The translations under genes and the position numbers were made by a program. Under the pieces are notes generated by a model. The model saw nothing but the letters and a program-made list of their open reading frames with translations. It made no database searches and had not been told where the DNA came from. Positions 1-64,000 of a DNA stretch of 64,000 bases are shown here, one piece after another (within the stretch, counting starts at the first letter, position 1; every line of letters starts with the position of its first letter). The stretch is from Hypericibacter terrae. Its GTDB lineage: Bacteria; Pseudomonadota; Alphaproteobacteria; Dongiales; Dongiaceae. The stretch is taken from contig NZ_CP042906.1 of the NCBI RefSeq assembly GCF_008728855.1, forward strand, positions 1,240,001-1,304,000, written 5' to 3'.

Positions 1-1
1 G

Positions 2-934
2 ATCGGCCGATTTGCGGAGGGTTGGCTCGAATATGAATGGCGCTGGAAGCGCAAGGCCGAGGCCACGAGGCGCAATCGTCCGATGCCCCAGCCTCTGTGG
101 GACGGCGCCCGGTCGCTTCCTGGCCGTCTCCTGATCTGGAACGAGCAGGGGGTGGGCGACGAGGTCATGTTCTCGAGCCTGTTGCCCGAGCTGGCGGGCG
201 GGGTCGATTGCGTGCTCGAATGCGATCCGCGGCTGGTTCCCTTGTTCCGCCGTTCCCTGGCGAAAATCGAGATCGTGGCGCGGCGGGAGCCCATGCCCGA
301 TCCGCTTCTGACGGGATCCGACATCGTGAGGCAGGCGCCGGCCGGCACGGTCGCGCGCTGGCTGCGGCCGGACCTGGCGAGCTTTGCCGGCAAGGGCGGC
401 GCCTATCTCGTTCCCGATCCGGCGCGGGTCGCGGCCTTGAAGAGCCGCTATCGCGAGGCGGGGTTCAATGTCGGCATCGCCTGGTTCACCAAGGCCGATC
501 AGCAGCAGGGGCGCGGCATCGAGCTGGAGCAGCTCGAGCCCCTGCTGTCGACGCCGGGCGTCCGCTTTGTCTCGGTCCAGTATGGCGATCACCGTGCCGC
601 GATCGCGGCGCTCAAGGAACGGACCGGCGTCGGGATCTTCGAGGATCCGTCGATCGACCAGTTGAAGGATCTGGACGGGTTCGCAGCGCAGCTCGCCGCA
701 CTCGACCTCGTCGTCACCATCGACAACAGCGCCGCGCATTTCGCCGGCGCCTTGGGCGTCCCCTGCTGGGTTCTGCTGCCCTTTCTGCCCGAATGGCGCT
801 GGCAGCGCGACCGGACCGATTCGATCTGGTGGTCCTCGCTGCGGCTCTTCCGGCAGAGCCGCCGGGGCGATTGGAGCGAACCGGTGGCCGCGCTTTCGGC
901 GGCGCTCCACGGCCGGCTGCAGGCGCGCTCATGA
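2..934 (+). CDS. TPR-linked glycosyltransferase-9-fold protein, C-terminal part (5' end outside window)
   Basis: The reading frame is open from the first bases of the window, so the N-terminus is missing. The visible part begins with an EGWLEYEWRW motif, the usual link between TPR repeats and the catalytic-like domain. It then carries WNEQGVGDEVMFSSLLPEL and, near the end, TIDNSAAHFAGALG. These motifs resemble the ADP-heptose:LPS heptosyltransferase (GT9) fold seen in TPR-glycosyltransferase fusions. The acceptor is unknown; a role in surface glycan or protein glycosylation is inference. Its stop overlaps the next start (ATGA), so the two are probably translationally coupled. It belongs to the same sequence subtype as modules 2 and 3 of the following gene, which suggests tandem duplication. 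Confidence 0.75.
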   Translation: MGRFAEGWLEYEWRWKRKAEATRRNRPMPQPLWDGARSLPGRLLIWNEQGVGDEVMFSSLLPELAGGVDCVLECDPRLVPLFRRSLAKIEIVARREPMPDPLLTGSDIVRQAPAGTVARWLRPDLASFAGKGGAYLVPDPARVAALKSRYREAGFNVGIAWFTKADQQQGRGIELEQLEPLLSTPGVRFVSVQYGDHRAAIAALKERTGVGIFEDPSIDQLKDLDGFAAQLAALDLVVTIDNSAAHFAGALGVPCWVLLPFLPEWRWQRDRTDSIWWSSLRLFRQSRRGDWSEPVAALSAALHGRLQARS

Positions 935-3900
935 CCGCACCGCAGCTGCCGGAGGCCCGGTTCGACGCGGCGCTGGCGCTCTACCGCGCGGGCGATCATG
1001 TGGCCGCCGCCGCGATGCTCGAGCGCGTGGTGGAGCATGAGCCGGACCGCGGCGAGGCCTGGCATCTCCTGGGCGTGATCCGGTCCCAGGCGCCCGATCA
1101 GGAAGGCGCGTTCGCGGCGCTGCAGCGAGCGGTCGCGCTCCGCCCGGAGGATGCCGAGATTCTCGGCAATCTGGCGCGCCTCCAGATCAAGCGGAAGCAA
1201 TATGGGGAAGCCGCGTCGTTGCTGCGGAAGGCGGTGGCGCTCGCGCCGCGCGACGCGGAGCTCTGGCGCAATCTGAGCCTGGCCCGGCGTCGGCAGGACG
1301 ACATCGGCGGGGCGGTCGAGGCGGCGCGCGAGGTTCAGGCGCTACGCCCCGACGATCCCGCGGCGGCGTTCGAGCTGGGCCTCGTTCTCGCGCGTGCCGG
1401 CGATCCGCGCGCCGCGCATGCGCAATATGTGAAGGCCGCGGCGCTGCGGCCGGATTCCGCGCCGTTCCAGGTTCAGCTCGCCGAATCGCTGCGCGGACTG
1501 GGACAGCTGGCGGCCGCCAAGACGGCGGCCGACCGGGCGGTCAAGCTCGACCCCGACTACGCCTCGGCTCATGCCGTGCAGGGCGACGTCCTGCGCGTGC
1601 TGGAGGATTTCAAGGGCGCTGCGGCGGCGCTCGATCGGGCTCTGGCGCTGGCGCCCAATCTGTTTCTGGGCAATTTCTACAAAGGCCTGCTCGAGAACGA
1701 TCTCTGCCGCGTCGACAGCGCCATCGCCCATCTGGACAAGGCGCTGGCGCTCGATCCCGATCACCCCGATCTCCACTGGAATCGGGCGGTCATGAATATC
1801 CGGCGCGGCGAATGGCGCGAGGGCTTCGCCGAATATGAGTGGCGCTTCCGCTCGAATCTGTTCGTCGGCGGTCCGCGTCCGCCCTTGCCGGTCCGTCCGA
1901 AACCCGCCGAGCTCGCTGGCAAGCGGGTGCTGCTGACGGCCGAGCAGGGTATCGGCGACGTGATCCAGTTCCTGCGCTATACGGCGCTGGTGGCGCAAGC
2001 CGGGGCCCATCCCATTCTGGAAGTTCCGGCCGAGCTTCTTGGTCTTGCGGCATCGACACCCGGCGCAACGGCGGTGATCGCGCGCGGGAGCGAGCCGCCG
2101 CCCCATGATATGGCGCTGCCCTTCATGAGCCTGCCCTACGTCTTCGCGACCGAGATCGCGACGACGCCGGCGACAACGCCTTACCTTCGTCCCGACCCCG
2201 TGGCGGTCGCCGCCTGGGCGAAGCGGCTCAAGGATCTGCCGCGGCCGCGGATCGGTCTCGCCTGGCAGGGCAACCCGCTTCACCGCAACGACCATAACCG
2301 CTCGATCGCGCTGACCCGGCTGAAGCCGCTGATCGAGAGCCTGCCCGCGGGCTGGATCAGCCTGCAAAAGGGCGCGGGCAGCGAGCAGATCGCGGCAGCG
2401 CGCCTCTCGGATCGTCTCCTGGATGCGGGCGCGGGCCTTCAGGACTTCGCCGACACGGCGGCCCTGCTCGACAATCTCGATCTCGTCGTCACCATCGACA
2501 GCGCGGTCGCGCATCTTTCGGGCGCGCTGGGCCGCGCGGTGCTGCTGCTATTGCCCTGGTCGCCCGACTTCCGCTGGATGCTCGATCGCGGCGACACGCC
2601 CTGGTATCCCACCATGCGCCTGCTGCGACAGGCGCGCCGGCGCGATTGGGCCGAGCCGCTGGCGGAGCTTCGATCGGTGCTGGTGAAGCGCTGGCCGCAT
2701 CTGGGCAAGACCGGCCCGGACGCCTCCCGGCCCGCCACGACGCGACAAATGGCGCCGCCGGCATTGCCGCCCGACGCGCAGTCCGCTGCCGAGACGACGA
2801 CGCTCGAGCGCGAGCTGATGCAGTCTCCGGACGATCCCCAGATTCTGGCGCGGTTGTCCACCCTCGAACGACGCCGGGGCCGGCTCGAGGCGGCCATCGA
2901 TCTCGCCCGGCGCGCGCTCCAGTCGGATGCGGCCTTCGTCCCCGGGCTGCTGGCTCTGGGTCACGCCTTGTCCGACCGGGGCGACAACGACGGGGCGGTC
3001 GCGGCCTATGAAGCGGCGTGGCGGCAGCAGCCCGACAACATCCTGGCTCTGACCAATCTCTCGACCTTGCGGCTGCGTCAGGCCACGGCTGCCGCCGAGG
3101 ATGCGCGCGAAGGAAGCGCCGGCCGCGTCGGTGGTTTGATCGAGGAGGCTCGCTCTCTGGCGCTGCGGGCCCGTGCGATCGATCCGGACTATGTGCCCGC
3201 CATCCTGGCGGTGGGCGCCGCCTGCATGCGGGCCCGCAATGTCGACGGCGCTGCCGAGGCCTATGACAGGGCGATCGCTCTCGAGCCCGGGAATGTGATC
3301 GCGCTCGTCAATCTGACCCTCATGCGCCTGGAGCAGTCGCGATCGGAGGAGGCGGAGGCGCTGGGCCGGCGCGCGGTCGCGGCCGATGCGGGCAACGCCC
3401 AGGCGCATTGGCATCTGGCGCTGGCCCTCATGGTCAACGGCAAACTGCGCGAGGGCTGGCCCCAATTCGCCTGGCGATGGGCGACCGACTTCACGGCGGT
3501 AGGGCGGCGCCATTGGCCCTGGCCCGAATGGCCGGGCGGACCGCTCGGCGGACGGCTTCTGGTCTGGAACGAGCAGGGCATCGGCGACGAGCTGATGTTC
3601 TCCAGCCTCCTGCCGGAGCTTTCGAAACAGGTCGATCTGGTGGTCGAATGCGACCCCCGGCTGCTCGATTTGTTCGGCCGGTCGCTCCCGGGCGTCACTC
3701 TGATTCCCCGCACCGGGGTTCCGCCCGAGACGCGCGAATGGCCCGCCGGCATCGTCGCCCAGATCGCAGCCGGCGATATCGCCCGCCATCTGCGCCCCGA
3801 TCTCGCCAGCTTCGCTGGGCAATCCGGCGCCTATCTGAAGCCCGATCCGGAACGCTCGAAGGCGATGCGACAGCGCTATGGCGGCGATCGCCCGCGCATC

Positions 3901-6900
3901 GGCCTCGCTTGGGACACCCGCGCCAAGCTGCATGGCGAGCGTCGCCGGATTCCGCTGGCGGATTTCCTGCCGCTCCTGCGCAACGAGCAGCTGCATGTCG
4001 TCAGCCTGCAATATGGCGACCACAGCGCCGAGATCGAAGCGGTCGCGGCCCAGGGTGCCGCGATCACCGTCGATCCGGCGGTCGATCCTCTCACCGATCT
4101 CGACGGCTTCGCCGCGCAGGTCGCTTCCCTCGACCTCGTCATCACGATCGACAACAGCACGGCGCATATGGCGGGCGCGCTGGGCGTGCCCTGCTGGGTT
4201 CTGATTTCCGATCCGCCGGAATGGCGCTGGATGCTCGACCGGGAGGATTGCGTCTGGTGGCCGTCACTCCGGTTGTTCCGGCAGCAACGCCCGGGCGAAT
4301 GGTCGACGCCGCTGGCCCGGTTGCAGGAGGCGCTGGCGCTGTGGATCGATCGCCGGGGCAAGGCTGTCCAAGCTCCGGTGTCGCGCCGTCCCACCGCTGC
4401 GGAGATGGAGGAGAAGGCCGCCGCCATCCGCCGCTACGAGCAATTGCGCGACGCGGGCCGGCTCGACGACGCGGCGGCCCAGCTCGAGACCATGCTCGCC
4501 CGATATCCGGAGGAGCCGGCCATCCTCACCGAGATCTCGGTCATCGATCGCAAGCGTCGCCGTCCGCAGGCGGCGGTGGCGGCGGCGCGGCGTGCGTTGG
4601 CCCGGAACGGCGGATTCCTGCCGGCCATGCTGGCCCTGGGGGCGGCGCTCTCCGATTTCGACCGGCATGACGAAGCGGCCGATCAGTATGAAAAGGCGCT
4701 GACGATCGAGCCCCGTCACGAGGTGGCGCTGCTGAATCTGTCGGCCCTGCGGCTGCGCCAGGGCCGGTCGATCGAAGCTGAGGAGCTCGGACGCCGGGCC
4801 GTCGAGGTCGCCCCCCAGCGCGCCCACTCGCATTGGCATCTGGCGCTCGCCTTGCTGACGAACGGAAAATATCGCGAGGGCTGGACCGAGTATGACTGGC
4901 GCTGGGCGACCGGGCTGCTGGACGCCGAAAAGCGCGACTGGCCCTGGCCCGCCTGGCAGGGCGAAGCCCTGGACGGCCGGCTCCTGGTCTGGAACGAGCA
5001 GGGCATCGGCGACGAGTTGATGTTCGCGAGCCTGCTGCCGGAGCTGCTCGGCAAGGTGAAGATCGCGGTCGAATGCGAGCAGCGCCTCGTGTCCTTGATG
5101 ACGCGATCGCTGCCGGGCATCCAGGTACTCGCGCGCCGCCCGGGACCGGTCATCGCCTCGGAATATCCCGGCGACATCGTCGCGCAATCCTCGGCCGGGG
5201 ACCTGATGCGCTATCTGCGCCCCGATCCGGCGAGCTTCGCCGGCCGCGGCGGTCCCTATCTGCAGGTGGATCCGAGACGCCGCGATGCGGCGCGCCGGCG
5301 CTACGGCCAGGATCGGCTGCGCGTCGGCATCGCCTGGTACACCGCCTCACTGAATGCCGGCACGAGCCGGGCCATCCCACTGCCGCTGCTGGAGCCGCTG
5401 CTGCGCATGCCGGGCGTGCGCTTCGTCAATCTGCAATATGGCGACCACAAGGCGGAGATCGCGGCGCTCGCGGCCCAAGGCATCGAGCTCTTTCAGGACC
5501 CGAGCTTCGATCAGATGACCGATCTCGAGGGCTTTGCGGCGCAGGTCGCGGCGCTCGATCTCGTCATCACCATCGACAACAGCACGGCCCATATGGCGGG
5601 AGCGCTCGGCGTGCCGTGCTGGGTGCTGCTGCCGAAGCCCGCGGAGTGGCGTTGGCTGCTCGATCGCAGCGACTGCCTCTGGTGGCCGAGCCTGAAACTC
5701 TTCCGTCAGGCGCAGTCGGGCGACTGGTCGGTCCCGCTCTCGCAGGTCCGGGAATCCTTCACGGGCTGGTTGCGCCGGCACGGCAAGACGGATGCCGGCT
5801 TCGACGAAGCGCTGCAGGCGTTCCAGGCGGGCCGCTTCGAGGACGCGCAGCAGCAGCTCGAGCGCCTGCTTCGGGAGCTTCCCGGTCACGCGATGGGCTG
5901 GCAATTGCTGGGCGTGATCCTCAGCCGGTCGGGCCCGCCGGAAGCGGCCCTGGAAGCGCTGCGCCGCGCGGTGGCGCTGGCGCCGGAGGATGGGCAGGCG
6001 GCGGAGAATCTCGGCAAGTTCCTGCTCTCGCAAAAGAGCTGGGGCGAAGCGGCCGAGCAGCTGGCGCGCGCGCAGGCCATCGCCGGTCCGCGTGCCGATC
6101 TCGCGGAAAAGCAGGCGGTGGCCCTGCTGGCGTTGCGACGCTTCGGCGAGGCGGCCGACGCGTTTGCGTCGGCGCGCGGGTTCAAGCCCGCCGATGCCGT
6201 GCTGGCGCGCCGTCATGTGGCGGCCCTGCGCGATGCCCGGCGCTTCGAGGAAGCGGCCGCGATCGTCCGCTCCCGGATCGAGCAGGCGCCCGACGATCTG
6301 GAGATGCTGGCTCAAGGGGTCGAGATCGAGCGGAGCCTCGCGCGGCCCGAGGCCGCTCTCGGGCTGGCGCAGCGGATGATCGCGCTGGCGCCTGACCGTG
6401 CCGCCGCGCACGCGGGCCTGGCCGTGGCGCTGGCCGATCTCGAGCGATGGGACGATGCCGCGGCCGCCTGCCGCCGGGCGCTGGCGCTGGAACCGGAGAA
6501 TGGGAATGCCGCTTCGATCCTCTGCGGCATCGAGACCCGCCGCGGCCATGCCGAGGCGGCGGAGCAGGCCGGTCGCGCGGCGGTCGCGCACGCCCCCGGC
6601 AATGCCATCGGGCATTGGAACTTCGCCCACGCGCTTCTGACCAACGGCGCGTTCCGCGAAGGATGGGCCGAGTATGAATGGCGCTGGCGGACCGGCATGC
6701 TCGACAAGGAAAAGCGCGATTGGCCCTGGCCGGAATGGCGGGGCGAGCCGCTGCAGGGCAAGCGATTGTTGGTTCATACGGAGCAGGGCTTCGGCGACGC
6801 GCTGCAATTCGTGCGTCTTCTGCCGTTGCTGAAGGCCCGGGGCGCGACGGTGCTATTGGAAGCCCAGCGGGAACTGATCGCGCTGTTCGCCGGCCTCGCC

Positions 6901-7593
6901 GGCGTCGATCGCCTGATCTCGCGCGGCGACGCCTTTCCCGCGGTCGATTTCCAGATCCCGCTGATGAGCCTGCCGCATAGCCTCGACCTCACGCTCGAGA
7001 CCATCCCGGCGTCCGTTCCCTATCTGGCGGCCGACCGGGCGAAGATCCAGCTCTGGGCGGCGCGGCTGGCCGATCGCGGGGCGCCTCGCATCGGCATCTG
7101 CTGGCAGGGCGGGCGCGGGCACGATGTCGACCGTTGGCGCTCGGCGTCGCTGGCCCTCTTCGCACCGCTGATCGACGCGGCACCGGCGGCCTCTTTCGTC
7201 TCCTTGCAGAAGCAGGACGATCTTGCCGAGATCGCCGCTGCCGGGATGGAAGGTCGGGTGCGATCGGTCGCGGCCGAGCTCGGCGACTTCGCCGATACGG
7301 CGGGGCTGCTCGCCAATCTCGATCTGGTGGTCACGGTCGACACGGCCGTCGGCCATCTCGCCGGCGCCATGGGCAAGCCCGTCTGGCTGATCCTGGCCGA
7401 GGCGCCCGACTTCCGCTGGATGCGCAATCGCGCGGACAGCCCCTGGTATCCGCATCATCGTCTGTTCCGGCAGCAGGATCGCGGCGACTGGCGTGCGCCG
7501 GTCGCCGGCATTGCCGCGGCATTGCCGCGATTTCTGGCGGAAATCCGGGACTCCCGAAATGCCGGGCCCGCGGTCACAAAGCTGAAAAATTAG
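931..7593 (+). CDS. Giant four-module TPR / glycosyltransferase-9-fold protein
   Basis: This 2220-residue protein repeats one plan four times: TPR helices, an EYEWR-like linker, then a GT9-like domain. The linkers start near residues 290, 839, 1314 and 1909. The EQGxGD motifs lie near 330, 880, 1353 and 1948. The TID/TVD-x-H motifs lie near 518, 1070, 1546 and 2133. Modules 1 and 4 have EQGIGDVIQF or EQGFGDALQF and longer TPR arrays. Modules 2 and 3 have WNEQGIGDELMF and TIDNSTAHMAGALG, like the upstream gene. I chose the ATG at 931 because it overlaps the upstream stop and begins the TPR region; the same frame is open further upstream but out of register with the preceding gene. The GT9 fold suggests sugar transfer; substrate and location are unknown. 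No signal peptide or membrane segment is evident, so it is probably cytoplasmic. Confidence 0.8.
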   Translation: MTAPQLPEARFDAALALYRAGDHVAAAAMLERVVEHEPDRGEAWHLLGVIRSQAPDQEGAFAALQRAVALRPEDAEILGNLARLQIKRKQYGEAASLLRKAVALAPRDAELWRNLSLARRRQDDIGGAVEAAREVQALRPDDPAAAFELGLVLARAGDPRAAHAQYVKAAALRPDSAPFQVQLAESLRGLGQLAAAKTAADRAVKLDPDYASAHAVQGDVLRVLEDFKGAAAALDRALALAPNLFLGNFYKGLLENDLCRVDSAIAHLDKALALDPDHPDLHWNRAVMNIRRGEWREGFAEYEWRFRSNLFVGGPRPPLPVRPKPAELAGKRVLLTAEQGIGDVIQFLRYTALVAQAGAHPILEVPAELLGLAASTPGATAVIARGSEPPPHDMALPFMSLPYVFATEIATTPATTPYLRPDPVAVAAWAKRLKDLPRPRIGLAWQGNPLHRNDHNRSIALTRLKPLIESLPAGWISLQKGAGSEQIAAARLSDRLLDAGAGLQDFADTAALLDNLDLVVTIDSAVAHLSGALGRAVLLLLPWSPDFRWMLDRGDTPWYPTMRLLRQARRRDWAEPLAELRSVLVKRWPHLGKTGPDASRPATTRQMAPPALPPDAQSAAETTTLERELMQSPDDPQILARLSTLERRRGRLEAAIDLARRALQSDAAFVPGLLALGHALSDRGDNDGAVAAYEAAWRQQPDNILALTNLSTLRLRQATAAAEDAREGSAGRVGGLIEEARSLALRARAIDPDYVPAILAVGAACMRARNVDGAAEAYDRAIALEPGNVIALVNLTLMRLEQSRSEEAEALGRRAVAADAGNAQAHWHLALALMVNGKLREGWPQFAWRWATDFTAVGRRHWPWPEWPGGPLGGRLLVWNEQGIGDELMFSSLLPELSKQVDLVVECDPRLLDLFGRSLPGVTLIPRTGVPPETREWPAGIVAQIAAGDIARHLRPDLASFAGQSGAYLKPDPERSKAMRQRYGGDRPRIGLAWDTRAKLHGERRRIPLADFLPLLRNEQLHVVSLQYGDHSAEIEAVAAQGAAITVDPAVDPLTDLDGFAAQVASLDLVITIDNSTAHMAGALGVPCWVLISDPPEWRWMLDREDCVWWPSLRLFRQQRPGEWSTPLARLQEALALWIDRRGKAVQAPVSRRPTAAEMEEKAAAIRRYEQLRDAGRLDDAAAQLETMLARYPEEPAILTEISVIDRKRRRPQAAVAAARRALARNGGFLPAMLALGAALSDFDRHDEAADQYEKALTIEPRHEVALLNLSALRLRQGRSIEAEELGRRAVEVAPQRAHSHWHLALALLTNGKYREGWTEYDWRWATGLLDAEKRDWPWPAWQGEALDGRLLVWNEQGIGDELMFASLLPELLGKVKIAVECEQRLVSLMTRSLPGIQVLARRPGPVIASEYPGDIVAQSSAGDLMRYLRPDPASFAGRGGPYLQVDPRRRDAARRRYGQDRLRVGIAWYTASLNAGTSRAIPLPLLEPLLRMPGVRFVNLQYGDHKAEIAALAAQGIELFQDPSFDQMTDLEGFAAQVAALDLVITIDNSTAHMAGALGVPCWVLLPKPAEWRWLLDRSDCLWWPSLKLFRQAQSGDWSVPLSQVRESFTGWLRRHGKTDAGFDEALQAFQAGRFEDAQQQLERLLRELPGHAMGWQLLGVILSRSGPPEAALEALRRAVALAPEDGQAAENLGKFLLSQKSWGEAAEQLARAQAIAGPRADLAEKQAVALLALRRFGEAADAFASARGFKPADAVLARRHVAALRDARRFEEAAAIVRSRIEQAPDDLEMLAQGVEIERSLARPEAALGLAQRMIALAPDRAAAHAGLAVALADLERWDDAAAACRRALALEPENGNAASILCGIETRRGHAEAAEQAGRAAVAHAPGNAIGHWNFAHALLTNGAFREGWAEYEWRWRTGMLDKEKRDWPWPEWRGEPLQGKRLLVHTEQGFGDALQFVRLLPLLKARGATVLLEAQRELIALFAGLAGVDRLISRGDAFPAVDFQIPLMSLPHSLDLTLETIPASVPYLAADRAKIQLWAARLADRGAPRIGICWQGGRGHDVDRWRSASLALFAPLIDAAPAASFVSLQKQDDLAEIAAAGMEGRVRSVAAELGDFADTAGLLANLDLVVTVDTAVGHLAGAMGKPVWLILAEAPDFRWMRNRADSPWYPHHRLFRQQDRGDWRAPVAGIAAALPRFLAEIRDSRNAGPAVTKLKN

Positions 7594-7687
7594 CCTCAAT
7601 TCTTTCTTAACCGGGACGGGCGTGAAGTCTCTCTCTGGAGGGCTCCGCGACCGTCGCGGGGACCCGCTTGGGAAAAGGTTCGGGAGA

Positions 7688-8467
7688 ATGAGCGACATCG
7701 AGCAATTGCGCCGGCGCGTCGAAGCGGCCGAGCGTCATTTCGGGGCGATCGGCGAGCAGCAGGGAAAATACCGCGCTCGCCTGATCCAGCTCATGGATCA
7801 GATCGAACAGCGCGCGGCGGAACGCGAAAGCGAGCTGAAGCGCTGCCTCGGTGAGCTGCAGCAGCTGCGCCGTGATCACGATCAGGTCAAGGCGATGCTG
7901 CAGGAGCTGCTGACCGCGATCGAGACCGGTCGCGGCGATACCCTCGTGTTGGCGTTCCGTGAAATGGATCGCAAGGCGAGCGCGCTGGTGGGCGAGGGAC
8001 TGGCGGACGAGGCACCGTTCGAGGCGAAATCGTCGGCCGACGAAGATGCCAGCTTCGACATACCTCATCGGGTCGCGGCGGATGTCGAGGATTTCGGCAA
8101 CGGCTTCGAGGATGTGACGCCCGAGACATTGGCCTCCGAGGACAGTGAGCTTCAGGCCGAATCCGGAATCGACCCCGCGTCGGATCGGTTCGAGGATGTG
8201 AGCGCCGAAACCCTCGCCGCCGAAGACATCGAGAATGAAACGACCGCAACCGGCGATGAGATCTTCCCGGAGGCCGAAGGCCATTCCGAGCTCAACCTCG
8301 AGATCAGCTTCACGCCGCCCACCGCCGCGCAATCCCCAGTGGCCGGGATCATCCAACGCATCGGCCAGCTGACCCGCGAGCTGGCGGAACAGCCGACCCC
8401 GAGCAAGGCACCCGCGGCGCCAGCCAAGCCGCCTGCGGTGTCCATCCGCCGGGCCGCGTCCCGGTAA
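7688..8467 (+). CDS. Coiled-coil protein with acidic, internally repeated middle
   Basis: I do not recognise a family. The 259-residue product starts with MSDIEQLRRRVEAAE and is predicted coiled coil to about residue 85, rich in Glu, Arg, Gln and Leu with heptad spacing. The middle is strongly acidic and has two copies of a short unit of the form FEDVxxETLAxED (near residues 138 and 169). The C-terminus is Ala/Pro-rich and basic. I prefer the ATG at 7688, preceded by AAAAGG and GGGAG, over an in-frame start at 7622 that adds 22 basic residues without coiled-coil character. It lies 94 bases after the giant TPR gene and may be cotranscribed. A scaffold or polar-localisation role is only a guess. 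Confidence 0.65.
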   Translation: MSDIEQLRRRVEAAERHFGAIGEQQGKYRARLIQLMDQIEQRAAERESELKRCLGELQQLRRDHDQVKAMLQELLTAIETGRGDTLVLAFREMDRKASALVGEGLADEAPFEAKSSADEDASFDIPHRVAADVEDFGNGFEDVTPETLASEDSELQAESGIDPASDRFEDVSAETLAAEDIENETTATGDEIFPEAEGHSELNLEISFTPPTAAQSPVAGIIQRIGQLTRELAEQPTPSKAPAAPAKPPAVSIRRAASR

Positions 8468-8493
8468 TTCAGGCAAAATTCCGCAGCCAATTC

Positions 8494-8519
8494 GGGGCCG
8501 ACCGCCTTCGGCCGGCCCC
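8494..8519 (+). terminator. GC-rich hairpin after coiled-coil gene
   Basis: A GGGGCCG arm pairs with CGGCCCC around an inner CCG/CGG stem and a CCTT loop, with one mismatch between the two stems. No T-tract follows, so it may stabilise the 3' end or act with Rho rather than be an intrinsic terminator. The rest of 8468-8813 holds only the promoter candidate at 8676. Confidence 0.4.
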
Positions 8520-8675
8520 GGCTGCGCACCGCGGCGGCCTGTCGCAGCAACCGGGCTCGGCCGCCGGGAACAAATCGGGGCTAGGACCACTTCCTTCCGT
8601 TAGACTTCCCTGCTCGCAACCGGTCGTTTCTCGCCTTGCCGGAAGTTGTCGGCGGCCCGGTTGCGTCGATCGGGG

Positions 8676-8706
8676 TTGACAGCCTTGCCCAAGCCGTTGC
8701 TAGAAC
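8676..8706 (+). promoter_or_regulatory. Candidate sigma-70 promoter for ferritin-like gene
   Basis: A perfect TTGACA box is followed after 19 bases by TAGAAC. The spacer is longer than the ideal 17, so the call is tentative. A transcript from here would have a leader of about 100 bases before the ATG at 8814. Confidence 0.4.
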
Positions 8707-8813
8707 ACCAGACACATATCCGAGGCCCCCGGGGGGACGACGACATTCTCGACGTGGCGATTGCCGGGGCCAGCACCTCCACACCATGGCTTGATTTGGC
8801 GTAAGGGCTTGGC

Positions 8814-9689
8814 ATGACGGATGACAGCACGTCGCCTGCGGCGGCCGGCCGATTGACCGCGGGCCGTCTCTCGGGCGGCCGGATCACATTGGGGACGGAA
8901 TCTCATAAGCAGCTGTTCTGCCGGATGCTGCTCGACACCCACGATCCCTATAAGCCCGCCGTCATCGAATGGCCCAGACTGGACGACGATGCCTTCGCCC
9001 GGCTGACCGGCCTGCCGATCTGGGACATGGCGGTGCGCTTCGAGGGCCAGGCCTCCATGGCGGTCCTGACCTATGCCGCCACCATCCAGGATCCGCTGCT
9101 GCGCGAAGCCGTCACGATGGATGGCAACGAAGAGGCGCGCCACAAGCTGGTCCTCAGCAAAATGGTCGAGTTCTACGGCATCAAGCTCGAAGCCGAGCCC
9201 GATTATCCGCCGCCGGCGGATCCCGAACATGCCTTCATGCAGACCGGCTATGGCGAATGTCTCGACAGTTTCTTCGCCTTCGGCCTGTTCGAGCTGGCGC
9301 GCCGGTCCGGCTTTTTCCCGCTCGAGCTGATCGAGACCTTCGAGCCGGTGATCCAGGAGGAATGCCGCCATATCCTGTTCTTCGTGAACTGGCGCGCCTG
9401 GCATCGCCGCCAGCTTCCCTGGCACCGGCGGCTCCTGTTCGATCTGCGCTGCATGCGCATCTTCGCCGGCCGTATCAGGGCCCGGATGGCGACCGCAAAG
9501 GATGTGGGCGGCAAAGAGAACTTCACCGCGACCAGCAGCAAGGCGATCGAGACCGACATCAAGGCCCGCGACCTGATGGCCTTGTGCCTGTCGGAGAACG
9601 ACCGGCGCATGGCGCGCTATGACGGCCGCCTGGCCCGCCCGCGGCTGGTGCCGACGCTGGTCCGGATTGCCCTGAAATTCATCCGCTGA
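8814..9689 (+). CDS. Ferritin-like di-iron domain protein
   Basis: The 291-residue protein shows a ferritin-like metal-ligand pattern: Glu78 in RFEGQA, Glu107/His110 in NEEARH, Glu148 in YGECLDSFF and Glu183/His186 in EECRH. The two ExxH pairs about 76 residues apart fit a four-helix bundle that binds two irons. Families of this kind include oxidases, hydroxylases and iron-handling proteins; the specific reaction cannot be told from sequence. The first 25 residues are low-complexity and probably disordered. The ATG has an AAGGG ribosome-binding site and a candidate promoter about 110 bases upstream. It appears monocistronic, with 110 bases before the oxoprolinase gene. Confidence 0.7.
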   Translation: MTDDSTSPAAAGRLTAGRLSGGRITLGTESHKQLFCRMLLDTHDPYKPAVIEWPRLDDDAFARLTGLPIWDMAVRFEGQASMAVLTYAATIQDPLLREAVTMDGNEEARHKLVLSKMVEFYGIKLEAEPDYPPPADPEHAFMQTGYGECLDSFFAFGLFELARRSGFFPLELIETFEPVIQEECRHILFFVNWRAWHRRQLPWHRRLLFDLRCMRIFAGRIRARMATAKDVGGKENFTATSSKAIETDIKARDLMALCLSENDRRMARYDGRLARPRLVPTLVRIALKFIR

Positions 9690-9799
9690 GGCGCATCTCG
9701 CCGGCGCTGACGGCGCCGTCGCCTTCCGTTACACTCCCGCCCTCCCTCGACCCTCCGCCTCGATGCCGGCGGATGAGCGATCTTGTGCAGGAGTGAGGC

Positions 9800-12700
9800 A
9801 TGGCGAACGAAGCGGCCGGAACGAGATGCGGGGCGCAAGGGCACGAAGCGCGCTGGCAGTTCTGGATCGATCGCGGCGGCACTTTCACCGACATCGTCGC
9901 GCGCCGGCCGGACGGCGAGCTCCTGACGCATAAGCTGCTGTCGGAGAATCCCGAGCGCTATCGCGACGCGGCGATCCAGGGCATCCGCGAGCTGCTGAAG
10001 CTCGAGGCGGGCCGGCCGATCCCGGCCGACGCCATCGCGGCGGTCAAGATGGGCACCACCGTCGGCACCAATGCGCTCCTGGAGCGCAAGGGCGACCGGA
10101 CGCTGCTGGTCGTGACCAAGGGCTTCGCCGACGCGCTGCGGATCGGCTATCAGAACCGTCCCGACATCTTCGCGCGGCGCATCCTGCTGCCGGAGCTGCT
10201 CTATGAGCGGGTGCTCGAGGTCGAGGAGCGCGTCACGGCCGAAGGCGAGTGCCTGAAGCCGCTCGATCTCGCGGCGGCGCGCGCGGGACTCCAGGCCGCG
10301 CTCGAGGACGGCATCCATGCGGTGGCGATCCTGCTGATGCATGGCTACCGCCACACCGAGCACGAGCGCCAGCTGGCCGAGCTCGCGCGCGAGGTGGGCT
10401 TCACCCAGGTCTCGGTCAGCCATCGCGTCAGCCCGCTGATGAAGCTGGTCGGCCGCGGCGACACCACGGTGGTGGACGCCTATCTGTCGCCGCTGCTCCG
10501 GCGCTATGTCGACCAGGTCGCGTCGGAGTTGGGCGGCGCCCGGCTCATGTTCATGCAGTCCAATGGCGGCCTCACCGACGCGCGGCTGTTCCAGGGCAAG
10601 GATTGCATCCTGTCGGGGCCTGCCGGCGGAATCGTCGGCGCGGTCGAGACCTCGCGGCAGGCGGGTTTCGATCGCATCATCGGCTTCGACATGGGCGGCA
10701 CCTCGACCGACGTCTCGCATTATGCCGGCGAGTATGAGCGCGCCTTCGAGACGCAGGTGGCCGGCGTGCGCATGCGCGCGCCCATGATGCAGATCCACAC
10801 GGTGGCGGCCGGCGGCGGCTCGATCCTGTTCTTCGACGGCGCCCGCTTCCGTGTCGGGCCGGAATCCGCGGGCGCCAATCCAGGGCCGGCCTGCTACCGC
10901 CGCGGCGGGCCGCTGACCGTCACCGACTGCAATGTGATGCTGGGCAAGCTGCAGCCCGAATTCTTTCCCCATATCTTCGGGCCCAACGGCGACCAGCCCC
11001 TCGATGTCGAGATCGTCAAGGCCCGGTTCGGCGAGATGGTGGCGCGGATCGAGGCCGCGACGGGCACGCATCGCACGGCCGAGGCCGTGGCCGAAGGCTT
11101 CCTCACCATCGCGGTCGAGAACATGGCGAACGCGATCAAGGAAATCTCGATCCAGCGCGGCTATGACGTGACGCGCTACACGCTCTGCTGCTTCGGTGGC
11201 GCCGGCGGCCAGCATGCCTGCCTGGTCGCGGACGCGCTCGGCATGACGAGGATCTTCCTCCATCCCCTGGCGGGCGTGCTCTCGGCCTATGGCATGGGCC
11301 TGGCCGACGTGCGGGTGATGCGGGAGCGGGCGATCGAAACCCGGCTCGGCGAACCCGCGCTGCAGGACGCCAGGGCGCAGCTGGACAGCCTGGAAGCGCA
11401 GGCGCGCGAGGAGATGCGCGAGCAGGAGCTGCCCGAAGCCGCCCTCTCGGCGATCCGGCGCGTGCATCTGCGCTATGAAGGCACCGATGCCGCGCTGGTG
11501 GTGGAGTTCGGCAGCCTCGCGGAGATCGTGGCGCGCTTCGAGGCCGCCCATCGCCAGCGCTACGGTTTCATCGTCGCGGACAAAGGCCATATCCTCGAGG
11601 CCGTCTCGGTCGAGGTTGTCGGCAAGACCGAGAGCGTCACCGATCCGGTGATCGAGCCGCGCGCCCTCAAGCCCGCGCCGCAGGCGAAGGCGCGGGTCGC
11701 CATGCGCGCCGCCGGCACTGCACACGATACCGCGGTCTATGACCGCGCCGATCTCCAGGCCGGCGACAGGATCACGGGCCCCGCCATCATCGTCGAGCCG
11801 ATCGGGACCAATGTGATCGAGCCGGGCTGGCAGGCGGAGATGACCTCGCACGGCCATCTGGTTCTGACGCGGATCGTGGCGCTGCAGCGGAGCTCGGCCG
11901 TCGGCACCCAGGTCGATCCGGTCATGCTCGAGGTCTTCAACAATCTCTTCATGTCGATCGCCGAGCAGATGGGCTCGACGCTGGAGAAGACCAGCTACTC
12001 GGTCAATATCAAGGAGCGGCTGGATTTCTCCTGCGCGATCTTCGACCGCGAGGGTCAGCTCATCGCCAATGCGCCGCATATGCCGGTGCATCTGGGCTCG
12101 ATGGGCGAGAGCATCCGCACCATCATCCGCAGCCGCAGCGCCACCATGGCAGCGGGCGACGTGTTCGTGCTGAACGCGCCCTATAACGGCGGGACGCATC
12201 TGCCGGATGTGACGGTGGTGACGCCGGTGTTCGAGCGGGAGGCCTCCGCGGCTCCCTCCACCGAGTCATCCCCCTCCCTAGCCCTTCCCCGTTCCGGGGG
12301 AGGGGATTATCTCGCTCCTGTCCCCTCCCCCCTCGAGGGGGAGGGTCAGGGAGGGGGTCGCTCGGTCGCGCAGCCCACCCAAAACCGCGTCCTCTTCTAC
12401 GTCGCCAGCCGCGGCCATCACGCCGATATCGGCGGGATCACGCCGGGCTCGATGCCGCCCGACAGCCGCACCGTCGAGGAGGAGGGCGTCCTCATCGACG
12501 ATTTCAAGCTCGTCGACCGCGGCCGGTTCCTCGAATCCGAGATGCGGGCGCTGCTTTCCTCGGGGAAATATCCGGCACGCAATCCCGATCAGAACATCGC
12601 CGACCTTCGCGCCCAGATCGCGGCCAACGAGAAGGGCGTGCAGGAGCTGCGGCGCATGGTGGGGCTCTACGGCCTCGACGTGGTCTGGGCCTATATGGGG

Positions 12701-13603
12701 CATGTCCAGGACAATGCCGAGGAGCAGGTGCGCCGGGTCATCTCGGTGCTGAAGGACGGCCGCTTCACCTATCCGCTCGACGATGGCAGCCAGATCACGG
12801 TCGCGATCACCATCGACAAGCCCACGCGCTCGGCTCGGATCGACTTCACCGGCTCGAGCCCGCAGGCCAGGAGCAATTTCAACGCGCCCTCGGCCGTCTG
12901 CCGCGCGGCCGTGCTCTATGTCTTCCGCACGCTGGTGGACGACACCATCCCGATGAACGAGGGTTGCCTCAAGCCGCTCGAGATCGTCATCCCCGAAGGC
13001 TCGATGCTCAATCCGCGCTACCCGGCGGCGGTGGTGGCAGGGAATGTCGAGACCTCGCAATGCATCACCGACACGCTCTATGGGGCGCTCGGCGTGCTCG
13101 CGGCCTCGCAAGGCACGATGAACAATTTCACCTTCGGCAATGCGCGCTATCAATATTACGAGACCATCTGCGGCGGCTCGGGTGCCGGCCCCGACTTCGA
13201 CGGCACCGACGCGGTCCATACCCATATGACCAATTCGCGCCTGACCGATCCGGAGGTGCTGGAATGGCGATTCCCGGTGATGGTGGACAGCTTCGCCATC
13301 CGGCGCGGCTCGGGCGGGAAGGGCAAGCATCGCGGCGGCGACGGCGTCACCCGCAAGATCCGCTTCCGCGAGGCCATGACGGCCGCGATCCTCTCCGGCC
13401 ATCGCAAGGTGCCGCCCTACGGCATGGCGGGCGGCGAGCCGGCGGCGGTGGGGAGGAACTATGTGCTGCGCGCCGATGGCAGCCGCACCGATCTCGGTTC
13501 GACCGACAAGACCGAGATGAATCCGGGCGACGTCTTCGTGATCGAGACGCCGGGCGGCGGCGGGTTCGGCAAGGTGGAAGAGGCGAAAAAGGCGGCGGAG
13601 TGA
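9800..13603 (+). CDS. Fused 5-oxoprolinase / N-methylhydantoinase (HyuA-HyuB)
   Basis: This 1267-residue protein joins a HyuA-type ATPase half to a HyuB half, as in 5-oxoprolinases. The HyuA half is about residues 15-690 and includes [16 protein letters not shown] and the [10 protein letters not shown] phosphate-binding motif. The HyuB half runs from about 705 to the end and includes [10 protein letters not shown] and the Gly-rich PGGGGFG close to the C-terminus. It is expected to use ATP to open a cyclic amide such as 5-oxoproline or a hydantoin; the exact substrate is uncertain. AGGAG precedes the ATG. Residues about 815-860 are an odd insertion, rich in Pro/Ser/Gly, just before the conserved [11 protein letters not shown] block. 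It is encoded by an inverted pair of the palindromic repeat common between genes in this window. The frame stays open through it, so the enzyme may still fold with an extra surface loop. Confidence 0.88.
12270..12357. repeat. Inverted pair of 36-nt palindromic units inside the oxoprolinase frame
   Basis: One unit lies at 12270-12305 and its inverted partner at 12322-12357, with a 16-base spacer. Each unit is a CCCCTCCCCC...GGGGGAGGG hairpin plus a flanking AGGGAGGGGG arm. The same unit occurs at 19191, 19313, 61088 and 61185, mostly outside genes. Here the first unit reads as [13 protein letters not shown] in the protein. Confidence 0.85.
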
Positions 13604-13748
13604 AGCTCAACCTGGCTTCCCGCTCATGCTGATCCCTCTATCGGCGAAGACGTGATGCTTTCTGTCATCGCGCGATCGATCAATCCCGGCTGATCCGCCG
13701 GCACGGGCCGGCGCCGGCACCCGCCAAGGGGTCAAACGCAGATTACGG

Positions 13749-13777
13749 TTGAAAATTGACGCAAAATGCGGTATAAG
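13749..13777 (+). promoter_or_regulatory. Strong orphan sigma-70 promoter
   Basis: TTGAAA and TATAAG are separated by exactly 17 bases, one of the best promoter matches in the window. No convincing plus-strand gene follows; the downstream gene at 14270-14821 is on the other strand. The rest of the 666-base gap (13604-14269) holds only decayed gene fragments. The promoter may drive a small RNA or be left over from a lost gene. Confidence 0.5.
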
Positions 13778-14137
13778 CATTGCAGCCTTGATATCCCCCG
13801 GATGCGGCAAGCGCCCTGGCGCGACGCGACCCGGTCACCCGCGACTTCCGGCCATGGCAGCTGGAGGGACGCGAATGTAGAGGCGCCGAAGGCGGCGACC
13901 GATAGAGCCGCGAGGGACCCGTCTGCCACCCCAGGAAGAGAGTCGGAGCGCCGCATGTCGCTGATCGCAATTGCTTGGCTGTGGATGGGGCGATGCTTGG
14001 CCCTGCTGACGGGTCGACCGTGCTCGGCACGCGCGCTTTCGATGCAGCTTACCGCGCAACCGGACCAAGGTGGATCGCAACGCGCTCCAGAAACGGCGCC
14101 CAAGCGCCGCCCCGCAATGGCCGATTGGCCATTGCTT

Positions 14138-14226
14138 GTCGAACATCATTGCCTCCACCCCCTCCGGCGCCACAAAAATAACGAGCAGCTTGGTGGGTTC
14201 GGTCGCGCTCCCATTCTCGCTTGGCA
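14138..14226 (-). pseudogene. Relic of a cupin gene, C-terminal fragment
   Basis: Read on the minus strand this stretch encodes SENGSATEPTKLLVIFVAP followed by EGVEAMMFDK. That closely matches the last 30 residues of the intact cupin protein at 14926-15360, which ends SENASNTEPASLLAIFVAP then EGAELTVFDK. The relic has lost its stop codon, and everything upstream of the SEN motif is gone. It abuts a copy of the oxoprolinase gene tail. Confidence 0.65.
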
Positions 14227-14258
14227 AGGTGGAAGAGGAGAAGAAGGCGGCAGAATAG
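14223..14258 (+). pseudogene. Second copy of the oxoprolinase gene 3' end
   Basis: This 36-base stretch matches the last 36 bases of the oxoprolinase gene (13568-13603) at 30 positions. It would encode GKVEEEKKAAE and a stop, against [11 protein letters not shown] in the intact gene. Three of the four changes before the stop codon are synonymous. No upstream oxoprolinase sequence precedes it. It is a relic of a homologous coding sequence joined to the cupin fragment on the other strand. Confidence 0.6.
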
Positions 14259-14269
14259 AGGCGCCGCTG

Positions 14270-14821
14270 CTATCCGCCGGGCATATGCAGACAGTTGATC
14301 GCGAAATCCATGATCGGACTGATGCCGTCGGACCGAGACATCTTCTCCCAGGCCGCGCAATCGATCAGCAGGTCATTTCGTCGGACCGTGATCACGTCCC
14401 GCAACGATGTCTGGCCGTCGATCGCAGGGCCGGGACCCGCGCGGATGGCGCTGGAAAGATTTTGGTCGGTGCTGCTTTCCATCAGCTTCTTGTCGTTCTC
14501 GATCGCGAGCGCGGTCTCGCCCACGCCCGGCAGATAATGGCGGACGCGGATCTGCGCGACGTGGCCGGCGCTGTCGGTGTAGTTGCAAATGCCGAGACTG
14601 CCTTCGGTGGCGGAAAGATCCAGGCCCTTGAGGGCGAAGCCCTGGACGCTGGTTGCACAGACAGCACCGCTGGGTTTGTGCGTATAGCTGCCATCGCCGG
14701 CCTTGATCCAGTCTGCCGCCGATGGCGCCGGCGCCGGCGTTGGCTCGGGCACCGATGGGGAGTCCGCACAGCCCTCCAATCCTGCGAGCAGGCAGAGCGT
14801 CACCGTCCATCTCGGTTTCAT
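14270..14821 (-). CDS. Small putative lipoprotein
   Basis: The 183-residue product begins with a short basic-hydrophobic signal and a plausible lipobox (LEGC, Cys18), so it is probably lipidated and held at a membrane. A Pro/Ala-rich linker follows (about residues 24-36), then a compact domain with Cys residues near 55, 78, 155 and 177 that could form disulfides. I recognise no family. It is the last of three minus-strand genes (AhpD-like, cupin, lipoprotein) divergent from a MocR regulator. A perfect 10-bp hairpin ends 8 bases before its start codon, which may control its translation. Confidence 0.6.
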   Translation of the reverse strand: MKPRWTVTLCLLAGLEGCADSPSVPEPTPAPAPSAADWIKAGDGSYTHKPSGAVCATSVQGFALKGLDLSATEGSLGICNYTDSAGHVAQIRVRHYLPGVGETALAIENDKKLMESSTDQNLSSAIRAGPGPAIDGQTSLRDVITVRRNDLLIDCAAWEKMSRSDGISPIMDFAINCLHMPGG

Positions 14822-14829
14822 GCGGGAGC

Positions 14830-14854
14830 CCCCAGGCGATCTCTTCGCCTGGGG
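14830..14854 (-). promoter_or_regulatory. Perfect 10-bp hairpin just upstream of the lipoprotein start
   Basis: CCCCAGGCGA and TCGCCTGGGG flank a 5-base loop. On the minus strand the hairpin ends 8 bases before the start codon at 14821. It would occupy the ribosome-binding region or, as DNA, could be an operator. No T-tract follows, so termination of the upstream cupin gene is less likely. Confidence 0.5.
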
Positions 14855-14925
14855 TCCAGCCTAGACAGTCACCCTTCATGCAGCAACAGCACGACCGTCC
14901 GGTCATCGATCTCTGGCAGATCGGC

Positions 14926-15360
14926 CTATTTGTCGAACACGGTCAGCTCGGCCCCCTCCGGCGCCACGAAGATCGCGAGCAGGCTGGCGGGTTCGGTGTT
15001 GCTCGCATTCTCGCTCACCAGATGCTCGCTTCCCGGCGGCTCGAAGAAGGCCTCGCCCGCATGATAGACCTTGCTCTCGCCGCCCTTGAGCTGCGAGCGG
15101 ATCGAGCCGGTCAGGATATAGGCCATCACCGAGCCCGCATGGTGATGAGAGATCGACTTGCCGCCGGGTTCATATTCGACGCGGACCGTGGTGATGCGCT
15201 GCCCTGGCGCATTGGGCAGCGGCTCGCTCGAGACGAGCGTAACCTTGTCGCCGCCCGTGCTACCGGCGAGGACATCGCCGGCACCGGCAAGCGCCAGGCC
15301 GGCGCAGAGGGCGAGCGCGGCTGCCATGCGGCGGCCGGTCGATTTCGACACTCTGTTCAT
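14926..15360 (-). CDS. Exported small cupin protein
   Basis: The 144-residue protein has a typical Sec signal peptide (about residues 1-32, with an ALA/VLAG cleavage region) followed by one cupin barrel. Likely metal ligands are His72, His73 or His74 in SISHHHAGS and His113 in PPGSEH, matching the two conserved cupin motifs. It probably acts in the periplasm. The substrate is unknown; such single-domain cupins are often paired with AhpD-like or carboxymuconolactone decarboxylase proteins, as here. It lies 30 bases downstream of the AhpD-like gene and is probably in one operon. A relic of a close homologue lies at 14138-14226. Confidence 0.75.
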   Translation of the reverse strand: MNRVSKSTGRRMAAALALCAGLALAGAGDVLAGSTGGDKVTLVSSEPLPNAPGQRITTVRVEYEPGGKSISHHHAGSVMAYILTGSIRSQLKGGESKVYHAGEAFFEPPGSEHLVSENASNTEPASLLAIFVAPEGAELTVFDK

Positions 15361-15390
15361 GGGAGTTCTCCGGGATGAGAGAGCGGGGGC

Positions 15391-15846
15391 TCAGCCGATA
15401 TTCTTCGCGATGACGGGCATCATCCGCGACGAGATGGCGATCCGGTTCCAGCCATTGATGGTCACGATCGCCATGGTGAGATTGGCCAGCTCCTCGTCGG
15501 AGAACTGACGGCGCACCTCTTCATAGACCGCGTCGGGCGCATGTCCTTCCGTGATCAGGGTCAGGGCCTCGGTCCAGGCGAGCGCCGCGCGTTCGCGCTC
15601 GCTATAGACCGGCGTCTCGCGCCAGCCGTTCAGCAGATAGAGCCGCGCCTCGGACTCGCCGCCCTTGCGCGCGTCGGCACTGTGCATCGCCAGGCAGAAG
15701 GCGCAGCCATTGATCTGCGAAGCCCGCATCTTGACCAGCTCGAGCAGCGAATGCTCCAGGCCGCTCTGCTCGACGGTATTGCTGAGCGCCGACATCGCCT
15801 TGTAAGCGGCGGGGGCGGCTTTCACGATGTTCACTCTTTTGTCCAT
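15391..15846 (-). CDS. AhpD-like / carboxymuconolactone decarboxylase family protein
   Basis: The 151-residue protein carries the AhpD active-site signature CAFCLAMH (Cys48, Cys51, His55) in an all-helical alkylhydroperoxidase-like fold. Members act as thiol peroxidase partners or decarboxylases; the CxxCxxxH signature favours a redox role. I start at the ATG at 15846, preceded by GGAG, rather than the in-frame upstream ATG at 15897, which adds a non-conserved leader. It is divergent from the MocR regulator at 15958. The shared 111-base region holds a clear inverted repeat (15902-15928), so it is the likely regulated target, with the cupin and perhaps the lipoprotein. Confidence 0.82.
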   Translation of the reverse strand: MDKRVNIVKAAPAAYKAMSALSNTVEQSGLEHSLLELVKMRASQINGCAFCLAMHSADARKGGESEARLYLLNGWRETPVYSERERAALAWTEALTLITEGHAPDAVYEEVRRQFSDEELANLTMAIVTINGWNRIAISSRMMPVIAKNIG

Positions 15847-15901
15847 GATCTCCATCCTTCGTTGGCTCGGCGCGGCCATCGCGCCTGTCGATGGCATCAG
15901 A

Positions 15902-15928
15902 TGTAGAAAACCGTTGGCCTATTCTACA
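15902..15928. promoter_or_regulatory. Candidate MocR operator
   Basis: A perfect inverted repeat TGTAGAA - 13 bases - TTCTACA has half-sites 20 bases centre to centre, two helical turns apart on one DNA face. It sits in the divergent region between the AhpD-like gene and the MocR regulator. Confidence 0.55.
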
Positions 15929-15957
15929 GAGCCAAAACCCGCTAAAAGTAATGGGCC

Positions 15958-17412
15958 ATGAAACCCGTGCCCAAGCCCTTGAACCAGAATAATATCCGCC
16001 TGAAGCGGCGGGGCGGTGGCGCTCTGCATCGGCAGATCTATGAGAGGCTGAGGGCCGCCATCCTCGACGGCAGCCTTGGCCCGGGTGCGCGCCTCTCTTC
16101 GAGCCGCAGCCTGGCGAGCCAGCTCGGCATCTCGCGGGGCACGGTCGAGCTCGCCTATGCGACGCTGACGAGCGAAGGCTATATCGAGACGCAAGGTGCG
16201 GCCGGGACGATCGTGACGGCCCGCCTGTCGCCGAAACGGCCGATCCCGCGCGGCCGGCGCAGCGCTCCGGTTCGACCTTTCAACGATACGGCCTCCGACA
16301 CGGCCCTGCCGAAACCCTTCCAGATGGGGCTGCCGGCGCTCGACCAGTTTCCACGCAAACTCTGGTCGCGCCTCACCGCCCGCAATGCGCGGCGCCTGCC
16401 CGCGTCGGCCATGACCTATCAGGATGCGGCCGGCGACCGGCGCCTGCGCGACGCGATCGCGCATTATCTCGCCATCGCCCGCGGCATCGCCTGCTCGAGC
16501 GATCAGATCCTCATCACCGCCGGCTATCAGGGTGCGCTCGGTCTGATCGCGCGCGTGCTGCTGCGGCCGGGCGATCCGGTCTGGTTCGAGGATCCCGGCT
16601 ATTTCCTCGCGCGCGAAGCGCTGAAGCAGGCGGGCGCCGCCCTGGTGCCGCTGCCGGTGGACGAGGAGGGGATCGATGTCGAGGCCGGCCGGCAGCGCGC
16701 GCCCTGGGCGCGGTTCGCGGTGGTCACGCCCTCGCATCAGGCGCCGCTGGGCGTGACCTTGTCGCTCAATCGCCGGCTGGCGTTGCTGTCCTGGGCGACG
16801 GATGCCGGCGCCTGGGTGATCGAGGACGATTACGACAGCGAGTATCGCTATCTCGGCCGGCCGCTGCCCGCCTTGAAGAGTCTCGATGAAGGCAACCGCG
16901 TGCTCTATACCGGCACCTTCAGCAAGGTGCTGCTGCCGGGCCTGCGGCTGGGCTATCTCGTGGTGCCGCTGCCGGAGATCGAGCGCTTCGATCGCGCGGC
17001 GGCCCTGCTGATGCCGAGCCAGGGCGTCCTCGACCAGGTGACCGTCGCGGACTTCATGACGGAAGGGCATTTCTCGCGGCACATCCGGCGCATGCGCCAG
17101 CTCTATGCCGAACGCCGCCAGGTCTTGGCGTCCGCACTCGAGAAGCGGCTCGGCGATCGCCTGCGGGTCGAGCTGCAGGCCGGCGGCCTTCATCTGATGG
17201 CCGGCTTGCCGCCGGGCAGCAACGACGAGGCGATTGCCCAGCGGGCCTGGGAGCAGGGGCTGGCGCCCTTTCCCTTGAGCCGCGGTCTGATCCAGGCCCG
17301 GCGCCCGCCGGCGCTGGGGCTGAGCTTCACCAACATCCCGACCGAGGAGGCGCCGCGCGTCGTGGAAAGGCTGGCGGCGGTGCTCGAAGAAGCCGGCCCG
17401 CCGCGGGGCTGA
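15958..17412 (+). CDS. MocR/PdxR-type GntR regulator with aminotransferase-like domain
   Basis: The 484-residue protein has an N-terminal GntR winged helix (about residues 22-90, with LSSSRSLASQLGISRGTVEL). A fold-type I aminotransferase-like domain follows (about 120-475). The PLP lysine is in the TFSK motif near residue 323, so it should bind pyridoxal phosphate as a sensing cofactor. The N-terminus is slightly longer and more basic than usual. It is transcribed divergently from the AhpD-like/cupin operon and probably controls it, and itself, through the inverted repeat at 15902-15928. The effector cannot be named. Confidence 0.85.
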   Translation: MKPVPKPLNQNNIRLKRRGGGALHRQIYERLRAAILDGSLGPGARLSSSRSLASQLGISRGTVELAYATLTSEGYIETQGAAGTIVTARLSPKRPIPRGRRSAPVRPFNDTASDTALPKPFQMGLPALDQFPRKLWSRLTARNARRLPASAMTYQDAAGDRRLRDAIAHYLAIARGIACSSDQILITAGYQGALGLIARVLLRPGDPVWFEDPGYFLAREALKQAGAALVPLPVDEEGIDVEAGRQRAPWARFAVVTPSHQAPLGVTLSLNRRLALLSWATDAGAWVIEDDYDSEYRYLGRPLPALKSLDEGNRVLYTGTFSKVLLPGLRLGYLVVPLPEIERFDRAAALLMPSQGVLDQVTVADFMTEGHFSRHIRRMRQLYAERRQVLASALEKRLGDRLRVELQAGGLHLMAGLPPGSNDEAIAQRAWEQGLAPFPLSRGLIQARRPPALGLSFTNIPTEEAPRVVERLAAVLEEAGPPRG

Positions 17413-17542
17413 GCACGGACCGTTAGCGCTTTGTTCAGGTTTCGCCCGCTAGGGTTGAAAGCTGCGGCGAAACCTCCAGAGGACCGCGCCGCGGCCTTCG
17501 ATTCCCTGTCCCTTTCATTCCCATCCGCCGGAAGCTTCAGCC

Positions 17543-19171
17543 ATGTCCACGCTCCATGCGATCGACGAGAAACCGTTGCCGATACGCCGGGCGGGCGCGG
17601 CCAAGGCCGGTCATGTGATCGCGGTTTCCGGCTCGTCGGTGACCGCCATCCTCAAGTCCGGTGCCGAGGGGATCCGCATCGGATCGATCGTGCGGATGCC
17701 GACGCTGGCCTCCGACGTGTTCGGCATGGTGGTGAGCCTCAAGGCCGAGAACGCGCAGGCCGAGATTTCGCCGGCCGAGAAGCATCTGGCCGAGATCCAG
17801 CTCCTGGGCGAATGCCTGCGCGACAAGAGCGGGATGCCGCGCGGCTTCCAGCGCGGCGTCTCCATGCATCCGGGATTGGGCATGGATCTCTTTGCCGCCA
17901 CTCATGACGAGCTCGGTCTGGTCTATGCCCGGCCCAAGGCGGCCACGGTACGGATCGGCGCCATCCATCAGGACGAGACGTTGCCGGCCTTCGTCAGCAC
18001 CGACGACCTGTTGGGCAAGCATTTCGCCGTGCTCGGCGTCACGGGCTCCGGCAAGTCCTGCGCCGTCGCCCTCATCCTGCGCGCGGTGCTCGATCAGAAT
18101 CCCGGCGGCCATGTGGTGCTGCTCGATTCCCACAACGAATATTCGACGGCCTTCGGCGATCGCGCCGAGCTGATCAGCCCGAGCAATCTCCAGCTGCCCT
18201 ATTGGCTGCTCAATTTCGAGGAGATCGTCTCGGTCTTCGCCAGCCGCACCGGCGACACCATGGAAGCCGAGCATGCAGTGCTCAAGGCCGCCATCGTCGA
18301 GTCCAAGCGCAAATTCGCCGGCGCCGGCAAGGAGCTCGACTATGTCACCGTCGACACCCCGGTGCCCTTCCGCCTGGGCGACGTGCTGCGCTCGATCGAC
18401 GCGGCGATGGGCCGGCTCGAGAAGCCCGAGAACAATGCCGCCTATCTGCGTCTCAAGGCCCGCATCGAGGCGCTCAGCAACGACCGCCGCTTCGCCTTCA
18501 TGTTCTCCGGCCTGATGGTGCGCGACAACCTCGTGGATATCCTGTCGCGCATCCTGCGCATGCCGGTCGAGCGCAAGCCGATCACGATCTTCGACATCTC
18601 CGGCATTCCCTCCGAGATCACCGACGTGGTGGTCTCCGTGCTCTGCCGGACCCTGTTCGATTTCGCCCTCTGGAGCGACCGGGCGCGGGCCATGCCGATC
18701 CTCCTGGTCTGCGAGGAGGCGCATCGCTATGTGCCGCGCGACGACAGCCAGGCCTTCGGGCCCACCGGCCGGGTCATCGCGACGATCGCGCGCGAGGGCC
18801 GCAAATATGGCGTCGGTCTCTGCCTGGTGAGCCAGCGGCCCTCGGAGCTGTCGGCGACCATTCTTTCCCAGTGCAACACGCTGTTTGCCCTGCGCATGAG
18901 CAACGAGCGCGACTGCAATTTCGTGCGCAACGCGTTGCCGGATTCGGCGATCGGACTCCTCGGCGCCCTGCCGGCCTTGCGCACGCGCGAGGCGATCGCG
19001 GTCGGCGAGGGCGTCACCGTCCCGATGCGGCTCGCCTTCGACGAGCTCGACCCGCAATGGCGCCCCAAGAACGGCACGCCGCCCTTCTCCCATGCCTGGC
19101 AGCAGGACAGCGCCAGCCGCGAGTTCATCACCGACACGATCGAACGCTGGCGCAAGCAGCTGCGGGATTAG
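17543..19171 (+). CDS. HerA-like P-loop ATPase (DUF87)
   Basis: The 542-residue protein has an N-terminal beta-rich HAS-barrel-like region (about residues 20-130). A FtsK/HerA ATPase follows, with Walker A GVTGSGKS near residue 165, Walker B ILLVCEEAHRY near residue 387 and a SQRPSELS sensor segment near residue 430. HerA proteins are hexameric DNA translocases that in archaea work with NurA in end resection; in bacteria they also partner with defence nucleases or SIR2 proteins. No such partner lies next to it, and it stands alone 130 bases after the MocR gene. A role in DNA processing is likely, the specific pathway unknown. Confidence 0.85.
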   Translation: MSTLHAIDEKPLPIRRAGAAKAGHVIAVSGSSVTAILKSGAEGIRIGSIVRMPTLASDVFGMVVSLKAENAQAEISPAEKHLAEIQLLGECLRDKSGMPRGFQRGVSMHPGLGMDLFAATHDELGLVYARPKAATVRIGAIHQDETLPAFVSTDDLLGKHFAVLGVTGSGKSCAVALILRAVLDQNPGGHVVLLDSHNEYSTAFGDRAELISPSNLQLPYWLLNFEEIVSVFASRTGDTMEAEHAVLKAAIVESKRKFAGAGKELDYVTVDTPVPFRLGDVLRSIDAAMGRLEKPENNAAYLRLKARIEALSNDRRFAFMFSGLMVRDNLVDILSRILRMPVERKPITIFDISGIPSEITDVVVSVLCRTLFDFALWSDRARAMPILLVCEEAHRYVPRDDSQAFGPTGRVIATIAREGRKYGVGLCLVSQRPSELSATILSQCNTLFALRMSNERDCNFVRNALPDSAIGLLGALPALRTREAIAVGEGVTVPMRLAFDELDPQWRPKNGTPPFSHAWQQDSASREFITDTIERWRKQLRD

Positions 19172-19190
19172 CTCCCGGGCAGCGAGTTTG

Positions 19191-19349
19191 CCCCCTCCCT
19201 GGCCCTCCCCCTGAACGGGGGAGGGGACAAGGCATTTTCATTCCCGTTGCTGTCTAATCTCTTCGGTTCTCGTCTGGAGAGCGGGTAAGTTTGCGTCGCG
19301 CTGCGCCCTTGTCCCCTCTCCCGTCTTCGGGGGAGGGTTAGGGAGGGGG
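19191..19349. repeat. Inverted pair of G/C-rich palindromic units
   Basis: One unit is at 19191-19226 and the opposite-orientation unit at 19313-19349, with an 86-base spacer of no evident function. They fill the gap between the HerA-like gene and the TauE/SafE gene. The second ends 5 bases before the latter's GTG start, so this repeat forms its leader. Confidence 0.8.
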
Positions 19350-19353
19350 CCGC

Positions 19354-20157
19354 GTGATCTTTCCGCCTGCAGGTCCCATCTTGCTCCACGCCTTCCTCTC
19401 CCTGATCCAATCGCTCGGGCCCTGGGGCACCGGCTTCGTGCTGCTGGTGGCGTTCGGCGCCGGGATCCTGCGCGGCTATACCGGCTTCGGCTTCGCGCTG
19501 GCCGCGGTGCCGGCGCTGACCCTGATCCTCGACCCGGCCGACATGGTGCCGGTGGTCACGTTGATCACGTTGGTGGGCGGGCTGCAGCTCGTGATCCAGG
19601 TCTGGCGCCAGGCGGACTGGCCCTCGGTCTGGCTGCTGCTCGTCGGCGCTGCGCTGGGGCTGCCCTTCGGCGTCGCCATGCTGCGCTACCTGCCCGCGGA
19701 CCTGATGCGGGCCTTCATCGGCCTGACCGTGCTGGTCGCGGTGCTGCTGCTCTGGCGGGGCGCCGTCTTCAACAGCATGCCGTCCAGGTCGATGCGCCTG
19801 GCGCTGGGAGCGCTCTCGGGGCTGCTCAACGGCTCGACCTCGATGGGCGGCCCGCCCGTCATCATCTTCTTCCTGGCGTCGCCCGGCGGTGCCGCCGTGG
19901 GCCGCGCCTCGCTGCTGGTCTATTTCTTCCTGCTGTCCTGGATCACGCTGGGTGCGGCCGCGGTCGGCGGCCTCGTCACCGTCCATGTCGTGCTGCTGAC
20001 CATCCTGCTGCTCCCCGCCATGTCGCTCGGCAACTGGGTCGGCGCGCATCTCTTCACCAAGAGCACGGCCAGCGCCTATCGGCGCGTGGCTCTGATCGTA
20101 CTGGCGAGCGTGGCCGCGGTCGCGATCGTCCGGGCTATGGTGGGAATCGCGCGGTGA
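19354..20157 (+). CDS. TauE/SafE (TSUP) family permease
   Basis: The 267-residue protein has about eight hydrophobic membrane segments and the TSUP signature blocks: GYTGFGFALAAVPAL in the first half and GGPPVIIFFLASPGG in the second. The family exports sulfite, sulfonates or related anions. A second TSUP gene at 35564 belongs to the Xsc cluster, so this copy may serve another anion. The start codon is GTG, located right after a palindromic repeat that leaves no clear ribosome-binding site. It is the last ordinary gene before the AT-richer island. Confidence 0.8.
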   Translation: MIFPPAGPILLHAFLSLIQSLGPWGTGFVLLVAFGAGILRGYTGFGFALAAVPALTLILDPADMVPVVTLITLVGGLQLVIQVWRQADWPSVWLLLVGAALGLPFGVAMLRYLPADLMRAFIGLTVLVAVLLLWRGAVFNSMPSRSMRLALGALSGLLNGSTSMGGPPVIIFFLASPGGAAVGRASLLVYFFLLSWITLGAAAVGGLVTVHVVLLTILLLPAMSLGNWVGAHLFTKSTASAYRRVALIVLASVAAVAIVRAMVGIAR

Positions 20158-20234
20158 TTCGCATTTCCTACTGTAGGCGAGCCAGCCTAACTGGTTGAAT
20201 TTTCACTCTTTCCAAACGCACCCACAAAATCTAG

Positions 20235-20263
20235 TTGCGGAGGGGACGGTGACCCCCTATATT
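20235..20263 (+). promoter_or_regulatory. Promoter of the island operon
   Basis: TTGCGG and TATATT are separated by 17 bases. Predicted transcription starts near 20270, only about 20 bases before the ATG at 20289, so the message would have almost no leader. Confidence 0.55.
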
Positions 20264-20290
20264 TATCTCATCAACCGCAGTGAGATAAAT
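20261..20290. promoter_or_regulatory. 10-bp perfect inverted repeat over -10, start site and ATG
   Basis: ATTTATCTCA and TGAGATAAAT are separated by 10 bases, with half-sites 20 bases centre to centre. The repeat overlaps the end of the -10 box and reaches into the start codon of the STAS/winged-helix gene. That fits an operator for autorepression by the protein's own winged helix; an RNA hairpin hiding the start codon is the alternative. Confidence 0.65.
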
Positions 20291-20861
20291 GAACATTATT
20301 AACCTACCTATGCTGCGCCTCGAAAAAGATGATGTCCTCGCCGGGCGTCTGAACGGCAGGCGCGCGTTTGGTGCCGCGCTCGAGCATCTCCCCGTCCTGA
20401 CCGAACCGACACTGGTGTTGCTGAACTTCGCAGGCGTGATGCTGGCCACGTCATCCTACCTAAGCGAGGTGTTGCTTCCGTTGCGCGATCATCTTCGCGC
20501 GCGTCACCACCCTGGATACGCGGTGGCTGCCAATCTTACCGACAAGGTGCGCGAAGAGATCGAGGAAATGTTGCGCCGCTCAGGTGACGCGCTGCTCACC
20601 TGTTCCTCTGAGGCCGGCGGTCATATCCGCAACGTGCAGCTTTGCGGCAGGCTCGACGAGAAACTTCAGGAAACGCTCAGCCTCGTGAGCCAAAAGGGCG
20701 AAACCACCGCTGCGCAACTTTATGAAGAATCCCGCACCGTCGATAGCATTGGAGCGACTGCTTGGAACAATAGGCTCGCGTCGTTAGCGGCAAAGAGCCT
20801 AATCGTCGAGGTTTTGCAGGGCCGCACGAAGAAATACCGGCCCGTTTTGGAGGTGGTCTGA
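20289..20861 (+). CDS. STAS-like domain protein with C-terminal winged helix
   Basis: The 190-residue protein has an N-terminal STAS-like (DUF4325-type) region. LVLLNFAGVMLATSSYLSEV, about residues 42-62, is the strand-loop-helix that in anti-anti-sigma relatives carries a regulatory Ser. The C-terminal part, from about residue 115, looks like a winged helix, with AAQLYEESRTVDSIGATAWN then NRLASLAAKSLI and a basic wing. Proteins with a STAS-like domain are often encoded near GHKL ATPases, and one lies at 22313-23248. I infer a regulator whose DNA binding may be switched by that ATPase. It starts the island, its ATG is embedded in a palindrome, and its stop overlaps the next start (TGATG). Confidence 0.65.
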   Translation: MNIINLPMLRLEKDDVLAGRLNGRRAFGAALEHLPVLTEPTLVLLNFAGVMLATSSYLSEVLLPLRDHLRARHHPGYAVAANLTDKVREEIEEMLRRSGDALLTCSSEAGGHIRNVQLCGRLDEKLQETLSLVSQKGETTAAQLYEESRTVDSIGATAWNNRLASLAAKSLIVEVLQGRTKKYRPVLEVV

Positions 20862-21211
20862 TGGGCCTCGATTTCATTCGCAGAACGGCGCCGAGCTTCA
20901 ACCGGGTGTTGGACCGGCGCCTTGTCGAGATGCATTCGCCGAAGCTTTTCAGCCGCGACCTGCCCATTGTCTCGCGTACCGCCTGCGCCGACATCTGCGT
21001 CGGTGTCACCGTCGCCAAGGGCGACAGAGTCCTGCTCCGAGTCATTCAGGACAGGGTGATCGCACAGCGTGGGAACGCGGTGATTGCAGAATGCTCCAAG
21101 GCGCCAGCAGAACTCGTGGCCCATCTCCGCGCGGGCGCGGGTGTCGCGAACGGCGAAATCACTGCGCTGCAACCTATCAGCCAAACTGTGGAGATCGGCA
21201 TTTGCGATTGA
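20861..21211 (+). CDS. Small island protein of unknown function
   Basis: I do not recognise this 116-residue protein. The first 35 residues are helical and basic. The rest alternates short strands and turns (VTVAKGDRVLLRVIQDRVI, then NAVIAECS) and ends with VEIGICD. No signal peptide or membrane segment is seen. Its ATG overlaps the stop of the STAS/winged-helix gene, and its own stop overlaps a possible TTG start of the next gene, so the three are very probably translated as one coupled unit. Confidence 0.55.
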   Translation: MGLDFIRRTAPSFNRVLDRRLVEMHSPKLFSRDLPIVSRTACADICVGVTVAKGDRVLLRVIQDRVIAQRGNAVIAECSKAPAELVAHLRAGAGVANGEITALQPISQTVEIGICD

Positions 21212-22326
21212 GCCCGAACTTACAAGATAGGCCGGAAATCCAGTCTCTCCGCCGGCAGCGGCGGCGCTGGGACGAAGGCGATATGTTACCGATGGCACTC
21301 GGTTGCACCCGGTGTCCGGACCTCGTGACGTGCGGTGGCCTCCGCAAGTTGCACCACGCCTTTTCCTGCCTCGATGATTGCTGCGGCACGCCCGACACCT
21401 GTGATGGCATGTGCCCCAACAACCAAGCAGGATTTAGAGACCGTATGCGCGAGGTAAATGGCCTCGAACTCGACAATCTGCCGCATGCCAAACCATGCGC
21501 TGCGCCAGTGCTCCCCACTTACATACCCTATATCTACCATGGCAACCGCCGGATCAAGCCACTGGATCTTGACGCTGTGGCCCTACCGTTGCGGCGGTTC
21601 TACCACCATGATGGGAGGCCGCGCTTCAGCAGCCGCCACGAAGTTGAAAGCACGTTCGGTATCGCCCCGCGCACTCGCATCGTGCTGGTCGGCAGCGGGC
21701 GCGATAAGGCGATTGAAGCGTGGTGGAAGCTAAGCGAGAGGCGCTTACCGCTGCTTAGGGCGCTCGGCGCGCTAGGGGTCACACTCATCACCGGTCCCAA
21801 CTATTCGTTGTTCACCGACGAGGTGCGCTACAACGACATGCACGCGATGAAGCGGATCGGGGTGACATGGCAGGAGATAGTCGCTTTGGGTATCCCGAGC
21901 ACATATCATTTGAACGCGCGGACACCGCACGATTACCGTCGTTTGGCAGCGTTCATTGAAGTCCGCCCAGAAGTGACTGACGTTGCATTCGAGTTTAAGA
22001 CGGGAGCGACGTGGCGTAAGCGCCTCGGTTTTCATCTTGCGGCTTTGGCCGAGCTAGCTTCACATGTGGATCGGCCGCTCCACCTCACGATGCTCGGAGG
22101 CATTAACGCGATCCCCTTGTTGGCTCGCGCGTTCGACCGCGTGACCTATATCGACAGCTCGGCTTTCATGAACTCAGTGAAGCGTCAGCGGCTCTATATC
22201 GATAACGGCGACAAGATGAAGAAGGTGCGAGAGCTGACACTCGACGGGCAGTCGATCGACGACCTTCTGCAGGACAACATCACCATGATGCGCGCACGCG
22301 TTGAGGCGAAGCTTAGTGGTGCGTAG
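21208..22326 (+). CDS. Cys-rich island protein, possibly DUF4417-like
   Basis: The product is 372 residues from a TTG at 21208 that overlaps the previous stop, or 347 from the ATG at 21283, which has GAAGG five bases upstream; the second start is equally credible. Just after that ATG comes a cysteine cluster (CTRC, TCGG, FSCLDDCCG, TCDGMC) of nine Cys in about 40 residues. This suggests an Fe-S cluster or zinc site. The remainder has repeated strand-helix units (IVLVGSGRDKAIEAWW, LITGPNYSLFTDEVR, YHLNARTPHDYRR) that recall a TIM-barrel-like fold and, in my judgement, DUF4417-type proteins. Function unknown. Its 3' end overlaps the convergent GHKL gene by 14 bases. Confidence 0.55.
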   Translation: MSPNLQDRPEIQSLRRQRRRWDEGDMLPMALGCTRCPDLVTCGGLRKLHHAFSCLDDCCGTPDTCDGMCPNNQAGFRDRMREVNGLELDNLPHAKPCAAPVLPTYIPYIYHGNRRIKPLDLDAVALPLRRFYHHDGRPRFSSRHEVESTFGIAPRTRIVLVGSGRDKAIEAWWKLSERRLPLLRALGALGVTLITGPNYSLFTDEVRYNDMHAMKRIGVTWQEIVALGIPSTYHLNARTPHDYRRLAAFIEVRPEVTDVAFEFKTGATWRKRLGFHLAALAELASHVDRPLHLTMLGGINAIPLLARAFDRVTYIDSSAFMNSVKRQRLYIDNGDKMKKVRELTLDGQSIDDLLQDNITMMRARVEAKLSGA

Positions 22327-23248
22327 CCGATTGTGGCATCATCGACTGACAGCGCGCCGCCGCAAGAAAACCTTGGAACTGCGCTTTCTGCGACAAGCGA
22401 GCGGTCTTTAGCTCTGCCTGTGGCCCACTGATCAGCAACGCATGATCGCCTGAGCGAAACCGCAAATCCGCGTTGAGGTGCGCAAGGCCGAGAAAAAGAT
22501 CGCGGAACCCATTGCCCCGCCCTGATCCGCGACCGTAACGCGACACGTTGTCCTGCAACGCCGCACGCATTGCCAGACCATGATCGGTGAGATTGGCAAA
22601 CTCCTTATCATCGCGCAGTGTTGCGAGCACACCCACACCACTATCCGCCACGACGAACTCAAACAGCGGAGGCCTCGCTTGGAAGGCAAGAATACCGCTC
22701 GCAGCGCGCGCGGAGTGTTCGTGGATGTTAGATTCCAACTCGCGTAGCGCGGCGGCGAGGCTTTGTGCGATGGGCTTGGCCAAGCCCGCTGCCTCCGCCG
22801 CCGCGCGCGCCGCCATCAGGAAGCGGTTACGCTGGAGATCGTCGGCCTCGACGAGGGGGCTGAATGTCGTACGCATGAACCCACAGCGACGCGACCCGTC
22901 CAGCCAGACGTTTCTGCTGCTTGCCAAAGCAGTGCGAAGGTCCATTTGGGTGACAGAATCGAGCCATCCACTATGCAGCAGTGGGCCGCAGCGCCCGTCG
23001 GTCGCCTCAAAAATCAACTCGATGAGTGGTCCAACTTCCGTTGGCGCATAGTGGATGTGGGGCCTATTTGGCAGGCGATTGCGTGCATGGGCACCAACGA
23101 GATCATCGACGACTTCGAACGTAAGGTTTGCTCTGGGCAATGGCCGGCTTGGAGAATTCACGCTAGCCTCAATTGTAATGAGGTTTTGGGCGCTTCCCAC
23201 GTAGGTAAGGCATTTTGGGCGAGTCGTACGCTCCACACTGAATTGCAC
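22313..23248 (-). CDS. GHKL (histidine-kinase-like) ATPase
   Basis: The C-terminal half of this 311-residue protein has the GHKL ATP-binding motifs: N-box LRELESNIHEHS (Glu172, Asn174), G1 box ADSGVG (Asp202) and G2 box GRGSGRGNGF (about residues 239-248). No phospho-accepting His domain or membrane segment precedes it, so it resembles free-standing anti-sigma-type kinases or ATPase switches rather than sensor kinases. The first 130 residues are unassigned. The start shown is a GTG without a good ribosome-binding site; the first in-frame ATG is only at codon 102, so the N-terminus is uncertain. It runs against the Cys-rich gene, and divergently from the CHAT-like gene with a 187-base gap. A natural partner is the STAS-like protein of the same island. 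Confidence 0.7.
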   Translation of the reverse strand: MQFSVERTTRPKCLTYVGSAQNLITIEASVNSPSRPLPRANLTFEVVDDLVGAHARNRLPNRPHIHYAPTEVGPLIELIFEATDGRCGPLLHSGWLDSVTQMDLRTALASSRNVWLDGSRRCGFMRTTFSPLVEADDLQRNRFLMAARAAAEAAGLAKPIAQSLAAALRELESNIHEHSARAASGILAFQARPPLFEFVVADSGVGVLATLRDDKEFANLTDHGLAMRAALQDNVSRYGRGSGRGNGFRDLFLGLAHLNADLRFRSGDHALLISGPQAELKTARLSQKAQFQGFLAAARCQSMMPQSATHH

Positions 23249-23435
23249 GCTTTTTCAAGAAAACGAGCTTTGTAAGGCGACCGCTTAGTCGTACGCAAAC
23301 CGGGGCGCGAGCATCAGCGTTTCCAAGACCAGTATCTAACACGCGGCAAGTAAGATAGCGCAAACACTGGAACATTGAGCTCAAGTCACCGCGTATGCCC
23401 TGTCACCTCGAAACGTCAGCCTCCAAGGTGATGTA

Positions 23436-24059
23436 ATGAAGCTTTTGATCATCGAAGCAAGCTATCCAAGAGATTTCTTCGGCGAGCGTCTTGACGGGCT
23501 AGCGACATTTCACCTTACGAAGCTCCTCCGGATCAACTCCAAGCTCGTCTACGCTCTTGACAAAAAACATTTAGAGAAGGCCATCGCGCTTGCCGCCAAG
23601 GGGGATTACGACGTGGTGCACCTTTCTTGCCATGGCGCTGACGATGGAATCGCGGTGACGGATAACACGAATGTCGACTGGCCGGATTTCGTTCGACTGT
23701 TTAGTGTCAGCGGCTATAGCCCCAAAGCGCTCATAATGTCCTCATGTTGTGGTGCCGCCGACGGTCTGGCAGACGAGTTTGAAGAGGCGGAATCACAACC
23801 CGAGATCATCTTCGGTTCTACCGATGAGCGCGGCTACAACGAGTACGCTGTTGCATGGGCGATTCTATACAATCTTTTTGAGGTGGATGGCGTCACCCGT
23901 AACGCGGCGCGCGAAGCACTTCGTGCCATCAACGCGATCGTGCATCGAAACTTTCGATACTTGCGTTGGCACGACGATCGGCAAGAGTACGTGCAATACC
24001 CGGGTGAAGGCCGGCAGTATGAAGTAACAGAAAGGATCAAAGTTAGGCGGAAGAGTTAG
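23436..24059 (+). CDS. CHAT/caspase-like putative cysteine peptidase
   Basis: The 207-residue protein is a compact single domain. It has a strand ending in VVHLSCHG (His66 as probable catalytic His) and, about 38 residues later, ALIMSSCCGA (Cys104, or Cys105, as nucleophile). This His-Gly then hydrophobic strand then Cys arrangement is that of CHAT and other caspase-like (clan CD) peptidases. It begins at once with an alpha/beta start (MKLLIIEASYPRDFFGERLD) and has no TPR or transmembrane part. AAGGTGAT precedes the ATG. Base composition is visibly less GC-rich than the flanking genes. In the island it is the likely effector; no substrate can be named. The 173 bases after it, up to ackA, hold nothing I can identify. 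Confidence 0.68.
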   Translation: MKLLIIEASYPRDFFGERLDGLATFHLTKLLRINSKLVYALDKKHLEKAIALAAKGDYDVVHLSCHGADDGIAVTDNTNVDWPDFVRLFSVSGYSPKALIMSSCCGAADGLADEFEEAESQPEIIFGSTDERGYNEYAVAWAILYNLFEVDGVTRNAAREALRAINAIVHRNFRYLRWHDDRQEYVQYPGEGRQYEVTERIKVRRKS

Positions 24060-24232
24060 TTTTGACGTGACTGGAGATGCAGATGCACGAGTGCCATATG
24101 TTAGGCCTCGACAGTCCCTGACTGTACCTGACGCATTGACACCATGTGAGCGGGGTGAGCAATCGACCGCTTTCCTGTCCAAAACGAGCGCTTACGCTGT
24201 GGAGCCACTCACCTAGTCTACACGATGGGGAT

Positions 24233-25438
24233 TTAGCGTCCAATTTCATCCACTAGTGTCCTAAGCAGCCGCGCCGTGTGCTGCGCGATTACCAGCTCTT
24301 CGTCGGTCGGTACCACATAGGCGGCGACCTGGGAATTTGGCATCGTGATGAGGGAATCGCCGCGAGCATTCGCGGCCTCATCGAGATCGAGCGCAAGCCA
24401 GGCGAGGGCCCGGCAGATCTGCGCGCGGATCGGCGCCGCGTTCTCGCCGACGCCGCCGGTGAAGACCAGCGCGTCGAGCCCGCCCAGCGCCGCGGCGAGC
24501 GAGCCGGCATGGCGGACGATCGCGTAGCAATATAGTTCGACCGCCGCGGCGGCGCGGGGATCGCGGCTCTCGAGCAGCGTCTTCATGTCGGCGCTGATGC
24601 CGGAGAGGCCCAGCAGCCCGCTCCTGTTGTAGAACAGGTCCTCCAGCGCCTTCAGGTCCATTCTCTCCTCGCGCATCAGATGCAGGATGGCGCCGGGATC
24701 GAGGCTGCCGATGCGTGTGCCCATGACGAGGCCGTCGAGGGTGGAGAAACCCATCGTCGTGGCGTGGCCCTTGCCGTCGAGCACCGCGGCCATGCTGGCG
24801 CCGTTGCCGAGATGGGCGATGATGACGCGCTTCGGCAGGCGTCCGCCGCAGAACTCGCCTAGGCGGCCGGTCACATATTCATAAGAGAGCCCGTGAAAGC
24901 CGTAGCGGCGCAGGCCCTTGGCCTCGAGAGTCCGCGGCAGGCCGAGGCTTTGCGCCGTCGCCGGCATGGCCGCATGGAAGGCGGTGTCGAAGCAGGCCAC
25001 CTGCGGCAGGTCCGGCTGCTGCGCCATCAGCGCGCGGATGGCGGCGACGTTGTGCGGCTGATGATGCGGCGCCAGCGGCTCCAGCGCCGCCAGCGCATCG
25101 AGGCTTTCGGGCGTGATGCGCTCGGGCAGAGTGAAGCGCGTGCCGCCATGCACGACGCGATGGCCGGCGCCGGCAAGCGCGCTGCCGAGATTGTTGGCCT
25201 GGAGCCAGGCCGGCAGGAGCAGGAGCGCGTCGGCATGATTGCGGATGGCGGCGAGCGCCGCGGCGTCTGGCGGCGTCAGGGCGCGGCCGTCGGCAGATTT
25301 CGCGGAGAAGGCGAGGGCGCGGCCGATGCCGGCGAACTGCCCGCGCGCCAGTAGCGCGGGTTCGCCGCCGCCGCGCTGATAGAGCGCGAATTTGAGGCTG
25401 GAGGAGCCGGCGTTGAGGATCAGGAGCGGGGAGTGCAT
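24233..25438 (-). CDS. ackA: Acetate kinase
   Basis: The 401-residue protein has the family start LLILNAGSSSLKFALY, the phosphate-binding block RRYGFHGLSYEYV, HLGNGASMAAV and FTGGVGENAAPIR. It transfers phosphate between acetyl phosphate and ADP, giving acetate and ATP. It lies directly downstream of xsc on the same strand, so it is well placed to consume the acetyl phosphate made by sulfoacetaldehyde acetyltransferase. That step is more often served by phosphotransacetylase in sulfonate clusters. The 165-base gap to xsc holds a REP-like palindrome. Confidence 0.93.
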   Translation of the reverse strand: MHSPLLILNAGSSSLKFALYQRGGGEPALLARGQFAGIGRALAFSAKSADGRALTPPDAAALAAIRNHADALLLLPAWLQANNLGSALAGAGHRVVHGGTRFTLPERITPESLDALAALEPLAPHHQPHNVAAIRALMAQQPDLPQVACFDTAFHAAMPATAQSLGLPRTLEAKGLRRYGFHGLSYEYVTGRLGEFCGGRLPKRVIIAHLGNGASMAAVLDGKGHATTMGFSTLDGLVMGTRIGSLDPGAILHLMREERMDLKALEDLFYNRSGLLGLSGISADMKTLLESRDPRAAAAVELYCYAIVRHAGSLAAALGGLDALVFTGGVGENAAPIRAQICRALAWLALDLDEAANARGDSLITMPNSQVAAYVVPTDEELVIAQHTARLLRTLVDEIGR

Positions 25439-25479
25439 GGCGTGGTCGCTCTCCGTCGTTGACTACCGCTCCATTTTTC

Positions 25480-25591
25480 CTGTCATGCCCGGGCCCCCGG
25501 GTCCGGCCATAGGCCGGCCCGAGGACAAGCCCGACCCGGGCATCCAGTCCCCCCAGCCCCTGGATCGCCGGGTCAAGCCCGGCGATGACAG
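25480..25591. repeat. REP-like palindromic element between xsc and ackA
   Basis: The element is bounded by CTGTCAT and ATGACAG and is full of CCCGGGC/GCCCGGG stems. It belongs to a different repeat type from the G/C-rich 36-nt units. Within a minus-strand operon it may form a stabilising hairpin between xsc and ackA. Confidence 0.7.
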
Positions 25592-25603
25592 GGAGGGGAG
25601 CTC

Positions 25604-27322
25604 TCAACTCACCGAATAAGCCTTGTACTTCTCCAGCAGCCGCTGCGGCTTCTTCAGCGCGTCGCGGCGGAAGGGGTCGCCGAGCTCCTGGGTCGCCATG
25701 ATCTCGAGCACGCAAGGCCGGTTGGAGGCGATCGCGGTCTTGAGCGCGTCGCCGATTTGGCCCGGGCTGTCGACCTTGATGCCCTTGGCGCCCATCGATT
25801 CCGCGATGGCGGCGAAGCTCGGATTCTTCAGGTTGGTGCCGACATAGCGGTCGGCGAAGAAATCGACTTGGTTCTTCTTCTCCGCCCCCCACTGGCCGTT
25901 GTTGAACACCACGGCGATGGCCGGGATGTTCTCGCGCACGCAAGTGAGGGTCTCCTGCAGGCTCATGCCCCAGGCGCCGTCGCCGACATACGCCACGGCC
26001 GGACGGTCGGGCGCGCCGACCTTGGCGCCGATCGCGGTCGGATAGGCATAGCCGCAATTGCCGAAGCTCATGGCGGCGAAGAAGCTGCGCGGCTTGTCGA
26101 AGCGCAGATAGCTGTTCGAGACCGAGCAGATATTGCCGATGTCGGTCGTGACCATCGCGTTCTTCGGCATCGCCTTCTCGAGCTCGCGCAAGGCGCGGCG
26201 CGGCGCGATCGGCGAGCCGTCGGCCTGGCCCCAGCTGTTGAGCTCGGCTTCCCAGGCGTCCTTCTGCTTCTTCACCTCGGCCATGCGCTGGTCCTTGTTG
26301 CCATGCGCGGCGACCTTGTGATTGCCGGTCTGCAGCCGCTGCAACATGGCGGCGGCCGCGGGCTTGGCATCGCCGTTCACGCCGACGCTGATCGGCTTCA
26401 CCAGCCCCAGCATGCGGGCGTTGCTGTCGACCTGGATGATCTTCGCCTGCTTCGGCCAGTAGTCGAGGCCGTGCTGCGGCAAGGTGCCGAACGGCCCGAG
26501 GCGCGTGCCCAGCGCCAGGACCACGTCGGCCTGGGCGATCAGCTTCATCGCCGCCTTCGAGCCCTGATATCCTAGCGGCCCGCACATCAGCGGGTGGCCG
26601 GCCGGGAAGGCGTCGTTATGGAGATAGGAGGTGACGACCGGGGCCGAGAGATATTCGGCCAGCGCCACGGCTTCGGCCTGGCCGTCCGACATGATCACGC
26701 CGCCGCCGGCGACGATGACCGGGAACTTCGCCTCGGACAGCAGCTTCGCCGCGTCGTTAAGGCTCTGCTCGCCGCCGGCCGAGCGCTCGATATGGATCGG
26801 CTTCGGCAAGGTGATGTCCATCTCGCCATAGAACATGTCGCGCGGGATGTTGAGCTGGGTGGGGCCCCGCTCCAGCAGCGCATAGTCGAAGCAGCGGGAG
26901 GTCAGCTCGGCGAAGCGGTCCTGGCGCGTCACATGCGCTTGGAACTTGGTGATCTTCGAGAAGATCGGCAGCTGCTCGGTCTCCTGGAAGCCGCCGAGGC
27001 CGATGGTATTGGAGCCGGTCTCGGGCGTGATCACGACGACGGGCGAGTGCGCCCAGTAGGCGGCGGCGACCGCCGTGACGAAGTTGGTGATGCCCGGACC
27101 GTTCTGCGCGATGCAAACGCCCTGTTTATTGAGGACGCGCGAATAGCCGTCGGCCATGTGCGCGGCGCCCTGCTCGTGGCAGACCGAGATGAAGCGGATG
27201 CCGGCGGCGGGGAACAGGTCGAGCGCATCCATATAGGCCGAGCCGACGATGCCGAACACATCCTTCACGCCATGCGCGACGAGCGTTTCGACGAAGGCTT
27301 CGCTGGCGGACATGCGTGTCAT
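25604..27322 (-). CDS. xsc: Sulfoacetaldehyde acetyltransferase
   Basis: The 572-residue protein is a ThDP-dependent enzyme of the acetolactate synthase fold. VCHEQGAAHMADGYSR contains the conserved ThDP Glu, VGDGAWGMSLQE opens the ThDP motif, and the C-terminus ends in KYKAYSVS. The Xsc call rests on its overall sequence and the cluster context. It converts sulfoacetaldehyde and phosphate to sulfite and acetyl phosphate, the key desulfonation of taurine, isethionate and related C2 sulfonates. I start at the ATG at 27322 (MTRMSASEAFVETL), preceded by GAGG, and not at an upstream in-frame ATG at 27442. Downstream is ackA; upstream are a repeat-filled gap and the TauR-like regulator on the same strand. 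Confidence 0.93.
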   Translation of the reverse strand: MTRMSASEAFVETLVAHGVKDVFGIVGSAYMDALDLFPAAGIRFISVCHEQGAAHMADGYSRVLNKQGVCIAQNGPGITNFVTAVAAAYWAHSPVVVITPETGSNTIGLGGFQETEQLPIFSKITKFQAHVTRQDRFAELTSRCFDYALLERGPTQLNIPRDMFYGEMDITLPKPIHIERSAGGEQSLNDAAKLLSEAKFPVIVAGGGVIMSDGQAEAVALAEYLSAPVVTSYLHNDAFPAGHPLMCGPLGYQGSKAAMKLIAQADVVLALGTRLGPFGTLPQHGLDYWPKQAKIIQVDSNARMLGLVKPISVGVNGDAKPAAAAMLQRLQTGNHKVAAHGNKDQRMAEVKKQKDAWEAELNSWGQADGSPIAPRRALRELEKAMPKNAMVTTDIGNICSVSNSYLRFDKPRSFFAAMSFGNCGYAYPTAIGAKVGAPDRPAVAYVGDGAWGMSLQETLTCVRENIPAIAVVFNNGQWGAEKKNQVDFFADRYVGTNLKNPSFAAIAESMGAKGIKVDSPGQIGDALKTAIASNRPCVLEIMATQELGDPFRRDALKKPQRLLEKYKAYSVS

Positions 27323-27477
27323 GGCTGTTGCCTCATGTGAATGACGGTTGGGACGGCGGCCAGGTCGAGGCCGCGCCAGGGAATCTCGGGAGCCTGTGGT
27401 AGCGCCTTGGGCACGCCGGAAGCTAGGGCCAGTGCGATCCATTTCCGGGAGCCAGCGTGCGGTGCAACTGAGTCAAT

Positions 27478-27629
27478 TCCTGAAGCAACCCCTCCCCCTA
27501 CCCCCTAAGTTGATGTGATCGCTCCGCTCTACTTCAAAGCTTCGAGCGAGTTCTATGCCAACGACGCCCCCTCCCCTTGCGGGAGGGGGTAGGGGGCGGG
27601 AGGGGGTAGGGGAGGGGGTTGCTTCAGGA
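27478..27629. repeat. Repeat block with 28-bp inverted ends between xsc and the MocR gene
   Basis: The 28 bases at 27478-27505 recur almost exactly, inverted, at 27602-27629. Inside the right end is a further run of CCCCCTCCCC/GGGGGTAGGGG palindromes (from 27567). The right end directly touches the stop codon of the MocR gene. The remainder of 27323-27629 holds no gene. Confidence 0.75.
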
Positions 27630-29114
27630 CTAAGCCATCTGCCGCCGCAGGATCTCCCCCAGCAGCTTGATGCCCGGCTCGATCTTGTCGAGGGGGATGG
27701 AGGAGAAGCCCAGGCGGAAAAACCGCCGGGGCGCGTCCTCGGCCTGGAAATGCCAGTCGCCGCGCTCGATGAGGATGCCCTGCCTGGCGGCCGCGGCCTC
27801 CAGCGCGCGGGCGTCGAGGCCGGCGGGGCCCTCGACCCAATAGGCGGTGCCGCCCTGGCTCTGCTGCCAGCGGCATTCGGGCATGTGGCGCGTCAGCGCG
27901 TCGCCCATCGCCTTCCAGCGCTCCTTGTAGATCTGGCTGAGCCGGCGCAGCAGCGCGTCGTGATGGCCGTCCGCCAGGAACAACGCCACGGTGCGCTGAT
28001 TGTTGGCGGGCGGATGGCGCAGCATCAGGCGACGCAGCGCGCGCGCCTCGCGGATGAAGGGCGCGGGGCCGACCATGTAGCCCAGCCGCAGGCCCGGCGC
28101 CAGGCTCTTGGACAGGCTGGCGACGAAGATCACGCGGCCATGGCGGTCGAGCGACTTCAGGGCCGGCGACGGCGCGCCCTGATGGTTGATCTCGCTCTCG
28201 TAATCGTCCTCGACCAGGACGATGTCGTTGGCCTCGGCGGCCTGGAGCAGGGCGCGCCGGCGGGCCAGCGACATGGTGGCGGTGGTCGGGAACTGATGGC
28301 TGGGCGTCACATAGACGTAATCGCATTGCGCCAGCCGCTCGTCGACCACGACGCCCTCGCGGTCGATCGCCAGCGGCGTGACCGTCGCGCCGCGCAGGCT
28401 GAAGATATTGCGCGCATCGACATAGCCCGGATCCTCGATGCCGACGCGCGTGCCCGCATCCATCAGCAGGCTCGCGATCAGATAGAGCGCCTGCTGGGCG
28501 CCGACCGTGACCAGGATCTCGTCATTGTCGACCCGCACCCCGCGCCGCGGCAGGAGGCGCGTGCGGATCTGCTCGACCAGATGCGGGTCGTCGTCGGTGA
28601 AAAGGTCGCGCGACCATTCCTTAACGGCGCCGCGTCCCAGCGCCTGGCGCGAGCAGTCGCGCCAGGCCGCGATCGGGAACTGGCCCGGATCGACCTGGCC
28701 GTAGATGAAGGGGTAGGGGTAGTCCTGCCAGTTGCGCGGCTTGACGATGTTGTGCTGGCGGCTGGGATGGACCCGGAACCTGTCGGCCCAGTCGACCCCG
28801 GAGGGCGCTTCCTTTGCGCCGGTATAACCCTCCCGCGCGGGCGTCCCGGGCGCACGGCCGGAAAGAATGTCGGGCGCCACGAAGTAACCGCTGCGCTGGC
28901 GGGCGACAAGAAAACCTTCCTCGACCAGATCCTGATAGGCCAGCGCCACCGTGTTACGGGCGACATTGAGCGTTAGCGCCATCTTCCGGCAGGAAGGCAG
29001 CGCGCTGCCGGCCGGAATCTGGCCCTCCAGGATCGCGTCGACCAGCATGCGGCGCAGCTGCGCCTGCAGGGTGGTGGTCCCGTCAGGCTCGAAGTGGAAA
29101 AGTTGGTCCCGCAT
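27630..29114 (-). CDS. TauR-like MocR regulator
   Basis: The 494-residue protein joins a GntR winged helix (about residues 15-80, with LPSCRKMALTLNVARNTVAL) to an aminotransferase-like domain. The PLP lysine is in SLSKSLAPGLRLGY, near residue 336. Its place between xsc and the transporter, transcribed divergently from the latter, matches TauR, the taurine-dependent MocR activator of Rhodobacter. I infer that it senses taurine or a similar amino compound with PLP and controls both arms of the cluster. The 272-base divergent region contains a TTGACT box (29161) and a small ATTGT-A-ACAAT palindrome (29186-29196), but no convincing pair of direct repeats. Confidence 0.83.
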   Translation of the reverse strand: MRDQLFHFEPDGTTTLQAQLRRMLVDAILEGQIPAGSALPSCRKMALTLNVARNTVALAYQDLVEEGFLVARQRSGYFVAPDILSGRAPGTPAREGYTGAKEAPSGVDWADRFRVHPSRQHNIVKPRNWQDYPYPFIYGQVDPGQFPIAAWRDCSRQALGRGAVKEWSRDLFTDDDPHLVEQIRTRLLPRRGVRVDNDEILVTVGAQQALYLIASLLMDAGTRVGIEDPGYVDARNIFSLRGATVTPLAIDREGVVVDERLAQCDYVYVTPSHQFPTTATMSLARRRALLQAAEANDIVLVEDDYESEINHQGAPSPALKSLDRHGRVIFVASLSKSLAPGLRLGYMVGPAPFIREARALRRLMLRHPPANNQRTVALFLADGHHDALLRRLSQIYKERWKAMGDALTRHMPECRWQQSQGGTAYWVEGPAGLDARALEAAAARQGILIERGDWHFQAEDAPRRFFRLGFSSIPLDKIEPGIKLLGEILRRQMA

Positions 29115-29386
29115 TCATTCCTGTCCCGGTCCAGCGACGGGGCTGGCCGGCGAAAACTCCTTGACTGGCTCTGTTTCACTAGTCGATTGTAACAATACGA
29201 TCAATTGGCGAAGAATCCCCAGCCTTTCTGCCGCTTTCATCCAGGGGCCCCGTCACGCGGACGTCATAAATCTGTCGTGACACGGCGCTACAACGAACGG
29301 TCCCCCGGCCGGAATCGAAGCAGAAGCAAGAGCCATGGGGGCGCGCGGTAAAGGCTTCATTCTCTTTCAAAACAGGGAGCTCTCTT

Positions 29387-30553
29387 ATGACTGCCAAAAA
29401 ACCGGCCTCGTCGGCTGCATTGACGCTGAGCGCAGCAAGGCGTTTCAGCCGTCGCACGATGCTGAAGAACGCCACCATGGCGGGTGCCGCGTTGGCCGTT
29501 GGCCCGTGGCTCGTGAAGGACGCCTTCTCCTCCTCGGGCGAACTCAATCTTCTCAACTGGTCGGACGAAATTCCTGACCCCGTGATTCCCGATTTCACCG
29601 CGAAGACCGGCATCAAGGTGAACACCACGCCGTTCTCGCAGAACGAGGAGCAGATCAACAAGCTCCAGGCGACCGGGGGCGAGGGCTTCGATCTCTATCA
29701 GCCGACGCGCGATCGCCAGCCGCAGTTCAAGGAACTGGGTCTTATTGCGCCGCTGGATCTGAAGAAGCTGGAGAACGGCAGCCTCCTGCCCTCCTTCATG
29801 GAAGCGACCAAGATCTGGGAATGGGATGGCGGCCTGCATTGGATGCCGCATTGCTGGGGCAGCGAGGCGATCTCCTGGCGGACCGATCTGACGACCCTCG
29901 AATACAAGACCCTCAGCTACGGCACGCTCTGGGACGATCAGTATAAGGGCAAGGTGCAGGGCCGGCCGCATTCGCTGCTGCTCGGCATCGGCCTGTGGAT
30001 GGATGCGTCGGGCAAGCTGCCCTCGAACCGGATGGCCGACGCCTTCAAGGATCCCGATACCTTCAAGAAGATCTATGACGTGATCCTGCCTTTCGCGATC
30101 GCACACAAGCCCTGGATCAAGCAGTTCTGGGATAGCGCCGACAACACCAAGTCCGGTCTGCTCGAGAACGGCGTGGTCATCGGCCAGACCTGGGACGGTC
30201 CGGTCCTCAGCCTCAAGAAGGACGGCAAGCCGGTCAGCTATATGGCCCCGCAGGAAGGCGCCATCGCCTGGATCGACGGCTGGTCCCTCTCCTCGGGCGC
30301 CAAGAACATCGATCAGGCCTATGCCTGGCTGAACTATGTCCACACGCCGGAAGCGTCCGCGAAGGTGGCCGACGGCTCGGGCTACAACCCGATCTGCAAA
30401 GGCTCCGACGCGCTGCTCTCCGCGGCGGCCAAGAAGAACTTCCAGGAAGCCTATCCGGGCGACGCCCTCGACAAGCTCTGGAACCGCATCCCCGAGCCGG
30501 CATGGTTCGGCGACCTGCGCGGCGAGTATGCCGAGAAGTTCAAGGCGGCCTGA
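29387..30553 (+). CDS. ABC transporter substrate-binding protein, spermidine/putrescine type (Tat-exported)
   Basis: The 388-residue protein has a twin-arginine signal (RRFSRRTMLKNATMAGAALA, about residues 21-40) and then a PotD/PotF-like periplasmic binding fold starting GELNLLNWSDEIPDPVIPDF. It captures the solute for the permeases at 31842-33730. The family usually binds cationic amines; the xsc/aminotransferase context suggests an aminosulfonate or related amino compound. GGGAGCTCTC precedes the ATG. A strong hairpin follows the gene, which would allow more binding protein than permease to be made. Confidence 0.85.
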   Translation: MTAKKPASSAALTLSAARRFSRRTMLKNATMAGAALAVGPWLVKDAFSSSGELNLLNWSDEIPDPVIPDFTAKTGIKVNTTPFSQNEEQINKLQATGGEGFDLYQPTRDRQPQFKELGLIAPLDLKKLENGSLLPSFMEATKIWEWDGGLHWMPHCWGSEAISWRTDLTTLEYKTLSYGTLWDDQYKGKVQGRPHSLLLGIGLWMDASGKLPSNRMADAFKDPDTFKKIYDVILPFAIAHKPWIKQFWDSADNTKSGLLENGVVIGQTWDGPVLSLKKDGKPVSYMAPQEGAIAWIDGWSLSSGAKNIDQAYAWLNYVHTPEASAKVADGSGYNPICKGSDALLSAAAKKNFQEAYPGDALDKLWNRIPEPAWFGDLRGEYAEKFKAA

Positions 30554-30580
30554 TCGCCTGAGCGTTCATTGACCATGCAG

Positions 30581-30609
30581 CATCCCGGCCCCCGCTTTGG
30601 GCCGGGATG
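30581..30609 (+). terminator. Perfect 11-bp hairpin between binding protein and ATPase genes
   Basis: CATCCCGGCCC and GGGCCGGGATG flank a 7-base loop. No T-run follows, so it probably protects the upstream message or partly attenuates transcription into the ATPase gene, a common arrangement in ABC operons. Confidence 0.65.
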
Positions 30610-30763
30610 TTCGCATTGGAGCCATGGCGGTGCGACCTGAGGGACCCTTGCGGGCTGTCGGGATCGCATGCACCAATTATGGTCGCCTCGCCGGCGTCCG
30701 CCGGGTTTCCGGGGGAGGGCGACGGCGGGGCGTCAATCGTAGGGTAGGGGGAAGTCTCGATCC

Positions 30764-31849
30764 ATGAGTGCGGACGTCGAGCTCGACCGCGTCACCATTC
30801 GCTTCGGCAGCTTCACCGCGGTCAAGGGCGCGTCGCTCAAGATCAATAACGGGGAGTTCTTCAGCTTCCTCGGGCCTTCGGGTTGCGGCAAGACCACGAT
30901 CCTGCGCGCGATCTCGGGATTCCTCGAACCCTCCGAGGGCGTGGTCCGGATCGGCGGCAAGGACATGACCGGTATCGGGCCGAACAAGCGCCCGACGGCC
31001 CTCATCTTCCAGAACCTCGCGCTGTTCCCGCTCATGACCGTGGCCGAGAACATCGCCTATGGCCTCCGGGTCCAGGGCATGTCGCGCGCCGACCAGCGCC
31101 AGCGCGCCGACGAGCTCCTGTCGCTGATCGCGCTGCCGGGCCAGGGCGACAAGAAGATCGGCGAACTCTCCGGCGGCCAGAAGCAGCGCGTCGCCATCGC
31201 CCGCGCGCTCGCGGTCCAGCCCAGCGTGCTGCTGCTCGACGAGCCGCTCTCGGCCCTCGATCTCAAGCTGCGCCAGCATATGCGCAACGAGCTGCGCGCG
31301 ATCCAGCGGCGCGTCGGCATCACTTTCATCTACATTACCCACGACCAGGGCGAAGCCCTGACCATGTCCGATCGCATCGCCGTCATGAATGCCGGGGTAA
31401 TCGAGCAGGTGGGAGACGGCAAGACCGTCTATGACAATCCGGCCACGGGTTTCGTCGCCTCCTTCGTCGGCGAGAACAATCCCTTCGCCGGCAAGGTCAT
31501 GGCGCTCGAGAACGGCGACGCGGTCCTCGACACGCCGGTCGGGCGCCTGCGCGGACGCAACGGGCGCGGCGTCAAGGTCGGCGACGACGCGATCCTGTTC
31601 GTGCGCCCCGAAGCCTTCCGGCTGGGCGCCGGCACCGCCGGCTCGACGCTCCAGGCGCCGGTCCTCAATGTCGCCTTCGAAGGCAATATGAGCCATGTCT
31701 TCCTCAAGGGCCCGACCCGCAAGGAAATCGTGGTGACGGTCGGCCGCGGCGGCGCCGAACGCATGCCGGGCCAGGGCGAGACCGCGTCGATCCAGTATGA
31801 CCGCCAGCTGGGCCTGGTGCTGCCGGCGGGGAAGCTCGCCAGTGATTGA
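30764..31849 (+). CDS. ABC transporter ATP-binding protein, PotA type
   Basis: The 361-residue protein shows Walker A GPSGCGKTT (residues 37-45), signature LSGGQKQRVAIARAL (about 136), Walker B VLLLDEPLSALD (about 155) and the switch His in YITHDQGEALTMSDR. A C-terminal TOBE-like domain (about 270-355) is typical of polyamine and Fe3+ importers. It energises uptake through the two permeases encoded next. Its end overlaps the start of the first permease by 8 bases. GGGGGAAG lies upstream of the ATG. Confidence 0.9.
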   Translation: MSADVELDRVTIRFGSFTAVKGASLKINNGEFFSFLGPSGCGKTTILRAISGFLEPSEGVVRIGGKDMTGIGPNKRPTALIFQNLALFPLMTVAENIAYGLRVQGMSRADQRQRADELLSLIALPGQGDKKIGELSGGQKQRVAIARALAVQPSVLLLDEPLSALDLKLRQHMRNELRAIQRRVGITFIYITHDQGEALTMSDRIAVMNAGVIEQVGDGKTVYDNPATGFVASFVGENNPFAGKVMALENGDAVLDTPVGRLRGRNGRGVKVGDDAILFVRPEAFRLGAGTAGSTLQAPVLNVAFEGNMSHVFLKGPTRKEIVVTVGRGGAERMPGQGETASIQYDRQLGLVLPAGKLASD

Positions 31850-32858
31850 GGTCGGCAAATATCTGATCTTCCTCGGACCGCTGATCGTCATTGCGGTCTT
31901 CTGGGCGATGGCGACGGTCGAGCGGCGCCAGTCCGGCGAGCCCGGCGCCAAGAGCTTCTTCGGGCGCAACGGCATCGCCATCTCGGTCTTCCTGCTGGCC
32001 GCCGTCGGCCTCTGGGCGATCATCATGATCGTCCTGCCGCAGCTCTACATGGTGGATTTCTCGTTCCATCCGAAGCTGCCGCCGCGCGACTATGGCGGAC
32101 CCAACGACCATTACACGCTCGACAGCTACCGCTATTTCATCTTCGGCAGCACGACCTCGATGGATCATCTCAATGTGATCCATCTGAAGGCGTTCTTCAT
32201 GACGATCTTCGCCAGCATCATCGTCACGGCGATCAATTTCTGCATCTGCTACCCGATGGCCTATTACATGGCCCAGGTGGCGACGCCCGAACGCCTGCGG
32301 CTCTTCATGTTGATGCTGATCGCGCCCTTCTGGGTCAACGAGATCCTGCGCGCCTTCGCCTTCCGGGTGCTGTTCGGCACCTCGGGGCTGATCAACAATT
32401 TCCTGCTCGGCATCGGCGTCATCGCCGAGCCGATCGATTTCCTCGGCCTCGATGTCGCGATGTATACCGGGCTCTCATACGCCTATCTGCTGATGATGAT
32501 GTTCCCGCTCTATAACGCGATCGAAAGCCTGGACAGGAACCAGATCGAGGCGGCGCGCGACCTGGGCGCGCCCTGGTGGCATATCCATCTCTTCGTGGTG
32601 ATGCCCTTCGCCAAGCCCGGCATCGCGTCCGGCTGCACCATGGTCTTCATGCTGACGGCGGGCGCGCTGGCCGCGCCCTTGATCCTGGGCGGCCCCAACA
32701 CGCTCTGGTTCACGCCGATCGTCTATGACCGCTTCTATCAGGCCTTCAATTGGCCGCAAGGCTCGGCCTACGCCTTCATCCTGCTCCTGACCTGCGTCGT
32801 CTTCGTGCTGGCGGTCTTGCGCGTCTTCAAGGTCAGCCTGGGGGAGATCACGCGATGA
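31842..32858 (+). CDS. ABC transporter permease, PotB type
   Basis: The start is a GTG inside the end of the ATPase gene, giving a 338-residue protein. It has an extra N-terminal hydrophobic segment followed by the usual six-segment permease core. The EAA loop that contacts the ATPase is visible as IEAARDLGAPWWHIHLFVV (about residue 228). The next gene overlaps at ATGA. It forms the membrane channel with the product of 32855-33730. Confidence 0.85.
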   Translation: MIEVGKYLIFLGPLIVIAVFWAMATVERRQSGEPGAKSFFGRNGIAISVFLLAAVGLWAIIMIVLPQLYMVDFSFHPKLPPRDYGGPNDHYTLDSYRYFIFGSTTSMDHLNVIHLKAFFMTIFASIIVTAINFCICYPMAYYMAQVATPERLRLFMLMLIAPFWVNEILRAFAFRVLFGTSGLINNFLLGIGVIAEPIDFLGLDVAMYTGLSYAYLLMMMFPLYNAIESLDRNQIEAARDLGAPWWHIHLFVVMPFAKPGIASGCTMVFMLTAGALAAPLILGGPNTLWFTPIVYDRFYQAFNWPQGSAYAFILLLTCVVFVLAVLRVFKVSLGEITR

Positions 32859-33730
32859 ACTCCCGCTTCGTCATGAAGGCGATGATCGGGTTCTACATCC
32901 TGATCTTCTTCACCTATCTGTTCGGGCCGCTGGTGGTGATGGGCGTCACCGCCTTCAACACGCCCAACTACCCGCAGGCCTATCCGTTCGAAGGCTTCAC
33001 CTTCAAATGGTTCGCCATGCTGGCGAAGGACGACGAGCTGATCACCGGGCTCAAGACTTCGGTCCTGATCGGGATCGGCGTGGTCTGCGTCGCCGTGCCG
33101 GTCGGGCTGGCCGCCGCCATCATCATGACGCAGATCTATTGGCGCGCCCGCTCGCTCTATTACCTGGTCGTGGTCTCGCCGGTGCTGACGCCCGGCATCA
33201 TCCTCGGCATCTCGACCGTGATCTTCTGGAAGGACGTCACCAGCTGGACCGGGGCGAAGTTCCTCTTCAACGGCTACTTCCTGACGATCCTCGGCCAATC
33301 GACCTTCATCTCGGCCTATTCGATGCTGGTGTTCCTGTCGCGCCTGCAGCGCTTCGACCGGGCCCAGGAGGAAGCGGCGCTCGATCTCGGCGCCAGCTAC
33401 CCGCAGGTCTTCCGCCACATCCTGCTGCCCTTCCTCAAGCCCGCCGTGCTCTCGGCCTCGGTGCTGGCCTTCCTCGCCTCGTTCGAGAATTACAACACCA
33501 CCACCTTCGCGATCCTGGCCGAGAAGACCCTGGTGACGGTGCTGGCCGGCCGCGTGCGCCAGGGCACCACGCCGACGCTCTCGGCGCTCGCCGTCATCAT
33601 CGTCGCGATCACCGTCGTCGGCGCCGTGATTTACGAGGTCCTGCGCCGCGCCGAGCAGAAGAAGGCCGACGCCGCCAAGGCGACGGCGCTCGCGGCCGAA
33701 GCGGCGACACCGGTCGCGGTCGCGGCTTAG
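32855..33730 (+). CDS. ABC transporter permease, PotC type
   Basis: The 291-residue protein has six predicted membrane helices and an EAA loop (QEEAALDLGASYPQVFRHIL, about residues 169-188). The ATG overlaps the preceding stop and has GGGGGAG upstream. An Ala/Lys-rich tail after the last helix is unlike the core and probably disordered. It ends the transporter operon; a 467-base repeat-filled gap separates it from the aminotransferase. Confidence 0.87.
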   Translation: MNSRFVMKAMIGFYILIFFTYLFGPLVVMGVTAFNTPNYPQAYPFEGFTFKWFAMLAKDDELITGLKTSVLIGIGVVCVAVPVGLAAAIIMTQIYWRARSLYYLVVVSPVLTPGIILGISTVIFWKDVTSWTGAKFLFNGYFLTILGQSTFISAYSMLVFLSRLQRFDRAQEEAALDLGASYPQVFRHILLPFLKPAVLSASVLAFLASFENYNTTTFAILAEKTLVTVLAGRVRQGTTPTLSALAVIIVAITVVGAVIYEVLRRAEQKKADAAKATALAAEAATPVAVAA

Positions 33731-33772
33731 GGGGTTGGCATAGGACCGAGCGGTCGATCCCGCGCTCCTGAC

Positions 33773-33855
33773 GTCATCCCCGCGAAAGCGGGGACCCAAC
33801 TCTCCACCGACACCGCTGGATCGACACGGGCCCCCGCTTTCGCGGGGGTGACGGT
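33773..33855. repeat. 83-bp palindromic element, copy 1
   Basis: The element has near-perfect inverted ends (GTCATCCCCGCGAAAGCGGG and its complement) around a 36-base core. It differs from copy 2 at one base (C in CACGGG against T). Together with copy 2 it accounts for most of the 467 bases between the permease and the aminotransferase; the 83-base spacer and the tail to 34197 show nothing else. Confidence 0.9.
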
Positions 33856-33938
33856 AGGGCGGGTGCGATGACCCCTACAGATGCGGCAAGGTATCGGCAG
33901 CCCTGCGACCGCGCGATGTTGCGCAAGTTGCTCCCATG

Positions 33939-34021
33939 GTCATCCCCGCGAAAGCGGGGACCCAACTCTCCACCGACACCGCTGGATCGACATGGGCCCC
34001 CGCTTTCGCGGGGGTGACGGT
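33939..34021. repeat. 83-bp palindromic element, copy 2
   Basis: Same orientation and length as copy 1, with 82 of 83 bases identical. The near-identity means recent duplication or gene conversion. It looks like a small non-coding palindromic mobile or REP-type unit. Confidence 0.9.
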
Positions 34022-34197
34022 GGGGTTTTCACGGCGGTGACTATTAAGGTCTGATTCACCACGCGGACTTTGCCCGGCGGGTCCCCTGTCCCCTCCAATT
34101 GCGCGGCCCTGTCCCTATAGGGCCGCGACCCTGGCCGTTAGGATGGCTGTCAGTGCCGAGAGGCCTTTCGTCCTTCTCCTGACCCCCGGGTGCCGCC

Positions 34198-35508
34198 ATG
34201 CAGTACGAAGCCAACACGCTCGAGAATCACTGGCTGCCTTTCACATCCAATCGCGATTTCAAGCAGGAGCCCCGGCTCCTGGTGAAGGGCGAGGGGGTCT
34301 ATTACTGGAACCACAAGGGCGAGAAGCTGCTCGACGGCAGCTCGGGCCTGTTCTGCGTCGCCGCCGGCCATGCCCGCAAGGAGATCGCCGAGGCGGTCGG
34401 CAAGCAGCTCCTCGAGATGGATTACGGGCCCCACTTCCAGGTGGCGCACCCGTCCTCCTTCGAGCTCGCCCGCAAGGTCGCGGCGCTCACGCCCGACGGG
34501 CTCGACTATGTCTTCTTCTGCAACTCGGGCTCCGAATCGGTCGATACCGCGATCAAGATCGCGCTCGCCTATCACCGGGCGCGCGGCGACGGCCAGCGCA
34601 CCCGCTTCGTCAGCCGGGAGCGCGCCTATCACGGCGTCAATATCGGCGGCGTGTCGCTCGCCGGCATGGTCCGCAACCGCGAGACCTTCGGCGCGGTCAT
34701 GCCGGGCGTCGTCCATATGCGCCATACCTGGTCGCCCGAGGCGCGCTTCACCCGCGGCCAACCGGAGAAGGGCGCGGAGCTCGCCGACGATCTGCAGCGC
34801 TTCGTCGATCTCTATGGCGCCTCGACCATCGCGGCCTGCTTCGTCGAGCCGATCGCGGGCTCGACCGGCGTGCTGGTGCCGCCCAAGGGCTATCTCGACC
34901 GCCTGCGCAAGATCTGCGACACGCACGGCATCCTGCTGGTGTTCGACGAGGTCATCTGCGGCTTCGGCCGTACCGGCAAGGCGTTCGGCGCGCAGAGCTT
35001 CGGCGTGACGCCGGACATGATCACCATGGCCAAGGCGCTCACCAACGGCGCGCAGCCGATGGGCGCCGTCGCCGTCAGCGACAAGATCTACGGCACGATC
35101 GTGGACAGCGCGCCCGACCACGCGGTCGAGCTCTTCCATGGCTATACCTATTCGGCTCATCCGGCGGCCTGCGCCGCCGGCATCGCCGCGCTCAACATCT
35201 ATGAGAAGGAAGGCCTGTTCCAGCGCGCGGCCGAGCTGTCGCCCTATTTCCTCGACGCGGTCTATTCGCTGAAGGGCATTCCGGCCGTCACCGACATCCG
35301 CGGCTATGGCATGCTGGCCGGTATCGACCTCGCCACCGACGGCAAGCCCGGCGCCCGCGGCTACGACGCCACCAAACGGCTGTTCGCGGCCGGCCTGCAT
35401 ATCAAGTTCACCGGTGATTCCGGCATCGTGGCCCCGCCCTTCGTCGCGGAGAAGTCGCATATCGATCAGATGATCGATATCCTGCGCAAGGTGTTCAGCC
35501 AGTACTGA
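34198..35508 (+). CDS. Omega-amino acid (taurine/beta-alanine type):pyruvate aminotransferase
   Basis: The 436-residue protein is a class III PLP aminotransferase. It has NSGSESVDTAIKIALAYHRA for phosphate binding, FDEVICGFGRTGK with the PLP Asp, and the Schiff-base lysine Lys279 in MAKALTNGAQ. It closely resembles omega-amino acid:pyruvate (beta-alanine) aminotransferases, from which taurine:pyruvate aminotransferase cannot be told apart by eye. In the xsc context it would convert taurine and pyruvate to sulfoacetaldehyde and alanine, providing the Xsc substrate. No alanine dehydrogenase is nearby to recycle alanine. The ATG has only a weak ribosome-binding site. Confidence 0.85.
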   Translation: MQYEANTLENHWLPFTSNRDFKQEPRLLVKGEGVYYWNHKGEKLLDGSSGLFCVAAGHARKEIAEAVGKQLLEMDYGPHFQVAHPSSFELARKVAALTPDGLDYVFFCNSGSESVDTAIKIALAYHRARGDGQRTRFVSRERAYHGVNIGGVSLAGMVRNRETFGAVMPGVVHMRHTWSPEARFTRGQPEKGAELADDLQRFVDLYGASTIAACFVEPIAGSTGVLVPPKGYLDRLRKICDTHGILLVFDEVICGFGRTGKAFGAQSFGVTPDMITMAKALTNGAQPMGAVAVSDKIYGTIVDSAPDHAVELFHGYTYSAHPAACAAGIAALNIYEKEGLFQRAAELSPYFLDAVYSLKGIPAVTDIRGYGMLAGIDLATDGKPGARGYDATKRLFAAGLHIKFTGDSGIVAPPFVAEKSHIDQMIDILRKVFSQY

Positions 35509-35530
35509 TTCCCGAGCGGGGGCGGGAATC
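35507..35530 (+). terminator. Hairpin at the aminotransferase stop codon
   Basis: GATTCCCG and CGGGAATC pair around an 8-base loop; the 5' arm includes part of the TGA stop. A short TCTTTCC follows, so termination would be weak and read-through into the sulfite exporter is likely. Confidence 0.4.
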
Positions 35531-35563
35531 GGTCTTTCCATTCTCACCCTCATCGGAAACGCC

Positions 35564-36364
35564 ATGGCGAGCGTCATCGCGGCGATCGATCTCGGCGGCA
35601 TGAGCGCCGTGCTGATTGCCGTCAGCCTGATCTGCGTGCTGGGGGCCGCGGTGGTTCGCGGCTTCTCCGGCTTCGGCTTCTCGCTCCTCTCCATCACCTC
35701 GCTCTCGCTCGTCATGGAGCCGGCAGAGATCGTGCCCTCGATCTTCATGCTCGAGATCGCGGCCAGCTTGCCGCTGCTGCCCGGCATCTGGCGCGACGTC
35801 CATTGGCGGTCGATCGGCTGGCTGCTGCTGGGCTACACGGTCTTCGTGCCCTTCGGCGTCTGGCTCCTGGCCAATGCGCCGGTGGCGCCGATGAAGCTGG
35901 CGATGGGCCTCTTCGTGATCGCCACGGCGATCCTGCTGCTCCGGGGCTTCGCCCTGAAGCGGATGCCCAACCGCGCCGCGACCCTGGCCGCCGGCGGCGC
36001 CAGCGGCCTTCTCAACGGCGCCTTCGGCATCGGGGGCCCGCCGGTCGTGCTGTTCTATTTCAGCTCGCCCGCCGGCGCCGCCGCCGGCCGCGCCTCGATC
36101 ATCGCCTTCTTCATCGCCACCGACCTGCTGGGGCTGGGTTTCCAGGCGCGCGAGGGGCTCATCACCGCGACCAGCTTCTGGCGCTTCCTCCTGTTCCTGC
36201 CGCCGCTCCTGATCGGCGTCTGGATCGGCAATCGCGGCTTCAAGTCGGCCGATCCGGCATTGTTCCGTCGCATCGTGCTGTGGCTGCTGGTACTGCTTGC
36301 GGTCATGACGGCGGGGCAGGGGCTGTTCCAGCTCTGGAGCGGGAGCCCCGGCGCCTCGATCTGA
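35564..36364 (+). CDS. TauE/SafE-type sulfite exporter
   Basis: The 266-residue membrane protein has about eight hydrophobic segments and TSUP motifs GFSGFGFSLLSITSL and GGPPVVLFYFSSPAG. In sulfonate-degrading bacteria this family removes the sulfite released by Xsc. Its position 55 bases after the aminotransferase supports that role. It resembles the second TSUP gene at 19354-20157 in length and motif order. Confidence 0.85.
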   Translation: MASVIAAIDLGGMSAVLIAVSLICVLGAAVVRGFSGFGFSLLSITSLSLVMEPAEIVPSIFMLEIAASLPLLPGIWRDVHWRSIGWLLLGYTVFVPFGVWLLANAPVAPMKLAMGLFVIATAILLLRGFALKRMPNRAATLAAGGASGLLNGAFGIGGPPVVLFYFSSPAGAAAGRASIIAFFIATDLLGLGFQAREGLITATSFWRFLLFLPPLLIGVWIGNRGFKSADPALFRRIVLWLLVLLAVMTAGQGLFQLWSGSPGASI

Positions 36365-36375
36365 CGGAGCGATGG

Positions 36376-37302
36376 GTGGGAAGGCTGCGCGTCGACGTTC
36401 TTTCGAAGTCCGGCCCGCGCGGTTCCCGCCGGTTCCGGGGCGATCTGCTCGCGGCAATCGCCCCTGCCATATTCCTGCTGCTCTGGTCCTCCGGTTTCGG
36501 CGTCGCCAAGACCGGGCTGATGAATGCCGAGCCGCTGACGTTCCTGACGCTTCGCTATGGCATCATCGTTCTCGTGTTCCTGCCGATCTTCCTGGTGATG
36601 CAGCCCCGGCTGCCGGCAAGCCGCATGGCGTGGCTGCATATCGCCGTCGTCGGGTTCCTGATCCAGTCGGTCTATTTCGGTTTGGCCTGGACCGGCCTGG
36701 GGCTGGGCGTATCGGCCGGCGTCGCGGCGGTCATCTCCTCGACGCAACCTCTTCTTGTAGCCCTGATGGCGCCCCGCTTTGCGAAGGAACGCGTCGGCGC
36801 GCTGCGATGGGCCGGTCTCCTTCTGGGTGCCGCGGGCGCCATCACGGTGATCGTCGCCAGCGCGTCCTTCGGCACCGATCTCGATATCGGCATTCTCTGC
36901 TGTGCCGTGGCGACGCTCGGCATGGCAGGCGCCACCCTTTATCAGAAGCGCTTTGTTGCCGAGGCGCATCCGGTCGTGGTCAATCTGGTGCATTACGCCG
37001 TCGGCCTCGTGACGATGGCGCCGCTCGCCTTCGGCTTCGAGACGATGCAGGTCGATTGGACGCCGGATTTCATCCTGTCGCTGGGCTGGATCGTCGGCGC
37101 CAACTCGATCCTCGCCATCTCCCTGCTGCTCTTCATGATCAACCGCAGCGAGGCCTCGCGCATATCCGCGCTGTTCTTCCTGGTGCCGCCGACCGCGGCG
37201 CTGTTCGGCTGGCTGCTGCTGGGCGAGACCTTGCCGCTTGCCGCGGGGGTCGGCATGGCTGTTGCCGTAGCCGGCGTGTGGCTGGTGTCCCGCTCGGCAT
37301 AG
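36376..37302 (+). CDS. EamA/DMT-family exporter
   Basis: I start at the GTG at 36376 with GGAG six bases upstream, 11 bases after the sulfite exporter stop. The 308-residue product has ten hydrophobic segments in two five-helix repeats and a typical end, LLGETLPLAAGVGMAVAVAG. DMT transporters export amino acids or other small metabolites. It may be cotranscribed with the sulfonate genes, but substrate and link are unknown. Confidence 0.82.
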   Translation: MGRLRVDVLSKSGPRGSRRFRGDLLAAIAPAIFLLLWSSGFGVAKTGLMNAEPLTFLTLRYGIIVLVFLPIFLVMQPRLPASRMAWLHIAVVGFLIQSVYFGLAWTGLGLGVSAGVAAVISSTQPLLVALMAPRFAKERVGALRWAGLLLGAAGAITVIVASASFGTDLDIGILCCAVATLGMAGATLYQKRFVAEAHPVVVNLVHYAVGLVTMAPLAFGFETMQVDWTPDFILSLGWIVGANSILAISLLLFMINRSEASRISALFFLVPPTAALFGWLLLGETLPLAAGVGMAVAVAGVWLVSRSA

Positions 37303-37386
37303 TTCCGGACCCCGTAAAGTACCGGCCAGGGCGCCCCGGATTGGCCCGTTGCCTCGCCCTTGCCCGGGGCATTAGGCTCGGGGCCC

Positions 37387-38796
37387 ATGAACGCACCCGA
37401 CGCCATTCCCCCGTCCGCCGCTTCGCGCCTGCCGGCCGATCTCCTGGCCCGGCTGGGCGGTCTCCTGGGCGACCGCTTCACGCTCGCGGCCGCCGTCCGC
37501 GCCCAGCATGGCAAGGACGAGTCCTATCATGCCGCGGCCCCGCCCGACGCCGTCGCCTTCGTGCGCTCGACCGAGGAGGTCCAGGCCGTCGTCAAGGCCT
37601 GCGCCGAGCATCGCGTGCCGGTGATCCCTTTCGGCACCGGCACCGGGCTCGAGGGCCATGTGGCGGCGCTCCATGGCGGCGTCACGATCGACCTCTCCCC
37701 GATGAACCGCATCCTGGCGGTCCATGAGGGCGATCTGGACGTGCAGGTCGAGGCCGGCGTCACCCGCAAGCAGCTCAACGCGCATCTGCGCGATTCCGGC
37801 CTGTTCTTTCCGATCGATCCCGGCGCCGATGCCAGCCTCGGCGGCATGGCCGCGACCCGCGCCTCCGGCACCAACGCGGTGCGCTACGGCACCATGCGCG
37901 AGAATGTGCTGGGGCTGACCGTGGTGCTCTCCGACGGCAGCGTCATCAAGACCGGCGGCCGCGCGCGCAAATCGGCCGCGGGCTACGACCTGACCCGCGT
38001 CTTCGTCGGCTCCGAAGGGACGCTGGGCGTGATCACCGAGGTGACGTTGCGGCTCTATGGCATTCCGCAGGCGATGTCGGCCGCGGTCTGTGCCTTCCCC
38101 ACCATCGAGGACGCGGTCAACACCGTCATCGAGACGATCCAGTCCGGCATTCCGGTCGCGCGCATCGAGCTCCTCGACGAGGTCCAGCTCGACGCCATCA
38201 ACCGCTATTCCAAGCTCGATTACGCGGTGCAGCCGACCTTGTTCTTCGAGTTCCACGGCACCGAGGCGGGCGTCATGGAACAGGTCGAGATGGTGAAGGC
38301 GATCACGGCCGAGCATGGCGGCAGCGCTTTCCGTTGGGCGACGCAGGCCGAGGACCGGAACAAGCTCTGGCAGGCGCGCCACAATGCCTATTACGCGGCG
38401 CTCGCGCTCCGCCCCGGTGCCAAGGGTTGGGCCACCGACGTGTGCGTGCCGATCTCGCGGCTGGCGGATTGCATCTCCGAGACCAAGCGCGAGATCCGCG
38501 AGTCCAAGATGCTGGCGCCGCTGGTCGGCCATGTCGGCGACGGCAATTTCCATCTGACCTATGTCATTGATCCGTCCGATTCAGCCGAGATGGAGACGGC
38601 CCAGCGCCTCAACGAGCGCATGGTGCATCGGGCGCTGGCCATGGGCGGCACCTGCACCGGCGAGCATGGCGTCGGCTATGGCAAGATCGATTTCGTCGAG
38701 GCGGAGCACGGGCCGGCCGTCGATGCGATGCGGCGGATCAAGCGCGCCTTCGACCCCGACAACATCATGAATCCGGGAAAGATCCTCCGAATGTAG
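37387..38796 (+). CDS. FAD-linked D-lactate/glycolate-type dehydrogenase
   Basis: The 469-residue protein has the FAD-binding-4 motif PVIPFGTGTGLEGHVAALHG (about residues 76-95). It also has the FAD-oxidase C-terminal motifs GHVGDGNFHL and TGEHGVGYGK, ending FDPDNIMNPGKI. These define the D-lactate dehydrogenase (cytochrome)/GlcD family, which oxidises 2-hydroxy acids and passes electrons to the respiratory chain. The ATG at 37387 is chosen over one nine codons upstream because the family motifs begin later and the earlier start adds nothing conserved. Confidence 0.85.
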   Translation: MNAPDAIPPSAASRLPADLLARLGGLLGDRFTLAAAVRAQHGKDESYHAAAPPDAVAFVRSTEEVQAVVKACAEHRVPVIPFGTGTGLEGHVAALHGGVTIDLSPMNRILAVHEGDLDVQVEAGVTRKQLNAHLRDSGLFFPIDPGADASLGGMAATRASGTNAVRYGTMRENVLGLTVVLSDGSVIKTGGRARKSAAGYDLTRVFVGSEGTLGVITEVTLRLYGIPQAMSAAVCAFPTIEDAVNTVIETIQSGIPVARIELLDEVQLDAINRYSKLDYAVQPTLFFEFHGTEAGVMEQVEMVKAITAEHGGSAFRWATQAEDRNKLWQARHNAYYAALALRPGAKGWATDVCVPISRLADCISETKREIRESKMLAPLVGHVGDGNFHLTYVIDPSDSAEMETAQRLNERMVHRALAMGGTCTGEHGVGYGKIDFVEAEHGPAVDAMRRIKRAFDPDNIMNPGKILRM

Positions 38797-38862
38797 GAGA
38801 AACCGCCCGGCCTCTCCGCCTCGTCGGCGGAGGCGCGCGGGGGTGGAGCAGCGGCAAATTAT

Positions 38863-38889
38863 CCCCTCCCCCGCTTCGCGGGGGAGGGG
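38863..38889. repeat. Single G/C-rich palindromic unit core
   Basis: A CCCCTCCCCC/GGGGGAGGGG hairpin with a GCTTCGC loop lies between the flavoprotein and the first acyl-CoA dehydrogenase. It lacks the AGGGAGGGGG arm of the full unit. An A/C-rich leader with repeated CGACAA-like steps runs from it to the next start codon. Confidence 0.7.
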
Positions 38890-38946
38890 ACGACAAGCGA
38901 CAAACGACAATCAACAAAACAAAAAAACGACAGGCGAAGGCGGACC

Positions 38947-40167
38947 ATGATCGAAATCGACGGCTATGGCAGCGGCTGGCTCGAGGCGCGGCCGGATCTC
39001 AAATCCTTTCGCGACGAGGTCCGCGGCTTCATTCGCTCGCATCTGCCGGAAGAGATCCGCCGCCTGGTTGCCGCCGAATGCATGGAGCTGCCGCGCGAAT
39101 ATATTCTCCGTTGGCACCGGATTCTCTACCAGCGGGGCGGCTGGGGCTGCCCGAACTGGCCCCAGGAACATGGCGGGCCCGGCTGGAGCTTCGAGCAGCA
39201 ATTCATCTTCGAGCGCGAGCTGGCGCTGGCCGATGCGCCGCGCCTGGTCTCCTTTGGCGTCACGATGCTGGGGCCGACCCTGATCGAATATGCCAGCGCC
39301 GAGCAGAAGGCGCGCTTCCTGCCGCCGATCCTGAAGGGCGAGATGCTCTGGTGCCAGGGCTTCTCGGAACCCAATTCGGGCTCCGATCTGGCCTCCCTCA
39401 AGACCCGCGCCGAACGCGAGGGCGATCATTACATCATCAACGGCACCAAGATCTGGACCACCGAGGCGCAGATCGCCGACTGGATGTTCGGCCTGTTCCG
39501 CACCGACAGCAGCGGCAAGAAGCAGCAGGGCATCACCTTCCTGCTGTTCGACATGAAGACGCCCGGCATCACCATCCGGCCGATCCGCACCTTCGATGGC
39601 GGTCACGAGGTCAACCAGGTCTTCTTCGACAATGTGAAGGTGCCGGTGGCCCAGCGACTGGGCGAGGAACATAAGGGCTGGGGCTATGCCAAATATCTGC
39701 TGAGCCTCGAGCGTTTCGGCATCGCCGAGGTGTCGCGCTCGCTGCAGACGCTGGGGCGGCTCAAATCCATCCTGCACCGTCGCCGCGCCGACGGTTCGAG
39801 CCTGATGTCGGATCACGCCTTCGGCTCGCGGCTCGCGGCCGCCGAGATCAAGCTGCGCGCGCTGGAGGCGCTGGAGCGGCGTCTTCTGTTCGGACCGGGC
39901 GGCCCCGAATCGATGGGCGCCGAGGCTTCGATCCTGAAGGTGATGGGGACCGAGCTGCAGCAGGGTCTGCTGGAGCTTCAGGTCGATGCGGTGGCGCTGG
40001 GGGCGGCTCCCGATCTGCCGGCCGAGAGCCAGGACGCGCCAAATCTGCCGCCCGAAGCCCGCTATGCCGCCCGCGCCTTCTTCAACATGCGCAAGACCTC
40101 GATCTATGGCGGCTCGAACGAGATTCAGAAGAACATCCTGACCAAAGCCGTGCTGGGGCTCGAATAG
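38947..40167 (+). CDS. Acyl-CoA dehydrogenase (first of a pair)
   Basis: The 406-residue flavoprotein has the FAD/substrate motif WCQGFSEPNSGSDLASLKT and ends with YGGSNEIQKNILTKAVLGLE, typical of the C-terminal FAD-binding segment. It should oxidise an acyl-CoA thioester to the 2-enoyl form and pass electrons to ETF. The next gene, two bases downstream, is a second, shorter acyl-CoA dehydrogenase; such pairs often form heteromeric enzymes. The chain-length specificity cannot be told. Confidence 0.88.
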   Translation: MIEIDGYGSGWLEARPDLKSFRDEVRGFIRSHLPEEIRRLVAAECMELPREYILRWHRILYQRGGWGCPNWPQEHGGPGWSFEQQFIFERELALADAPRLVSFGVTMLGPTLIEYASAEQKARFLPPILKGEMLWCQGFSEPNSGSDLASLKTRAEREGDHYIINGTKIWTTEAQIADWMFGLFRTDSSGKKQQGITFLLFDMKTPGITIRPIRTFDGGHEVNQVFFDNVKVPVAQRLGEEHKGWGYAKYLLSLERFGIAEVSRSLQTLGRLKSILHRRRADGSSLMSDHAFGSRLAAAEIKLRALEALERRLLFGPGGPESMGAEASILKVMGTELQQGLLELQVDAVALGAAPDLPAESQDAPNLPPEARYAARAFFNMRKTSIYGGSNEIQKNILTKAVLGLE

Positions 40168-40169
40168 CG

Positions 40170-41303
40170 ATGCGCATCGAACTGACCGAAGAACAGAGCC
40201 TGATCAAGGACAGCGTCGCGCGGTTCGTGGCCGAGCGTTATCCCTTCGACCGCCGCCAGAAGCTGGTCGCGACGCCGGAAGGCTACAGCGAGGAGGATTG
40301 GCGCAGCTTCGCCGAGCTGGGCTGGCTCGGCCTGCCCTTGCCCGAAACGGCCGGCGGGCTCGGCATGGGTCCGCTGGAAGTGGGCCTGGTGATGGAATCA
40401 TTCGGGCGCGGACTGGTCGCCTCGCCCTATCTCGCAACCGTCCTTCTGGGCGCCGCTGTCGTGGCGGCGGCGGGTTCGGCGACACAACAATCCGAGATGC
40501 TGCCGGCGGTCGCCGAAGGCCGGATGAAGCTCACGCTCGCTTTCGCCGAGGACGACCGCCAGGACCCGGCCGCGATTGCCGCCAGCGCGGAGCTCGACGG
40601 CGGCGGCTTCCTCCTGACCGGCGTCAAGGCGGGCGTGCCTTATGCGGCCGCCGCGGACCGGATCCTGCTGGTGGCGCGCACCGGCGGCCGGCCCGGCGAC
40701 GCGTCGGGGCTCTCCTTCTTCCTGGTCGATCGCCAGCAGCGCGGTCTCGAGGTCAGGGACTATGCCGCCCATGACGGCAGCCGCGTGGGCACCTTGCGGT
40801 TCGATCGCATGGCGCTGGGGCATGACCGGCTGGTGGGCCCGAAGGATGGGGCGTTCCCGATCCTGGAGGCGGTGCTCGATCGCGCCCGCGCGGCCCTCTG
40901 TGCCGAGGCCTCGGGCATTGCCAATGCCGTCTATGAGAAGACGCTGAGCTATTTCAAGACGCGCGAGCAGTTCGGGAAGCTGATCGGCAGCTTCCAGGCG
41001 CTGCAGCACCGGCTGACCGACGTCTATATGAAGGCCGAGCTGCTGCAGTCGGTCGCGGTCGATGCGGCCGAAGCGGCGGCGGCGAGCGATCCGGCGACGC
41101 GGGCGGCCGGCGTTTCCGCCGCCAAATCGCTGACCGGTACGCTGGGGCGGGAGATCGGCAAGGAAGGCGTGCAGCTCCATGGCGGCATCGGCATGACCTG
41201 GGACTACGAGGCCGGCCATTATCTCAAGCGGCTCACCTTCATCGATCTTGCCCTCGGCGATTCGCATTGGCATCTGGAGCGCTTCCGGCGCCTCTCTTCT
41301 TGA
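40170..41303 (+). CDS. Acyl-CoA dehydrogenase (second of a pair)
   Basis: The 377-residue protein begins MRIELTEEQSLIKDSVARFV and ends with QLHGGIGMTWDYEAGHYLKR, the usual C-terminal block. The central nucleotide-binding segment is less conserved (LTLAFAEDDRQDPAAIAAS) than in its neighbour. This fits the helper subunit of an alpha-beta acyl-CoA dehydrogenase, as in the ChsE or FadE pairs; that is inference. It is almost contiguous with the genes on both sides. Confidence 0.85.
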   Translation: MRIELTEEQSLIKDSVARFVAERYPFDRRQKLVATPEGYSEEDWRSFAELGWLGLPLPETAGGLGMGPLEVGLVMESFGRGLVASPYLATVLLGAAVVAAAGSATQQSEMLPAVAEGRMKLTLAFAEDDRQDPAAIAASAELDGGGFLLTGVKAGVPYAAAADRILLVARTGGRPGDASGLSFFLVDRQQRGLEVRDYAAHDGSRVGTLRFDRMALGHDRLVGPKDGAFPILEAVLDRARAALCAEASGIANAVYEKTLSYFKTREQFGKLIGSFQALQHRLTDVYMKAELLQSVAVDAAEAAAASDPATRAAGVSAAKSLTGTLGREIGKEGVQLHGGIGMTWDYEAGHYLKRLTFIDLALGDSHWHLERFRRLSS

Positions 41304-41331
41304 TCCGCCCCTCCTCAAGGATGACCCCAAG

Positions 41332-42144
41332 ATGACGGAAGACATCGTCCTGACGCGCCGCCACGGCGCGGTGCTCGAGATCACGCTGAACCGGCCGAAG
41401 GCCAACGCCATCAATCGCGCCATGAGCCGCGCCATCCATCGCGCGGCGAAGCAGCTTCAGGACGATCCGGCCTTGAGCGTCGGGATCGTCACGGCGGGGG
41501 GCGATCGCGTCTTCTGCGCCGGCTGGGACCTGAAGGAGGAGGCAGTCAGTTACGATCCGAGCCTCGATGTCGATCCCGAGCAGGGCAGCGGCGCCGGTGG
41601 CTTCGCCGGAATCACCGAATATTGGGGCCTCACCAAGCCGATGGTGGCGGCGGTCAATGGCGCCGCGGTGGGCGGCGGCTTCGAGATCGCGATTGCCTGC
41701 GACGTCATCATCATGGCCGAGAATGCCTTCTTCTCGCTCCCGGAGATGCAGCGCGGCATCATTCCCGATGGCGGTGCGATCCAGCGCCTGCCCCGGCTCA
41801 TTCCCTATAACGTCGCCAAGGAAATGCTGCTGACCGGCCGGCGCATGGAAGCGGACGAGGCGCTGCGCTGGGGCCTGGTCCATAAGGTGGTGCCGCAGGC
41901 TGCGCTGATGGACGAGGCCCGCGCCAAGGCCGCGGAGATCGCCAAGGGCGCGCCCCTGGCGCTGCAGGCGATCAAGGAGGTGCTGCTGGCGATCGACGGC
42001 ATGGGGCTGCCGGCGGCGATGAGGAAGACCAAGGCCGGCCATAGCGGCCTCGACTATTACGAACGGCTGTGGCGGTCGGAAGACATGCAGGAAGGCATGC
42101 GCGCCTTCGCCGAGAAGCGCGACCCGGTCTGGAAGGGCCGCTGA
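41332..42144 (+). CDS. Crotonase, very similar to carnityl-CoA dehydratase CaiD
   Basis: The 270-residue protein has the oxyanion-hole segments GDRVFCAGWDLKEEA and NGAAVGGGFEIAIACDVIIM, and catalytic-loop LPEMQRGIIPDGG. From memory, much of it parallels E. coli CaiD, including the FAEKRDPVWKGR end. CaiD hydrates crotonobetainyl-CoA to carnitinyl-CoA. No CaiB- or CaiC-like gene is here, so the true substrate may be another 2-enoyl-CoA made by the two dehydrogenases just upstream. I start at ATG 41332, where the conserved part begins. Confidence 0.85.
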   Translation: MTEDIVLTRRHGAVLEITLNRPKANAINRAMSRAIHRAAKQLQDDPALSVGIVTAGGDRVFCAGWDLKEEAVSYDPSLDVDPEQGSGAGGFAGITEYWGLTKPMVAAVNGAAVGGGFEIAIACDVIIMAENAFFSLPEMQRGIIPDGGAIQRLPRLIPYNVAKEMLLTGRRMEADEALRWGLVHKVVPQAALMDEARAKAAEIAKGAPLALQAIKEVLLAIDGMGLPAAMRKTKAGHSGLDYYERLWRSEDMQEGMRAFAEKRDPVWKGR

Positions 42145-42211
42145 CCGGGCCGTCGTCTGCCGCGGAACGGAAACCTGCGCGGCGCGTTCCAGTCGGCGGG
42201 TGGGCGGTGCG

Positions 42212-42448
42212 TCAATCGCTGCCCTTTTCGCCCTCTGCCGCCGGTTCCGGCGATTCCTTTACGTTCGGTTGCGGCCGCTCGACCTTCTTGCCGTCGAGGT
42301 CTCGGCTGCCGCGGTCGCGTTCAGCCTTCATCTCCAGCAATTCGGCCTTCGATCGGCCATATTTGCCGCGATTTGCCGCAGCCGCGCGCTTCTCCTCGCG
42401 GCCCTGTCGCGCCTTACGAAATTTGTTTAGATTGACCAAGTCGCCCAT
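42212..42448 (-). CDS. DUF4169 family protein
   Basis: The 78-residue, highly charged protein starts MGDLVNLNKFRKARQGREEK and has the ANRGKYGRSKAE segment typical of DUF4169, ending in an acidic tail. Function is unknown. In many alphaproteobacteria it neighbours the RHH protein and fumC; here it is about 6 kb away, separated by asmA and the copper genes. It is divergent from the AsmA gene. Confidence 0.75.
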   Translation of the reverse strand: MGDLVNLNKFRKARQGREEKRAAAANRGKYGRSKAELLEMKAERDRGSRDLDGKKVERPQPNVKESPEPAAEGEKGSD

Positions 42449-42597
42449 GGCTGCCTTTGCCCTGGGGTCGCGGCTCGCCGAAGCCGGTGGCTTCGGAGGG
42501 CCGGACCATCGGATGCGACGACAAGCCTAGCGCAAAGCCACCTCGCCCGGAAGGGGAGCGCCCGCCCCCGAGACTCCCACCCCGCACGAGAGTTGAG

Positions 42598-45500
42598 ATG
42601 ACGAAAAAAATCCTGATCGCAGTCGGTGCTCTTCTGGTGTTGGCGGTGGCCGCCCTCCTGGTCGTGCCGAGCTTCATCGACTGGAACGGATACAAGGCCC
42701 AGATCGAGTCCGAAGCCCGCAAGCAGACGGGCCGCGATCTCAGCATCGATGGCGACATCTCGCTGGCGCTGCTGCCGGCGCCGAAGCTCTCCGTCAAGGG
42801 CGTGCGGTTCGCCAATGCCGAAGGCGGCAGCGCCCCCGACATGGCGACCCTGGAATCGCTCGACGTCCGGGTGGCGCTGATGCCGCTCCTGAGCGGCAAG
42901 ATCCAGGTCACGAGCCTGATCCTGGTGAAGCCCACGATCCTGCTCGAGAAGCTGCCCGACGGGCATGGCAACTGGGAGATCGCGCCCGCTGGAGAAACGG
43001 CGCCCGCGCCGAGCGAAGCGGCCCATGAGGGCATCGGCAACGGCGGCGGTCTCGCCCTTTCCTTCGACAGCGTGCGGATCGAGAACGGCACCTTCATCTA
43101 TCGCGATCCGGCGGCGGGCTCGGAGCAGAAGCTCGAGGCGCTCGATTCCGAGATCCATATCGGCTCGTTTTCGGGTCCGTTCGACGCGACCGGCTCGGCG
43201 ACCTATCAGGGGATCAAGGCGCGATTCGAGGCGAATGCCGGCGCCCTGTCCGCCGGCCAGCCCTCGACGGTACGGCTGAAGCTGGCGCTCGGCGACCCGG
43301 AATCGACGCTCGAATTCTCGGGCGTGGTGTCGACCGATCCGCAGGCGGGCCCGCATCTGGCCGGCAAGCTGACGGCGGGCGGCGACGATCTGAGCGCGCT
43401 CATGAAGGCGCTGTCGCCGGGCGGCAATGCGAACGCCCTGCTGAAGCAGAAGTTCTCGGCTTCCACCGACATCGATGCGGGCGTCGCCGGCGGCAGCGCC
43501 AAGAACCTGACCTTGGCGCTCGGCGATCAGCAGGCGACGGGCGAGGCCACGGTCGCGCTGGGCGACCTCATCAAGGCCAAGCTCACCCTGTCGCTGCCGC
43601 GGCTCGATCTCGACAAGCTGCTGGCCGCGGCGGCGCCACCTCCGGCCGGCGATCAGTCGCAGGCCCAGGCGCCGGTGCCGCAGACCCGCCCGCCCAGCTT
43701 CTCGCTGCCGCAGAACATCCTGGCCGATATCGATCTCGGCATCGAGGCGATCAGCTACAACAACGGCGTCGTCAACAAGGTGAGGCTGGTGGCGCAGGTC
43801 GCCAATGGCGAGGTCTCGGTCACGCGCCTCAATGCCAGCCTGCCGGGCGGCTCGGACGTCGCGCTCGCCGGCAAGCTCGCCGCTGTCGAAGGCCTGCCGA
43901 GCTTCGCCGGCACGCTCGAGCTTCATTCCGACAATCTGCGCAGCCTGCTCGAATGGCTGAAGGTGGCGATGCCGGCCATGCCGCCGGACCGGCTGCGCAA
44001 GCTGTCGCTGTCCTCGCGGGTCACCGCCACGCCGAGCCAGCTCCAGATCGCGGAGATGGACCTGCGCTTCGACTCCTCGCGGGTCGCCGGCGGCGTCGTG
44101 GTCGCGCTCCCCAATGCCGAGCGCAAGGTGCCGGGGCTCGGCATCGGGCTTGCCATCGACCAGATCAATCTCGACGCCTATCTCCCCGCGGCCGGTGCGG
44201 CCGACACGACCCTGCCCCAGACGACCCAGCCCGCAACCACCCAGCCCGGCACGACCCAGGCCGGCAGCGCCGACACGACCCAGACGGCGGACGCGAGCAA
44301 GCCCAAGCCGTCGGGCGGATTGCCGCTCGATGCGCTGAAGCCCCTGGCGGGCCTCAATGCCAATGTCGAGCTCAAGGTCGGCAGCCTGACCATGAACGAG
44401 CAGACCGCGAAGGGTGTGCATCTCGACGCCACGCTCCAGGGCGGCACGCTCACCTTGCGCGACGTCAGCGTGAAGGATTTCGCGGGCGGTTCCGGCAGTC
44501 TTTCCGGCACGGTCGCCAATCTCGCGACCGAGCCGACCCTCGACAGCCAGTTCTCCCTGAAGGTGGCCGACGCCACCCGCGTCCTTCAGTTCGCGGGCAT
44601 GGACAATCCGCCGCAGAAGCTGGGCAAGCTCGCCTTCACCGGGAAGCTCTCGAGCGGCGGGCAGCAGATCGCCTATGACATCGCCTTCGACATCGCCGGC
44701 ATCGGCGCCAACGGCAAGGCCAAGGGCACGGCCAGCGGCCTGGGCGCCGGCATCCCCAGGATCGATACCGATTTCGCCCTGACCGCCAAGAATGCGGGCC
44801 CGCTGCTCGAGATGGCCGGCCTCGCGGGCGCGTCCAACGCCAAGCTCGGACAGCTGGATTTCTCCGGCACGGCCAAGAGCGGCGACGACCAGATCACCTA
44901 CAATGCGGTGCTGGCCCTGGCCGGCATCGTGGCCAAGGGCAGCTTCGACGGCGCAGTCTCGGGTCTCACCGGCACGCCCCATGTCGATACCCAGATCGAT
45001 CTCTCGGCCGACAAGCCGGCGGCCCTCCTGGGCCTCTTCGGCGTCGACGGTCCGACCGCGGCCAAGCTTGGCGCGCTGGCGATCAAAGGTACGCTCAAGG
45101 GCGGTGCCGACGACATGGCGCTCAACCTGGCCCTGGGCGGGCTCGGCGGCAGCGCCACGCTCCAGGGCGGCATCAAGCCGATGGCGACGCCGCCCAGCTT
45201 CAACCTGGTCATGACCGCCAACCATCCCGAGCTGCGCCAGCTCGCGGCCGCCTTCGCGCCGGATGCCGCGCCCGGCAATGGCAGCCTCGGGCCGCTCAGC
45301 CTCTCGGCCACGGCGACCGGCACGACCGAGAACGCCAAGGTCACCGATCTCTCGCTCAAGATGGGCGCCAGCGATCTCGCCGGCACCGCTGAATATGCGG
45401 CACCGGCTGGCGGCCGCCCGATGCTGACGGCCAACCTCACCAGCACGATGTTCGATGTCTCGCCCTTCGTGCCGGCGTCGGCGGGCAACGGCAATTCGAA

Positions 45501-46824
45501 GAAGAACACACCCGCGGGCGATCGCTGGTCGAAGGAGCCGCTCGATCTCTCGGCGCTCGACAGCATGGATGCCGACGTCACCGCCAAGGCGCAGCATTTC
45601 GTGATGAACGACACCAAGATCGACAATCTGGATGCGCATCTGGTGCTCAAGAACGGCACCCTCGTCATCGACAAATTCACCGGCAACACGTTCGGCGGCG
45701 CCGTCGACCTGGCCGGCACGCTCGCCAGCCGCGGCACGCCGACCTTCCAGGGACGCTTCGCCGGCACCAATCTCAGCAGCAGCCAGTTGATGGGGGCGGG
45801 CCTGCTCGCCGACCGGATCACGGGGCCGGTCTCGGTCACGACCGACCTCAACGCCGCTGGCGCTTCCATGAACGAGCTGGTGAACAGCCTCAACGGCAAC
45901 GGCAACCTCAACGGCAATATCACCGTCCTGAGCAAGATCGAGCAGCAGGTGGGCTCGGTCGGTCTCAATCTGCTGGGCTCGCTGGCCCAGCAGAAGCTGG
46001 GCGGCGTAGGCACGCAGATCCAGGGACTGACCCAGGTGGCGGACACCGCCTATCGCGCCTTCACCGGCGTGCCGAACAGTCTCACCGGCGATTTCCTGAT
46101 CCGGGACGGCAAGGTGACGACCGACAATCTGGCGCTCGCCAACGCCAATGCGCGGGCGCTGGCGCAAGGCGCGGCCGACCTGCCGGATTGGACGATCGAT
46201 TTCCTCGCCACGGTGTTCCGGGCGCCGGACCTCAATCAGCCCTTCCTGCAGCTCAATCTGAACGGGTTGCTCGACGCGCCCAACACCAAGTTCAAGGCCT
46301 TCCAGGGCACCAATGCGAGCGCGCCGGCCGCCAGCGATCTGCTGCAGCAGGTCCTGCCCAGCGGCACCGGCAACAACGGCACGCAGAAGCCCTCGACCAT
46401 CTGGCAGCAGATCCTGCCGGGGGTGCTGGGCACCGGCGGTGGCGGATCGGGAACCGGCACGCCGGCGGCTGTGCCCAGCAGCAACGAGCCCGGCGCCGGC
46501 GGCGTCAATGCCGCGCCGGTCACGAGCACGCCGACGGTGACGGCACCCGCGGTGACCGCGCCTTCGGTCACGACCACGCCACCGGCCAATGACAATACGA
46601 GCGTGGAGCCGGGGGCCGCCGGCGTCACCGGAACGCCGCCGGCGCCGGCGACCGATGTCGCCCCGGCCCAGCCCGACAGCACGACCCCGGAGCCCAGCAG
46701 CGAGCCCGGGGCGGCCGGCGTCAGTGGCGGCAGCACGCAGAACAATCTGCAGCCCACGCAGCCGAGCGGGGGCCTCAACAACCTGCTCCAGGGGATCCTC
46801 AAGCAGCAGAATCAGCAGCAATAG
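42598..46824 (+). CDS. Large AsmA-family protein
   Basis: The 1408-residue protein has an N-terminal membrane anchor (IAVGALLVLAVAALLVVPSF) and then the AsmA opening FIDWNGYKAQIESEARKQTG with DLSIDGDISLALLPAPKLSV. A long beta-rich body follows, of the bridge-like AsmA/TamB type. AsmA proteins span the periplasm and move or control phospholipids for the outer membrane. Low-complexity Thr/Gln/Pro linkers lie near residue 545. The last 150 residues are Pro/Thr/Gly-rich with three copies of an EPGAxGV unit, probably disordered. I use ATG 42598 because the anchor begins there. A classic terminator follows. Confidence 0.87.
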   Translation: MTKKILIAVGALLVLAVAALLVVPSFIDWNGYKAQIESEARKQTGRDLSIDGDISLALLPAPKLSVKGVRFANAEGGSAPDMATLESLDVRVALMPLLSGKIQVTSLILVKPTILLEKLPDGHGNWEIAPAGETAPAPSEAAHEGIGNGGGLALSFDSVRIENGTFIYRDPAAGSEQKLEALDSEIHIGSFSGPFDATGSATYQGIKARFEANAGALSAGQPSTVRLKLALGDPESTLEFSGVVSTDPQAGPHLAGKLTAGGDDLSALMKALSPGGNANALLKQKFSASTDIDAGVAGGSAKNLTLALGDQQATGEATVALGDLIKAKLTLSLPRLDLDKLLAAAAPPPAGDQSQAQAPVPQTRPPSFSLPQNILADIDLGIEAISYNNGVVNKVRLVAQVANGEVSVTRLNASLPGGSDVALAGKLAAVEGLPSFAGTLELHSDNLRSLLEWLKVAMPAMPPDRLRKLSLSSRVTATPSQLQIAEMDLRFDSSRVAGGVVVALPNAERKVPGLGIGLAIDQINLDAYLPAAGAADTTLPQTTQPATTQPGTTQAGSADTTQTADASKPKPSGGLPLDALKPLAGLNANVELKVGSLTMNEQTAKGVHLDATLQGGTLTLRDVSVKDFAGGSGSLSGTVANLATEPTLDSQFSLKVADATRVLQFAGMDNPPQKLGKLAFTGKLSSGGQQIAYDIAFDIAGIGANGKAKGTASGLGAGIPRIDTDFALTAKNAGPLLEMAGLAGASNAKLGQLDFSGTAKSGDDQITYNAVLALAGIVAKGSFDGAVSGLTGTPHVDTQIDLSADKPAALLGLFGVDGPTAAKLGALAIKGTLKGGADDMALNLALGGLGGSATLQGGIKPMATPPSFNLVMTANHPELRQLAAAFAPDAAPGNGSLGPLSLSATATGTTENAKVTDLSLKMGASDLAGTAEYAAPAGGRPMLTANLTSTMFDVSPFVPASAGNGNSKKNTPAGDRWSKEPLDLSALDSMDADVTAKAQHFVMNDTKIDNLDAHLVLKNGTLVIDKFTGNTFGGAVDLAGTLASRGTPTFQGRFAGTNLSSSQLMGAGLLADRITGPVSVTTDLNAAGASMNELVNSLNGNGNLNGNITVLSKIEQQVGSVGLNLLGSLAQQKLGGVGTQIQGLTQVADTAYRAFTGVPNSLTGDFLIRDGKVTTDNLALANANARALAQGAADLPDWTIDFLATVFRAPDLNQPFLQLNLNGLLDAPNTKFKAFQGTNASAPAASDLLQQVLPSGTGNNGTQKPSTIWQQILPGVLGTGGGGSGTGTPAAVPSSNEPGAGGVNAAPVTSTPTVTAPAVTAPSVTTTPPANDNTSVEPGAAGVTGTPPAPATDVAPAQPDSTTPEPSSEPGAAGVSGGSTQNNLQPTQPSGGLNNLLQGILKQQNQQQ

Positions 46825-46847
46825 CCGTTCGATCTAGGCCGAGGTCG

Positions 46848-46875
46848 GGGGCCGGCGCCATGCCGGCCCCTTTTT
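46848..46875 (+). terminator. Intrinsic terminator after the AsmA gene
   Basis: GGGGCCGGC and GCCGGCCCC form a perfect 9-bp stem with a 5-base loop, followed directly by five T residues. This is the clearest Rho-independent terminator in the window. Confidence 0.9.
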
Positions 46876-46952
46876 CATCGGACGCTCTTGACCTTGCCCC
46901 AGGGGGAAGCCCCATCTCGGCTCCATCGACCATCCGGGAAGGAGCGAGGACC

Positions 46953-47150
46953 ATGTTGAAATTCAGAGTCGACGGCATGAATTGCGGCCATTGCGCCGGC
47001 ACCATCCGCCATGCGCTGTCGCGGCTGGCGCCGGAAAGCGCCATCGCGGTCGATCTCGAGCGCGGCGAGGTGTCGCTCGCGGCCGATCTCGACCCGACCG
47101 CCGCCACCGCGGCGATGAAGGCTGCGGGCTACGACGCGGTCGTCGTCTGA
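46953..47150 (+). CDS. Heavy-metal-associated (CopZ-like) metallochaperone
   Basis: The 65-residue protein MLKFRVDGMNCGHCAGTIRH... is a single HMA domain whose GMNCGHC motif (Cys11, Cys14) binds Cu(I) or a similar metal. The ATG at 46953 has AAGGAG upstream; longer in-frame starts would only add a non-conserved leader. It lies 28 bases before a multicopper oxidase gene, so the pair probably handles copper: the chaperone in the cytoplasm and the oxidase in the periplasm. Confidence 0.88.
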   Translation: MLKFRVDGMNCGHCAGTIRHALSRLAPESAIAVDLERGEVSLAADLDPTAATAAMKAAGYDAVVV

Positions 47151-47178
47151 GCGGCCGGCTCGCGACCGGGGCGGCGGC

Positions 47179-48639
47179 ATGTTTTCTGTCTCACGACGCG
47201 ATTTCCTCCGCGGCACGGGTGTCGCCGCGCTGGGTACGATTCTGCCCCTGGCGGGATCCCGGGCGGCGGGCGGCGATTTCGTCACCCTCCGCGCCGAGAC
47301 GCGCCAGCTCGAGATCGACGGTCGTGCGGCAACCGTGTTCGGGCTTCGCCAGCGCGATGGGCGTCCGGGCCTGACCGCCAAGGTCGGCGAGGATTTCGCC
47401 GTGCGCCTCGAGAATGCCCTGACCGTCCCGACCTCGGTCCATTGGCATGGATTGACGCCGCCCTGGCGGCAGGATGGCGTCTCGGGCGTGTCGCAGGATC
47501 CGCTGCCGCCCGCCACGTCGCAGGACTATCGCTTTCCCCTGACGCGCGCCGGCAGCTTCTGGATGCATTCGCATGAGGGCCTGCAGGAGCAGTTGCTCCT
47601 GGCAGCGCCTCTGATCGTCGAGGAGGCTTCGCCGCGCGACGAGCAGGATGTCGTGGTGATGCTGCATGATTTTTCGTTCCGCGCGCCTGACGAGATCCTG
47701 GCCGCGCTGAGAGCATCGCCGGCCATGAGCGGCCATGACATGAGCATGCCTGGCATGGACCCGGGATCGATGCCCGGCATGAGCGGCGCCATGATGGACG
47801 GGATGACGATGTCGGGCGGCGGCATGGCGATGGACGCCAACGACATCGAGTTCGACGCCTATCTGGCCAATGACCGGACTCTGGACGATCCGGAGCAGGT
47901 CGCGGTCGAGCGCGGCGGGCGGGTGCGCCTGCGTATCATCAACGCGGCGGCCGCGACCGGCTTCACGGTCGATCTGGGGTCCCTCGACGGCAGCCTGGTC
48001 GCCGTGGACGGAATCCCGATTGTCCCCGTCGCCGGGCGCCGCTTTCCGATCGCGATCGCGCAGCGTCTCGATATCCGCGTGGATATCCCACGCGACGGCG
48101 CCGCGGTGCCGATCCTGGCCTTGCGGGAAGGCGCGCCCCAGCGCACCGGCATCCTGCTCTGCCCGCCGGGCGGTGCCGTCAAAGCGATTTCCTCGCGCGG
48201 CGAGTCAGCAGGGCCTCGTCTCGACCTCGAGCTCGAACGGAACCTGCGCAGCCTGGAACCGCTGGCGCCGCGCCCGGTCGATCGCGCCCTGACGCTTGCC
48301 TTGACCGGCGGCATGGCCGGCTATCGCTGGGGGCTCGACGCGTCGAGCGGGCCGGGGCCCTTGCCGGCCAAGGCGGGCGAGCGGATCGAGATCGCCATGG
48401 TCAACCGGACCATGATGGCGCATCCGATGCATCTGCATGGCCACAGCTTCCAGGTGGTCGCGATCGACGGCCGGCGAATGGCGGGCGCGCTTCGCGATAC
48501 CGTCCTGGTGCCGCCAGGCAAGACGGTCACGATCGCCTTCGACGCGAACAATCCGGGTCATTGGGCGTTCCACTGCCACCTGCTCTACCACATGGTGGCA
48601 GGCATGATGACCACGCTGGCCTATGAGGGCGTGGCCTAG
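47179..48639 (+). CDS. Multicopper oxidase, CopA/CueO-like, Tat-exported
   Basis: The 486-residue protein starts with a twin-arginine signal (SRRDFLRGTGVAALGTILPL). All four copper-ligand blocks are visible: SVHWHG, WMHSHEG, HPMHLHGHSF and HCHLLYHMVAGM, giving T1, T2 and T3 sites. A Met/His-rich insert (about residues 185-215, with repeated GMDPGSMPGMSG-like steps) is typical of copper-binding CopA or CueO loops. It likely oxidises Cu(I) in the periplasm. Its stop shares the CTAG with the stop of the convergent RHH gene. Confidence 0.9.
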   Translation: MFSVSRRDFLRGTGVAALGTILPLAGSRAAGGDFVTLRAETRQLEIDGRAATVFGLRQRDGRPGLTAKVGEDFAVRLENALTVPTSVHWHGLTPPWRQDGVSGVSQDPLPPATSQDYRFPLTRAGSFWMHSHEGLQEQLLLAAPLIVEEASPRDEQDVVVMLHDFSFRAPDEILAALRASPAMSGHDMSMPGMDPGSMPGMSGAMMDGMTMSGGGMAMDANDIEFDAYLANDRTLDDPEQVAVERGGRVRLRIINAAAATGFTVDLGSLDGSLVAVDGIPIVPVAGRRFPIAIAQRLDIRVDIPRDGAAVPILALREGAPQRTGILLCPPGGAVKAISSRGESAGPRLDLELERNLRSLEPLAPRPVDRALTLALTGGMAGYRWGLDASSGPGPLPAKAGERIEIAMVNRTMMAHPMHLHGHSFQVVAIDGRRMAGALRDTVLVPPGKTVTIAFDANNPGHWAFHCHLLYHMVAGMMTTLAYEGVA

Positions 48640-48899
48640 GGACCGGGTACACTCTGCTCGAGCACGAAGACGCGCACGGCGCTCGAGAGATTGCCCGCGG
48701 GCTCGCCGCGCTCGGCGCGCGCGGAATCGATCGCCTCGATCAGCGCGCCCACCGACTGCCCGCGCCCGGCCGCGATCGCCTGCAGGCGATGCCAGAAGGC
48801 GTCCTCCAGCGACAGGCTGGTGCGATGGCCGGCGATGGTGATCGAATGCTTGCGCAGCCTGCTGCCCGCCAGATCGCCGCCGCCACCGCCCAGGGCCAT
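48636..48899 (-). CDS. Ribbon-helix-helix domain protein
   Basis: The 87-residue protein contains KHSITIAGHRTSLSLEDAFW and then helices (HRLQAIAAGRGQSVGALIEA) of the RHH_4 type. It follows fumC by 16 bases on the same strand, the usual alphaproteobacterial arrangement. RHH proteins bind DNA as dimers, but this subgroup is also annotated as arylsulfate-sulfotransferase-like without evidence; its target is unknown. The two genes' stop codons overlap at 48636-48639. Confidence 0.78.
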   Translation of the reverse strand: MALGGGGGDLAGSRLRKHSITIAGHRTSLSLEDAFWHRLQAIAAGRGQSVGALIEAIDSARAERGEPAGNLSSAVRVFVLEQSVPGP

Positions 48900-48915
48900 G
48901 GCGCGCCGGCCGGTC

Positions 48916-50310
48916 TCAGCGCGGTCCCAGCATGTCCTGCGGCCGCAGGATCTTGTCGAACTGCTCGCCGGTCAGAAGCTTCAGCGCGACGACGGCTTCG
49001 CGCAGGCTGGTGCCTTCGGCATGGGCCTTCTTCGCGACCTTGGCCGCGTTGTCATAGCCGATATGCGGGTTGAGCGCCGTCACCAGCATCAGCGACTGCT
49101 CGAGCTGCTGCTGGATGCGGGCCTTGTTCGCCGTGATGCCGACCACGCAATTGTCGGCGAAGCTGCGGCAGGCATCGGCGATCAACTGACCGGACTGCAG
49201 CAGATTGTGGATGATGACCGGCTTGAACACGTTGAGCTCGAGATGGCCGTTGCTGCCCGCGACCGTGATGGCGACATTGTTGCCCATCACCTGGCAGGCG
49301 ACCATGGTGAGCGCCTCGGCCTGGGTCGGATTGACCTTGCCCGGCATGATCGATGAGCCGGGCTCGTTCTCCGGCAGATGGATCTCGCCGATGCCGGAGC
49401 GCGGCCCCGAGCCCAACAGCCGCATGTCGTTCGCGATCTTCATCAGCGAGCAGGCGAGCACGTTGTAGGCGCCGGAGAGCTCGACCAGCGCGTCATGCGC
49501 CGCGAGCGCTTCGAACTTGTTCTTGGCCGAGGTGAAGGGCAATCCGGTCAGTTTCTTGAGCTCCTCCACGAAGGCCTTGTCGAAGCCCTTCGCCGCGTTG
49601 AGGCCGGTGCCGACGGCGGTGCCGCCCTGCGCCACCTGATAGACGCGGGGCAGGCAGGCCTTCACCCGGTCGATGCCGTTGCGGACCTGCTGCGCATAGC
49701 CGCCGAATTCCTGGCCGAGCGTGACCGGGGTCGCATCCTGGAGATGGGTGCGGCCGATCTTGATGATCTTGGCGAATTCCTTGGACTTGGCCTCGAGCGC
49801 GCCGGCGAGATGATCGAGCGCCGGCAGCACCGCGTCCTGGACCTGGCGCACGGCGGCGATATGCATCGCGGTCGGGAAGCTGTCGTTCGAGGACTGGCCG
49901 TAATTGACCTGGTCGTTCGGATGGATCGGCTTCTTGTCGCCGCGCTTGCCGCCCAGCATCTCGTTGGCGCGGTTGGCGATGACCTCGTTGGCATTCATGT
50001 TGGTCTGGGTCCCGGAGCCGGTCTGCCAGACGACCAGCGGGAAATGATCGTCGAGCTTGCCCGCGGCGACCTCGCCCGCGGCGTCGACGATTGCCTTGCC
50101 GAGCTTCTTGTCGAGCTTGCCGAGCTTCATGTTGGCCTGCGCCGCCGCCTGCTTCAGCAGCCCATAGGCATGGATCAGCAGGGCCGGCATGCGCTGGCCG
50201 CCGATCCGGAAGTTCTCGAGCGAGCGCTGGGTCTGAGCCCCCCACAGCCGGTCGTCGGGCACCGCCACATTGCCCATCGAATCGCTTTCCATGCGGGTCT
50301 TGGTCGTCAT
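48916..50310 (-). CDS. fumC: Fumarate hydratase class II
   Basis: The 464-residue protein has the fumarase/aspartase signature [13 protein letters not shown] and the conserved [15 protein letters not shown] and [16 protein letters not shown] blocks. It interconverts fumarate and malate in the TCA cycle without an iron-sulfur cluster. The ATG at 50310 has AAGGAG eight bases upstream; an earlier in-frame start would add 44 residues of non-conserved sequence. The RHH gene follows on the same strand. Confidence 0.95.
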
Positions 50311-50427
50311 GCGGTCGCTCCTTGAATGAACCCCCGGCGGGACCAGGGCCCCCGGCCGTCTCCATGCCGGCACTCTTCTAGCGGCAATCGGGGTCAGGGA
50401 AAAGAAGGAGGAAGAGGACGCGATCTG

Positions 50428-50525
50428 TCCCTTCCCCGGCACGGGAGAAGGTTAGGAAGGGGGCTGCGCGGTATTCGATAGCGAGCGGCCCCCTCCTTGA
50501 TCCTCCCCCGCGGAGCGGGGGAGGA
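50428..50525. repeat. Mosaic palindromic element between fumC and tfoX
   Basis: Two G/C-rich hairpins flank a spacer with the GGGCTGCGCGG...GAGCGGCCCC arms. Its organisation matches the element at 55647-55746 closely, including the GCTGCGCGGT and TTCGA spacer motifs. Confidence 0.8.
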
Positions 50526-50546
50526 AACAACTTCTTTCTTCCCCAG

Positions 50547-50930
50547 TCAGTGCCGTCTGCGCGTCGCCCTCTTCTTCGCGGCCGCCTTCGGGCGCGGCGC
50601 CTTCGCTTTTCCCGTGGCGATCGCGGCGGCCCGGGATTTGAGCGCCCAGGCGCGCAATTCCTCGCCGTCCTCGATGATCTCGTCGGGCAGCCGCCAGAAG
50701 GACAGCGCCACCTCCTGCCCCATCCGCGCATAGGTGAAAGGCTCGGAACCGGCGGCCTCGAAATCGGGCCGGTTGCGCGCATCGACCTTCAGATAGAGCA
50801 CGTCCTCGTCGAGGATCCCGATCATCAGCCCGTCGAGGAACAGACCCGCCCCGCCGAACATACGGCGCAGGCTGACCTGGCCCAGGGAACCCAGCTCGTC
50901 GAGGAGATAGGTGCCGTAGCCGCTGCTCAT
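50547..50930 (-). CDS. TfoX/Sxy N-terminal domain protein
   Basis: The 127-residue protein has the TfoX_N hallmarks RRMFGGAGLFLDGLMIGILD and DVLYLKVDARNRPDFEA. It ends with a Lys/Arg/Ala-rich tail (about residues 100-127), likely disordered or nucleic-acid binding. It lacks the C-terminal TfoX domain of the competence regulator; single-domain forms are common and of unclear function. Its ATG overlaps the stop of the upstream glycosyltransferase. Confidence 0.82.
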   Translation of the reverse strand: MSSGYGTYLLDELGSLGQVSLRRMFGGAGLFLDGLMIGILDEDVLYLKVDARNRPDFEAAGSEPFTYARMGQEVALSFWRLPDEIIEDGEELRAWALKSRAAAIATGKAKAPRPKAAAKKRATRRRH

Positions 50931-51784
50931 AAGTCGCTGTCTCGAATTCGATGACGATCCGAAAGCCGGAGGAAGGGTGCCCGCAGCGCATGCCGTGCCG
51001 CGATCAGCGCCATGACGATCGCCGCGTCGGGCCGGCCGCCATAATAGCGCCGGAAATAATGCCGGAAACTCGCCAGCTTGTGGCGCTCGACCGCCAGGGA
51101 CGGCGCGTCCGAGGAACCGCCCTCATGCTCCACCGCGATCTGCGGCAGGAACCAGACGGTGCCGCCGCGCTCGCGCAGGCGCCGGCAGAGATCGATATCC
51201 TCGACATGCAGGAAATAGCTCTCGTCGAACCCGCCGAGCGCGCGGAAGTCGGCGGCGGGGATGAGGAGACAGGCGCCGCTGACCGTCGGCAGCTCGATCG
51301 GGTCCGGCGGCAGCGGCCGCCGGTGGCGGTTGAAGCTGCCGAATCCCAGCGCATCGCCCAGCGCGCGCGAGGGCGTCAGCTCGCCGCGCCGGCCGCCCCG
51401 CCGCTCGACCCCGTCCGCGCCGACGAGCCGCGCGCCGGCGATCCAGGGCTGCGGCTTGTCTTGCATGGCGCCCAGCATGCCGGCGATGCCGTCCGCCATC
51501 AGGACGGCGTCGGGATTGAGGAACAGCAGGAGCTCGCCTCGAGCCGCGGCGGCCGCGCGATTGCAGCCGGCGGCGAAGCCCAGATTCCGCTCGCTGCGGA
51601 TCAGGCGAATTTTGTCGGCCATCGCCAACCGGTCCAACTCGGCGCCAACATTGGGTGGGTTGCCGTTGTCCACCAGCAGGATCTCGCGCAGGCCCCGCTG
51701 GGCTTTCAGCGCGTCGAGCGCCCGCCACAGCACGGCCCCCGAATGATAGCTCACCAGAATGGCGCTGACGGGAGCCTCGCTCAT
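50927..51784 (-). CDS. Glycosyltransferase family 2, rhamnosyltransferase-like (second of a pair)
   Basis: The 285-residue protein has the GT-A start VSAILVSYHSGAVLWRALDA, the acceptor/nucleotide motif LFLNPDAVLM and the late DESYFLHVEDIDLCRRLRE block of rhamnosyltransferase-like GT2 enzymes. It probably adds a sugar to a surface glycan. The start codon overlaps the stop of the upstream GT2 gene (ATGA). An in-frame upstream extension to 51880 is rejected because it lies within that gene and is not conserved. Confidence 0.85.
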   Translation of the reverse strand: MSEAPVSAILVSYHSGAVLWRALDALKAQRGLREILLVDNGNPPNVGAELDRLAMADKIRLIRSERNLGFAAGCNRAAAAARGELLLFLNPDAVLMADGIAGMLGAMQDKPQPWIAGARLVGADGVERRGGRRGELTPSRALGDALGFGSFNRHRRPLPPDPIELPTVSGACLLIPAADFRALGGFDESYFLHVEDIDLCRRLRERGGTVWFLPQIAVEHEGGSSDAPSLAVERHKLASFRHYFRRYYGGRPDAAIVMALIAARHALRAPFLRLSDRHRIRDSDL

Positions 51785-52830
51785 GAGCGGGTCTCGGATC
51801 CGCCCGCGACCGGCCGCAGAACGGGGCGCCGGCCGAGCAGCGCGAGCGGCGACCAGCTCAAGGCGCCCGCGATCGCGCACAGCGAGGCGCGTCGCTGACG
51901 TTGAATCTCCTGCCGGCTGCGCCAGATCGGACCCAGGCCGGCAAGGGCTGCGGTCAATCCGCGCCAGCAGGGCCCGATCTTTGTGGCGCTGCCGGGCCTG
52001 AGACTCAGCAGCAGCAGCAAGGCGAGCGCCGCGAGATGCAAGGGCACCAACGGCCAGAACAAGGGCCCCGGCATGTTCTTGACGAAGACCCAGCTGCGGT
52101 TGCGCCAGCCATGGAACAGGGTGAAATCGCTGCTGCGGCCGGTGGTGGCCGAGCCCGCGTGATGCACCACGGCATCGGCGACCTGCAGCGCGCGCTGGCC
52201 CTGGAGCCGCAGGCGGAAGGCGAGGTCGATATCCTCGACATAGCAGAAGAAGCGCTCGTCGAGGCCGCCGGCCGCACGGAAATCGTCATGCCGATAGAGC
52301 GCCGCCGCGGCGCAGGGGCTGAAGACCTCGCCGCCCGGTGCGGGATTCGTCACCGGCTGGCCGAAGCCGCCGCGCCAGACGATGCCGCTCGCATGATAGA
52401 CGTCGCCCAGCCCATCCCAGCGCGCCTCGTCGTCGAGCTGGATCTGGGTGGAACCGAACATGGCGATGTCGGGATGGGCCCGTGTCGCGGCCATGAGGCG
52501 TTCGAGCCAGTCCGGTGCCGCGATCGCATCGGGATTGAGCAGCGCGATCCAGGGCGCGGTCGTGGCAGCGGCGCCGCGATTGTTGGCGGCGGCAAAGCCC
52601 AGATTCCTGCCGGTGGCGAGGACGCGGAACGGCGCCGCCAGGACGCCGAGGCTTTGCACGGCGCCGTCGGTCGAGCCGTTGTCGACGATGATCGCCTCGA
52701 AATCGGTCCAATGCTGGCGTCGCAAGGCGTCGATGCAGCGAGCCAGATAGGCGCCCGGATTATAGGCGACGACGATGACGCAGACGGCCGGGCCGGAAGC
52801 GGGGAGGGCAGCGTTGCTCGTTTCGGACAA
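51781..52830 (-). CDS. Glycosyltransferase family 2, rhamnosyltransferase-like (first of a pair)
   Basis: The 349-residue protein starts at a TTG, the only usable start after the SspB stop. It carries VCVIVVAYNPGAYLARCIDA, ALLNPDAIAAPDWL and DERFFCYVEDIDLAFRLRLQ, the same motif order as its neighbour. A hydrophobic stretch (about residues 263-280) may anchor it to the membrane. It lies 18 bases downstream of sspB, so two glycan genes are placed in what looks like the sspB-tfoX operon. The acceptor is unknown. Confidence 0.83.
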   Translation of the reverse strand: MSETSNAALPASGPAVCVIVVAYNPGAYLARCIDALRRQHWTDFEAIIVDNGSTDGAVQSLGVLAAPFRVLATGRNLGFAAANNRGAAATTAPWIALLNPDAIAAPDWLERLMAATRAHPDIAMFGSTQIQLDDEARWDGLGDVYHASGIVWRGGFGQPVTNPAPGGEVFSPCAAAALYRHDDFRAAGGLDERFFCYVEDIDLAFRLRLQGQRALQVADAVVHHAGSATTGRSSDFTLFHGWRNRSWVFVKNMPGPLFWPLVPLHLAALALLLLLSLRPGSATKIGPCWRGLTAALAGLGPIWRSRQEIQRQRRASLCAIAGALSWSPLALLGRRPVLRPVAGGSETRS

Positions 52831-52848
52831 GCGGGGTGCGGCAGCCGC

Positions 52849-53352
52849 TTACTTTTTGCGGAAGGCGTCGAGCGTCACCACTTCGGCGCCCTTGGCGTCG
52901 GCCGGGGCCGAGGCTGGAGCCGGGGCGGGTGCCGGAACGCCCGTGCGCGGCTGCGGGGCGATGCTGCGCTCGGCCGACGCCTCGTTGCCGTTGCCGGGGC
53001 GCGCCTCGAACTGCAGGCCGAACTTGCAGGAGGGATCGGCGAAGGCGGTCAGGGCCGCGAAGGGGATGACCAGCCGCTCCTGCTGATTGTTGAAGCTCAA
53101 GGTGATGCGCAGCGTCTCGCGATCGACCTCCAGCCCCCAGAACTGGTGCTGGACGACGATCGTCATCTCCTTGGGATATTGCTGGCGCAGCCGGGTCGGG
53201 ATGAGGACGTCCGGCCGGTCGGTGCGGAAGGTGATGTAGAAATGATGCGCGCCCGGCAGGCCGCGTTCCGCGACCAGCGCCAGGGACCGCCGCACGACAT
53301 CGCGCAGCGCTGTCTCGACCATTTCCTCGTAACGCAAGAAATCTTCGGCCAT
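52849..53352 (-). CDS. sspB: SspB, ClpXP adaptor protein (alpha type)
   Basis: The 167-residue protein starts MAEDFLRYEEMVETALRDVV and has the SspB fold segments HHFYITFRTDRPDVLIP, QFWGLEVDRETLRITLSF and LVIPFAALTAFADPS. It ends with VVTLDAFRKK, the ClpX-binding tail. SspB delivers tmRNA-tagged proteins to ClpXP. The tmRNA gene lies just upstream on the same strand (53431-53734). A Pro/Ala-rich linker joins the core to the tail. Confidence 0.92.
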   Translation of the reverse strand: MAEDFLRYEEMVETALRDVVRRSLALVAERGLPGAHHFYITFRTDRPDVLIPTRLRQQYPKEMTIVVQHQFWGLEVDRETLRITLSFNNQQERLVIPFAALTAFADPSCKFGLQFEARPGNGNEASAERSIAPQPRTGVPAPAPAPASAPADAKGAEVVTLDAFRKK

Positions 53353-53430
53353 GCTCGCCGTCGTCCCCCTCAATCCCGTCAGTCACGTCGCTGCTTCTTG
53401 TCTTATCCAGACCGGCAGCTTGAGCCAAGT

Positions 53431-53734
53431 GGGGGGCTTCTGTTGCCCGGTGCCCCCCGAACCGCGCTTACCTAGTTGTTAGGCAGCGAGAGCCAGACGA
53501 GTATTGTCGTTGGCACTTCTGTGTTGGCCCGATAACGGCGGAACCATGCCGGGCAAAAACGTTAGCTTTACCACGCGCGTCGATCCTATTTCGCCCCCAT
53601 GGAGCCGCTCCGGAAGGTCCCCTCGAGGGACGATGTCGGAAGCGGCGAATTGGTGGAGGCGCCGGGTACCGCCCCCGGGTCCGCAACGCTTATTCCATAA
53701 CGCGTTTATCGCCATAGTCGGTTTCCCGACCCCC
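53431..53734 (-). ncRNA. ssrA: Split, circularly permuted tmRNA (ssrA)
   Basis: On the minus strand the acceptor piece comes first: it starts near 53734 with a GTCGG-GAAA-CCGAC hairpin and ends CGCCTCCACCA at 53651. An excised spacer (53599-53650) separates it from the coding piece, which starts GGGGGCGAAATAGGATCGACG at 53598. GGGGGCG pairs fully with CGCCTCC, with a G3-U70 wobble, the alanine identity signal. The coding piece carries the tag frame (53479-53514) and ends in a CCGGGCAACAGAAG pseudoknot region (53431-53458). Exact ends are estimates. tmRNA rescues stalled ribosomes; this two-piece form is typical of alphaproteobacteria. Confidence 0.92.
53479..53514 (-). other. tmRNA proteolysis-tag reading frame
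   Basis: From the resume codon GCC the frame reads ANDNTRLALAA and stops at TAA, 12 codons in all. With the alanine carried by the tmRNA itself the added tag would be AANDNTRLALAA. The start ANDN is shared with other alphaproteobacterial tags and the LAA-like end is the ClpXP signal. Confidence 0.9.
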
Positions 53735-53736
53735 TC

Positions 53737-53742
53737 AATATA
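53737..53742 (-). promoter_or_regulatory. Probable -10 box of ssrA
   Basis: TATATT on the minus strand lies just upstream of the predicted acceptor-piece start. A weak TTCCGA stands 17 bases further up as a possible -35. Confidence 0.5.
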
Positions 53743-53942
53743 GGGTGCGCGAGGGCGAATCGGAAGGGTTGCTTGTCGGGCCGGAACCGCCTCGATTCGC
53801 TGGGCTTTTCGAAGCGTGCACCAGGATTTGCCTGGGCCCCGGTGCCGCTTGTGGCCGGCACCGCATCGAGCGGTTAGATTGCGTCCGCTGGCGGCCCGTC
53901 CCTTGGGCCGCAAGATTCGCGAAAAGGACCCCGCCCACCGCC

Positions 53943-54884
53943 ATGGCGCTCACGCCCCAACAGCAAGCCGAAATCGACGCCCAGCGCAGTGCCAGCGCCA
54001 CCACGCGCCGCCCGACCGTGCCGGCCCTCGAGGAGATCCTCTATCAGGCCCTGCCGGTGCTGGACCGCGGCTTCGTCCGCGTCATCGACTATATGGGCGA
54101 CGATGCCGCCGTGGTTCAGGCGGCGCGGGTCTCTTACGGCCGCGGCACCAAGAAGGTCAGCGAGGATCGCGGCCTGATCCATTATCTGCTGCGCCACCGC
54201 CACTCGACCCCGTTCGAGATGTGCGAGATCAAGTTCCACGTCAAGCTGCCGATCTTCGTGGCGCGCCAATGGATCCGCCACCGCACCGCCAATGTGAACG
54301 AATATTCTGCGCGCTATTCGGTGCTCGACAACGAGTTCTATATCCCGGCGCCGGAGCAGCTCGCGGCCCAGTCGGTCGCCAACCGCCAGGGGCGGGGGGA
54401 TGTGCTCGAAGGCGCCGAGGCGCAGCGCGTGCTCACGCTGTTGCGCGAAGATGCGGCGCGCTCCTACGCCCACTACGAGGAGATGCTGAACGAGCGCGAG
54501 GACGGCAGCCGTCCCGACGAGGGCCGGCAGGGCCTGGCGCGCGAGCTGGCGCGGATGAATCTCTCGCTCAATTTCTATACGCAATGGTACTGGAAGACCG
54601 ATCTCCACAATCTGCTGCATTTCCTGTCGCTGCGCGCCGATCCGCATGCGCAGTACGAGATCCGGGTCTATGCCGAGCGGATGCTGGACGTGGTGGCGAA
54701 ATGGGTTCCGATCACGCATGAAGCCTTCGTCCAGCACCGGCTTCATGCCGTGACCCTGTCGGCGGCTGCCATGGCCGCGGTCAAACGGATGCTGGCGGGC
54801 GAAACCGTCACCGCCGAGAACAGCGGGCTGGGAAAGCGCGAATGGGCCGAGCTTCAGGCCGAGTTGGCCCGCAAGGAATCCTGA
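53943..54884 (+). CDS. thyX: Flavin-dependent thymidylate synthase
   Basis: The 313-residue protein has the ThyX motif [14 protein letters not shown] (Arg112, His113, Arg114; Ser122). It makes dTMP from dUMP with FAD, NADPH and methylene-tetrahydrofolate. I start at ATG 53943 ([12 protein letters not shown]), because the upstream open frame to 53745 runs into the ssrA promoter and is not conserved. It is divergent from ssrA. Confidence 0.94.
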
Positions 54885-54952
54885 CGGCCTGACAACCCCC
54901 GCGAGACGCGGCCATGCTGCCGACGTCGCGACATCGAGAAGGAGTGACCCTC

Positions 54953-55633
54953 ATGTCGGACGATTCCCGACTGTCTCCCGGCGACGATCCCTGGCAGATC
55001 CGCGACCAGGCGGGCCTGCGCGCCCTCTTCGGCGAGGTCGATGGCGGTGCCGCGCGCAAATCGATCCCGTTCCTGGATCGTCATTGCCGCGGCTTCATCG
55101 GGCTGTCGCCCTTCCTTTGTCTCGGCACCTTCGGCGCCGACGGCCGCGCCGATGTCTCTCCGCGCGGCGATCAGCCGGGCTTCGTCCAGATCCTCGACGA
55201 CCGCACGCTGGCGATCCCCGACCGGCCGGGCAACAACCGGCTCGACAGCCTGACCAACATCGTCGGCAATCCGCAGGTGGGGATGATCTTCCTCATCCCG
55301 GGATTCGAGGACACGCTGCGGGTCAATGGCAAGGCGGTCCTGACCCGCGATCCGGCGCTGCTTGGCGGCATGGCGGTCAACAACAAGGAACCCAAGGTCG
55401 CCATCAAAGTCGCGGTCGAGGAAGCGTTCCTCCACTGCGCCAAGGCTTTCAAGCGCTCGCGGCTCTGGGATCCGACGGCCCAGGTCGATCGCAAGACCAT
55501 GCCCAGCCTGGTGCGCATGATCATGGAGCAGATCGCGGAAGCCGAGACGCGCCAGCCGCCGAAGGTCGACGACGCCCTGGTCGCGGCCTACGAGTGCGAG
55601 GTCGAGGAGGATTACCGGACGAATTTGTATTGA
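54953..55633 (+). CDS. PPOX-type FMN-binding flavoprotein (MSMEG_1061-like)
   Basis: The 226-residue protein has a split-barrel flavin-binding core (PFLCLGTFGADGRADVSPRG, then RPGNNRLDSLTNIVGNPQVG) typical of the pyridoxamine-5'-phosphate-oxidase-like MSMEG_1061 family. It probably binds FMN; the substrate is unknown. AAGGAG lies eight bases before the ATG. It follows thyX by 68 bases on the same strand and may be cotranscribed. Confidence 0.78.
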   Translation: MSDDSRLSPGDDPWQIRDQAGLRALFGEVDGGAARKSIPFLDRHCRGFIGLSPFLCLGTFGADGRADVSPRGDQPGFVQILDDRTLAIPDRPGNNRLDSLTNIVGNPQVGMIFLIPGFEDTLRVNGKAVLTRDPALLGGMAVNNKEPKVAIKVAVEEAFLHCAKAFKRSRLWDPTAQVDRKTMPSLVRMIMEQIAEAETRQPPKVDDALVAAYECEVEEDYRTNLY

Positions 55634-55646
55634 GGACTCGATTATG

Positions 55647-55746
55647 TCCCCTCTCCCGCTTCGCGGGAGAGGGCTAGGGAGAGGGCTGCGCGGTCTTCGA
55701 CAGCGAGCAGCCCCCTCCTTAGTCCTCCCCCGAAGGCGGGGGAGGA
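55647..55746. repeat. Mosaic palindromic element between PPOX gene and mrp
   Basis: Two hairpins (CCTCTCCCGC/GCGGGAGAGG and CCTCCCCCG/CGGGGGAGG) flank a third, GGGCTGC...GCAGCCC. It is the twin of 50428-50525. Lying between two convergent genes, it could end transcription from both sides. Confidence 0.85.
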
Positions 55747-55768
55747 GACAATAATTCTAACTCTCTCC

Positions 55769-56902
55769 CTACTGAATCACGATCCGCGGGGCCGTGCGCT
55801 GGGCGCCGGCGAGTTTGGCCCAGACGCGCTCGGCGATGGCGCGGTAGGTCTTGGCATGCGGACTGTCGGGCTGCGATACGGTGATGGGATGGCCGCCATC
55901 CGAGGTCTCGCGGATCGCCATGTCGAGCGGCAGCTCACCCAGGAACTCCACGCCGAGCCGCTCGGCCTCCAGCCTCGCGCCGCCATGGCTGAAGATGTCG
56001 CTGCGCTCGCCGCAATGGGGGCAGGTGAAGTAGCTCATATTCTCGATGATGCCGAGCACCGGCACCTCGACCTTGCGGAACATGTTGAGGCCCTTGCGCG
56101 CATCGAGCAGCGCGATGTCCTGCGGCGTCGAGACGATGATGGCGCCCGAGAGCGGCACCTGCTGCGCCATGGTGAGCTGCGCGTCGCCGGTGCCGGGTGG
56201 CAGATCCGCCACCAGCACGTCGAGCTCGCCCCATTCGACATCGCGCAGCATCTGGTTGATGGCGCTCATCACCATCGGCCCGCGCCAGATCATCGGCGTC
56301 TCCTCGGGCACCATGAAGCCGATCGACATCACCTTGATGCCGTAATTCTCGAGCGGGTTGAGCCGCTTTCCGTCGGCGGAGGTCGGCTTGCCGGAGATGC
56401 CCATCATGCGCGGCTGCGAGGGGCCATAGATGTCGGCGTCGAGCAGCCCGACGCGCAGGCCGATCGCCTTCAGCGCCAGCGCCAGATTGACCGCGGTGGT
56501 GGATTTGCCGACGCCGCCCTTGCCGCTGGCGACCGCCACGATATGGCGCACGCCGGCGACCGCGGCCTTCTGGCCGGCGGCCGGCGCGGGAGCGCCGTGC
56601 GAATGGCCGGCATGAGACGACGGGGACTGGGCTGCGGCCGGTGCCGGACCACCGCGATGGGCTGTCAGGACTGCCGTCACCGACAAAACCCCCGAGAGTG
56701 AGTTCACCGCCTTTTCGGCCGCGCGGCGCAGCGGTTCCATCTGGGCGGCGCGCTTGGGGTCGATCTCGATGGCAAAGCCGACATTGCCCTCCTTGACCAC
56801 GACGCCGGAAATCATGCCCAGCGCGACGATGTCGCCGCGGCCGTCGGGACCGGGGACGCCCTTCAGGGCGTCGAGAATGGCGGCTTGGTTAAGGGCGGAC
56901 AT
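55769..56902 (-). CDS. mrp: Mrp/NBP35-type Fe-S cluster carrier ATPase
   Basis: The 377-residue protein has a small N-terminal MIP18-like domain (about residues 1-90). A Pro/Ala/His-rich linker and the Mrp P-loop domain follow, with VASGKGGVGKST near residue 135. The CPHC pair near residue 293 (YFTCPHCGERSD) bridges an Fe-S cluster in the dimer. It delivers or stores Fe-S clusters. It is divergent from hflK. Confidence 0.9.
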   Translation of the reverse strand: MSALNQAAILDALKGVPGPDGRGDIVALGMISGVVVKEGNVGFAIEIDPKRAAQMEPLRRAAEKAVNSLSGVLSVTAVLTAHRGGPAPAAAQSPSSHAGHSHGAPAPAAGQKAAVAGVRHIVAVASGKGGVGKSTTAVNLALALKAIGLRVGLLDADIYGPSQPRMMGISGKPTSADGKRLNPLENYGIKVMSIGFMVPEETPMIWRGPMVMSAINQMLRDVEWGELDVLVADLPPGTGDAQLTMAQQVPLSGAIIVSTPQDIALLDARKGLNMFRKVEVPVLGIIENMSYFTCPHCGERSDIFSHGGARLEAERLGVEFLGELPLDMAIRETSDGGHPITVSQPDSPHAKTYRAIAERVWAKLAGAQRTAPRIVIQ

Positions 56903-56952
56903 GCTTGAACAACTCCAATGGGATCACAATATGGCCGAGGGCGGGGGCGTGC

Positions 56953-56986
56953 GCCGGTTGCCCATGGCAACCGGCTGTCATATAAG
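56953..56986 (+). promoter_or_regulatory. hflK promoter with 10-bp palindrome over the -35
   Basis: TTGCCC and TATAAG are 17 bases apart. The -35 lies inside a perfect inverted repeat, GCCGGTTGCC-CAT-GGCAACCGGC (56953-56975), which looks like an operator. Transcription would start near 56993, giving a leader of about 57 bases. Confidence 0.6.
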
Positions 56987-57049
56987 GCGTCGGACCGTCC
57001 CGGGAAAGCCGGCGCCAATAAATCGATCCACTACACAGGGAAGCTTGAT

Positions 57050-58204
57050 ATGCCGTGGCAGAATCAAGGAGGCGGCGGTCCTTGGGGCGGCGGCCAGGGT
57101 CCGTGGGGGCGTGGTCCCTCGGGCGGTGGTCAACGACCGAACGATATCGAGGAGATGTTGCGCCGAGGGCAAGACCGGCTCAAGGGCTGGTTGCCGGGCG
57201 GCATGGGCGGGCGGCGCGGCCTGGTCTTCATCGCGCTCGCGGCCCTGGCCCTGTGGCTGGCCAGCGGCTTCTATCGCGTCGACGCCAACGAGCAGGGCGT
57301 CGCCATGATCTTCGGCAAGTGGGTCGCCACCACCGGCCCCGGCCTCAATTACAACCTTCCGGCGCCGATCGGCTCGGTCGAGACCCCAATGGTGGATTTC
57401 GAGAACCGCGTCGAGATCGGCTTCCGCTCGGCGGCCGACGGCACCAGCACCCGCGACATCTCGGCCGAGAGCCTGATGCTCACCGGCGACGAGAACATCA
57501 TCGACATCCAGTTCGTGGTGCTGTGGAAGATCGGCGATGCCGGCAAATATCTCTTCAGCGTCCTCGATCCCGAGGAGACGGTGAAGGCCGTTTCCGAGGC
57601 AGGCATGCGCGAGATCATCGGCCAGTCGGATTTCGAATCGACCCGCACCAAGGGCCGCGCCGAGGTCGAATCGCGCACCCAGGAGCTGATCCAGCACACG
57701 CTCGACAGCTACAATTCGGGCATCATCATCACCAGCCTGCAGCTCTTGAAGGTCGATCCGCCCGATGCGGTGATCGAGGCCTTCCGCGACGTGCAGGCGG
57801 CGCGCGCCGACAAGGAGCGCTCGGTCAACGAGGCGCAGGCCTATTTCAACGAGATCACCCAGCGCGCCGAAGGTCAGGCGCAGCAGGTGATCAAAGCCGG
57901 CGAAGCCTATCGTGCAGAGAAGATCGCGATCGCCACCGGCGACGCGCAGCGCTTCATCTCGGTCTATGACGAATATGCCAAGAACAAGGTGCTGACCGAG
58001 CGGCGCATCTATCTCGAGACGATGGAAGACATCATGCGCGGCATGAACAAGGTGCTGGTCTCCGGCGCCCCCGGCGCCGGTGGCGCCTTGCCCTATCTCT
58101 CGGTCAACGAGCTGATGAAGCTGCAGACCAAGCCGGCGGTGAACACCGGCATGCCGCCCAACAACAGCGACGCGACGTCCGGTACGCAGGGAGCCTCGCA
58201 ATGA
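57050..58204 (+). CDS. hflK: HflK, FtsH-protease modulator subunit
   Basis: The 384-residue protein starts with a Gly/Pro/Gln-rich segment (MPWQNQGGGGPWGGGQGPWG), then one membrane helix (about 54-70) and a SPFH/band-7 domain (about 72-340). HflK and HflC form a ring complex in the inner membrane that holds FtsH and limits its access to membrane proteins. The ATG at 57050 is chosen because the Gly-rich start is typical; the longer frame upstream lies in the promoter. Its stop overlaps the hflC start (ATGA). Confidence 0.93.
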   Translation: MPWQNQGGGGPWGGGQGPWGRGPSGGGQRPNDIEEMLRRGQDRLKGWLPGGMGGRRGLVFIALAALALWLASGFYRVDANEQGVAMIFGKWVATTGPGLNYNLPAPIGSVETPMVDFENRVEIGFRSAADGTSTRDISAESLMLTGDENIIDIQFVVLWKIGDAGKYLFSVLDPEETVKAVSEAGMREIIGQSDFESTRTKGRAEVESRTQELIQHTLDSYNSGIIITSLQLLKVDPPDAVIEAFRDVQAARADKERSVNEAQAYFNEITQRAEGQAQQVIKAGEAYRAEKIAIATGDAQRFISVYDEYAKNKVLTERRIYLETMEDIMRGMNKVLVSGAPGAGGALPYLSVNELMKLQTKPAVNTGMPPNNSDATSGTQGASQ

Positions 58205-59091
58205 ACCGCACCTCGTTCGTCGCGGTCATCATCCTGGCGGTCATCGCCGTCGTGGTGCTGCTCTCCTCTACCTTCACCGTCAACCAGTGGCAGCAGGCGC
58301 TCGTGCTGCAGTTCGGCCAGCCGCGCCAGGCGATCAGCGAGCCGGGGCTGCATTTCAAGCTGCCCTTCATCCAGAACGTCATCTATTTCGAGAAGCGGCT
58401 GCTCAATCTCGACCTGGCGCCGGCCGAAATGCCGACCAACGACCAGAAGCAGGTGGTGGTCGAGGCCTACGCCAAATACATCATCGTCGACCCGCTGAAG
58501 TTCTATCAGGTGGTGCGCGACGAAGGCGGCCTGCGCGGCCGCGTCGGACCGATCATCAATTCGAACCTGCGCGGCGAGATCGGCAAGGTGCCGATGTCGG
58601 AAATGCTGACCGCGCGGCGCGCCCAGTTCATGCGCTCGATCACCGAGGCGGTGAACCAGGCGGCATTGATCTATGGCGTCAATGTCGTGGACGTCCGCAT
58701 GAAGCGCGTCGATCTGCCCGAGGAGAACAGCCAGGCGATCTTCCGGCGCATGCAGACGCAGCGCGAGCAGGAAGCGCGCCGCCTGCGCGCCGAAGGCCAG
58801 CGGGACGGGCAGAAGATCAAGGCCGAGGCCGACAAGCAGCAGGTGGTGATTCTCGCCGATGCGCGTCGCCAGGCCGAGGTCTTGCGCGGCGAGGGCGACG
58901 GCGAGGCGACCCGGATCTATAACGACGCCTACGGCAAGGATCCGGCCTTCTTCGACTTCTACCGGTCGATGCAGGCCCTGACCCAGGGCCTCGACGGCGC
59001 CAACACCACCTATATCGGCCCGCCGACGGGCGACTTCTTCCGCTTCTTCGGCAGCGAGCAGGGGAGCGCCAGCCCACCGCCCGCGCCGTGA
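58201..59091 (+). CDS. hflC: HflC, FtsH-protease modulator subunit
   Basis: The 296-residue SPFH protein starts with one membrane helix (VAVIILAVIAVVVLLSSTF), then FTVNQWQQALVLQFGQPRQA and a coiled-coil stretch (about 180-235, including RRMQTQREQEARRLRAEGQR). It ends in a Pro/Ala-rich tail. It works with HflK, whose gene overlaps it. Confidence 0.94.
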   Translation: MNRTSFVAVIILAVIAVVVLLSSTFTVNQWQQALVLQFGQPRQAISEPGLHFKLPFIQNVIYFEKRLLNLDLAPAEMPTNDQKQVVVEAYAKYIIVDPLKFYQVVRDEGGLRGRVGPIINSNLRGEIGKVPMSEMLTARRAQFMRSITEAVNQAALIYGVNVVDVRMKRVDLPEENSQAIFRRMQTQREQEARRLRAEGQRDGQKIKAEADKQQVVILADARRQAEVLRGEGDGEATRIYNDAYGKDPAFFDFYRSMQALTQGLDGANTTYIGPPTGDFFRFFGSEQGSASPPPAP

Positions 59092-59164
59092 GCCTCGCCG
59101 CGATGGTGGGGTGGAAAGACCCCGCTTCGGGTCCGCCGGATAGCGTCGCGGTGGCGAGGCGGCA

Positions 59165-59350
59165 ATGAGCGATCTCGCCACGGCGCTGGGCTTGCTGCTG
59201 GTGATCGAAGGCATCGCGCTCGCGGCCATCCCCGGCATGCTGCGCCGCTTCACCGAGACCCTGGCGGTCCTTCCGGAGACGACGCAGCGGATCGCCGGGC
59301 TCGTGGCCGCCGGCGCCGGTCTGCTGCTGGTCTGGCTGGTGAGGGGCTGA
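59165..59350 (+). CDS. DUF2065 (YjeT-like) small membrane protein
   Basis: The 61-residue protein consists of two membrane helices (ALGLLLVIEGIALAAIPGML and AGLVAAGAGLLLVWLV) joined by a short polar loop. This family is commonly encoded right after hflC, as here, and may join the HflKC/FtsH assembly; its function is not established. Confidence 0.82.
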   Translation: MSDLATALGLLLVIEGIALAAIPGMLRRFTETLAVLPETTQRIAGLVAAGAGLLLVWLVRG

Positions 59351-59514
59351 ATCCGCCTCGCTTCCGCCACCATTCTCGCCGAGAAGGAGGTCGCGGTCGC
59401 TCACGGGAAATTTCACCCGGGCGACATCGATTTCGCCTAATCTCGTTCCCCATTCGTCCACCGGGCCGATCGCCGGCCCGTCGGTCGGCCCTTGCGTTCG
59501 GAGGTCCAAGTCCC

Positions 59515-61065
59515 GTGTCGTTCCGTTCTTCCTTCGCGTCCCCGCGGTCCCTCGTCCCGACGCCGTTCTGGTGCGTCGCGGCCCTGCGCTCGGCCGGCGC
59601 CGCGGCCTTCGTCGCCCTGCTGGCATTGACGGCATCCCCGGCGCCCGCCTCGGCGCGCTCGGCGCCCGAGAGCTTCGCCGACCTGGCGGAAGCCCTGCTG
59701 CCGGCGGTCGTCAATGTCTCGACCACCCAGACCCTGAAGGACGACGGCAATTCGCAGCAAGACCTGGAGGAGATGTTCAAGGACTTCTTCGACCGGCAGA
59801 ATCGCGACAATGGCGACAATGGCGACAATGGCGGCGGCGGCGGGAACGGCCAGCAGCCGGAGCCGCGCCGCGCGACCTCGCTGGGCTCGGGCTTCATCAT
59901 CGATCCCAGCGGCTACATCGTCACCAACAACCACGTCATCGAGGGCGCCGACCAGATCACGGTCCGCCTCCATGACGATACCGAGCTCGAAGCCAAGATC
60001 ATCGGCATCGACACCAAGACCGACCTGGCGCTGCTCAAGGTCGAGCCGAAATCGCCGTTGCCCGCCGTGCATTGGGGCGATTCCGACAAGACCCGGATCG
60101 GCGACTGGGTGCTCGCGATCGGCAATCCGTTCGGCCTCGGCGGCTCGGTCACGGCCGGCATCGTCTCGGCCCGCCAGCGCGACATCAATGCCGGCCCCTA
60201 TGACGACTTCATCCAGACCGATGCTTCGATCAATCGCGGCAATTCCGGCGGTCCCATGTTCGACATGGATGGCGGCGTCATCGGCATCAACACGGCGATC
60301 TATTCGCCCTCGGGCGGCAGCGTCGGCATCGGTTTCGCCATTCCCTCGAATCTCGCGCGCACGGTCATCGAGCAGTTGAAGGATTTCGGCCATGCCCGTC
60401 GCGGCTGGCTGGGCGTGCGCATCCAGAGCGTGAGCCCGGAGCTGGCCGAAGGTCTGCGCCTGCCGACGCCGAAGGGGGCGCTGGTCGCCAATGTGACGGC
60501 GGGTGGCCCCGCCGACGCCGCCGGTATCAAGCAGGGCGACGTGATCCTCGAATTCAACGGCCATGCCATCGACGAGATGCGCAAGCTGCCGCGCGTCGTG
60601 GCCGAGACGCCGATCGATCAGGATGTTTCGATCGTGGTCTGGCGCCAGGGCGAGAAGAAGACCTTGTCGGTCAAGGTCGGCGAGCTGCAGGAAGAGACCG
60701 AGCAGGCCTCGGCGGAATCGACCCAGCCCAAGACGCCGACGGCGCCGGCCAACAGCGGCAAGGTCGATCTGCTGGGTCTCGTCGTCACCGAGCTGACCGC
60801 GGCCCTGCGCGACCAGTACAAGCTGGAGCCCGATGTCGCCGGCGTGCTGGTGAGCTCGGTCGACGCCAACGGTCCCGCGGCCGAGAAGGGCCTGCAGGAA
60901 GGCGACGTCATCATCGAGGTCGACCAGAAGGCGGTCAAAACTCCGGCCGACGTGAAGAAGCGCGTCGACGACGCCAAGGGCAACGGCTATCGCGTGGTGA
61001 CGCTCCTGGTCTATCGCGGCGGCGACTTCCAATGGGTCGCGGTGCGGATCGACAACAAGGGGTGA
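59515..61065 (+). CDS. DegP/HtrA-type periplasmic serine protease
   Basis: The 516-residue protein has a signal peptide (about residues 20-48) and a trypsin-like domain with triad His140 (TNNHVI), Asp170 (TDLALL) and Ser244 (RGNSGGPMF). Two PDZ domains follow (about 300-390 and 415-510). It degrades or refolds misfolded periplasmic proteins. A short low-complexity stretch (about residues 98-112, DNGDNGDNGGGGG) in the LA-loop region comes from a tandem GACAATGGC repeat that could vary between strains. The start is GTG with CGGAGG upstream. It fits the hflKC-DUF2065-degP order. Confidence 0.92.
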   Translation: MSFRSSFASPRSLVPTPFWCVAALRSAGAAAFVALLALTASPAPASARSAPESFADLAEALLPAVVNVSTTQTLKDDGNSQQDLEEMFKDFFDRQNRDNGDNGDNGGGGGNGQQPEPRRATSLGSGFIIDPSGYIVTNNHVIEGADQITVRLHDDTELEAKIIGIDTKTDLALLKVEPKSPLPAVHWGDSDKTRIGDWVLAIGNPFGLGGSVTAGIVSARQRDINAGPYDDFIQTDASINRGNSGGPMFDMDGGVIGINTAIYSPSGGSVGIGFAIPSNLARTVIEQLKDFGHARRGWLGVRIQSVSPELAEGLRLPTPKGALVANVTAGGPADAAGIKQGDVILEFNGHAIDEMRKLPRVVAETPIDQDVSIVVWRQGEKKTLSVKVGELQEETEQASAESTQPKTPTAPANSGKVDLLGLVVTELTAALRDQYKLEPDVAGVLVSSVDANGPAAEKGLQEGDVIIEVDQKAVKTPADVKKRVDDAKGNGYRVVTLLVYRGGDFQWVAVRIDNKG

Positions 61066-61087
61066 GGAGCGGGCTCTCACTAGTTAT

Positions 61088-61220
61088 CCCCTCCCCCGTT
61101 TTTGGGGGAGGGCTAGGGAGGGGGCAGTCTCGGTATCCGGGCTGAACGCTTCCAGGCTCATGACACCTGCGCCCTCAACGTCTTCCCCCTCCCTGGCCCT
61201 CCCCCGTTCCGGGGGAGGGG
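61088..61220. repeat. Inverted pair of palindromic units around the miaA start
   Basis: One unit is at 61088-61124 and the opposite-orientation unit at 61185-61220. The miaA ATG (61160) lies between them, so the second unit is translated as the start of MiaA. Confidence 0.85.
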
Positions 61221-62179
61221 ATCAGAACGCGAATGTCCTCGTCATCGCCGGCCCCACCGCGAGCGGAAAGTCCGCGCTGGCCATGGCGCTGGCGCAGAAG
61301 CTCGGCGGGACGCTCATCAACGCCGACAGCATGCAGCTCTATCGCGAGCTGTCGCTCTTGTCGGCGCGTCCGACCGAGGCGGAGATGGCGCGCGTTCCCC
61401 ATCGTCTTTTCGGCATCCTGCCGGCGGGCGAGCCCTGCTCGGCGGGGCGCTGGCGCGAGCTGGCGCTGAGCGCCATCGCCGCGACCCGCGCGGAGGGCCG
61501 CTTGCCGATCCTGGTCGGCGGGACGGGGCTCTATCTCGAATCCCTGATGCGCGGCATCGCCGATCTTCCGCCGATCCCCGAAGCGATCCGCAAAAGCCTG
61601 CAGGCCCGGATGAGCGCGCCTGACGGCGTGGCGTCGTTGTTCGAGGCACTCGAAGCTTGCGACCCCGCGACGGCCGCGCGGATCGAGCCGACCGACCGCC
61701 AGCGCATCCTGCGCGCCCTCGAGCTCTTCGAGGCGACGGGCAAGCCGCTGTCGGTCTGGCAGGCAGAAAGCGGCCGGGCGCCGCCGCCGGATCTTGTCTT
61801 CGAGACTTATCTCCTGATGCCACCGCGCGCCGCCCTCTATGCCGCCTGCGATCGCCGCTTCGCCGGCATGGTGGCAGCGGGAGCGCTCGAGGAGGTGAAG
61901 GCCCTCCTGGCGCTGAAGCTCGATCCGGCCCTTCCGGCCATGAAGGCGATCGGCGTCGCCGAGCTGGGCGCCTATCTGGCCGGGACGAGCGACCTGACCA
62001 CGGCGATCGCGGCCGGCCAGCAGGCCACCCGGCGCTATGCCAAGCGCCAATACACCTGGTTTCGCCACCGGCTGCCGGGCGCGGCCCGGATCGAGGCCGA
62101 TCCGCTGGAGCCGGGCTTTGCGGGCGCGCAATTTTTGGAAAGATTCTTTCGCGATTTCTTTTCGAAGATTTGCCATTAG
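61160..62179 (+). CDS. miaA: tRNA dimethylallyltransferase
   Basis: The 339-residue protein has the P-loop VIAGPTASGKSALAMAL, starting near residue 28, NADSMQLYRELS and the tRNA-binding RRYAKRQYTWFRHR near the C-terminus. It prenylates A37 of tRNAs reading UNN codons. The first 25 residues are unusual: residues 9-21 ([13 protein letters not shown]) come from a palindromic repeat. No ATG, GTG or TTG lies in frame between the repeat and VLVIAGPT, so the repeat must supply the start region. The next gene, ilvB, has its own promoter candidate. Confidence 0.92.
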   Translation: MTPAPSTSSPSLALPRSGGGDQNANVLVIAGPTASGKSALAMALAQKLGGTLINADSMQLYRELSLLSARPTEAEMARVPHRLFGILPAGEPCSAGRWRELALSAIAATRAEGRLPILVGGTGLYLESLMRGIADLPPIPEAIRKSLQARMSAPDGVASLFEALEACDPATAARIEPTDRQRILRALELFEATGKPLSVWQAESGRAPPPDLVFETYLLMPPRAALYAACDRRFAGMVAAGALEEVKALLALKLDPALPAMKAIGVAELGAYLAGTSDLTTAIAAGQQATRRYAKRQYTWFRHRLPGAARIEADPLEPGFAGAQFLERFFRDFFSKICH

Positions 62180-62182
62180 CTG

Positions 62183-62211
62183 TTGACCGCATTGCAGCAA
62201 ATCACTAGTTT
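62183..62211 (+). promoter_or_regulatory. Candidate ilvB promoter
   Basis: TTGACC and TAGTTT are 17 bases apart, starting four bases after the miaA stop. The leader to the ilvB ATG would be about 120 bases. Confidence 0.45.
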
Positions 62212-62285
62212 CGGGCTCCTTGCCGGCCGGAAAGGTCCGTGCGGGAGGGGTTTGTGCGCCCGTAAATCGGCCGCGCGAGACCGGC

Positions 62286-62305
62286 GGAGCCCTTGAACGG
62301 GCTTC
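62286..62305 (+). promoter_or_regulatory. Hairpin in the ilvB leader
   Basis: GGAGCCC pairs with GGGCTTC around a 6-base loop (7 bp including one G-U), soon followed by GAATTTT. It might be an attenuator, but I see no leader peptide rich in Ile, Leu or Val. Confidence 0.3.
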
Positions 62306-62335
62306 CGAATTTTGTGAAGGAAAGGATCAGCGAAA

Positions 62336-64000
62336 ATGTCTGCGCAGGAGATGATCGGTGCGTCTGTCCTCATCCGGGCCCTTTTGGACCAGGGTGTGGA
62401 CGTCGTATTCGGCTATCCCGGCGGCGCCGTCCTTCCGATCTATGACGAGCTCTTCAAACAAAACGCGCTGCGCCACATTCTCGTGCGTCATGAGCAGGCG
62501 GCCGTGCATGCGGCCGAGGGCTATGCGCGCTCGACCGGCAAGGTCGGCGTCGTGCTGGTGACCTCGGGTCCGGGCGCCACCAATGCGGTGACCGGCCTGA
62601 CCGACGCGCTGATGGATTCGATTCCGATCGTCTGCCTGACCGGTCAGGTCCCGACCCATCTGATCGGCAATGACGCGTTCCAGGAGGCCGACACCACCGG
62701 CATCACCCGGCCCTGCACCAAGCATAACTACCTGGTGAAGAACGTGGCCGATCTCGGCCGCGTGGTGCATGAGGCCTTCCATGTCGCGCGCAGCGGCCGG
62801 CCCGGTCCGGTCGTGATCGACCTGCCCAAGGATGTGCTGCAGGCCAAGACGACCTATGCCGGCGCGCCGGCGGCGTCCGCGCGCAAGCATCGCAGCTACA
62901 ACCCCCCGGTGAAGGGCGATCCGCGGCAGATCGAGGCCGCGGTCGAGCTCCTGGCCAAGGCCAAGAAGCCGCTCTTCTATTGCGGCGGCGGCGTCATCAA
63001 TTCAGGCCCTGCGGCCGCGCAGCTGCTGAAGGATTTCGTGAAGCTGACCGGCTTCCCCTGCACCCTGACGCTGATGGGGCTGGGCGCCTTCCCGGCCTCC
63101 GATCCGCAGTTCCTCGGCATGCTGGGCATGCACGGCATGTATGAGGCGAACTGGGCGATGCATGATTGCGACGTGATGGTCGCGGTCGGCGCCCGCTTCG
63201 ACGACCGCGTCACCGGCAGGATCAGCGCCTTCTCGCCGAACTCGAAGAAGATCCATATCGATATCGATCCTTCCTCGATCAACAAGAACGTCCGCGTGGA
63301 CGTGCCGATCGTGGGCGATGTCGGCCATGTGCTCGAGGACATGATCAAGGTCTGGAAGGCGAAGCAGATCCAGCCGGACCGCAAGGCGCTCGAGGCCTGG
63401 TGGAAGCAGATCGAGGAATGGCGCGGCCGCAACTGCCTGCGCTTCAAGAACTCGACCAGCATCATCAAGCCGCAATATGCGCTGCAGCGGCTCTATGAGG
63501 CGATCAAGGACAAGGATGTCTACATCACGACCGAGGTCGGTCAGCATCAGATGTGGGCGGCCCAGTTCCTCAAATTCGAGCAGCCCAATCGCTGGCTGAC
63601 CTCGGGCGGCCTCGGCACCATGGGCTACGGCCTGCCGGCCGCGATCGGCGTGCAGATCGCGCATCCCGACGCGCTGGTCATCGACGTGGCCGGCGAGGCC
63701 TCGATCCTGATGAACATCCAGGAACTCTCCACCGCCTGCCAATACCGGCTGCCGGTCAAGATCTTCATCCTGAACAACCAATATATGGGCATGGTGCGGC
63801 AGTGGCAGGAGCTGCTGCATGGCGGCCGCTATTCCGAGAGCTACACGGATTCGCTGCCCGATTTCGTCAAGCTGGCCGACGCCTTCGGCGGCGTGGGCAT
63901 GCTGATCGAGAAGCCCTCCGATCTCGACGGCGCCATCGACGAGATGATCAAGACCCGCCGGACCGTGGTGGTCGATTGCCGCGTCGATCAGACCGAGAAC
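62336..64000 (+). CDS. ilvB: Acetolactate synthase large subunit (3' end outside window)
   Basis: The frame is open from the ATG at 62336 to the window edge (555 codons). It shows GYPGGAVLPIYDEL, RHEQAAVHAAEGYAR (ThDP Glu), PGATNAVTGLTDALMDS, QEADTTGITRPCTKHNYLV and, near the end, ILNNQYMGMVRQW. These identify the catalytic subunit of acetohydroxyacid synthase for valine, leucine and isoleucine synthesis. The ThDP motif reads DVAGEASILMN rather than the commoner GDGSF. GAAGGAAAGG precedes the ATG. The regulatory subunit gene probably follows outside the window. Confidence 0.94.
   Translation, partial: MSAQEMIGASVLIRALLDQGVDVVFGYPGGAVLPIYDELFKQNALRHILVRHEQAAVHAAEGYARSTGKVGVVLVTSGPGATNAVTGLTDALMDSIPIVCLTGQVPTHLIGNDAFQEADTTGITRPCTKHNYLVKNVADLGRVVHEAFHVARSGRPGPVVIDLPKDVLQAKTTYAGAPAASARKHRSYNPPVKGDPRQIEAAVELLAKAKKPLFYCGGGVINSGPAAAQLLKDFVKLTGFPCTLTLMGLGAFPASDPQFLGMLGMHGMYEANWAMHDCDVMVAVGARFDDRVTGRISAFSPNSKKIHIDIDPSSINKNVRVDVPIVGDVGHVLEDMIKVWKAKQIQPDRKALEAWWKQIEEWRGRNCLRFKNSTSIIKPQYALQRLYEAIKDKDVYITTEVGQHQMWAAQFLKFEQPNRWLTSGGLGTMGYGLPAAIGVQIAHPDALVIDVAGEASILMNIQELSTACQYRLPVKIFILNNQYMGMVRQWQELLHGGRYSESYTDSLPDFVKLADAFGGVGMLIEKPSDLDGAIDEMIKTRRTVVVDCRVDQTEN

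Follow-up and report, generated by a model that had tools for sequence, protein, structure and literature searches.

In Hypericibacter terrae, the start codon of miaA lies between two inverted units of a palindromic repeat, the second of which is open in the miaA frame and forms part of the predicted N terminus. Our best explanation, with a probability of about 0.85 judged from sequence comparison, is that a repeat pair lodged at the miaA 5' end, that the ATG in its spacer would be used as start codon, and that the (+) unit would be translated as a passive tail. The DNA analyzed, here called the window, is a stretch of 64,000 nucleotides in which position equals genome coordinate minus 1,240,000; its relevant features are as follows.

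59515..61065, + strand: HtrA/DegP-type serine protease with PDZ domains, upstream of miaA and in a frame different from that of miaA
61088..61123, - strand: palindromic repeat unit 22 nt past the htrA stop; its G-rich strand reads toward miaA
61124..61185, + strand: spacer of 62 nt between the inverted units, containing the start codon; its middle differs from most repeat spacers
61160..61162, + strand: ATG, the sole in-frame ATG/GTG/TTG from the upstream stop to the P-loop (frame scan)
61160..62179, + strand: miaA ORF, 339 aa, ATG start (from the ORF list; Pfam IPPT, E = 3e-75)
61186..61220, + strand: palindromic repeat unit within the miaA frame; with adjoining bases (61184-61222) it accounts for 13 coded residues
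61250..61273, + strand: P-loop GPTASGKS, the first conserved MiaA motif
12271..12356, + strand: oxoprolinase repeat site, an inverted (+)(-) pair read through in frame as a 13-residue and then a 12-residue peptide

The C-rich palindromic unit, 35-36 nt long, is present twice and inverted around the miaA ATG at 61160, as (-) at 61088-61123 and (+) at 61186-61220, which agrees with a preliminary description of this DNA that had placed the MiaA start between two inverted units. That description had also matched the second unit to the oxoprolinase in both peptide and reading frame, and this holds: MiaA residues 9-21 (61184-61222) are the 13-residue peptide coded by the (+) unit plus adjoining bases, and the oxoprolinase ORF (9800-13603) carries the identical peptide from the same frame of the unit at about 12269. 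Its statement that the repeat supplies the MiaA N terminus is correct for part of the N terminus, namely, residues 9-21. A frame scan for ATG, GTG, and TTG likewise bore out the absence of a start codon after the repeat: reading back from the P-loop, none was found in frame between the P-loop and the (+) unit, and ATG 61160, 30 codons from GPTASGKS, stands alone. The arrangement, its frame, and the single standard start are thus read directly from the sequence.

Comparisons were made with a sister species (G001, a separate genome of the same genus; G000 denotes the genome of the window's species) and with G002, a different genus of the same family and the best-matching other genus in the MiaA search. 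The comparison with a sister MiaA start that had been suggested found the repeat-ATG-repeat layout there too (MSDSEHPPSLALPLNGGGDSKTDVLVIAGPTASGKS); the order htrA-unit-ATG-unit-miaA is identical in both species, with 959 nt from the (+) unit to the end of miaA in each. The arrangement is absent from G002, where 48 nt separate the htrA stop from the miaA ATG (MTRSPQRRPDALIVAGPTASGKS) and no repeat was found in those 48 nt. Across 110 MiaA loci, the P-loop was located by regular expression in 100 and not in the other 10. An in-frame start precedes the P-loop in 99 of the 100 scored loci (L037 has none), and the two farthest nearest starts are those of the window's species (30 codons) and the sister (28 codons), with the other 97 at 2-24 codons. 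A repeat core with at most 3 mismatches occurs within 250 nt before the P-loop in 3 of the 100, both Hypericibacter species and L017; the 3-mismatch core of L017 precedes two in-frame ATGs and so lies outside its protein. miaA gave a single match in G000 at E ≤ 0.001, one in G001, and a match in 40 of the 41 genomes searched. The sister locus (L010, near position 1440) also has an in-frame GTG 47 codons before GPT; it shares bases with the htrA stop (GTGA), and its frame runs open across both units. No equivalent in-frame GTG exists in the window's species.

The enzyme body is under purifying selection, with dN 0.13 and dS 0.64 between the two species (dN/dS about 0.2). The 23 aligned tail codons gave dN 0.52 and dS 0.42, a ratio of about 1.2 that is indicative only on so few codons, and on that basis the tail looks unconstrained. 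An AlphaFold2 model of MiaA (mean pLDDT 89.6) has a confident enzyme core and a first strand at residues 24-30, and places residues 2-21 below 50, so that the fold is predicted to be intact and the tail disordered. With the body constrained, the fold intact, and the tail disordered and unconstrained, the repeat-coded stretch is most likely a tolerated, inherited N-terminal extension; it looks like a passive, disordered one, probably without function of its own.

We propose that a short REP-like palindromic pair entered the htrA-miaA interval before the two species sampled diverged, and that the (+) unit came to sit in the miaA 5' end in a stop-free frame. Translation would start at the spacer ATG and then read through the (+) unit, giving a Ser/Pro/Gly-rich disordered tail ahead of the first beta strand and the P-loop, and the lack of stops in this frame of the unit presumably allowed the pair to be tolerated. 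Ribosomes probably use ATG 61160, against which stand a weak Shine-Dalgarno match and a stable leader fold that might hinder initiation.

The repeat family is abundant and largely intergenic. Exact copies of the core CCCTCCCTNNCCCTCCCCC number 54 + 47 in the 5.89-Mb G000, against 0 + 1 for the reversed control pattern; the window has 13 matches at ≤3 mismatches where 0.14 are expected, and one or more copies of the core are present in 19 of the 289 genomes sampled from the class. Unit counts in both species apply to fetched regions. For G000, these were 70 regions around 107 listed places, containing all 101 exact cores of the genome, 160 cores at ≤3 mismatches, and 91 full units, and are thus complete for exact cores and partial for diverged copies; for G001, 100 listed places gave 79 regions with at least 111 full units, and 150 places match at ≤1 mismatch. 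The full unit is an imperfect palindrome with stem CCCTCCCCC/GGGGGAGGG and a variable loop. In G000, 88 of the 91 full units are intergenic although 85% of the fetched DNA is coding, 29 of these 88 lying between convergent and 3 between divergent genes; in G001, 105 of 111 are intergenic among the matches listed. Genes and starts in these controls come from our own codon-usage gene caller, trained on the window. The G000 regions hold 51 (-)(+) inverted pairs with spacers. REP/BIME elements of enterobacteria and pseudomonads are short GC-rich multicopy palindromes, often arranged as inverted pairs with spacers. The present unit is likewise a short, GC-rich, multicopy imperfect palindrome, extragenic and often in inverted pairs with a spacer; being mostly intergenic and seldom between divergent genes, it therefore behaves like a REP/BIME-type element. 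It differs in its CCCTCCCTNNCCCTCCCCC core and in that no Y1 (RAYT-type) transposase was found in either Hypericibacter genome: PF01797 had no match in G000, G001, or G061 (a distant class member), on which a RAYT partner of the repeat was rejected, and it had one match in G006, with 5 of 14 control genomes positive.

Of 91 half-unit clusters in G000, 41 have both flanks in fetched G001 loci, and for 35 of these 41 a core occupies the corresponding position in G001. The core at 4506505, and perhaps others of the 35, is weak and probably unrelated; stems are preserved at shared sites, and loops and spacers are often different. The TNN triplet of the exact cores in G000 is TAA, TAG, or TGA in 78 of 101 (AG 28, GA 27, AA 23), so one frame of the unit is normally closed. 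Over positions 60900-61400, Rfam returned 25 matches at E up to 1, 24 of them to microRNA models and all under gathering scores, and a catalogued RNA family was ruled out for that interval. A promoter and terminator scan of 60700-61400 found no terminator-like site and one minus-strand promoter-like site. Elsewhere in the window, a different palindromic repeat (GTCATCCCCGCGAAAGCGGGGACCC...) forms two 96-nt copies, 94% identical and 166 nt apart, at 33764-34025, and several diverged internal repeats of 100-300 nt occur within 122-7593, in an ORF of exceptional size (2221 codons, 931-7593) and its neighbor.

Units inside genes are few. The three genic full units among the 91 of G000 are the oxoprolinase pair and the MiaA unit; the six of G001, among the matches listed, comprise the orthologs of this pair and of the MiaA unit, plus three units at gene 3' ends. 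These last units (G001:C1 31384, 1414992, and 1447986; L249, L279, and L281) supply or adjoin the stop of a called gene. Among genes with a unit close to their start, miaA is the sole one called as starting 5' of the unit, both in G000 (1 of 40) and, among the matches listed, in G001 (1 of 54); a further 5 genes in G000 and 6 in G001 (among the matches listed) can be extended through a unit and have their called start after it. The oxoprolinase insert, about 47 residues with the (+)(-) pair, is common to both species. Six other genomes were searched: a gap of about 47 residues lies at the insert site in G002, G004, G007, and G009, four other genera; G003 gave no match and G005 distant relatives only. 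In G061, which has 98 exact cores, 30 of the 32 exact cores in the 30 loci taken are intergenic, and no N-terminal repeat case was seen in those loci; the other 2 of 32 (L361 and L364) overlap a gene end and supply its stop. In a collection of annotated plasmids, 20 records match the unit: 14 have no feature there, 4 are unannotated, and 2, both of one Methylosinus plasmid, have it within a gene. There (L371, NZ_CP023738.1 42979-46016, position 1501-1538), a unit match of 86.8% over 38 nt with the open frame PPPSPSPAPRER sits within a 9.3-kb annotated SDR-family gene of Methylosinus trichosporium.

Where the start codon itself came from is a separate matter, and here the two species part. The preliminary description suggested that the repeat had replaced the native start; this replacement is well supported by sequence only in the sister, whose ATG lies in an ordinary repeat spacer, and in the window's species, whose spacer is atypical, the start may have been either replaced or retained. 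At p ≤ 0.05, 48 of the 52 other short spacers are similar to the sister's 30-nt spacer (GGCTGCGCGATGTCGGATAGCGAGCACCCC), whose ATG stands 7 nt past the G-run of the unit. Its anti-Shine-Dalgarno match of -13.0 kcal/mol is equaled or undercut in strength by 188 of 191 ATG-starting genes of the window's genome, and the match at ATG 61160 is -3.6 kcal/mol, with 44 of the 191 as weak or weaker; both energies use an assumed anti-Shine-Dalgarno sequence. The ATG positions within the spacer are non-homologous between the two species and, with spacers and start contexts differing, the two would use different start codons. An ATG in the miaA-type frame is found in 16 of 102 readings of this family's spacers, so its presence in a spacer is not special.

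The native start may have been kept in the window's species. According to this account, which we consider somewhat less likely than not, ATG 61160 and MTPAPSTS are original and insertion was confined to the (+) unit, placed after about codon 8; the sister subsequently lost its native start when an ordinary repeat spacer, by chance containing an ATG, took its place. It refines the best explanation with regard to origin and agrees with it on where translation starts. The middle of the G000 spacer resembles only 1 of 35 other long spacers, which excludes it as a typical long spacer, and no second copy was found in the genome; an atypical, single-copy spacer suggests that ATG 61160 may be native DNA with the unit inserted beside it. 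Removal of the 13 repeat-coded residues would bring the nearest start to about 17 codons before GPT, inside the range (2-24) of the other 97 loci, and the first residues MTPAP resemble the MTRSP of G002. Against this, both ends of the spacer are usual repeat tails, and the oddness of its middle is not unique because three other long spacers resemble just 2 of 35. Of 486 control gene starts, 42 are at least as similar in DNA to the native start of G002 as this start region is (58 of 486 for the sister's), so the likeness is not significant, and clear homology of the G000 spacer to the outgroup start was rejected on those 42.

A more general reading treats the inverted pair as a ready-made mobile translation-initiation module, with the sister's MiaA as a captured instance and starts turning over as spacers are exchanged; we regard it as speculative and rather unlikely. 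The outward tail of one unit would bear a Shine-Dalgarno-like run (e.g., GGGAGGGGG or GGAAGGGGG); a G after the tail motif, CGCGAT or CTCGAT, would complete an ATG about 7-8 nt farther on, and no stop would interrupt the opposite unit in the required frame, so that a pair landing on the 5' end of a gene could rescue a lost start. When 111 spacers, among the matches listed, are read in both directions, 25 of the 222 ends have such a tail ATG.

The leader also folds strongly: in neither species is any of 200 shuffles as stable (z = -6.27 in G000 and -3.81 in G001), and the G000 leader is more stable than 149 of 150 sampled gene starts. The pair could on these grounds be a hairpin selected to control translation, its apical loop carrying the start codon and its long GC stem setting MiaA output. 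In G000, the start region falls at the open end of the stem, with a mean unpaired value of 0.57 that 133 of 150 sampled genes equal or fall below despite the very stable leader, and the sister's repeat tail provides the very strong match of -13.0. Yet any inverted pair folds strongly, and intergenic pairs share the same build. The predicted structures differ, one long stem in one species versus separate hairpins in the other; openness in the sister is ordinary (0.38, with 65 of 150 equal or lower), and only the sister has a strong Shine-Dalgarno match, that of the window's species being weak. Selection for such a hairpin thus appears improbable, and a possible regulatory role of the modeled leader is not favored over simple tolerance.

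Translation from a nonstandard codon after the repeat, leaving the repeat as leader only, is highly improbable. The unit does end in GGGGGAGGGG, a Shine-Dalgarno-like run just ahead of the coding region, but the codons from the unit to VLVI are not conserved (CAG AAC GCG AAT in the window, TCC AAG ACG GAC in the sister), and the only near-cognate start common to both species before the P-loop is an ATC inside strand VLVI, use of which would cost much of beta strand 24-30; on this ground the later start was rejected. ATG 61234 is out of frame and missing in the sister. Readthrough from htrA was rejected on its different frame and stop. Least probable by far is a decaying gene or an assembly error, for which the G000/G001 comparison, dN/dS, and match counts gave no support and which we rejected on the identical arrangement in a second genome, the body dN/dS of about 0.2, and one miaA match per species with matches in 40 of 41 genomes.

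In-frame palindromic repeats in proteins are already known, and the present case adds another repeat family. Ogata et al. in 2000 and Claverie and Ogata in 2003 reportedly described Rickettsia palindromic elements (RPEs) lying in frame in protein genes. A review counts 44 RPE insertions in R. conorii and places almost half of the elements inside ORFs (PMC10969869). The likeness is a multicopy palindromic repeat read in frame in conserved proteins and apparently tolerated; here the unrelated protein genes are those of MiaA and oxoprolinase in both species and the Methylosinus plasmid gene. The units differ in length, about 150 bp for RPEs versus about 35 nt, and in that the present unit is nearly always intergenic in the fetched regions (88/91) and stands at a 5' end with the start codon inside the pair. 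Delihas 2007 describes fusions of the enterobacterial RU-1/RU-2/RU-3 repeats (ERIC, YPAL; 103-168 bp) with ORFs, including an N-terminal case, residues 4-35 of Y. pestis YP_0349 (PMC2759123). Those, too, are mostly intergenic repeats that occasionally supply protein sequence, the N terminus included; they are longer, belong to another lineage, and make up about half of a wbbJ-type ORF chain (PMC2759123), whereas here a short tail is joined to a full-length enzyme that is the only miaA match in its genome, in two species. Among the titles and abstracts listed on REP/RAYT and start codons, on intragenic palindromic repeats, and on MiaA N-terminal extension, none concerned a MiaA repeat case. This case stands out in having its start codon flanked by inverted units, in affecting a conserved enzyme, and in allowing two species to be compared.

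For annotation, a start shifted past the repeat would break the P-loop strand of MiaA. For the biology of these bacteria, this is a clean two-species case in which a normally intergenic palindromic repeat has turned into part of the 5' end of a gene for a conserved tRNA-modifying enzyme. It shows how such a gene can survive when its start codon and N terminus are replaced or end up behind a repeat.
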